A stretch of DNA of 27,156 bases, from the NCBI GenBank assembly GCA_002898615.1, contig BEIB01000007.1:1-27156 (forward strand), given 5' to 3'. Positions 1 to 27,156 of this stretch are shown in pieces. The notes beneath the pieces were generated by a model. It saw nothing but the letters and a program-made list of their open reading frames with translations, did no database searches and had not been told where the DNA came from. Both the position numbers and the translations under genes were made by a program. Numbering within the stretch: the stretch's first letter is position 1; each line of letters starts with the position of its first letter. This stretch comes from a bacterium HR25 (GTDB lineage: Bacteria > Chloroflexota > Dehalococcoidia > SM23-28-2 > HRbin24).

Positions 1-567
1 CTGGTCACCGTCACCCTGACCCTGGTGTGGTCGGTGGTCTATCTCCCCTCCATCCACCTGCCGCCCTTCCTGCGGGACGAGCTGGGGGGCTCCGCCCAGT
101 TGGGGTCGTTGACCCTGAGCACCATCGCCGTGGGCTCCATCCTGGCCCGGACGCTGGGCGGCCCCCTGTCCGACCGCGCCGGCCACCTCCGCACTATGCT
201 GGTGGCCATCGTCGTGCAGGCCCTGGCCTTCGCCATCATGGCCCTCTCGGCCTTCCTGGCCAGCCTGCCCCTGGCCTACCTGGGCGCCCTGGTCTACGGG
301 CTCAGCTACGGCACCATAACCGTCCTGCAGTCGGTGGTGCTGGCCGACCTCTTCGGACGCCGCTATGCCTCCTCCATCGCCGGCGTGGTCTTCGCCATCT
401 CAGGGACCTTCCTGGGCGTGGGGGTGTTCATCGCTGGCCTGCTGTACCAGCTCACCGGCGGCTACGGGGGCGCCTTCCTCCTGGGGAGCATCATCAGCCT
501 GCTAGCCGTCCCCTGCTTCGCTCTGGTGCGGAAGCCGCAGCGCCGCCAGGCGGCGGCCCTCGGCTGA
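1..567 (+). CDS. MFS transporter, C-terminal half (5'-truncated by window edge)
   Basis: The reading frame is open from base 1 to a TGA at 565-567, so this is the last 188 residues of a longer gene. It shows about six hydrophobic segments, the expected C-terminal half of a 12-helix major facilitator. A short loop after the second visible helix reads GGPLSDRAGHLR, the form of the conserved MFS loop motif (G-x-L-x-D-R-x-G-R-R) repeated between helices 8 and 9. A second charged turn (LFGRRYASS) resembles the loop before helix 11 of monocarboxylate/oxalate-type carriers. The protein ends in a short basic tail (RKPQRRQ), typical of a cytoplasmic C-terminus. The substrate cannot be told. The gene converges on the ABC binding-protein gene on the opposite strand. 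The family is secure from the visible half; the substrate and start are unknown. Confidence 0.8.
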   Translation: MVTVTLTLVWSVVYLPSIHLPPFLRDELGGSAQLGSLTLSTIAVGSILARTLGGPLSDRAGHLRTMLVAIVVQALAFAIMALSAFLASLPLAYLGALVYGLSYGTITVLQSVVLADLFGRRYASSIAGVVFAISGTFLGVGVFIAGLLYQLTGGYGGAFLLGSIISLLAVPCFALVRKPQRRQAAALG

Positions 568-842
568 GAGGGGACAGCCCATGGACGGGGCCTGGCCCTC
601 CAGCTCCTGTGGGGTGGACGCCCTCGCACCACCACCTCCCGCCGGTGGGGCCAGGAGCGACAGAACTCCCACCGCCGGCCGGTGAGGGTGGCCCCGGGGC
701 CAGCGTTGCCGAAGAGATCGGGGCGCTGGCGGGCAGCGCCCCCCTCCACGAAGAGATCACCCTCCAGGACCATGGCCCTGCCCGGTGAGAGGCAGGGGGC
801 CGGCGGGATGCCGGCCCCCTGCCTTCCCGGCGGGCGATGCCC
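568..842. other. Convergent intergenic region, no gene recognised
   Basis: About 275 bases lie between two convergent stop codons. Open frames cross it on both strands, but they continue out of the shadow of the MFS gene and resemble no family I know. A possible 34-codon frame begins with ATG at 581 behind a purine-rich stretch and ends at a TGA about 100 bases later; I see no support for it. The only clear structure is the hairpin at 791-823. Confidence 0.4.
791..823. terminator. GC-rich hairpin between convergent genes
   Basis: A perfect 14-bp inverted repeat has arms GGCAGGGGGCCGGC (791-804) and GCCGGCCCCCTGCC (810-823) around a 5-nt loop. It lies 20 bases past the stop of the minus-strand binding-protein gene and 224 bases past the MFS stop. 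Neither side has a T-tract, so it is not a classical intrinsic terminator. A bidirectional or 3'-end-protecting role is inferred from position and stem strength. Confidence 0.5.
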
Positions 843-2093
843 CTAGCGCCGCAGGAACTGTTCGATGACGTCGCGGTAGGCGCTGTACCACTCCGTCACC
901 GGCTCCCACTGGTTGCCCTTCACCTGATAGACCCGCACCAGGCCGCCGCCCTCGTGGTCCTGGGGGCTCATCTGCAACCTCACCAGGCCGGCCACCTCGC
1001 CGCGGATGCTCTCCAGCCCCTCCTTCATCTTGGGACCGTCCAGCGGGTAGCCGTGCTTCTTCAGGGCGTTGCGGGCCGCCTCGATCATGACCGCCGCCAG
1101 GATGATGCCCCGCGTGTAGTAGACATCACCCCGCTGCAGGAACTCGTGAGGCTGCTTGCCCTGCTCCTGGTACATCTTCCTGATCTCGTTCAGGACGGGC
1201 AGGTCGGGCCCCACGGGGCTGATCTGCAGACCGTAGTAGCCCTGGGCCACCTCCCAGCCGCCGGCGGCCAGAATGTCGGTGTCCGCCGCCCCCCAGATGA
1301 GGCTCACTACCCGATTGAGCGGATAGTTGTTCTCGCGGAAGGTCTTGATGGAGACCGAGGGAGCCCGACCGAACAGGTGGGTTATCACCCAGTCCGCCCG
1401 GTAGCGCTGCGCTATGTCCTGCACCTGGGCCGACATCTCCAGCCCGGGCGCCGGCACGGCGAACTCCCGCAGCTCGAACCCCTCCCGCTGGGCCAGGGCA
1501 CGCAACACCTCCAGAGGCTCACGGCCGGCCGGGTTGTCGTAGTAGAGGTAGGCTATCTTCGGCTTGCCCGGCCGTCCCTCTTTCTGCCACTGGTCAAGGA
1601 CGAACCTGACCGCTGCTGCCCCCTGGCTCCAGTAGCTGGCGGCAGCCGGGAAGACATAGGGGTACTTCTCCCCGTTGGCCGTAGCAGCGATACCGTAGCC
1701 CGGGTTCAGGCAGGGGATCTTGTCGGCGTTGCAGCGGTCCAGCAGGGCCTGGGCTATAGGCGTGCCGTAGTTGTTGATGGCCACCGCCCCCTCACGCTTG
1801 AAGCGTTCGTAGGCGTCCACGCCCCTGGGCACCTCGTAGCCGTGCTCGACGAGGATGAAGTTTATAGGGTGTCCTTCCACACCGCCCCGCTTGTTCACCA
1901 GGGCTACATAGTCCTCTACCCCTTGCTTGATGGGGATGCCCACTAGCTGGGTAGGCCCGGTGGCGTCATAGGTGCTGGCCAGAGTGATGGGCGGCTTGGT
2001 GGCCGTCCCCTCGGGAGCGCCACCGCCACAGGCCGCCATGAATAAGGCCACGCCCGCTATGAGGAACGGTACCCAGCGCCTTAAGAGCCACAT
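843..2093 (-). CDS. ABC transporter substrate-binding lipoprotein (branched-chain amino acid / LivK type)
   Basis: This is a 416-residue extracytoplasmic solute-binding protein of the type-1 periplasmic-binding fold, the family that delivers amino acids, amides or aromatic acids to LivHMGF-type permeases. The start is taken at ATG 2093 rather than an upstream in-frame ATG. It gives a clean lipoprotein signal (MWLLRRW, a hydrophobic core, then M19-A-A-C22) and has a strong AAAGGAGG site nine bases upstream. After the lipid-anchored Cys comes a Gly/Ala/Thr linker, then the typical opening strand ITLASTYDATGP. Two alpha/beta lobes follow at the usual length for the family. A good sigma70-like promoter lies 145-170 bases upstream. 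No permease or ATPase genes are visible nearby, so it is an orphan within this window. The family is firm; the ligand is unknown. Confidence 0.88.
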   Translation of the reverse strand: MWLLRRWVPFLIAGVALFMAACGGGAPEGTATKPPITLASTYDATGPTQLVGIPIKQGVEDYVALVNKRGGVEGHPINFILVEHGYEVPRGVDAYERFKREGAVAINNYGTPIAQALLDRCNADKIPCLNPGYGIAATANGEKYPYVFPAAASYWSQGAAAVRFVLDQWQKEGRPGKPKIAYLYYDNPAGREPLEVLRALAQREGFELREFAVPAPGLEMSAQVQDIAQRYRADWVITHLFGRAPSVSIKTFRENNYPLNRVVSLIWGAADTDILAAGGWEVAQGYYGLQISPVGPDLPVLNEIRKMYQEQGKQPHEFLQRGDVYYTRGIILAAVMIEAARNALKKHGYPLDGPKMKEGLESIRGEVAGLVRLQMSPQDHEGGGLVRVYQVKGNQWEPVTEWYSAYRDVIEQFLRR

Positions 2094-2235
2094 CCTTTCG
2101 GTCCTCCTTTCTCCATAAGTGCTCCCAGAAGCGGAGGACATGACACCCTGCTACCGTTCCTGTCCCACCTCCCGGAAGGATAATGAGAGTGAACTAAGTT
2201 TATATACTCAAATATAACTGACAAAGCTAACAATG

Positions 2236-2263
2236 AATATACATGTATACCTTGGTTTGTCAA
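2236..2263 (-). promoter_or_regulatory. Sigma70-type promoter for the substrate-binding protein gene
   Basis: On the minus strand a perfect -35 hexamer TTGACA (2258-2263) is followed after 16 bases by TATATT (2236-2241), one mismatch from the consensus -10. It sits in a markedly AT-rich island (about 2175-2275) within GC-rich DNA. Transcription would start near 2228, giving a leader of about 135 nt before the ATG at 2093. The leader is long enough to hold a regulatory structure, but I recognise none. Confidence 0.6.
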
Positions 2264-2329
2264 CTGGTTTACGTTCGAAGGTGTTCGGAGGTTTTCGAGG
2301 GCGGTCTCGAGTCGGGGCGGCGGCCGACC

Positions 2330-3823
2330 TCAGCCGCCGGCGCTGTAGACGAGGCGGTGCTGTTCGATCACCCGGCCAGAGAGGGCGCTCTTGGCATACA
2401 CGATGAGCCGCCAGTACCCGGGGGGCAGGCTACCTGTCACCAGGTTGAAGCCCGACTGGTCGAACTGGCGGCCATAGACGTTGCCCACGTCCGGCCGGTA
2501 GCCCCCTAGCTGGGCCGCCCCCAGGAAGACGGGCCCTCCCGTCACCGCGCCGTCCGCCCGTGCCGGGTAGGCCCAGATGTGCACGTAGTCTATGCCGACG
2601 CTGGGCGCCAACTGGTCCAGCGCCCAGCCTCCCATCAGGAACGGCTGCCGCACCACCGCCCCTGGCCCCGGCACGTCCAAAGTGACCCGGGGCAGGGTGT
2701 AGGTGGGCGGGCAGACCGCCCAGAAATGATCGCCGCTGCAGCGCGGATAGTAGCTCCTGACGTTGTAGATGCCGTAGGGGTCGAGGCGACGGCCGCTGCC
2801 GTCCTCCAGCACGAAGTGCAGGTGAGTGAACCAGGACGGCACCACGTAGCCCGTATTCCCCGCCGTCCCTATGCGCTGGCCCCGTCGCACGTAGACGGTG
2901 GCGCCCACCGGCAACGGCGAGCCCGACAGATGGGCGTAGGTAGTGTAGAAGGTCTGGCCATTGACGTTGTGCCGGATGCGCACATACTGGCCCAGCCCCC
3001 CGTTCCAGCCGTCGCCCACCACGTACACGGCGTAGCCATCGTAGGCGGCTACGACCGGGAAGGGCGAGGCGGGGCGGTCCAGGGGGCCGTCCACGTAGTC
3101 TATGGCCCGGTGAAGCCCACCGTTGGTATAGTACCAACCCTGCTGGACCGTCAGGTTCTGGTTGGCGGGGAGACGCAGGAAGTTGGGGGCTGCCTGGGCG
3201 CCCGCCACCGGTGGCCTCCCCACTCGCAGCGACCTCACCGCCTGGTCGAAGGCCCTCTGGTACCTCTGCACCGCTCCCGGGGGCAACCTGCCCTCGTTGA
3301 AGATGGCCAGGGTCAAGATGTACCAGCGCCCCCCATGGACGAAGCTGACGCTGCGGGCCCGCGCCTCGTCCTCCCCCTCGTCGAAGCGGGAGCGGGTCTC
3401 CAGGAAGTAGGCCTCCACGCCCCCCAACGATATCTTCCCCCGGGAGAGCACCTGCGCCGCCTCGCCCACCCCCTGCTCCAGTTGGGCATCGATGCCGCCC
3501 TCGGGCAGTAAATGGAGCACCTGCAGCTCGATCTTGGCCCCCCGCCCCGGATGGGGCGACCTGTCGGGGGAGGCTGCCTGGGCTTCTTCGTCGGCCCAGG
3601 CAGCCCAGTAGCCGTTCTCGGTGGCCCTCTCCTCCTTGCGCCAGCCGGGCGGCAGCTCCAGCGATACCCCCTCCGTGGAGTTCTGGTAGCGGACGGTGGG
3701 GCTCAGGGCATCGTCGATGATGCTGCCGAGGGCGCCCCCCGAGGAGGCGGAGAGGCCGAGAGACAGGGACGAGAACAGAAGGAGAAGCAGGAGCCGTCGG
3801 GCGAGTCCCTTAGCGAGACTCAC
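2330..3823 (-). CDS. Secreted M23 (LytM/lysostaphin-type) metallopeptidase with C-terminal accessory domain
   Basis: A 497-residue exported protein. The GTG at 3823 was chosen because it follows an AGGGGG site and gives a signal peptide directly (KGLARR then a run of leucines, ending near SASSGGALG). Longer frames to 3952 run inside the upstream gene. Residues about 45-200 form a domain I do not recognise. A complete M23 peptidase domain follows, with zinc ligands H238 and D242 (motif HRAID), catalytic H298 and the H334-L-H336 pair, so it should be an active Zn endopeptidase acting on peptidoglycan cross-links. The last 120 residues form a beta-rich domain with the turn GGWALD, found on several actinobacterial and Chloroflexota surface proteins. 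The start overlaps the stop of the lipoprotein gene by 14 bases, so the two are probably translationally coupled. Confidence 0.85.
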   Translation of the reverse strand: MSLAKGLARRLLLLLLFSSLSLGLSASSGGALGSIIDDALSPTVRYQNSTEGVSLELPPGWRKEERATENGYWAAWADEEAQAASPDRSPHPGRGAKIELQVLHLLPEGGIDAQLEQGVGEAAQVLSRGKISLGGVEAYFLETRSRFDEGEDEARARSVSFVHGGRWYILTLAIFNEGRLPPGAVQRYQRAFDQAVRSLRVGRPPVAGAQAAPNFLRLPANQNLTVQQGWYYTNGGLHRAIDYVDGPLDRPASPFPVVAAYDGYAVYVVGDGWNGGLGQYVRIRHNVNGQTFYTTYAHLSGSPLPVGATVYVRRGQRIGTAGNTGYVVPSWFTHLHFVLEDGSGRRLDPYGIYNVRSYYPRCSGDHFWAVCPPTYTLPRVTLDVPGPGAVVRQPFLMGGWALDQLAPSVGIDYVHIWAYPARADGAVTGGPVFLGAAQLGGYRPDVGNVYGRQFDQSGFNLVTGSLPPGYWRLIVYAKSALSGRVIEQHRLVYSAGG

Positions 3824-4499
3824 GGAACCCCCTGAACACCACCTCGAAGGCCTGGCGGGCGTAGTCCGGCGTCTTGACGATGCGGACGACGAAGCCCTGG
3901 CAACCGCCGAAGGGCGGACACTCGCCGGTCGCCATAGGGATATAGACGGCATCGTAGGTGATGTCGCCGTTATCGCTGATCTCGCGCCGGGTCAGACGCA
4001 CCGCCCGGCGACCCGAGTCCAGCGTCTCCTCCCTCACCTCGCTGTTGACGACTATGAGGCCCCCCTCCTGGCTGTTCCGGAGAAAGGCCTCCTCGGTCAG
4101 GTGGGTGGGCAGGATGTGGATGGCCACTCCCTGCTGGAACCGCAACCACGGCTCCAGGCCGATAGCCGGGGTGGTGGACGCCTCCTCTACCGCCTGTCTC
4201 TCCTCCTCGGTGGGGAGGGTAGTCAGGAGGACGTAGTCCTCCGGGGAGCGGAGAAGCGTGGGGTCGGAGGTCTCCTGAGCGAAGCGCTCCATGAAGATGG
4301 AGGCCACCCGGTAGCCGGCGGGGACCGGCACCTGGTAGCCGTACTTGCCGTTCCGGTAGACGGGGGAATCAGCGGTGGGGACGGGGGTGACAGTGACCCC
4401 CGGAGGCGTCCCGTCCGGGGGGCCGCTCTCCGTAGAGTTGCAGGCGACGACCAGCAGAAGGCCCAGGACGGCCGCCGCCAGCAGTCCAGACTTGAGCAT
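3810..4499 (-). CDS. Small lipoprotein of unknown function, coupled to M23 peptidase
   Basis: This 229-residue protein begins with a classical lipoprotein signal: M-L-K, an Ala/Leu core and lipobox V17-V-A-C20. A Pro/Thr/Gly-rich linker follows (to about residue 45), then a globular domain of about 180 residues. I do not recognise the domain. It contains a possible disulfide pair in the segment ECPPFGGCQG near the C-terminus, and the fold looks alpha/beta. The region just before ATG 4499 has only GAGGG abutting the start, a poor Shine-Dalgarno spacing. The 3' end overlaps the GTG of the M23 peptidase gene, implying one transcript and possibly a functional pair at the cell surface. The domain around residues 45-229 loosely recalls the N-terminal domain of that same peptidase (both begin with 'YRNGKYGYQVPVPAGY' or 'YQNSTEGVSLELPPGW'-like strands), which suggests a shared module. 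Confidence 0.7.
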   Translation of the reverse strand: MLKSGLLAAAVLGLLLVVACNSTESGPPDGTPPGVTVTPVPTADSPVYRNGKYGYQVPVPAGYRVASIFMERFAQETSDPTLLRSPEDYVLLTTLPTEEERQAVEEASTTPAIGLEPWLRFQQGVAIHILPTHLTEEAFLRNSQEGGLIVVNSEVREETLDSGRRAVRLTRREISDNGDITYDAVYIPMATGECPPFGGCQGFVVRIVKTPDYARQAFEVVFRGFRESR

Positions 4500-4769
4500 C
4501 CCTCAGCTACAGCGCTTCCATGGATGTCCCCTCCCCACGACCACCGGGCGCGCCGACTCTTCTCTGGCGCCCTTGACAGGCCTGAAGGCTATCCATCCCC
4601 GCCGCGGCCTGTCAACCATCTGTTTGACGGGTTACAGGTTAAAATGCAATCAGTCTAAGTTAGCTATTAGTCGATATTACTCGTCGTGGGGTGCTGACCT
4701 GCACAAGGAAAAAGACGGCCGGGGCCACCCGGGGTTACTGCCCGGGGCCGGGCGGCGAGGTGCCTGGCT
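4500..4769. other. Intergenic region with AT-rich segment, no gene
   Basis: The 270 bases between the lipoprotein start and the VOC-protein stop (both minus strand) contain an AT-rich stretch at about 4618-4685 and the TTGACA-bearing inverted repeat described separately. The minus-strand TTGACA at 4610-4615 is followed 18 bases later by TAGCCT, a weak -10, which could drive the lipoprotein-M23 pair. No ORF or RNA gene is supported. Confidence 0.4.
4573..4615. promoter_or_regulatory. Inverted repeat with two opposing TTGACA boxes
   Basis: TTGACAGGCC (4573-4582) and its exact reverse complement GGCCTGTCAA (4606-4615) are separated by 23 bases. Each arm carries a perfect -35-like TTGACA reading inward. 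The element lies 74-116 bases upstream of the lipoprotein ATG. It may be a regulator-binding site overlapping a promoter. The role is inferred; the symmetry is seen directly. Confidence 0.4.
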
Positions 4770-5624
4770 TCAGGAGCGGGAGAGACGGGGGTCGTCGGGG
4801 ATGGCCTCCTCGGTGAAGAGGAGGCGGGCGCCCAGGGACTGGGCGGGATCTATCAGCAGGTGGCCCCGGTGGTGCTCCAGCAAGTGGAGCCCCTGTCCCG
4901 TCAGATAGCGGGCGGCCCGCTCCAGGTCCCTCACGCGGAAGGTGATGGAGTAGATCTTGGGCCCCTTCTCCTGCAGGTAGCGGGCCTCGGGTACATCGTC
5001 CCTGAGAGGGCGCACTAGCTCTATCGCATGGTCCGTGACCCAGAGGAAGGCTCTCTCCCGGCCCTCCGCGGCAGCTCGGCCCAGCAGGGGCGCCTCCGTG
5101 AGCCCCTGGAGAAAGGATATCGCCCCGTCCAGGTCCCGCACGATGAAGGTAGTGGCGTTGGTCCACAGAAGGCCCAGAGGGTGCTCATGGCGCCAGCGCT
5201 CGTACCAGCCGGGCGTCACCCGCGGGTCGCGGCGGACGGCGGCCGTGGATATCTCCAGCATGATGCCGAAGGCGTCCCGGGGATGGACGAAGAAGTAGCC
5301 CTCCAGCGGCACCACCACCTGGTAGCCCTTGCCCTGGCAGAAAGCGACGGCCTCGTGGAAGTCGCCCTCGATGGTCCAGGCCAGAGAATGGAGGTCCTGG
5401 CCGTAGCGCCTGACGAAGCGCCCGGCTGGCAGCTCCGCCACCCGAGGGCAGACCGTCTCCAGGCAGAGCTCGGCCAGGAAGTTGAAGCAGGCGTCCCGGC
5501 CCTCCCATTCGGCGTAGCGGAGGCTGTAGGTGGTGGCGCCCAGTCTGTCCCGGTAGAAGGCGGTGGCCGCCTCAATATCGACCACCATATGCGTCACGTG
5601 GAAAAGGGTGGCTACCCTGATCAT
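4770..5624 (-). CDS. Two-domain VOC-fold protein (glyoxalase/dioxygenase superfamily)
   Basis: A 284-residue protein with two vicinal-oxygen-chelate modules. The N-terminal module opens with FHVTHMVVDIEAATAFYRD, the typical first strand and helix. It keeps a plausible metal triad: H12, H79 (in DLHSLAW) and E124 (in FGIMLEIS), the H-H-E pattern seen in methylmalonyl-CoA epimerase and glyoxalase-type enzymes. The C-terminal module begins near TTFIVRDLDGAISFLQGL and contains an inner repeat ITFRVRDLERAARYL, but lacks the equivalent histidine, so it is probably structural. The start at ATG 5624 follows AGGAGACGGAG; longer frames run over the neighbouring GTPase gene. The substrate is unknown. CoA-related metabolism is common in this window (crotonase, SucCD, acyl-CoA ligase), but those genes are distant, so I do not assign an epimerase role. 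Confidence 0.8.
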   Translation of the reverse strand: MIRVATLFHVTHMVVDIEAATAFYRDRLGATTYSLRYAEWEGRDACFNFLAELCLETVCPRVAELPAGRFVRRYGQDLHSLAWTIEGDFHEAVAFCQGKGYQVVVPLEGYFFVHPRDAFGIMLEISTAAVRRDPRVTPGWYERWRHEHPLGLLWTNATTFIVRDLDGAISFLQGLTEAPLLGRAAAEGRERAFLWVTDHAIELVRPLRDDVPEARYLQEKGPKIYSITFRVRDLERAARYLTGQGLHLLEHHRGHLLIDPAQSLGARLLFTEEAIPDDPRLSRS

Positions 5625-5706
5625 CTCCGTCTCCTGCCCTCCAGCGCCCTGAAGACCGGTGGTCTGAGGATAGGACACCGCCGCTGTCCCTGTCCATACC
5701 GGGGCC

Positions 5707-6696
5707 TCAACCGTGCAGCTCGATGACGTCGCCATCGGCCAGGACGTAGTCCCGGCCGACGCGCTGGCCGGCGAACTTGGCCGAGCCCCAGACCAGAGCG
5801 TATTTGAGGCGTCCACGCCAGCTCTTGTGGAGCGATTCGGCCGCCTCCTCCACCGTGCTCCCCCTGGGCAGCACCAGGGGCTCGCTGTAGCGGGGCTCCT
5901 CGCCCGGCCGCTTAGTATAGACACGGATGACGCCCAGGGCACGGAAGAGCTCTCCCGCCAGCTCCTCCAGGCCCACGCCCTCCGTGGCGGAGGTGAGGAC
6001 GAGAGGGTAGCGCCCCCCGAAGGACCCTTCCAGGGCCAGGTAGCCGTCCAGGGCGCCCGGCAGGTCGCCCTTGTTGGCGACGACGACCAGTCGCTTGTGG
6101 GTATGGAAGCCGCCCTCCGGCATCTCCTCCTGGGGGCCCAGGACCCGCATTCCCCACTGCTCCAGGGCGCCCAGCACCGTCTCCATCTGGCCGACGGGGC
6201 CTGCTGTCAGGTCCACCACCGCCGCCAGGACATCGGCGTTGCGCAGGAGGCCGAAGAGGCGCGCCTCCAGCCGCCCCTCGGTCAGGGGAGGCGTGTCCAC
6301 CAACTGCACGTGGACATTCTGGTAGAGGAGCATCCCCGGCTGGGGCAACCGGGTGGTGAAGGGATAGGGCGCCACCCGCGCCTGGGCACCGGTGAGGGCT
6401 ACCAGGAGGCTGGACTTCCCGCTGTTGGGCAGGCCGATGAGGACAGCCTGGCCAGCCCCCTCCTTGGGTATGGAGTAGGGATGAGGGCGTCCGCCCCGGG
6501 GCGAGGTGGGGCGCTCCAGCTCGTCCATGAGGCGGGCCATCCTGGCCCGTAGCTCCCCCCGCAGGTGGTCCGTCCCCTTGTGCTTGGGCATGACCGCCAG
6601 CATCTCCTGGAGGGCGGCCACCTTCTCCGGCACCGTGCGGGCGGAGCGGTAGCGCTTCTCCGCCTCGTGGTACTGGGGTGGCAGATTGGCCGGCAT
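5707..6696 (-). CDS. DRG/Obg-like GTPase with C-terminal TGS domain
   Basis: A 329-residue GTPase of the developmentally-regulated-GTP-binding (DRG, COG1163-like) group, which binds RNA or ribosome-associated partners. A helical N-terminal segment (residues 1-65) precedes the G domain. G1 is GLPNSGKSS (88-96). G4 is NKGD and G5 is TSA. G3 reads VDTPPLTEG where most relatives have D-x-P-G, so the switch-II glycine is replaced by proline. The C-terminal TGS domain (from about residue 255, IRVYTKRPGEEP to DGDVIELHG) is complete. The start at ATG 6696 has only a weak GGTGGGAAG site; the longer frame to 6873 has no better signal and its sequence is low-complexity. A TATCAT -10-like box (minus, 6733-6738) lies about 37 bases upstream, without a clear -35. 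Confidence 0.87.
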   Translation of the reverse strand: MPANLPPQYHEAEKRYRSARTVPEKVAALQEMLAVMPKHKGTDHLRGELRARMARLMDELERPTSPRGGRPHPYSIPKEGAGQAVLIGLPNSGKSSLLVALTGAQARVAPYPFTTRLPQPGMLLYQNVHVQLVDTPPLTEGRLEARLFGLLRNADVLAAVVDLTAGPVGQMETVLGALEQWGMRVLGPQEEMPEGGFHTHKRLVVVANKGDLPGALDGYLALEGSFGGRYPLVLTSATEGVGLEELAGELFRALGVIRVYTKRPGEEPRYSEPLVLPRGSTVEEAAESLHKSWRGRLKYALVWGSAKFAGQRVGRDYVLADGDVIELHG

Positions 6697-7091
6697 CTTC
6701 CCACCGCCCGGGGAGGGTCCGTCCCCAACCCTATGATAGCAGCGCCCCGGCTCCCCACACGGTAACGACAGGGGCGCATAGGGACGGCAGGCTGACCCTG
6801 CCCGAGGACGACGCCCCTCACGGCCCGTGGCACCATCTGACGACCCGGCAGGATATGTATACGCCTTTGACACCCGGGGCCCCGGGCCGCTAGCTTGGCA
6901 TCGTTAGATTTTTCACAATACTGGACGACATAGATGGCGGGCGCCGACGTTTAACTACTTGGAAGCACCCTCGCTCCTGGGGCGCCGTCCAGGGCGGTGG
7001 GGTAACAGGGAGGGCCGGGCGGCGTCTCTCCCCGTGATAGACCTCGGCGCAACCTGTTCGGGAAGGACTGTCCGATGATGAAGGAGGGCAG
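6697..7091. other. Divergent intergenic region (GTPase / MFS exporter)
   Basis: This 395-base region between divergent genes encodes nothing I can support. It holds a 14-bp perfect palindrome CCCGGGGCCCCGGG (6873-6886) directly after a TTGACA (6867-6872). An AT-rich patch at 6900-6925 carries a plausible plus-strand promoter, and a TATCAT box faces the GTPase gene. The remaining 165 bases before the MFS gene form its presumed leader, with an AAGGAGGG ribosome site at 7081-7088. Confidence 0.4.
6895..6922 (+). promoter_or_regulatory. Candidate promoter for the MFS exporter gene
   Basis: TTGGCA (6895-6900, five of six consensus bases) is followed after 16 bases by AATACT (6917-6922, four of six) in the only AT-rich stretch of the region. 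The leader would be about 165 nt. A moderate match only. Confidence 0.3.
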
Positions 7092-8168
7092 GTGAAGACG
7101 GCCTACATGTGCCGGGGCGGGGCGGCGCCCTTCGCCGCCCTGCGGCTGCCCTCCTTCCGCTACTTCTGGTCTTCTACCCTGTTCTTCGAGATAGCCCAGT
7201 GGGCCCAGCTCGGGATCCAGGCCTGGCTGGTGCTGACGCTGACGTCCACCCCCGTCTCTCTGGCCCCTTACACCGCCTCCCGCTTCCTCCCCAAATTGGT
7301 CCTCTCTCCCCTGGCCGGCTTCGTGGCCGACCGCGTGGACAGGATGAAGATGCTCCTCTGCTCGCAGCTCCTCCTGGCCCTGGTGAGCCTGGCGATGGCG
7401 GCCCACTTCACTGCCGGCGGCTCCCTCTGGGGCCTTATCGTCCTCAACGGCCTCCTCTCCGCCATCTTCGCCTTCGACCAGCCGGCCCGGCGGGCCGTCC
7501 TACCCCGGCTGGTGGGATGGGAGCACCTCCTCTGCGCCGTCTCCCTGGGGAACTCCGCCTTCAGCATGGCGGTGGTGATGGGACCCGTCCTCTCGGCCGC
7601 TCTCCTGAGCGGCCTGGGGACTCTGGCTACCCTCTACATCAACTTCGCCCTGTACGTCGTGGCCCTCCTCCTGCTACTCCCCCTCTGGCGCCTCCAGGCG
7701 CCGCCCGCCAGGGAAGAGGCGGACGCCCAAGTGGGGCATCGGTTCCTGGACGGGATCAGGTACCTGCAGGCCACGCCCATAGTGGCTGGCCTCCTCCTAG
7801 TCTCCATGTTCCCCGGCTTCCTGGACCGCCTCTTCGTCCTCTTTCTGCCGGTGGCGGCCAGCGAGGCGGCGGTGAAGGCCGCCCATCTGGGAGACCTGAT
7901 GGCCATCGCCCGGGGGGCGGGCGCCGTGGTGGGCGCCCTGCTGCTGGCCGCCTGGGGACAGGTGCGCCTCCCCCACGGCATGGTGCTGCCGGTGGCGCTG
8001 GCCTGCGCTGCCGCCTCCGCCCTCTTCCTCTTCGTGCCCGGCGTCCACAGCTCCCTGGCCGTCCTGGGGATCGCCGGCCTGCTCCGCTCCGTCCTCTCCT
8101 CCCTGACCACGACCCTCCTCCACATCCGCATCCCCGATAGCGTCCGTGGGCGCATCATGGCCATCTAG
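7092..8168 (+). CDS. MFS exporter (EntS/MFS_3-like), apparently C-terminally truncated
   Basis: A 358-residue major facilitator resembling the enterobactin-exporter/MFS_3 group: opening FAALRLPSFRYFW, the helix 2-3 loop GFVADRVDRMKML, and the characteristic Gln-Pro-Ala-Arg of FAFDQPARRAVLPRLV. It starts with GTG 7092, four to five bases after AAGGAGG. It ends with a TAG just after IPDSVRGRIMAI, the conserved loop before the last two helices. Relatives are usually about 400-420 residues and continue for two more helices, so helices 11-12 are missing. I read the downstream DNA in all plus frames and see no remnant of them. It may be a decayed transporter or a 10-helix variant. The following gene is on the same strand 116 bases on. 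Confidence 0.78.
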   Translation: MKTAYMCRGGAAPFAALRLPSFRYFWSSTLFFEIAQWAQLGIQAWLVLTLTSTPVSLAPYTASRFLPKLVLSPLAGFVADRVDRMKMLLCSQLLLALVSLAMAAHFTAGGSLWGLIVLNGLLSAIFAFDQPARRAVLPRLVGWEHLLCAVSLGNSAFSMAVVMGPVLSAALLSGLGTLATLYINFALYVVALLLLLPLWRLQAPPAREEADAQVGHRFLDGIRYLQATPIVAGLLLVSMFPGFLDRLFVLFLPVAASEAAVKAAHLGDLMAIARGAGAVVGALLLAAWGQVRLPHGMVLPVALACAAASALFLFVPGVHSSLAVLGIAGLLRSVLSSLTTTLLHIRIPDSVRGRIMAI

Positions 8169-8284
8169 GCCCCCTCTGGCATCCCCGTTGCCCCCTCATC
8201 TGCCCTCGCCGTGTAACGTTTAGTGCCTTGTAACTATCACTATCTGTGGAACGGAGCGACACTGACTGACCGTTCACGCAGCGC

Positions 8285-9238
8285 ATGTCCCGGTTATTGG
8301 CGCAGATACTGGGGGAGGCGCGTCGCGCTCTCGCCCTGGCCGGCATCATGGTGGCCGGAGGCCTCGCCCTGGCGGTGGGGCTGTCGGCGGCCGCCAGCGC
8401 CTCCGTCCCCCGGGCGGAGGGGACGGCCACCCCTCCGCTGGCATCCCTGACGGGGACGGGGGCTGAGGAGACCGGCCAGGCCCTGACATCGCCCCTGCCC
8501 GCCCCGTCCCCTGCCGGCGAGGCTGCCCGGGAGGGAACCGTAGCCTCGGCGGCGATGCCCCAGACGGCGCCTGAGGGGCCCGCCGTCACGCCCGGGCCCA
8601 CGCCCACCGTCACCGCCGGGCCGGCGGACGCCCCGGGCCCGGAGGACCCCCGGGCCACCGTGCGGGCGGCCCGGGCCCGTCAGCCCAGACACTATCGGCC
8701 GCCCTCCCTCCCGGCAGGGACGGAGGAGCAGGACCGGCCCCCGGCATCAGCCCGCCCGGGCCGCCTGCCTCTGCCGGTGGAGGGCGCCTGGACCGTGACC
8801 TGCGGCCCCCACTGTGGCCTCCACCAGGGCGTCCACGCCTACGCCCTCGACTTGGTCCGCCGCGATGGCGCTACCGCCGGCGCGCCCGTCTGGGCGCCCG
8901 TGGACGGCGAGATCACCGCCCTGGCCGGCTCCACCACCGCCTATTGTCAGGGGCAGTGGGTCTCCGGAGCGGTGGCCGGCGCCTCCCTGGTGCTGGACTT
9001 CCGTCTGCCGGGAGGAGAGCACGCTCGCCTGCGGCTGGTCCACCTGGACAGCGCCTCCATCCCCGCCTCTCTTCGCCCCGCCGGGGATCCGGTGCCCGTG
9101 CGAGCGGGGACATACCTGGGCCGCCTGGCCGACATCGGCCCGGGCTGTAGCCACCTGCACGTGGCGCTCACGGTCATGAACGGGTCAGGGGAGGCGCCGG
9201 TGCCCATCAACCTGCAAGGCCGGTTCCTGGCTTACTGA
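8285..9238 (+). CDS. Secreted or membrane-anchored M23 (LytM-like) protein with long Pro/Ala-rich linker
   Basis: A 317-residue protein. A basic N-terminus and a hydrophobic stretch (about residues 17-40) form a signal peptide or anchor. Residues 41-160 are a Pro/Ala/Thr/Glu-rich low-complexity spacer suited to crossing a cell wall. Residues 165-300 match an M23 domain: H184 with D189 (HAYALD), H253 (LVHLD) and the H290-L-H292 pair. The first motif has four residues between His and Asp instead of the usual three, a form I associate with a divergent M23 branch; activity is likely but not certain. Four Cys in the domain (C173, C177, C221, C288) could form disulfides. The start ATG 8285 lacks a good Shine-Dalgarno site. 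It lies 183 bases upstream of the archaellum operon on the same strand. Confidence 0.78.
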   Translation: MSRLLAQILGEARRALALAGIMVAGGLALAVGLSAAASASVPRAEGTATPPLASLTGTGAEETGQALTSPLPAPSPAGEAAREGTVASAAMPQTAPEGPAVTPGPTPTVTAGPADAPGPEDPRATVRAARARQPRHYRPPSLPAGTEEQDRPPASARPGRLPLPVEGAWTVTCGPHCGLHQGVHAYALDLVRRDGATAGAPVWAPVDGEITALAGSTTAYCQGQWVSGAVAGASLVLDFRLPGGEHARLRLVHLDSASIPASLRPAGDPVPVRAGTYLGRLADIGPGCSHLHVALTVMNGSGEAPVPINLQGRFLAY

Positions 9239-9421
9239 GTTGCTGTGTTCAGAAATTGTGGAAAACAGCCCTGAGCGGCCCGAGAGGCCTCTGAGTAACG
9301 TTAACACTCTCTAATCGTCGCTTGATTCGGAAGGCAGAAAGGGGGTGATATCCCAGCGTAAGGGCAAACAGAGGCAGCAGAAGCCAGATATCCCACGAGA
9401 CCTCTCGTTAAGGAGGAGCGA
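9239..9421 (+). promoter_or_regulatory. Leader/promoter region of the archaellum operon
   Basis: The operon promoter should lie in these 183 bases. The best sigma70 fit is TTGATT (9322-9327), 18 bases, TGATAT (9346-9351), which is weak. A 10-bp palindrome AGAGGCCTCT lies near 9285. A small hairpin ACGAGA-CC-TCTCGT (9395-9408) sits immediately before TAAGGAGG (9409-9416), a near-perfect ribosome site five bases from ATG 9422. A hairpin abutting the ribosome site could stabilise the archaellin mRNA or modulate its translation. The hairpin and ribosome site are clear; the promoter is not. Confidence 0.35.
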
Positions 9422-10000
9422 ATGAAGAGACTCAGGAGACTGCTCTCAGGGCAGGAGGGGATAACGGGGCTGGAGACGGCCATCATCCTCATCGCCTTCG
9501 TCATCGTCGCCTCCGTCTTCGCCTTCGTCGTCCTCTCCACCGGCCTCTTCTCCGCCGAGCGGGGCAAGGAGACCGTCTTCGCCGGCCTCAACAAGGCCCA
9601 GGCCAACCTGGAGCTCCACGGCTCTGTGGTGGTGACCGCCTCCGGTTCTCCTCTGGTGCCCGACGAGATAACCTTCTCGCTGGCCCTGGCCGCCGGCGGC
9701 ACCGCCGTCAACATTGATCCCTCCGCCACCACCAACTCCGTCGTCATGAACTACATCGACCAGAACGCCCGCGTCTCCGACGTTACTTACGCCGTCACTT
9801 GGATCCAGGGCGATGGCGACAGCCTCCTGGAGCCCGGCGAGCTGGCCGAGGTCTCCATAACACTGCCCACCACCCCCGGCAGCCAGAACCTGGCGGCCAA
9901 CGAGCACTTCACCATCGAGGTGGTGGCCCCTCAGGGCGGCACTATGCTCATCGCCCGCACTATGCCGGCGGCTATCGACGCCGTCATGGATCTCCACTAA
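9422..10000 (+). CDS. arlB: Archaellin 1 (archaeal-type flagellin, class III signal peptide)
   Basis: A 192-residue filament subunit. The N-terminus is a textbook prearchaellin: a short basic leader (MKRLRRLLSGQEG) with predicted cleavage after G13, then ITGLETAIILIAFVIVASVF, the hydrophobic helix that packs in the filament core. Mature residues up to about 70 match euryarchaeal archaellins of the Methanospirillum type (GLExAI.LIAFVIVA.VF..VVL.TG.F). The outer beta domain (about 75-160) is variable and lacks Cys. The C-terminal segment NEHFTIEVVAPQGG...IARTMPAAIDAVMDLH is the conserved archaellin ending, which distinguishes it from pilins. A strong ribosome site precedes it, as expected for a highly expressed gene. 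Residues 11-72 are identical to archaellin 2. The processing peptidase (PibD/FlaK) is not in this window. Confidence 0.92.
   Translation: MKRLRRLLSGQEGITGLETAIILIAFVIVASVFAFVVLSTGLFSAERGKETVFAGLNKAQANLELHGSVVVTASGSPLVPDEITFSLALAAGGTAVNIDPSATTNSVVMNYIDQNARVSDVTYAVTWIQGDGDSLLEPGELAEVSITLPTTPGSQNLAANEHFTIEVVAPQGGTMLIARTMPAAIDAVMDLH
9452..9636 (+). repeat. 185-bp perfect direct repeat, copy 1 (archaellin 5' region)
   Basis: Bases 9452-9636 are identical, base for base, to 10043-10227 (offset 591). The repeat encodes the signal-cleavage region, core helix and first outer residues of both archaellins. Divergence begins abruptly on both sides. Confidence 0.95.
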
Positions 10001-10012
10001 GGGAGCAGGCAC

Positions 10013-10663
10013 ATGAACAGAATCAAGCGGTTCCTGGCCGGTCAGGAGGGGATAACGGGGCTGGAGACGGCCATCATCCTCATCGCCTTCGTCATCGTCG
10101 CCTCCGTCTTCGCCTTCGTCGTCCTCTCCACCGGCCTCTTCTCCGCCGAGCGGGGCAAGGAGACCGTCTTCGCCGGCCTCAACAAGGCCCAGGCCAACCT
10201 GGAGCTCCACGGCTCTGTGGTGGTGACGGACCTCAACGAGTGGAACGACCCGGGGACCGGCTGTGTTGAGCAGGCCGGCTCCGACGGCGAGCCCGACCGG
10301 GTGGTCTTCTCCCTGGCCCTGGCGGCTGGTGGTGCCCCCGTCAACGTCGACCCTGCCGCCACCATCAACACCGTCGCCATCAACTACGTGGACCAGGACG
10401 TGCGGGTGGCTGACGTCTCCTACACCGTTACCGTGGTCCAGGGCGATAGCGACAACCTGCTGGAGCCGGGGGAGCTCTTCGAGGTGACCGTCAACCTGGC
10501 AGGGGACGACGACATCTCTACGGGCTGCCCCGTCAACACCGGCAGCCTGGACCTGGGGACCAACGAGCACTTCACCATCGAGGTGGTGGCCCCCCAGGGC
10601 GGCACCATGCTCATCGCCCGCACCATGCCCTCCGCCATCGACGCCGTCATGAACCTGCACTAG
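10013..10663 (+). CDS. arlB: Archaellin 2 (archaeal-type flagellin, with Cys-bearing insertions)
   Basis: A 216-residue archaellin starting 12 bases after archaellin 1 stops, with a weaker GGGAGCAGG ribosome site. Residues 11-72 (cleavage site after G13, ITGLETAIILIAF helix) are identical to archaellin 1. The outer domain is related but carries two insertions, TDLNEWNDPGTGCVEQAGSDG (near residues 72-92) and DDDISTGCPVNTGS (near 165-178). Each supplies one cysteine, C84 and C172, in a similar T-G-C setting. These are the only Cys in the mature chain, so a disulfide linking the two loops, or an intersubunit bond, is plausible. The C-terminus (NEHFTIEVVAPQGG to DAVMNLH) is again the conserved archaellin ending. 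Like multi-archaellin archaea, the filament may be mixed, with one subunit minor or at the base. Confidence 0.92.
   Translation: MNRIKRFLAGQEGITGLETAIILIAFVIVASVFAFVVLSTGLFSAERGKETVFAGLNKAQANLELHGSVVVTDLNEWNDPGTGCVEQAGSDGEPDRVVFSLALAAGGAPVNVDPAATINTVAINYVDQDVRVADVSYTVTVVQGDSDNLLEPGELFEVTVNLAGDDDISTGCPVNTGSLDLGTNEHFTIEVVAPQGGTMLIARTMPSAIDAVMNLH
10043..10227 (+). repeat. 185-bp perfect direct repeat, copy 2 (archaellin 5' region)
   Basis: Identical to 9452-9636. The 3' ends of the two genes encode almost the same peptide but differ at several synonymous third positions. The perfect 5' identity is therefore best explained by recent gene conversion or duplication rather than by protein-level selection alone. 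Confidence 0.95.
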
Positions 10664-10878
10664 GGACGGAGGACGGGCCGCAAGCCAACTCAAGGATGTG
10701 AGAGTGGACCGCAGGTCACAGAAAGGAGGAGGTGGAGAGCTAACCACGGTCTGGCAAGCAACCGGGGGTGCTGCTGGCGGAGGGGCGCTGCTGCAGCGGT
10801 GCTCGCTGCCGTCCGCAGCACCCCCCTTTTGGGGGCCCCAGCGGGGCGGGACTACTCCCTGAGCGAGGAGAGCCGTCA
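10664..10878 (+). other. Spacer between archaellin and motor genes
   Basis: These 215 bases separate the archaellins from the rest of the operon; the other spacings in the operon are under 40 bases. They hold a strong but apparently unused ribosome-binding-like site AAAGGAGGAGG near 10722-10732, whose nearest start (GTG 10732) would give only a three-codon frame. The intrinsic-terminator-like hairpin follows. A third archaellin remnant is not visible. The ribosome site for the next gene (AGGAG, 10866-10870) ends the spacer. Confidence 0.5.
10764..10830 (+). terminator. Intrinsic-terminator-like hairpin inside the archaellum operon
   Basis: Arms GGGGGTGCTGC (10764-10774) and GCAGCACCCCC (10815-10825) are perfectly complementary over 11 bp and are followed by CTTTT (10826-10830). 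The 40 bases between the arms can themselves fold (CGCTG-CTG-CAGCG hairpin). It lies 100 bases after the archaellin 2 stop and 49 bases before the next start. The loop is larger than in a textbook terminator and the T-run is short, so partial termination is more likely than a complete block. No clear promoter is seen between it and the next gene, so the motor genes would depend on read-through. Confidence 0.6.
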
Positions 10879-11376
10879 GTGGACAAGGTCCTGGTCACCC
10901 TTCTCCTGCTGGTAGCTTCGGCGGTGGCCAGCTCCATCGTGGTGGGGACAGTCATGCCAGCGGTGCACCGGGCAGGCAGCGACATCATCGGTGTCGGCTC
11001 AGAGGTCAGCAGCCGCATCCGGACCGATGTGCGTATCATAGAGGTCGCCTCTTCGGCCGGCAGCGATACCGTCAAGGTGTGGGTCAAGAACGTCGGCTCG
11101 GTCAAGATAGGCAACGTCGACCGCACGGACGTCTTCTTCGGCGAGGTAGGAGCCTTCCAGCGCATCACCTACGACCCCTCCAGCAACTGCTCCGACCCCG
11201 CCCTGCGCACCGCCGCCTGCTGGCAGTACGCCCTGGAGAACGACACCGAGTGGAGCCCCTTCGCCACGGTGCGGCTTACCATCTATCTGACGGCCGGCCT
11301 CCAGGCAGGCAAGGACTACACCGTCAAGCTGGTGCTGCCCTCGGGGCTCTCCGTGGAGACTGTCTTCTCGCTGTGA
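10879..11376 (+). CDS. ArlF/ArlG-family archaellum stator protein (first copy, ArlG-like)
   Basis: A 165-residue membrane-anchored protein. The start is GTG 10879, eight bases after AGGAG. The longer frame would read through the terminator hairpin and is Cys/Pro-rich nonsense. One N-terminal helix (residues 4-26, VLVTLLLLVASAVASSIVVG) is followed by an extracytoplasmic beta-sandwich. The pattern TDVRIIEV...VKVWVKNVGSVKI...DVFFG matches archaeal FlaG ('TDF.II...Y.VKNTG...D.F.DG'). The C-terminus (VKLVLPSGLSVETVFSL) also resembles the FlaF ending. A loop with C104 and C114 may be disulfide-closed. In archaea ArlF and ArlG form the stator that anchors the motor to the outer envelope. There it binds the S-layer; the anchor in this bacterium is unknown. 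The family is well supported; the F versus G assignment is tentative. Confidence 0.75.
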   Translation: MDKVLVTLLLLVASAVASSIVVGTVMPAVHRAGSDIIGVGSEVSSRIRTDVRIIEVASSAGSDTVKVWVKNVGSVKIGNVDRTDVFFGEVGAFQRITYDPSSNCSDPALRTAACWQYALENDTEWSPFATVRLTIYLTAGLQAGKDYTVKLVLPSGLSVETVFSL

Positions 11377-11391
11377 AGAGAGGCCCTGGCC

Positions 11392-11895
11392 ATGGAGCAG
11401 ACCATTCCCTCCCTCATCCTGGCGGCGGCCATGATCATGACCTCCCTGGTGGTGGCGGGAGCCGCCAGGACCTACTGGAGCAGCACCGCGCCTTCCCTCA
11501 AGGAGGCCGTCGCCACGGCGGAGCAAAGGCTGGGGACGGAGCTCAGCGTGACCGACAAGTCCCTCAACGCTGGCGGCGACCGCGTCACCGTCACCCTGGA
11601 GAACCGGGGACGTACCCCCATAGCCGACCCCCGACTCATGGACCTGATGGTGAGCTATACCGATCAGGCCGGCCAACGGCACTCCTCCTGGTATCCCTAC
11701 GCCGATGGCCCCCTGCAACAGAACACCTGGACCATCACCGCCATCCAGGGAGACCGCCGCAACCCCGGCATGGTGGACCCCGGCGAGACGATGGTCCTGG
11801 AGGTCTGGCTGGACCCGCCAGTGGACACCGCCAACACGGACCGCTGGCTAGTAGTGAGCACCCCCAGCGGCCTCAGTTATACGGTCTACTTCTGA
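11392..11895 (+). CDS. ArlF/ArlG-family archaellum stator protein (second copy, ArlF-like)
   Basis: A 167-residue protein 15 bases after the previous gene, with GAGAGG eight bases before ATG 11392. An N-terminal helix (residues 6-24) anchors a beta-sandwich with the strands ELSVTDKSLNAGGDRVTVTLENRGRTPI. This is the 'V.N.G.T.L' signature of archaeal FlaF/FlaG domains. The ending WLVVSTPSGLSYTVYF is like that of FlaF and like that of the preceding gene, so the two are probably ancient paralogues. It has no Cys. Neither stator protein has a basic class III leader, as in archaeal ArlF/G, where the helix is retained. Together they fit the ArlF-ArlG heteromer. Insertions around the middle (DQAGQRHSSWYPYADGP; TAIQGDRRNPGMVDPGE) make the domain longer than archaeal versions I remember. 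Confidence 0.7.
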   Translation: MEQTIPSLILAAAMIMTSLVVAGAARTYWSSTAPSLKEAVATAEQRLGTELSVTDKSLNAGGDRVTVTLENRGRTPIADPRLMDLMVSYTDQAGQRHSSWYPYADGPLQQNTWTITAIQGDRRNPGMVDPGETMVLEVWLDPPVDTANTDRWLVVSTPSGLSYTVYF

Positions 11896-11914
11896 GAGAA
11901 AGGAGGCTTCCCAC

Positions 11915-12532
11915 ATGGAGCTGAACAACCGCCTCGCCAGTCTGGAAGAGGACTTCAACATCCTGAAGAATGAGATAAAGCAGGTGCTCCTGGACATACG
12001 GGAACAGATCCTCCACTGGGAGAGCCCCTTCGCGGACTACACGCCCCCGGCCGCCACAGGCGCCAAGGAGCGAGAGGAGCCGGCCCGGCCCGTCGCTCCC
12101 CCCAAGATGGAGGAGCCGGAGCCCCCCGCCCCGGGGCCGGAGGAGGAGCGTCCCGCCCCTGACGGCCTGGACGGCGACCTGCCGGACTTCCGCGGCCTGC
12201 CCGTGCTGACCCGCCACCAGACGGGGCAGATGGACATAGCCACCCTCAGCGCCCTGGCCAACTGGGCCTGGTGGGCCGTCCGCCGCGTGGGACGACGCCG
12301 CGCCGAGGCCCTGGTCCGCGTCTACCAGTTGAGCGGCTACCTCTCCGAAGAGACCGGACAGGCCCTGGGCCAGCTCCTGGACCTGGCGGACGAGGAGGAG
12401 CCACCCGCCAAGGTCACCATGCGGGACTGCACCCTGGCCCTCCTGCGGCTGGACGCCGCCCTGGGGGCGCGAGGCGGCGCCAACATGGGCCTCCTCGCCC
12501 TCCTGTGGGAGGGAGACCGCCAGGAGCTCTGA
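11915..12532 (+). CDS. ArlC/D/E-type archaellum switch protein
   Basis: A 205-residue cytoplasmic protein with a strong AAAGGAGG site eight bases before ATG 11915. Residues 1-35 form a heptad-like coiled coil (LNNRLASLEEDFNILKNEI). Residues about 40-90 are a Pro/Glu-rich linker. Residues 93-160 match the FlaD/FlaE domain: archaeal versions read 'L..D...L..W..FLVE.VG...L...L.YY..IGWIS', and here it is IATLSALANWAWWAVRRVG...LVRVYQLSGYLSEE. A helical tail with a Cys follows. In Euryarchaeota ArlC, ArlD and ArlE form the ring that connects the motor to chemotaxis through CheF. Here one protein combines the coiled-coil and E-type domain. No CheF or Che gene is in the window, so the input to this switch is unknown. 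Its place, just before ArlH, matches archaeal operons. Confidence 0.75.
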   Translation: MELNNRLASLEEDFNILKNEIKQVLLDIREQILHWESPFADYTPPAATGAKEREEPARPVAPPKMEEPEPPAPGPEEERPAPDGLDGDLPDFRGLPVLTRHQTGQMDIATLSALANWAWWAVRRVGRRRAEALVRVYQLSGYLSEETGQALGQLLDLADEEEPPAKVTMRDCTLALLRLDAALGARGGANMGLLALLWEGDRQEL

Positions 12533-12570
12533 CAGCCCAGCCCCGGACTGCGGGAGGAAGGTAGCACGGC

Positions 12571-13308
12571 ATGGACGAGATAGAAGAGCAGGACAGCGTC
12601 CAGGTACACAACGTCGTCTCCACGGGCAACCGGGAGATAGACCAGAAGATGGGGGGAGGCATACCTGTGGGCTCCCTCACCCTCATGGAGGGCGAGTCCG
12701 GCGCCGGCAAGTCGGTGCTGGCCAACCAGCTCACCTGGGGCGCCCTGCGGGAGGGAAGGAGGGTCGTCCTCTATACTACCGAGAACACCTTCCCCAGCTT
12801 CGTCCGTCACATGATCAGCCTCAACCTGGACGTGACGGACTATCTCCTCATGGGCCGCCTCAAGCTCTACCCCATGCCCCTCTCCAAGCCGGACTGGCCC
12901 GTGCGCCGCGTCCTCCAGGCGGTAGAGGAGAGCATGCGCCGCCTCCCCGCCGACTTCTTCGTCGTGGACTCCCTCACCGGCCTGGGCGCCCATGCCCTCC
13001 TGCGGGAGACCGACGAGAGCAGCCTCATCGGCTTCTTCGAGAAGCTGCGGGAGGTGTGCGACCAGGGCAAGACGGTGGTGACGGTAGTCCACTCCTACGC
13101 CTTCGACGAACGGATGCTCATCCGCCTCCGTTCCCTGTGCGATGCTGACCTGCGCCTGCGCATCGAGGAGGTGGGAGACCAGCTCGTCAAGGTGCTGGAG
13201 GTGGCCAAGGTGAGAGGGGCGGAGAAGAAGACCGGGAACATAGTCGCCTTCGATGTGGAGCCGGGCATCGGCATGCGCATCATCCCTGTCAGCAAGGCCA
13301 AGGCCTAG
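12571..13308 (+). CDS. arlH: ArlH, KaiC-like ATPase regulator of the archaellum motor
   Basis: A 245-residue RecA/KaiC-fold protein, the usual ArlH length. Walker A is GESGAGKS (41-48). Walker B is DFFVVDSLTGLGAH (D133). The substrate loop STGNREIDQKMGGGIPVGSLTLMEG at the start is typical of KaiC/ArlH. ArlH in archaea binds ATP, docks on ArlI and is thought to gate assembly or switching by autophosphorylation and ATP-dependent oligomerisation. The start at ATG 12571 follows GGAGGAAGGT eight bases upstream. It lies 38 bases after the switch gene and five bases before arlI, the canonical archaeal order. ArlH is not part of bacterial type IV pili, so its presence argues strongly for an archaellum rather than a pilus. 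Confidence 0.92.
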   Translation: MDEIEEQDSVQVHNVVSTGNREIDQKMGGGIPVGSLTLMEGESGAGKSVLANQLTWGALREGRRVVLYTTENTFPSFVRHMISLNLDVTDYLLMGRLKLYPMPLSKPDWPVRRVLQAVEESMRRLPADFFVVDSLTGLGAHALLRETDESSLIGFFEKLREVCDQGKTVVTVVHSYAFDERMLIRLRSLCDADLRLRIEEVGDQLVKVLEVAKVRGAEKKTGNIVAFDVEPGIGMRIIPVSKAKA

Positions 13309-13313
13309 GAGCG

Positions 13314-15023
13314 ATGCCGCGGGTAGAGCTACCGTTCTCTCAGAACGGGCACTCGGCGGAGTCCCACAATGGCCAGGGGCTCCTGGAGTGCGGCCTCTAC
13401 AAGCTCCTCCCGGCACCCCTCCAGGAGGTGACCCGGGAGAATCTGCACCTGCTGGAGTACCTCCACCACGTCCCCCTGAAGGAGATGGGCATCCCTCAGT
13501 TCTACCCCCGCCTCACGCCCGATATGCAGGGGATGGAGCGCCCCAACCTCATCTACCCCATAGGGCGGGGGGTCTTCGCCCATATCTGTCCCAGCCCCAG
13601 CGGCTCCCGGGACATGTACATACCGGTGGAGCCGGTGATGGACGCCACCCCTCTGGCGCCTCTCCTCCGTGAAGTGGAGGAGCGCCTCTTCGACTACGCC
13701 GACCTGATAGCTGAGGCAGAGACGCCGGAGGAGCAGCGGGAGGTCCTGCTGCGCTGCCTGGACAAGGCCATCAAGGGGGAGAACGGCCACCGCGACCTCC
13801 TGGCCAGGCTCCTCTACAAGGCGAAGCCCCTGAAGGTAGACGAGCGAGAGCGCTACGCCATCAACTATCTGATGGTGCGGGACAAGATAGGCCTCGGCGT
13901 GCTGGAGCCCCTCATCCAGGACCGCTACATCGAGGACATAAGCTGCAGCGGCCTGGGGCCCCTGTTCATAGAGCACAAGATCTTCCGCAGCCTGCAGACC
14001 AGCATCGTCTTCGATGACGACGAGGAGCTGGACGCCTTCGTCATCCGTCTGGCGGAGCGGGTGAAGCGGCCCATCAGCATCGCCAGGCCCATCGTGGACG
14101 CCACGCTGCCCGACGGCTCCCGAATCAACATCGTCTACGGCCGTCACGTCTCTCAGCGGGGGAGCAACTTCACCATCCGTAAGTTCAGCAGCACCCCTCT
14201 CAGCGTCCTGGAGCTCATCGAGCGGGGCACCCTCAACTACGAGATGGCCGCCTACCTCTCCCTCATCCTGGAGGAGGGAATGAACGTCTTCGTGATGGGG
14301 GAGACGGCCTCCGGCAAGACGACGATGCTCAACGCCATCACTACCTTCATACCCATCAACGCCAAGATCGTCACCGTGGAGGACACCCCGGAGGTCCAGT
14401 TACCCCACCAGAACTGGGTGCGAGAGGTGGCGGCGGCCAAGGAGAAGGATGGCGCCGTCACCATGTTCGAGCTCCTGAAGGCTGCCCTCCGTCAGCGCCC
14501 CAACTACATCATCGTGGGTGAGATCCGTGGCGAGGAGGGGGCCATCGCCTTCCAGGCCATGCAGACTGGCCACGCGGTCATGAGCACCTTCCACGCCTCC
14601 TCCGTGGAGCGGCTCATCCAGCGTATCACGGGCAACCCCATCAACATCCCCAAGTCCTACATTGACAACCTGAACGTGGTGGTGGCCATGAACAGCGTCC
14701 GCCTGCCCGGGGGTCAGCTCGGCCGGCGGGCTGTCAGCGTGGCCGAGATCATAGGCTACGACCCCTCGTCCGATTCCTTCTCTTATGTAGAGATCTTCCG
14801 CTGGGATCCCATAACGGACTCCTTCATCTTCAGCGGCAAGATGAACAGCTACCTGCTGGAGAACAAGATAGCGCTGCGCCGCCGCATGCGGGACCGCCGC
14901 CAGATCTACGCTGAGTTGGACCGGCGGGCCCGCCTCCTCAAACGCCTGCACGAAAAGGGGGTGAAGGGCTATTACGAGCTTGTCGACGTCCTTGCCTCGG
15001 CCCAAAGACAAGGGCTCTTCTAG
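13314..15023 (+). CDS. arlI: ArlI, archaellum assembly/rotation ATPase (type II/IV secretion ATPase superfamily)
   Basis: A 569-residue motor ATPase. ATG 13314 lies five bases after the arlH stop, with AGGAG overlapping that stop. A long N-terminal region (1-180) precedes the N-terminal domain found in FlaI (about 180-300, NYLMVRDKIGLGVLEPLIQDRYIEDI). The ATPase core has Walker A GETASGKTT (329-337), the Asp box VEDTPE (355-360), Walker B IIVGEIRGEE (399-408) and the His box TGHAVMSTFH (418-427). All catalytic motifs are intact. The signature GEIRGEE with ERLIQRITGNPINIPKSYIDNL is of the archaeal FlaI/GspE-2 type rather than PilB/PilT. The absence of tetracysteine zinc motifs also separates it from PilB. 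In archaea this hexamer drives both filament assembly and rotation. It overlaps arlJ by 44 bases. Confidence 0.93.
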   Translation: MPRVELPFSQNGHSAESHNGQGLLECGLYKLLPAPLQEVTRENLHLLEYLHHVPLKEMGIPQFYPRLTPDMQGMERPNLIYPIGRGVFAHICPSPSGSRDMYIPVEPVMDATPLAPLLREVEERLFDYADLIAEAETPEEQREVLLRCLDKAIKGENGHRDLLARLLYKAKPLKVDERERYAINYLMVRDKIGLGVLEPLIQDRYIEDISCSGLGPLFIEHKIFRSLQTSIVFDDDEELDAFVIRLAERVKRPISIARPIVDATLPDGSRINIVYGRHVSQRGSNFTIRKFSSTPLSVLELIERGTLNYEMAAYLSLILEEGMNVFVMGETASGKTTMLNAITTFIPINAKIVTVEDTPEVQLPHQNWVREVAAAKEKDGAVTMFELLKAALRQRPNYIIVGEIRGEEGAIAFQAMQTGHAVMSTFHASSVERLIQRITGNPINIPKSYIDNLNVVVAMNSVRLPGGQLGRRAVSVAEIIGYDPSSDSFSYVEIFRWDPITDSFIFSGKMNSYLLENKIALRRRMRDRRQIYAELDRRARLLKRLHEKGVKGYYELVDVLASAQRQGLF

Positions 15024-16485
15024 TAGGGTAGTCCCGCCCTTCGACCTCTTCTTTCACATGTCCTATCTGGCCTCCGTCATCACGGCGGGGATATCACGCT
15101 ACGCCCTCTTCGAGGCCGCCTCTTCCCTGCCCTATCCCTCCACGCGCTACTTCCGGGAGGTGCACCGCCTGGTCAAGGGGCTCAAGTATGACTACGCGGA
15201 GGCCTTCCGCATCGTGGGGGAGAGGGCGCGCGATGACAACGTCCGCTTCATGTTCCTCCGCCTCTCCTCCGCCCTCGCCTCCGGCGAGCCCATGGAGACC
15301 TTCTTCTGGCGGGAGGCCCAGATCCAGGGCGAGGCCTATGGCGAGGAGTACGAACGGCAGATCGAGTCCCTGCGCAAGTGGACGGACGCCTACAGCGCCC
15401 TCCTCGTCTCCGCTTCCCTGGTGGTCATCATCGCCTTCCTCACCCTGATGGTATACCACCTGCACGAGGCCATCCTCCTGCCCCTCATGGTCCTGGGCCC
15501 TCTGGCGGCCTTCGCCGGCGCCTGGATCATCGCCCGCGTGGCCCCTCAGGAGCCCATCACCCACCACATGGGCCCTGGCTCGCTCGAGCAGCGCCTGAAC
15601 GCCCTCCTGGCCAGGGTGCTGCTCCCCGCCGCCGTGGTACTGGCCGCCCTCCTCCTCCTCTTGCGGGCGGATGTGGGATGGATCCTCCTCACCACCGCCG
15701 CCTGTCTCGTCCCCATGGGAGCCGTGCAGATGTGGGACGAGCGCAAGATCCACCTGCGGGACATGGACATAGGCACCTTCGTGCGGGCCCTGGGAGGCAT
15801 GAGCCGGGCCATGGGCACCACCCTCACCGAGGCCCTCAACTACCTGGACAACCGCTCCACCGGCGCTCTGGCCGCGGAGGTGCGTCGGCTGCGGGCCTGG
15901 CTCCGCAGCAAGCTCCTGCCCGAGAACTGCTGGCACCACTTCGTCCAGGGCAGCGGCAGCGCCCTCGTGGAGCGCACGGTGCGGGCCTTCTGGGACGGCG
16001 TCAGCCGGGGCGGCGACCCCGCCGAGGTGGGTGTCCGCTCCTCGGCCTACGCCCTCAAGGTGGCCCTCCTCCGGGCCAAGCGCCGCACCGTGGCCGATAC
16101 CTTCTCCTGGCTCTCCTTCCCCCTGCACCTAGTGATAGTGGGGCTCCTCCTCTTCTCTCTGGAGCTGGTGGGCTCCTTCTCCAGGGCAGTCTCTGCCATG
16201 AACCTGCCGGAGATATCCCAGGACCAGCTCTCTCAGTTGCCTGCCATGCCCTTGCCAGGGGTGCTGGGCGTCCAGGGAGGGCTGGACATGGGCTTCCTCG
16301 CCGGCTTCATGAAGCTGGTGACGATAGCCCTCACCATAGCCAACGCTTACGCCGTCTACTCCGCCTACGGAGGCCACCCCTTCAAGCTCTTCTACCACGG
16401 TGGCATCATGCTGGCCATGACCGGCATGGCCTTCCTCATCGTACCCCGGCTCATGGACCTGCTCTTCACCACCATCATGGCGTGA
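14980..16485 (+). CDS. arlJ: ArlJ, polytopic membrane platform protein of the archaellum
   Basis: A 501-residue integral membrane protein of the FlaJ/TadC family, the platform on which ArlI turns. TTG 14980 is chosen as the start because the conserved FlaJ opening (DLFFHMSYLASVITAGISRYALFEAAS...YFREVHRLVKGLKYDYAEAFR) begins before the first ATG (15058), and no GTG lies between. The price is a 44-base overlap with arlI and a weak ribosome site, implying translational coupling. A soluble F domain (about 20-140) is followed by a helix pair (about 145-195), a helix pair (about 210-250), a second cytoplasmic domain (about 255-380), then three C-terminal helices: seven clear segments against about nine in archaeal ArlJ. 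Positively charged loops (RKWTDAYS, ERKIHLRDMD) are candidate ArlI-binding patches. The family is secure. Confidence 0.9.
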   Translation: MSTSLPRPKDKGSSSRVVPPFDLFFHMSYLASVITAGISRYALFEAASSLPYPSTRYFREVHRLVKGLKYDYAEAFRIVGERARDDNVRFMFLRLSSALASGEPMETFFWREAQIQGEAYGEEYERQIESLRKWTDAYSALLVSASLVVIIAFLTLMVYHLHEAILLPLMVLGPLAAFAGAWIIARVAPQEPITHHMGPGSLEQRLNALLARVLLPAAVVLAALLLLLRADVGWILLTTAACLVPMGAVQMWDERKIHLRDMDIGTFVRALGGMSRAMGTTLTEALNYLDNRSTGALAAEVRRLRAWLRSKLLPENCWHHFVQGSGSALVERTVRAFWDGVSRGGDPAEVGVRSSAYALKVALLRAKRRTVADTFSWLSFPLHLVIVGLLLFSLELVGSFSRAVSAMNLPEISQDQLSQLPAMPLPGVLGVQGGLDMGFLAGFMKLVTIALTIANAYAVYSAYGGHPFKLFYHGGIMLAMTGMAFLIVPRLMDLLFTTIMA

Positions 16486-16501
16486 AGGAGGAACGAAAGC
16501 G

Positions 16502-16855
16502 ATGCGATGGATCCTGCGCAAGAAGGAAGACCAGGCCAAGGGCAGCGACCCCATCGACCCGGCCCCGGCGCCGCCCCTGGAAGCCTCTGCACCCTATCAG
16601 CCTCCCCAGGACAGGGATTTGTGGAGGGAGCTAGGTCCCGAGGCGGGGGTGGAGACGCCCTCTAACGACGGCCTGTGGGCCGAAGAGGACGAAGGCCCCC
16701 AGGTGGATAGTGGCCTCCTGGATATCTTCCGGGAGGAGACGGCGATAAACGACTTCGACAAGCCCGTCCTGCCCGGCCTGGAGCCGGTGGACGCCGCCCA
16801 GCTACGGCGCCTGGCCGAAGAGGTGGCCTCCCGCCTCAAGCGTCGGGGACGCTGA
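16502..16855 (+). CDS. Unknown 117-aa acidic protein at the end of the archaellum operon
   Basis: A 117-residue protein 16 bases after arlJ, with AAGGAGG ten bases before ATG 16502, so it is clearly in the operon. I do not recognise it. It has a basic N-terminus (MRWILRKKE), a Pro/Asp/Glu-rich and probably disordered body, a short hydrophobic-acidic motif (DSGLLDIFREE, residues 69-79) and a C-terminal amphipathic basic helix (DAAQLRRLAEEVASRLKRRGR). There is no signal peptide, membrane helix or Cys. A cytoplasmic partner of ArlI/ArlJ or of the switch protein is possible. Archaeal operons that I remember end at arlJ, so this may be a bacterium-specific addition. Its stop codon lies in the stem of a hairpin shared with the convergent crotonase gene. 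Confidence 0.7.
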   Translation: MRWILRKKEDQAKGSDPIDPAPAPPLEASAPYQPPQDRDLWRELGPEAGVETPSNDGLWAEEDEGPQVDSGLLDIFREETAINDFDKPVLPGLEPVDAAQLRRLAEEVASRLKRRGR

Positions 16856-16865
16856 GCTCTCAGCG
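16850..16865. terminator. Hairpin shared by two convergent stop codons
   Basis: CGCTGAG (16850-16856), a 2-nt loop, then CTCAGCG (16859-16865). The TGA of the plus-strand 117-aa gene (16853-16855) and the TGA of the minus-strand crotonase (16860-16862) lie one in each arm. The stem is symmetric for both transcripts but has no T-tract; it could mark or protect both 3' ends. Seen directly; function inferred. Confidence 0.4.
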
Positions 16866-17624
16866 GGCCTTGTATTCGGGCGGGCGACGCTCCCGGAAGG
16901 CGCGATCTCCCTCCCGGCCGTCCTCGGTATTGTTGAGGATGCGCACGAACTCCTGATAGAGCTGGACGCCAGCGGTCAGGCTCATCTCGCTGCTGCGCAA
17001 GGCCAGCTCCTTGGACATGCGGACGGCCAGGGGGGCGTTCTGGCAGATCCGGCCGGCCAGGGCCAGCGCCCGCTCCATCAATCGCTCCTTGGGCACCACC
17101 TCATGCACCAGACCGATGCGGTGCGCCTCCCGCGCGTCTATGAACTCCCCGGTGAGGAGGAGGTAGAGGGTCTGGGAGAGGCCGATGAGCTGGGGCAGGC
17201 GCATGGCGCCGTAGCCGTGCAGCAGGTTCCAGCGCACCTCCGGGCAGCCGAACTGGGCGTCCTCGGCGGCGATGCGGATGTCGCAGAAGAGGGCCAGCTC
17301 CAGGCCCCCGGCCAGGCAGTAACCGTTGACGGCGGCGATGAGGGGCTTCTGGACGGCGAGCCCTTGGTCGAAGCGGTCGGGGCGGATGGGACGCCAGCCC
17401 GGCCCCTGCAGGTTGGGATCGTGCATCGTCAGGAGGTCGGCCCCGGCAGAGAAGGCCCGGCCCGCCCCCGTCACGATACCCACCCAGACCTCCGGGTCTC
17501 TGTCTATCTCCTGGAGGCGAGCGGATATCTCCTCGTACATCTCGGGCGAGATGGCATTCAGCTTCTCGGGCCGGTTCAGGGTGATGATGGCTATACGGCC
17601 CTCGCGCCGGTACTCCACGCTCAT
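16860..17624 (-). CDS. Enoyl-CoA hydratase/isomerase-family protein (crotonase fold)
   Basis: A 254-residue protein of typical crotonase length. ATG 17624 is preferred over the in-frame ATG at 17672 because AGGAGGG lies seven bases upstream. The oxyanion-hole segments are present: AFSAGADL (58-64) and NGYCLAGGLELAL (100-112). The first catalytic glutamate of enoyl-CoA hydratase is present as E129 in FGCPEV. The position of the second (Glu164 of the rat mitochondrial enzyme, in 'AMEMVLTG') is Y154 here (QTLYLLLTG). Enzymes lacking that Glu are often not simple hydratases, so isomerase, hydrolase or another crotonase chemistry on an acyl-CoA is possible. It stands alone, convergent with the archaellum operon and divergent from thiI. 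Confidence 0.85.
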   Translation of the reverse strand: MSVEYRREGRIAIITLNRPEKLNAISPEMYEEISARLQEIDRDPEVWVGIVTGAGRAFSAGADLLTMHDPNLQGPGWRPIRPDRFDQGLAVQKPLIAAVNGYCLAGGLELALFCDIRIAAEDAQFGCPEVRWNLLHGYGAMRLPQLIGLSQTLYLLLTGEFIDAREAHRIGLVHEVVPKERLMERALALAGRICQNAPLAVRMSKELALRSSEMSLTAGVQLYQEFVRILNNTEDGREGDRAFRERRPPEYKAR

Positions 17625-17731
17625 GCGGCTTCCCTCCTGTTCGTTCTCGCCAATCGAATTTAGAGAAACCACGGGGGGGCGGCTGTGTCAACCATCGGCG
17701 GGGCAGCGCCTTATACTGGAAGGGAAGGGCC

Positions 17732-18985
17732 GTGACGAAGGGAGACCGCCCGTTCATGGAGCTGGCATCGCAGTCGGGGACAGCCGGGCTGGCCGACCTC
17801 CGCCTGGGGGGCGAGCAGGCCCGCTGGGTGGTGCTGGTCCGCTTCGGCGAGGTGGCCCTGAAGAAGGGCCATCTTCGGATGTTCATGGGAGCGCTACGGC
17901 GCAACATAGAGCGGGCCCTGCGGGGGCTCCCCGTCTCTCGCGTCGCCATCCGGCCCAACCGCTGCTTCGTCTGGCTGGAGGAGGCCAGCGCCTGGCCGGA
18001 GGTGCGGGAGCGTCTGGGCCACGTCTTTGGCGTGGTGGGCTTCTTCCTCTGCCTGCGGGTGCCCCCTACCCTGGAGGCCATAGAGGAGGCCTCCCGGCTG
18101 CTCGTCCCCGGGCCGCCGCCTTCCTTCGCCGTGCGGGCCCACCGGGGGGATAAGAGCTTCCCGCTCACCTCCCAGGAGATAGAACGGGAGATAGGTGCCC
18201 GCATCAAGGAGCGGACGGGGGCCCGCGTCGACCTGACGTCCCCTGCCCTCACCTTCTACGTGGAGGTGCAGCCCGAAGGGGCCTTCTGCGCCACTGAGCA
18301 GGTGGCCGGCCCGGGCGGCCTGCCGGTGGGCACGGGCGGACGCGTCGTCTCCCTCCTCTCGGGCGGCATCGATTCGCCGGTGGCCTCCTACCGCATGCTG
18401 AAGCGGGGCTGCCAGGTGGTCTTCGTTCACTTCACCTCCTACCCCTTCACCGATACCTCCTCCTGGGACAAGTGCCGCGTCCTGGTGCGGCTGCTGACTC
18501 GCTACCAGCAGGAGAGCCGGCTCTATGTAGTCCCCCTGGGTGAGGTGCAGCAGCGCATCGTGGTGGCGGTGCCGCCCCGCTACCGTATACTGATGTACCG
18601 CCGCATGATGGTGCGCATCGCCGGGGCCATCGCCCAGCGGGAGGGTTGCAAGGCGCTGGTGACGGGGGAGAGCCTGGGGCAGGTGGGCTCCCAGACCCTG
18701 GACAACCTGGTGGCCATAGACCAGGCGGCCGGCCTGCCCGTCCTGCGCCCTCTCATCGGCTTCGACAAGCAGGAGATCATCGCCGAGGCGCGGCGCATCG
18801 GCACGTATGAAACCTCCATCGAGCCGGACATGGACTGCTGTCAGTTCCTGGTGCCGCCCCGGGTGGCCACCTCCTCCACGCCGGAGCAACTGGAGCGCCT
18901 GGAGGCGGGACTGGACATAGGGGAGCTGCTGGAGATGGCCCTCGCCGGCGTCCAGGTGGAGGAATTCCGCTGGCCGGAGGTCTGA
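17732..18985 (+). CDS. thiI: ThiI, tRNA 4-thiouridine synthetase (short form without rhodanese domain)
   Basis: A 417-residue ThiI. Start GTG 17732 has a GGGAAGGG site; ATG 17756 is an alternative. An N-terminal ferredoxin-like domain (VVLVRFGEVALKKGHLR...) is followed by a THUMP domain (about 90-190, FFLCLRVPP to ALTFYVEV) and a PP-loop pyrophosphatase domain with SGGIDSP (210-216). The enzyme adenylates U8 of tRNA and inserts sulfur. The conserved C369-C370 (DMDCCQFLVPP) match the Cys of ThiI proteins without a rhodanese domain. The C-terminal rhodanese domain of the E. coli enzyme is absent, as in Firmicutes and archaeal forms, so another sulfur donor must be used. It probably heads a short run with the next two genes. 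Confidence 0.93.
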   Translation: MTKGDRPFMELASQSGTAGLADLRLGGEQARWVVLVRFGEVALKKGHLRMFMGALRRNIERALRGLPVSRVAIRPNRCFVWLEEASAWPEVRERLGHVFGVVGFFLCLRVPPTLEAIEEASRLLVPGPPPSFAVRAHRGDKSFPLTSQEIEREIGARIKERTGARVDLTSPALTFYVEVQPEGAFCATEQVAGPGGLPVGTGGRVVSLLSGGIDSPVASYRMLKRGCQVVFVHFTSYPFTDTSSWDKCRVLVRLLTRYQQESRLYVVPLGEVQQRIVVAVPPRYRILMYRRMMVRIAGAIAQREGCKALVTGESLGQVGSQTLDNLVAIDQAAGLPVLRPLIGFDKQEIIAEARRIGTYETSIEPDMDCCQFLVPPRVATSSTPEQLERLEAGLDIGELLEMALAGVQVEEFRWPEV

Positions 18986-18993
18986 CCGACGCC

Positions 18994-19455
18994 ATGGAGG
19001 CCGCCCCGCCCAGGACGCCGCCGCGCTCGCTGGCCGTCTCCGTGGCTATCTGGGAGCCGGGGGAACGAGGTCGCCTCTTCCTGGTGCGCCGGCCCGAGTC
19101 CCCGGACGAGGAGTTCCCCGGCCTCTGGGGACTGCCGGCGGCGACTCTACGCCCGGGCGAGACGCCCCAGGAGGCTATAGCCAGGCTGGGCCGCCACAAG
19201 CTGGGCATCGCCCTGCGGTCAGGCGAGCTGCTGGCCCGGGGCGAGCAGCTACGGGGCGACGCCGTCCTGACGATGCTCCTCTACGCCGCCTCCGCCGAGG
19301 AGTGGCCGCCCCGCCTGTCCACGGAGGGCGAGGAGGGCGTCACCCACTACACCGAATGGCGCTGGGGCGAGCCACGTCTCCTCCTGCCGACGGCCCTCAT
19401 GGGCTCCCTCTGCTGCCGCCTGCTCCTGGACACCCTGGGAGAGGTGTGGCCGTGA
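18994..19455 (+). CDS. Nudix-fold protein with degenerate Nudix box
   Basis: A 153-residue protein eight bases after thiI. The fold cues are good: strand LAVSVAIWEPGERGRLFLVRRP, then EFPGLWGLPAATLRPGETPQEAIARLGRHKLGI where the Nudix box belongs. Against the consensus G-x5-E-x7-R-E-U-x-E-E-x-G-U it keeps E56, R64, G71 and I72. The consensus glycine six residues before E56 is Ala, the RE glutamate is Leu (65), and the metal-binding EE pair is His-Lys (68-69). Catalytic pyrophosphohydrolase activity is therefore unlikely. A binding or regulatory role, or decay, is possible. It resembles the MutY/ADP-ribose side of the family in the opening. It overlaps the next gene by four bases (GTGA), so coupling is probable. 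Confidence 0.7.
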   Translation: MEAAPPRTPPRSLAVSVAIWEPGERGRLFLVRRPESPDEEFPGLWGLPAATLRPGETPQEAIARLGRHKLGIALRSGELLARGEQLRGDAVLTMLLYAASAEEWPPRLSTEGEEGVTHYTEWRWGEPRLLLPTALMGSLCCRLLLDTLGEVWP

Positions 19456-20021
19456 CCCGTCCCGCCTGGCTGGCCTTATTGCTCTTTCTGGCCGTCGCCC
19501 TGGCCCTGGGGACGGCCACCGCCGGGGCGGAATCCCTGGAGCGGCAGGTAGGGCCCTACCGCCTCCGCGTCCAGTACGACCACCCGCCCCGCCTGGACGA
19601 TATCAACGCCCTGGTCCTAGAGGTCACCGACACTCGCGACGGCTCTCCCGTCACAGGGCTGGAGCGCACCCTGAGCTTGGAGGGGCGAGTCTTCCCCCTA
19701 CAGGACGTGAGCCGCAATGTCCCGGTGACCATCCGCCCCGCCCGCGACCGTCCCGGCGTCTACGAGGGGGTGTTCGTCCCGCCAGCCCTGGGCCAGTACC
19801 GCTTCCGCCTGGTGGGGAGCATCGGCTCCACGGTGGTGGACGAGACCTTCGCCACCGGGCCGGGCGGCCTGCCGGACGTGGCCCCTGCCGAGCGAGACCC
19901 CCTCACGCCGGGCGCCCTCCTGGGCCTGGCGCTGCTGGCGGTCTATCTGGTGGGGATAGTGGGGATAGCCGGCTGGCAGATATGGCAGCGGCGACGTCCC
20001 CTCAGCGCTGACGGCCCCTAG
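19452..20021 (+). CDS. Membrane-anchored extracytoplasmic beta-sandwich protein (YtkA/CopC-like)
   Basis: A 189-residue protein. GTG 19452 is chosen because it overlaps the Nudix-gene TGA as GTGA and follows GGGAGAGG by seven bases. Longer frames lie inside the Nudix gene. A signal peptide (residues 1-25, ending GTATAGAES) is followed by an immunoglobulin-like domain (about 28-140). Its strands are GPYRLRVQYDHPP, INALVLEVTD, TLSLEGRV, YEGVFVPPALGQYRFRLVG, the pattern of YtkA- or CopC-type domains that sit next to copper or cytochrome-oxidase proteins. A C-terminal helix (about 155-178, LLGLALLAVYLVGIVGIAGW) and a basic tail (RRRR-like) fix it in the membrane. No metal-binding Met or His cluster is evident, so a metal role is not supported by sequence. 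Confidence 0.65.
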   Translation: MTRPAWLALLLFLAVALALGTATAGAESLERQVGPYRLRVQYDHPPRLDDINALVLEVTDTRDGSPVTGLERTLSLEGRVFPLQDVSRNVPVTIRPARDRPGVYEGVFVPPALGQYRFRLVGSIGSTVVDETFATGPGGLPDVAPAERDPLTPGALLGLALLAVYLVGIVGIAGWQIWQRRRPLSADGP

Positions 20022-20036
20022 GCCGCGGGCAGCGGT

Positions 20037-20930
20037 TCAGCGCCCCAGGACGTGGCGCAGCGCCCCCTCCAGCTCCGGGTACTGGAACTGGAAGCCCCGC
20101 TCCAGCAACCGGCGGGGGATGGCCCGCTGGCTGGCGAGCAACGTCTCCTGCGCCATCTCGCCCAGGGGTAGGGTCAGCACCTGAGCGGGGACGCGCAGGA
20201 AGGCGGGCCGGCCCAGCACCTTGGCCAGGGTCTGGGTGAACTCGGCATTGGTGACAGGGTTGGGCGAGGTGAGGTTCACGGGGCCCGACAGGCCGGAGTC
20301 CTCCAGCAGGTGCAGGTAGCCCCGCACCACGTCATCGATGGCGATCCAGCTCATGTACTGACGGCCGTCTCCCAGGACGCCCCCCAGGCCGAGCTGAAAG
20401 AGGGGCAGCATCGCCTTCAGGGCGCCACCACGGCCGCTCAGGACGATGCCGGTGCGGGCGTTCACCACTCGCACCCCCCGCTCCACCGCCGGGCGGGTGG
20501 CCGCCTCCCAGTCCTTGCAGACCTCGGCCAGGAAGCCGCGGCCCGGGGCCTCGTTCTCGTCCAGGATCTCGGAGCCACGGTCGCCGTAGTAGCCGACGGC
20601 GGAGGCGCTGACGAAGACCCGGGGTGGCGTCCCCATCTCCCGCATCGCCTCCGTCAGAAGGCGCGCCCCCTCTATGCGGCTGGCCCGGATGCGCTCCTTG
20701 GCGCTTGACGTCCAGCGCTTGCCGATGGTCTCCCCCGCCAGATGGACCACGGCGTCCACACCTTCCAGGGCGGAGCGGTCTAGCTGTCCAGCGTCGGGGA
20801 GCCAGAAGAACTCGTCCGGCGGCTCAGGGCGGCGGCGGACGAGTCGCACCACCTGGTGACCAGCCTGCCGCAGGGCCGGCACCAGCGCCGAGCCGATGAG
20901 GCCCGAAGAGCCGCTTACCAGAACCTTCAC
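20037..20930 (-). CDS. TIGR01777-family NAD(P)-dependent epimerase (SDR39U1/YfcH-like)
   Basis: A 297-residue extended-SDR protein of the usual length for this family. The N-terminal Rossmann motif is VLVSGSSGLIGSALVPAL, the family form of G-x-x-G-x-x-G. Other family marks are VDAVVHLAGE, SASAVGYYGDRG, and a C-terminal half with VNLTSPNPVTNAEFTQTLAKVLGRPAFLRVP and the ending RRLLERGFQFQYPELEGALRHVLG, which is diagnostic of TIGR01777. The substrate is unknown for the family; the human homologue binds NADPH. ATG 20930 is the natural start at the Rossmann strand. The gene converges on the preceding membrane protein gene with 15 bases between stops, and is followed upstream by the ferredoxin gene. 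Confidence 0.88.
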   Translation of the reverse strand: MKVLVSGSSGLIGSALVPALRQAGHQVVRLVRRRPEPPDEFFWLPDAGQLDRSALEGVDAVVHLAGETIGKRWTSSAKERIRASRIEGARLLTEAMREMGTPPRVFVSASAVGYYGDRGSEILDENEAPGRGFLAEVCKDWEAATRPAVERGVRVVNARTGIVLSGRGGALKAMLPLFQLGLGGVLGDGRQYMSWIAIDDVVRGYLHLLEDSGLSGPVNLTSPNPVTNAEFTQTLAKVLGRPAFLRVPAQVLTLPLGEMAQETLLASQRAIPRRLLERGFQFQYPELEGALRHVLGR

Positions 20931-20957
20931 TCTATCGGCGGGCCGAAGGGTTGTACC

Positions 20958-21443
20958 TCAGGGAGATGGCCGGGCCTCGGCCATCTCCACCGGCTCGTAT
21001 ATCTTCTTCTTCAGCGCCTCTCGGGGCGGGTCGATGTAGATGGCGCCCCAGCCGCAGGCGTCCTCGCACAGGCGACAGCCCGTGCAGCGCTTCTCGATGA
21101 CGGTGGCCACCCCGAAGAAGTCACCCACCCGCTCGCCGCTGGTGTCCAGATAGAGGGCCTCGAAGGGGCAGATGTTGATGCACAGCTCACAGCCCGAACC
21201 GATGCAGTTGTCCTCAATGACGGTGGCCTTGGGCCATTCGCGGCGGGGGAAGCCCTTGCAGATGTCGCCCTGGTCATCGGCTATGCACTCGACGGGGCAG
21301 ACGACGCCACAGGCGCCGCAGTCGATGCAGAGTTCGGGGTCTATCACGTGCAGCTTGTTCCGCTCCCCGGAGATGGCCTCTGTGGGGCAGCGCTTGCTGC
21401 AGGCCGTGCAGCCGATGCACCAGTCCAGGATCTTATAGGCCAT
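20958..21443 (-). CDS. Polyferredoxin with four predicted [4Fe-4S] clusters
   Basis: A 161-residue cytoplasmic electron carrier. Four Cys groups follow the ferredoxin pattern: C9-C12-C15-C19P, C39-C42-C45-C49P, C80-C85-C88-C92P (CX4C in the first step) and C120-C123-C126-C130. The last of each group supplies the fourth ligand of the partner cluster. Two extra Cys (C53, C62) lie between pairs. The duplication of a two-cluster unit is evident. There is no membrane helix. The C-terminal tail KKKIYEPVEMAEARPSP is free of Cys. Partners could be oxidoreductases for 2-oxoacids, aldehydes or CO. It is encoded next to sucD but separated by about 90 bases with a weak hairpin, so co-regulation is possible rather than shown. 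Confidence 0.88.
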   Translation of the reverse strand: MAYKILDWCIGCTACSKRCPTEAISGERNKLHVIDPELCIDCGACGVVCPVECIADDQGDICKGFPRREWPKATVIEDNCIGSGCELCINICPFEALYLDTSGERVGDFFGVATVIEKRCTGCRLCEDACGWGAIYIDPPREALKKKIYEPVEMAEARPSP

Positions 21444-21496
21444 GATTCTGTCCCTGTCCTTCCAGTCCTCTTGCCAGTCTACCTTAATATGGCGAG

Positions 21497-21511
21497 AGGG
21501 GGCAAGCCCCT
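21497..21511 (-). terminator. Weak hairpin between sucD and ferredoxin gene
   Basis: AGGGG (21497-21501), GCAAG, CCCCT (21507-21511) gives a 5-bp GC stem 21 bases past the sucD stop on the minus strand. The following sequence is CTCGCCATATTAAGG, with no T-run. Downstream on the same strand TTGCCC and TAGACT are spaced like a weak promoter for the ferredoxin gene. Tentative. Confidence 0.25.
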
Positions 21512-21532
21512 GTCGGCTTCGCCCCGCCGGTC

Positions 21533-22417
21533 CTAGATGATGCCTCGCTCTCGCAGGACGCGCTCCGTCACGGCTCCGATCTCGGCCGGGCTTTCCGCTA
21601 TGACGGCGCCGGCGCGGGCCAGCGCCTCCTTCTTGGCCTGGGCGCTGGCTGCCTCGCCGACGATAATGGCGCCGGCGTGCCCCATGCGCCTCCCCGGGGG
21701 AGCCGTGGCCCCGGCGATGAAGGCGATGACGGGCTTGGACATCTCCCGCTGAATGTACTCCGCCGCCTCCTGCTCCGCCGTCCCGCCGATCTCGCCGATG
21801 AGGACGACGGCCTTGGTATCGGGGTCTTCGTTGAAGAGCCTCAGCACCTCCAGGGGCGGCGTCCCGATGATGGGGTCACCTCCCACGCCCACGCAGGTGC
21901 TCTGGCCTATGCCCCGGGCGGTGAGCTGGGCCACCGCCTCGTACACCAGGGTGCCGCTGCGGGAGATGACCCCCACCGGCCCGGGCATGAAGACGTCCCC
22001 GGGCATGATGCCGACGCGGCACTCGCCAGGGGTGATAACGCCCGGGCAGTTGGGGCCTATGAGCCGTATGCCGCTGCCCCGCAGGTAGCGGCGCACTCGC
22101 ATCATGTCCAGGACCGGTATCCCCTCCGTGATGCAGACGATGACTGGCACCTCAGCATAGGCCGCCTCCAGGACAGCATCAGCGGCGAAGGGAGCGGGGA
22201 CGAAGATGAGGGAGCAGTCCGCCCCCGTGGCCGCCACCGCCTCCCGCACCGTATCGAACACCGGGACGCCCTCCGCCGTCTCGCCGCCGCGGCCAGGAGT
22301 GACGCCGGCCACCACTTTGGTCCCGTACTCTATGCAGCGGCGGGTCTGGAAGGAGCCTTCCCGACCCGTGATCCCCTGGACGACTACCCGCGTTTCCCTG
22401 TTGACCAGAATGCTCAT
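21533..22417 (-). CDS. sucD: Succinyl-CoA synthetase (ADP/GDP-forming), alpha subunit
   Basis: A 294-residue SucD of standard length. It converts succinyl-CoA to succinate with substrate-level phosphorylation in the TCA cycle. The CoA-binding domain opens with [16 protein letters not shown], and [18 protein letters not shown] follows. The phospho-accepting histidine is H247 in [16 protein letters not shown] 22417 is preceded by AGGAGCGACGGAG. It follows sucC by 36 bases on the minus strand, so the two are one unit. Confidence 0.95.
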
Positions 22418-22453
22418 CTCCGTCGCTCCTGTGGCATGGTGTGACTGCCGGCC

Positions 22454-23626
22454 TCAGCGACCGCGTGAGTTGGCGGCTTCCACCGCCTTGCGGGCGGCCT
22501 CCCCCAGGTCGCGGGCGCGGACTACGGGCAGGCCCGAATCGGCCAGGATGCGCTCGCCCGCCTCCAGGTTCGTCCCCGCCAGCCTCACCACCACCGGCAC
22601 CCGCACCTCCATCTCCTGGAAGGAGCGGACGACCCCCTCAGCGATGACGTCTACCCGGGCCATGCCGCCGAAGATGTTGATGAGGATGGCCTGCACCTGC
22701 TCGTCGCTGGTCAGGATGCGGAAGGAGTTGACCACGCGGTCCACGTTGTTGACGGTGCCGATGTCCAGGAAGTTGGCCGGGTCGCCGCCAGCCAGCTTGA
22801 TGGCGTCCATGGTGGCCATGGCCAGGCCGGCCCCGTTCACCACGCAGCCGATGTTCCCCGAGAGCTTCACGTAGTTGTTGATGCCCAGGGACTGGGCCTG
22901 CACCTCCAATGGGTCCTCCTCCGCCGGGTCCCGCAGGGCCACCACGTCCGGGTGGCGGAAGAGGGCGTTGTCATCGAAGTTGACCTTGGCATCGGCGGCC
23001 AGGAGGCGACCGTCGCCCGTCACCACCAGGGGGTTGATCTCGGCCAGGGAGCAGTCCTTCTCCACGAAGAGGCGGTACAGACCGTCCATGGCCTGGACGC
23101 CCTGTCGCATCAGCTCCCCTCGCAGGCCGATGGCCAGGCAGAGCTGTCGCCCCATGAAGGGCTGGAAGCCGATGGCCGGATCCACGGCCACCTTGTGGAT
23201 GCGCTCCGGCGCGGTGGCCGCCACCTCCTCTATGTCCACACCTCCGGCGTCGGACGCCATCACCACCGGCATCCCCAGGGAGTTGTCTATGACGATGCCT
23301 AGGTAGAGCTCCTGGGCCACCTGGACCGCCTCCTCCACCAGCACCTTCCGAACGAGCCGGCCCTCCGGCCCCGTCTGGTGGGTGACCAGCCTCATGCCGA
23401 TGATCTGGCTGGCGACGTCGTAGGCCTCCTGTGGCCCCTGGGCCAGCTTGATGCCGCCGCCCTTGCCGCGGCCGCCGGCATGCACCTGGGCCTTGACGGC
23501 CACCGGCACCCCCAGCTCACGGGCGATATCGCTGGCCTGGGCCGGCGTCTCGGCCAGGCGGCCCCGGGGGACGGGGACGCCGTAGCTGGCCAGCAACTCC
23601 TTCGCCTGGTATTCGTGGACCTTCAC
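22454..23626 (-). CDS. sucC: Succinyl-CoA synthetase (ADP/GDP-forming), beta subunit
   Basis: A 390-residue SucC, the usual length, starting with GTG 23626 five bases after GGAGGT. The ATP-grasp domain is clear: MKVHEYQAKELLASYGVPVPRG at the start, VAVKAQVHAGGRGKGGGIKLA for nucleotide binding, and EINPLVV for the metal site. The C-terminal domain that pairs with SucD holds SGNIGCVVNGAGLAMATMD and NIFGGMARVDVIAEG. One oddity: the loop that reads LDVGGGATKE in most SucC is LDIGTVNNVD here, so a glycine-rich turn is replaced. Some succinyl-CoA or malyl-CoA ligase relatives vary here, so acyl specificity might differ. It precedes sucD in one transcription unit. Confidence 0.94.
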   Translation of the reverse strand: MKVHEYQAKELLASYGVPVPRGRLAETPAQASDIARELGVPVAVKAQVHAGGRGKGGGIKLAQGPQEAYDVASQIIGMRLVTHQTGPEGRLVRKVLVEEAVQVAQELYLGIVIDNSLGMPVVMASDAGGVDIEEVAATAPERIHKVAVDPAIGFQPFMGRQLCLAIGLRGELMRQGVQAMDGLYRLFVEKDCSLAEINPLVVTGDGRLLAADAKVNFDDNALFRHPDVVALRDPAEEDPLEVQAQSLGINNYVKLSGNIGCVVNGAGLAMATMDAIKLAGGDPANFLDIGTVNNVDRVVNSFRILTSDEQVQAILINIFGGMARVDVIAEGVVRSFQEMEVRVPVVVRLAGTNLEAGERILADSGLPVVRARDLGEAARKAVEAANSRGR

Positions 23627-23767
23627 CGTTTACCTCCGCTCCATTTTTGGCCCTGAAGGCGAAAGACCGAAGCTCAGGGACGGCCGCGGGGAGGCGGCCC
23701 CCGCATCTGGAGACCAGACTACAGCGGCGCTCTGGCTACTTCAACCTCGGGCGAGGCGGCCCCTCCC

Positions 23768-24361
23768 CTACCGCCGCGGGCCCTTCTCCTCGCCCTCCGG
23801 GCGGGGCCGGCGGACCAGCCGCCCCAGGGAGGAGCGGAGGGCCTCCTTGGCCAGGGCGACACCGGAGATGGGCTCGCTGGCCGCCGGCGGGGCGCCGGCC
23901 TGGGCCGGCCCCTCCAGCCGCTCCTTCAGACAGGCGACGAACTGGTGGAAGAGCTGGCGAGTCACGTCCTGCACCATCCCCCGCCCGAACTGCATCAGCC
24001 GCCCTGCCACGTCGATATCGGCCTCCACCTGCACCTCGGTGGCGCCCCCGCCCAGGGGCTGGATACGGGCTACCATGGTGGCCCGGGCAGAGCCGCTGCC
24101 GGCCGTCTCCCTCCCCTGGGCCAGCATGCGCACCAGGCCCGCCTCCTCGTCCACCTCCTGGAGCTGGGCCTGGCCGCCGTAGCTGACGGTGATGGGACCC
24201 ACCTTGACCCGCACGTTCCCCTTGAAGGTGCGCTCGTCCACCACCTCCAGCAACTGCGCTCCCGGGGCGCAGGCCGCCACCTGGTGGGGATCCAGCAGGA
24301 AGGCCCATACCCGCTCCCGGGGCGCCTGCACCTGGAATCTCTCTTCTATGCGGATGGCCAT
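23768..24361 (-). CDS. CoxG-like SRPBCC-domain protein
   Basis: A 197-residue protein of the CO-dehydrogenase-subunit-G (CoxG) family. The SRPBCC fold spans about residues 1-150: IEERFQVQAPRERVWAFLLDPHQVAACAPGAQLLEVVDERTFKGNVRVKVGPI is the signature opening of CoxG, and DIDVAGRLMQFGRGMVQDVTRQLFHQFVACL the final helix. The tail is disordered and basic. CoxG proteins are encoded with molybdenum hydroxylases and are implicated in cofactor assembly or in membrane/quinone coupling. A molybdenum-hydroxylase large subunit begins at 26415 here, on the opposite strand. ATG 24361 follows GGAGGAGGT by five bases. It lies 39 bases after the acyl-CoA ligase gene and is probably co-transcribed with it. Confidence 0.85.
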   Translation of the reverse strand: MAIRIEERFQVQAPRERVWAFLLDPHQVAACAPGAQLLEVVDERTFKGNVRVKVGPITVSYGGQAQLQEVDEEAGLVRMLAQGRETAGSGSARATMVARIQPLGGGATEVQVEADIDVAGRLMQFGRGMVQDVTRQLFHQFVACLKERLEGPAQAGAPPAASEPISGVALAKEALRSSLGRLVRRPRPEGEEKGPRR

Positions 24362-24400
24362 TCTCTACCTCCTCCGGGGGCCGGGCGCCCGCCCTTCCCC

Positions 24401-26053
24401 TCATGCCTGCGCCCAGCGCTGGGCGATGTGGACCAGCTGCTCCCGCAGCACCTTCTTGTCGAACTTGCCGACGCTGGTCTTGGGGATGGCCTCCAGGAAG
24501 ACGTATTCGTCCGGGAGCCACCAGCGGGCTACCCGCTCCGCCAGGAACTGGCGCAGCTCCTCGGCCGTGATGCTGTCCTTGGCATCGGGCCGGGGGACGA
24601 CGGCGGCCACCGGCCGCTCCTGCCAGTGGGGGTGGGGCAGCCCCACCACCGCCGCCTCCAGCACCTTGGGGTGGGACATGAGGACGCTCTCCAGCTCCAC
24701 CGAGGAGATCCACTCCCCGCCCGACTTCACCAGGTCCTTGGTACGATCCACGATACGTATGTAGCCATCGGGGTCGATGGTGGCCACGTCGCCGGTGCGC
24801 AGCCAGCCGTCCATGAACTTCTCGGTGGCGGTGGGGTCCTCGTAGTAGGTGCCGGTGATGAAGGGGCCACGCACCTGCAGCTCGCCGATGCTCTGGCCGT
24901 CCCAGGCCCTCTCCTGGCCCGTCTCCAGGTCGGCCACCCGGCACTCTACCAGGGGCACCACGTTCCCCTGCTTGGCCCGGTAGCCTAGCTGCACCTCCTC
25001 GTCCAGTCCCTCCAGCCAGGAGCGAAGGCGGGACATGGAAGCGATGGCCGTGGTCTCCGTCATGCCCCAGAGGTGGAAGAGCTGGATACCGTGGCGCTGG
25101 AAGCCCTTAATGAGGGGCGGAGGCACGGCCGAGCCGCCACAGAAGATGGCCCGCAGGGTGGGGAGGCGCCGCCCCGTCTGCTCCAGCAGGTCCAGGACGG
25201 GCACCCATATGGTGGGCACGCCGGCCGTCAGCGTCACCCCCTCCCGCTCGATGAGCTCCACCAGGCGCTGGGCGTCCAGGTAGCGGTTAGGGAAGACCTG
25301 GCTCGCTCCCACCAGGCCAGCGGTGTAAGGCAGGCCCCAGCCGTTGGCGTGGAACATAGGCACGGCGGAGAGGAGCACGTCCCGCTCCTGGAGGCCCACG
25401 GTGTCCGGCAGGGCCGTCACCAGACAATAGAGGAGGGTGGAGCGGTGAGTGTAGACTACCCCCTTGGGCCGGCCAGTGGTGCCGGAGGTGTAGCACATAG
25501 TGGCCGGCTGCCGCTCATCGATGGGCGGCCAGGCGAAGGACTCGTCGCCGCTGGCCAGGAACTCCTCGTAGTCCACCACCTCCGGGAAGGCCTGCCGCAG
25601 CTCCTGGGAGGGCTCCGGCCCCTCGTTCATCAGGACCAGGAGCCGGACGGTGGGTGTTTTCCCCGCCAGTGGCTCCAGTTGGGGCAGAAGGGAGCGGTCG
25701 CAGAAGATGGCCCCGTCCCGGGCGTGGTTGACGATGTACTCCAGGTCTCCCGGGAAGAGACGGATGTTGAGGGTGTGCAGCACCGCCCCCATGCAGGGGA
25801 TGGCGAAGTAGCACTCCAGATGGCGCCGCGTGTTCCAGGCGAAGGTGGCCACCACATCGCCCGGGCGTACCCCGGCCCGCCACAGGGCACCGGCCAGCCT
25901 CCGCACCCGCGGCACCAGCTCTCCGTAGGTGGCTCGTTCGGGCGGCCCCTCCTCCAACCGCTGCGACACCACCGTCTTCCCGGGGAAGAGACGCTCCATC
26001 CGCCATAAGATGTGGTTGATGGTGAGAGGGTGGTCCATCACGGTGGCATACAT
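24401..26053 (-). CDS. AMP-forming fatty-acyl-CoA ligase
   Basis: A 550-residue ANL-superfamily enzyme that activates a carboxylic acid through an acyl-AMP to acyl-CoA. ATG 26053 is chosen for its AAGGGGGG site; the longer frame to 26125 contains the promoter. Motifs: P-loop YTSGTTGRPKGV (188-199), the A5 segment WGMTETT, the hinge region GWLRTGDVATIDPDGYIRIVDRTKDLVKSGGEWIS, and catalytic K530 in SVGKFDKK. The overall pattern (VLHTLNIRLFPGDLEYIVNHA, HANGWGLPYT) is that of medium/long-chain fatty-acyl-CoA synthetases. The exact substrate is unknown. It is the first gene of a minus-strand run with the CoxG-like gene. Confidence 0.92.
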   Translation of the reverse strand: MYATVMDHPLTINHILWRMERLFPGKTVVSQRLEEGPPERATYGELVPRVRRLAGALWRAGVRPGDVVATFAWNTRRHLECYFAIPCMGAVLHTLNIRLFPGDLEYIVNHARDGAIFCDRSLLPQLEPLAGKTPTVRLLVLMNEGPEPSQELRQAFPEVVDYEEFLASGDESFAWPPIDERQPATMCYTSGTTGRPKGVVYTHRSTLLYCLVTALPDTVGLQERDVLLSAVPMFHANGWGLPYTAGLVGASQVFPNRYLDAQRLVELIEREGVTLTAGVPTIWVPVLDLLEQTGRRLPTLRAIFCGGSAVPPPLIKGFQRHGIQLFHLWGMTETTAIASMSRLRSWLEGLDEEVQLGYRAKQGNVVPLVECRVADLETGQERAWDGQSIGELQVRGPFITGTYYEDPTATEKFMDGWLRTGDVATIDPDGYIRIVDRTKDLVKSGGEWISSVELESVLMSHPKVLEAAVVGLPHPHWQERPVAAVVPRPDAKDSITAEELRQFLAERVARWWLPDEYVFLEAIPKTSVGKFDKKVLREQLVHIAQRWAQA

Positions 26054-26095
26054 GGCTTCCCCCCTTCTTCCTGCCCGGCCGGGACGTCTGCAGGT

Positions 26096-26125
26096 ATTTA
26101 AGTAAGAGTCCGACTCCCTGGTCAA
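26096..26125 (-). promoter_or_regulatory. Candidate promoter for the acyl-CoA ligase gene
   Basis: On the minus strand TTGACC (26120-26125, five of six) is followed after 18 bases by TTAAAT (26096-26101, four of six). The start would be near 26089, leaving a 36-nt leader that contains the ribosome site. Confidence 0.45.
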
Positions 26126-26176
26126 GGGTGGGCGTAAGTGGCAAACCAGGGCCAGCAGACCGGGCGGGGGCCTCCC

Positions 26177-26205
26177 TTGACACCCTATTTCGCCGGGACT
26201 ACACT
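26177..26205 (+). promoter_or_regulatory. Candidate promoter for the molybdenum hydroxylase gene
   Basis: A perfect TTGACA (26177-26182) and TACACT (26200-26205, four of six) are separated by the ideal 17 bases. It points at the gene starting at 26415, with a leader of about 200 nt. Confidence 0.5.
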
Positions 26206-26414
26206 CGCCAGCAGCCGGACGCCTGTCCCGGGACTTCTGGGCGAGGCCGGGACATCCTGACCGGCGCCGCTGCCTGAAGTATGGTGGGAGAAGGGACCGC
26301 CCGAAGCCAGACCCGCCCCGCCGGCGACGTCATGACCTCCACCGTCGCCCTGGACCGCCCTCCCGTCCGCCACGGGGGCGCCTGGCCGGCGGCGCCGAAC
26401 GCTGAGGAGGGGCC

Positions 26415-27156
26415 ATGACGACAATCGAGACCCGGCGCCAGGTGGTGGGCACCTCCGTCCTTCCCGACGAGGCACGCCCCCTCCTGCTGGGCGAGGGGCA
26501 GTTCGCCGCCGACGTCCAGCTACCCCACACCCTGCACCTGGCCTTCCTGCGCTCGCCCCACCCTCACGCCCGCATCCGCTCCATAGACGTCAGCGCCGCC
26601 CTGGCCGTCCCCGGCGTGGTGGCCGTCCTCACCGGCCGGGACCTCCTGGGCCAGGTGGAGCCGTTCCGCAGCGTGGAGAACCGCTACGCGGCCACGCCCG
26701 CCACCGTCCAGCACTGGCTGGCCGTGGACAAGGTGCGCTACGTGGGCGAGCCCGTCTGCGCCGTCATCGCCAGGGACCGCGCCACCGCCGAGGACGCATG
26801 CGAGCTCATAGACGTGGACTACGAACTCCTCCCCGCCGTCACCGATGTCCACGCCGCCCTGGAGCCGGAGGCCCCCCTCGTCCACGAGGAGGCGGGCAGG
26901 AACGTCTTCATCGACCGCGAATACGAGGCCGGCGACGTGGAAGGCGCCTTCCGCTCCGCCCACCTGGTGGTGCGACGCCGCTTCCGCCTCCACCGCAAGA
27001 CGGCCCTCTGCCTGGAGACGCGCGGCTGTACCGCCGCCTACAGGGAGGGCGGCTGGACCCTCACCGTCTGGCTCAACAACCAGCACCCGCACATCGTCCG
27101 CTATCTGCTGGCCAAGCACCTGGGCCTCCAGGAGCACGAGGTGCGCGTCATCATCA
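26415..27156 (+). CDS. Molybdenum hydroxylase large subunit, N-terminal part (CO/xanthine dehydrogenase family, 3'-truncated by window edge)
   Basis: The frame runs from ATG 26415, behind GAGGAGG, to the window end; 247 residues are visible of an expected 750-800. The opening (VVGTSVLPDEARPLLLGEGQFAADVQLPHTLHLAFLRSPHPHARIRSIDVSAALAVPGVVAVLTGRDL) and VDKVRYVGEPVCAVIARDRATAEDACELIDVDYELLPAVTDVHAAL form the first domain of aldehyde oxidase/xanthine dehydrogenase large chains. RKTALCLETRGCTAAY corresponds to the 'P.EPRG' motif, with Thr where Pro is usual. The Mo-cofactor ligands and the form-specific active-site loop (AYxCSFR of true CO dehydrogenase or AYRGAGR of form II) lie beyond the window, so substrate cannot be decided. 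The CoxG-like gene across the divergent region supports the family. Confidence 0.88.
   Translation, partial: MTTIETRRQVVGTSVLPDEARPLLLGEGQFAADVQLPHTLHLAFLRSPHPHARIRSIDVSAALAVPGVVAVLTGRDLLGQVEPFRSVENRYAATPATVQHWLAVDKVRYVGEPVCAVIARDRATAEDACELIDVDYELLPAVTDVHAALEPEAPLVHEEAGRNVFIDREYEAGDVEGAFRSAHLVVRRRFRLHRKTALCLETRGCTAAYREGGWTLTVWLNNQHPHIVRYLLAKHLGLQEHEVRVII

What the first reader, a model, noticed from the sequence alone, without database searches (positions are those of the whole stretch)
9422..16855. Complete archaellum operon in a bacterial chromosome
Two archaellins, two ArlF/G stator proteins, an ArlC/D/E switch protein, ArlH, ArlI and ArlJ lie in near-archaeal order with tight spacing. The surrounding genes and signals are bacterial on both sides. 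ArlH, the ArlE-type domain and the archaellin C-termini separate this from type IV or Tad pili. All ATPase motifs are intact. The sequence shows a structurally complete rotary filament apparatus of archaeal type. I recall reports of archaellum loci in some Chloroflexota, so the class may not be wholly new, but I cannot check. Codon use and Shine-Dalgarno signals match the neighbours, so any transfer is old.
Basis: partly seen in the sequence, partly recalled or inferred. Interest (0 to 1): 0.95.

Follow-up and report, generated by a model that had tools for sequence, protein, structure and literature searches.

The report
Bacterial archaellum operon with overlooked part
A bacterium, likely of the phylum Chloroflexota, carries the core gene set for the archaeal swimming propeller, as already published for its relatives, and the set ends with an unnamed gene whose family accompanies nearly every such bacterial gene set examined and would likely help hold the motor at the cell membrane.

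Summary
Window 9422-16485 (+) encodes two archaellins, ArlG, ArlF, ArlCDE, ArlH, ArlI and ArlJ; ArlI scores 674.6 bits against a 550 cut-off. The class is not new: functional archaella in Chloroflexota are published (PMC12488501). In a tree the nearest row is JdFR-54, among bacterial rows.

What I did not find described is the last gene, 16502-16855, which has no Pfam or NCBIfam family. It belongs to a fast-evolving family with a variable N-terminus, a flexible linker and a conserved ~50-residue C-terminal domain. In leave-one-out tests the profile ranks the ORF after arlJ first in 51 of 62 loci. In 197 genomes of the likely host class, 36 of 37 with ArlI have the domain, against 3 of 160 without. 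It also occurs in some related archaea. Half of 62 members carry a membrane segment; in the 23 with a single one the C-terminus is predicted inside. Reviews say ArlCDE lacks a membrane tether; I propose that this family supplies one. No partner or function is shown, and the window's own copy has no transmembrane segment.

The parts
8285..9238 (+). Possible wall-peptidase-like gene upstream of arlB (M23/LytM-like His/Asp pattern by eye only); also directly upstream of arlB in L006 and L128; optional part
   Evidence: 45% and 48% identity to two relatives, each on the strand of arlB and next to it; no Pfam match at E 0.5, no convincing PDB match
9422..10000 (+). arlB1, archaellin
   Evidence: PF01917 E 2.4e-25; TIGR02537 over cut-off
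10013..10663 (+). arlB2, archaellin; 206 of its first 219 nt are identical to arlB1
   Evidence: PF01917 E 5.6e-23; identity count
10879..11376 (+). arlG, stator/filament protein (the ORF opens at 10768; GTG 10879 is the likelier start)
   Evidence: NF052591 ArlG E 3e-11, PF01917 41.8 bits; sequence around 10879
11392..11895 (+). arlF, stator protein
   Evidence: NF052590 ArlF E 9e-5, PF01917 E 7.7e-6; 48% to L006 ArlF
11915..12532 (+). arlCDE, switch/cytoplasmic ring protein: ArlC-like N-terminus, linker, ArlD/E-type C-terminal domain
   Evidence: Alignment A3 of 22 rows; 6 of the 22 match PF04659
12571..13308 (+). arlH, KaiC-like ATP-binding motor protein
   Evidence: NF004723 FlaH 267.3 bits, cut-off 194
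13314..15023 (+). arlI, motor/assembly ATPase
   Evidence: NF058587 674.6 bits, cut-off 550
14980..16485 (+). arlJ, membrane platform (overlaps arlI by 44 nt if its first start, TTG 14980, is used)
   Evidence: NF004703 ArlJ E 1.2e-115, under the cut-off
16502..16855 (+). Last gene of the operon: 117-aa member of an unnamed archaellum-linked family; conserved domain at 16706-16852
   Evidence: Leave-one-out profile E 1.4e-7, top of 149 ORFs; AAGGAGG begins in the arlJ stop; no Pfam/NCBIfam family

Best explanation
This is an arl2-type archaellum operon in a likely Dehalococcoidia-class Chloroflexota bacterium, predicted to build and rotate a swimming filament, and its last gene encodes a member of an unnamed protein family that accompanies nearly every bacterial archaellum operon examined here and likely tethers the cytoplasmic motor to the membrane. 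Shown: the gene set and its match to archaellum models; its nearest relatives among Chloroflexota archaellum loci; the family, its conserved C-terminal domain, its co-occurrence with ArlI and its usual position at the operon end. Established elsewhere for a relative (Litorilinea aerophila, PMC12488501), not here: that such operons make swimming archaella. Inferred: the ~50-residue C-terminal domain stays in the cytoplasm and docks on the ArlCDE/ArlH/ArlI complex; the linker gives slack; the N-terminus (a transmembrane helix, two helices with an outside stretch, or in the window a short basic segment) holds the complex at the membrane, so that the rotor can turn against a fixed ring. In Crenarchaeota the ArlX ring carries its own transmembrane helix; ArlCDE does not (PMC8978795, PMC12024892).
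For: Operon. Host and placement: in the ArlHIJ tree of 73 rows the row nearest to the window is L001 (JdFR-54), on a starred side of 39 rows whose other 38 are bacterial, with the archaea on the other side; the best ThiI of 151 genomes lies in the class that also holds the JdFR-54 genome. Family: leave-one-out profiles, training rows all under 45% identity, rank the ORF after arlJ first in 51 of 62 loci, 48 at E<0.01; five untrained loci with another gene order have it right after arlI. Co-occurrence: 36 of 37 genomes with ArlI (E<=1e-140) against 3 of 160 without (Fisher p 9e-35); across the phylum 4 of 4 with ArlI over the cut-off against 1 of 247, and 0 of the 126 genomes there with only a sub-cut-off relative of ArlI (by inference of Tad/pilus type). 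Of the 36, 34 lie within 3 kb downstream of arlI on its strand. Topology: 31 of 62 have a transmembrane segment; all 23 with a single one have more K/R after it than before it. Constraint: domain dN is below linker dN in all 13 pairs taken, some sharing a sequence. Published gap: 'ArlCDE ... [quoted passage not shown] likewise PMC8978795, passages).
Against: No partner, expression or phenotype is known. The window's own copy and 30 others of 62 lack a transmembrane segment; some (L056, L080) start acidic and need not bind membrane. AlphaFold gives one confident helix and no fold (pTM 0.29 and 0.40), with no significant PDB fold match. Six of the seven Archaeoglobi-type loci in the leave-one-out test were not top-ranked, nor were five others. 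The cross-domain test is top-ranked in only 12 of 21 and 29 of 51 loci. In 196 archaeal genomes the arl-linked domain is in about 16 of 121 with ArlI, so most archaea there do without it or have a form I cannot see. Chance matches reach about 24 bits: G156 lies in a sigma-factor-like frame and G445 in a nuclease/helicase-like frame (recognised by eye). In one genome (G503) the gene is unlinked, and L026 has room after arlJ but no match. I chose the training loci on sight.
Confidence: 0.55

Rival explanations
1. The last gene's product is a signalling or switch adaptor: it links chemotaxis (CheY) to ArlCDE, doing for bacterial archaella what CheF does in archaea.
For: PMC12488501 reports no CheF in Chloroflexota and suggests another protein may do the job. 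The family is archaellum-linked and mostly without a predicted fold, as adaptors often are.
Against: The family also occurs in archaea of a phylum in which CheF genes are often within archaellum loci, including some Archaeoglobi (passages). I recognised no CheY-binding feature, but tested none. The membrane segments in half of the members are not needed for this.
Confidence: 0.15
2. It is an assembly or polar-placement factor (chaperone or landmark for ArlI/ArlJ), not part of the running motor.
For: Position right after arlJ or arlI, fast-evolving N-terminus, forms without a membrane segment in half of the members.
Against: Near-perfect co-occurrence in bacteria and presence in some archaea fit a machine part at least as well.
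Confidence: 0.2
3. The operon is an archaellum relic or a non-rotating pilus in this lineage.
For: Expression and motility are untested; the ArlJ score is under the curated equivalog cut-off; the window row is a long branch.
Against: All frames and both P-loops are intact, ArlH, ArlF/G and ArlCDE are present, and ArlI is over the cut-off; a related operon makes swimming archaella (PMC12488501).
Confidence: 0.07
4. An archaeal fragment misassembled into a bacterial contig.
For: Read coverage cannot be checked; the arl stretch is 3-4 points lower in GC than its flanks; L040, labelled Fermentibacteria, shows that mislabelled archaellum contigs exist.
Against: The tree places the locus with Chloroflexota rows, not archaea; GC3 matches the two neighbours measured; L006 and L128 share the upstream gene next to arlB.
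Confidence: 0.02

Closest known systems
Chloroflexota archaella (Litorilinea aerophila; PMC12488501, Nat Microbiol 2025; SAR202 isolates, PMC10444878)
   Same: Same core genes; arlG before arlF (arl2 type); same phylum; ArlI model match; nearest tree rows are bacterial
   Different: arlCDE lies after arlF here (before arlG in 48 of 49 scored loci); no PilN, PilO or LysM match among the 19 window proteins scanned with Pfam, instead a wall-peptidase-like gene upstream; the text I read does not mention the terminal family
arl2-type archaella of Methanosarcinales, Archaeoglobi and Methanoxibalbensis
   Same: Same gene set and close ArlI (48-55% identity); part of them carry the same terminal family
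   Different: Archaeal hosts; the terminal gene can sit between arlH and arlI (L091)
ArlX of Crenarchaeota/Thermoproteota (single-TM cytoplasmic ring protein; PMC8978795, passages)
   Same: Proposed role and layout: N-terminal membrane segment with a cytoplasmic part at the motor
   Different: No sequence relation tested; the terminal family is a separate gene beside ArlCDE, and half of its members lack the membrane segment
CheF adaptor (arCOG02394; PMC4858521, passages)
   Same: Archaellum-linked adaptor idea
   Different: No sequence relation tested; the family occurs in an archaeal phylum where CheF genes are common

Membership tests
Archaellum (arl operon) | ArlI motor ATPase | tested here: met
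   NF058587 674.6 bits, cut-off 550; TadA model 163.7, cut-off 373
Archaellum (arl operon) | ArlH, the archaellum-specific ATP-binding partner | tested here: met
   NF004723 267.3, cut-off 194; NF052589 201.6, cut-off 215 not reached
Archaellum (arl operon) | ArlJ platform | tested here: met
   NF004703 E 1.2e-115, although under its equivalog cut-off (386.8 of 570)
Archaellum (arl operon) | Archaellins with class III N-terminus | tested here: met
   PF01917 and TIGR02537 over cut-off, two copies
Archaellum (arl operon) | ArlF and ArlG stator proteins | tested here: met
   ArlG over the PF01917 cut-off; ArlF slightly under it but E 9e-5 to ArlF and 48% to L006 ArlF; both under the NCBIfam equivalog cut-offs
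Archaellum (arl operon) | ArlCDE (or ArlX) ring/switch protein | tested here: met
   Aligned family of 22 rows, 6 of which match PF04659; the window's copy alone is sub-threshold
Archaellum (arl operon) | Prepilin peptidase for archaellins | not testable with these tools
   None among the window proteins scanned; no whole genome is held
Archaellum (arl operon) | Rotating filament and swimming | not testable with these tools
   Needs culture; shown for L. aerophila in PMC12488501
arl2 type | arlG before arlF | tested here: met
   Best models: 10768-11376 ArlG, 11392-11895 ArlF
Tad or type IV pilus | ATPase over Tad/PilB cut-offs | tested here: not met
   TIGR03819 163.7 of 373; PilB 68.5 of 676
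Terminal archaellum family (new, unnamed) | Conserved ~50-residue C-terminal domain | tested here: met
   Window copy E 1.4e-7 with itself left out; next ORF E 1.9
Terminal archaellum family (new, unnamed) | Lies at the end of, or inside, an arl operon | tested here: met
   16 nt after the arlJ stop; a convergent gene's coding end is at 16860
Terminal archaellum family (new, unnamed) | N-terminal membrane segment (half of the members) | tested here: not met
   Window copy: maximum 19-residue Kyte-Doolittle mean -0.37 ahead of the domain

The most novel reading that the evidence does not exclude
The terminal gene encodes the missing membrane tether of ArlCDE-type archaella: an overlooked machine part that came along when archaea handed the propeller to bacteria, keeps one docking domain constant and exchanges its membrane module, so that one motor can be anchored in very different envelopes.
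Probability: 0.3. Interest if true: 0.8.

Novelty: new variant of a known kind. Interest (0 to 1): 0.6.

Why it matters
The bacterial archaellum itself is published, so the operon alone adds one more member; what makes it more is the unlisted part. A near-universal but undescribed gene in bacterial archaellum operons would change the parts list of the machine. Two reviews say that ArlCDE has no membrane tether, and one adds that a model of rotation needs an anchor structure; this family is a concrete candidate that can be deleted and tested. It could also help to explain how an archaeal motor was fitted to bacterial envelopes. If it is only an adaptor or a placement factor, it is still a marker of archaellum operons that was easy to miss because its sequence changes so fast.

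Tried and rejected
Tad/T4P reading: rejected on ArlI scores. Archaeal misassembly: not supported, though coverage is unseen and GC is slightly lower. Known family for the terminal protein: none in Pfam or NCBIfam for the window copy, and no consistent family for the 35 members of A1 (seven families each, matched by 1 or 2 of 35; GltJ in 2, best E 2.6e-7, and MXAN_5187 in 2, which I take for low-complexity matches). The protein search, which needs shared 5-residue words, found one homologue, P0001 at 95%. By sequence the best PDB match is a designed coiled coil at E 0.004; by fold the only match has E 6.5. Outside stretch of the two-TM members: only sub-cut-off matches (L012 to PF13796 'Sensor' E 8e-4; L006 to NF041620 E 0.002); a likeness to SipW-type signal peptidases is recalled and unsupported. 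The upstream M23-like gene: no profile support, and one candidate zinc histidine is not conserved in L006, so I do not lean on it.

Literature: figures and supplements were not seen. PMC1914349's legend says that unnamed genes in its cluster drawings are 'hypothetical', and PMC4858521 linked 191 arCOGs to archaeal pili and archaella, so the gene may already stand in a drawing or table. For PMC12488501 I read the Results, the Discussion and passages; for PMC13319060 the outline, abstract and passages; for PMC4858521, PMC1914349, PMC8978795, PMC12024892 and PMC10444878 passages only. 'Not described' rests on these and on searches (all 10 allowed); most papers listed there I saw only as listings.

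Rows dropped before counts: 62 loci entered the leave-one-out test (61 of the 80 fetched loci plus the window). Left out: no arlJ match (L017, L034); arlJ runs off the contig (L018, L023, L046); no ORF found before the contig ends within 400 nt after the arlJ match (L002, L019, L024, L076); and 10 dropped on sight because the ORF after arlJ looked different (L022, L026, L036, L050, L053, L058, L062, L066, L072, L075). Of these 10, 7 then gave a match to the profile built without them; L022 and L050 (contigs ending soon after) and L026 (about 700 nt of room) gave none. A2 has 64 rows: L016 and L048 could not be cut out, and L029, L030 and L037 were left out as near-copies. The tree used 73 of 81 rows. 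Many genomes are the organisms of A2 rows; of the members later fetched and compared, 13 at arl loci with E<0.01 are at most 54% identical to any A2 row.
Full report
What was checked. Profile searches assign eight of them to archaellum parts: archaellins (PF01917 90.2 and 82.5 bits), ArlG (E 3e-11), ArlF (E 9e-5), ArlH (267.3 bits, cut-off 194), ArlI (674.6, cut-off 550) and ArlJ (E 1.2e-115, under its equivalog cut-off). The ArlCDE protein is sub-threshold alone, but it aligns at both ends with 21 relatives (A3), and 6 of the 22 rows match PF04659, the window not among them. The ninth ORF, 16502-16855, has no family. A convergent gene has its coding end at 16860, so the operon ends there. Of the neighbours, ThiI on the right and the gene at 8285-9238 on the left have Chloroflexota relatives; ten others and these were scanned only for family names. 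GC shows no sharp step, but the arl stretch averages 0.657 against 0.685 and 0.697 in the flanks. GC3 of the eight arl genes is 0.87-0.93, of the last gene 0.81, of the two neighbours measured 0.92 and 0.90.

Where it belongs. In a tree of ArlH, ArlI and ArlJ from 73 loci (quick method) the row nearest to the window is L001, 'Dehalococcoides sp. JdFR-54', and the window lies on a starred side of 39 rows whose other 38 are bacterial. All 16 archaeal rows form one starred group together with one row labelled Fermentibacteria (L040), probably a mislabelled archaeal contig. The window row is a long branch, so its exact place is unsure. The best full-length ArlI matches are 62-64% identical (partial matches reach 67%). 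ThiI, a neighbour gene, has its best match (64%) among 151 genomes of the phylum in G153, whose class also holds the JdFR-54 genome and where a relative of the window's Nudix gene follows ThiI. The host is therefore likely Dehalococcoidia-class Chloroflexota.

What is known. PMC12488501 (Results and Discussion read) reports 243 Chloroflexota genomes with archaellum genes, arlG before arlF, swimming and a cryo-EM filament structure for Litorilinea aerophila, and transfer from archaea with an arl2-like cluster. PMC10444878 (passages) reported the genes in SAR202 isolates earlier. The window operon is thus a further member of that class. Its order, B-B-G-F-CDE-H-I-J-terminal gene, differs from the usual: among the 49 loci where CDE, G and I could all be scored (some held twice) arlCDE lies before arlG in 48.

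The terminal gene. In the 80 loci fetched with ArlI a same-strand ORF usually follows arlJ closely. These proteins share little except a ~50-residue C-terminal domain, with a pattern like L-x2-[LI]-F-x-E-E ... L-x3-L-x2-V-x3-[ED]-L (alignments). I dropped 10 loci on sight, left out each remaining locus in turn with every training row at or above 45% identity, and searched all ORFs of the locus. The ORF in question ranked first in 51 of 62 loci, 48 at E<0.01; for the window it ranked first of 149 at E 1.4e-7. The 11 failures are L016, L021, L042, L043, L045, L047, L048, L056, L059, L061 and L063; six of them are Archaeoglobi-type (of seven such loci). Of the 10 dropped loci, 7 match the profile built without them, five of them directly after arlI where arlJ has moved.

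Co-occurrence. In 251 genomes across the phylum, ArlI over cut-off is in 4, and the domain (E<=0.01) is in those 4, each about 2 kb downstream of arlI, plus G156, whose match lies in a sigma-factor-like frame. None of the 126 genomes with only a sub-cut-off relative of ArlI has it. In 197 genomes of the likely host class, ArlI (E<=1e-140 to the window's) is in 37 and the domain in 39, 36 in common (Fisher p 9e-35). The missing one, G572, has a weak match (E 0.023) in the ORF right after arlI. The three without ArlI are G455 (the contig end holds part of arlJ and the gene), G489 (match broken by two stops) and G523 (part of a 1284-residue frame). Of the 36, 34 lie within 3 kb downstream of arlI on the same strand; G488 has it after arlJ in a split cluster; G503 has it elsewhere. 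These sets overlap with the organisms in the training alignment; 13 members at arl loci with E<0.01 are at most 54% identical to any training row.

Archaea. In 196 genomes of the Methanosarcina phylum ArlI is over cut-off in 121 and the domain in 24. By place, 15 genomes (17 loci) have it 1.8-2.8 kb downstream of arlI, and G409 has it between arlH and arlI. The other 8: G403 was at that distance in the genome search but was not found again; G442 is a partial match at 2.8 kb in a 435-residue frame; G445, G294, G290, G354, G396 and G331 are away from arlI. So the chance level is a few per cent of genomes, and some of the 16 are organisms of the training rows. A profile from bacterial members only ranks the archaeal gene first in 12 of 21 loci (7 at E<0.01), and one from archaeal members only ranks the bacterial gene first in 29 of 51 (13 at E<0.01); if all ORFs were equally likely under one would be expected in each test (several loci are close kin). 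Homology across domains is therefore supported for the set, not for every member, and the simplest reading is that the gene came with the operon.

Anatomy and mechanism. Of 62 members, 31 have a transmembrane segment; 23 have a single one, all with more K/R behind it than before it, which predicts the C-terminus inside; 8 have two, with about 100 residues between. The others start with short, often basic segments (window MRWILRKK). The domain changes more slowly than the linker: domain dN is below linker dN in all 13 pairs taken, several with saturated dS and some sharing a sequence. AlphaFold shows one confident C-terminal helix and otherwise no fold; Foldseek finds nothing significant. A docking domain on a flexible leash with an exchangeable membrane module suggests a tether. 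Reviews say that ArlX has a transmembrane helix, that ArlCDE has none, that the polar cap was proposed as an anchor for that reason, and that one model needs an anchor structure (PMC8978795 passages; PMC12024892 passages). I therefore propose that the family ties the ArlCDE/ArlH/ArlI complex to the membrane. This step is inference. My confidence is about 0.97 for the operon, 0.9 for the family as an archaellum-linked part, and 0.3-0.35 for the tether role.

Against this reading. Half of the members, the window's among them, lack a transmembrane segment. No partner is known. Most archaeal archaella in the sample show no such gene. The gene's place next to arlJ or arlI does not single out ArlCDE as partner. 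Adaptor and placement roles remain open.

Literature limits. Ten full-text searches and the text read did not mention such a gene. PMC4858521 (passages) names as archaellum components FlaI, H, J, F, G, archaellins and C/D/E. Figures and supplements were not seen, and PMC1914349 draws unnamed hypothetical genes in some clusters.

Novelty. The operon alone is a new member of a known kind. I file it as a new variant because of the undescribed terminal part, which it shares with its kin.

Noticed in passing
L086:6324-9813 and L087:7076-10567; also G597 and G499: Tandem arlI genes, two full-length ArlI ATPases side by side in one archaellum operon (L086, L087): possibly a two-subunit motor ring or separate assembly and rotation ATPases.
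   Followed up: partly
L040: Contig labelled Candidatus Fermentibacteria carries archaellum genes that group inside Methanosarcinales; probably a mislabelled archaeal contig rather than another bacterial phylum with archaella.
   Followed up: partly
window 8285-9238; L006:4124-5014; L128:1366-2004: Wall-peptidase-like gene directly upstream of arlB in three related loci; could open the cell wall for the filament, but no profile supports the peptidase reading.
   Followed up: partly
L103:1652-1951, L104:3680-4081: Unlinked second copies of the terminal family, small and soluble by eye, in a shared neighbourhood beside a gene that looks like degV (by eye), in genomes that also have the operon copy.
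   Followed up: partly
L109:4486-5712: The terminal family's domain forms the C-terminus of an enzyme-like ORF that looks like an acyl dehydratase (by eye); possibly a chance fusion after duplication.
   Followed up: no
G489:C60:14604-14732: Domain match interrupted by two stops in a genome without an ArlI match: possibly a relic after loss of the archaellum.
   Followed up: no
L006, L117, L118, L119: In this group the terminal protein seems to have two membrane segments (L006 by script; the others by eye) with an outside stretch that by eye resembles SipW-type signal peptidases (recalled; two searches found no such family).
   Followed up: partly
window 9422-10231: The two archaellin genes share 206 of their first 219 nt and diverge later, suggesting recent duplication or gene conversion of the filament-core part.
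   Followed up: no
L108 and L115 (G488): Split archaellum cluster: arlB-CDE-G-F-J plus terminal gene on one contig, arlH-arlI on another; a further unlinked family copy lies in L107.
   Followed up: no
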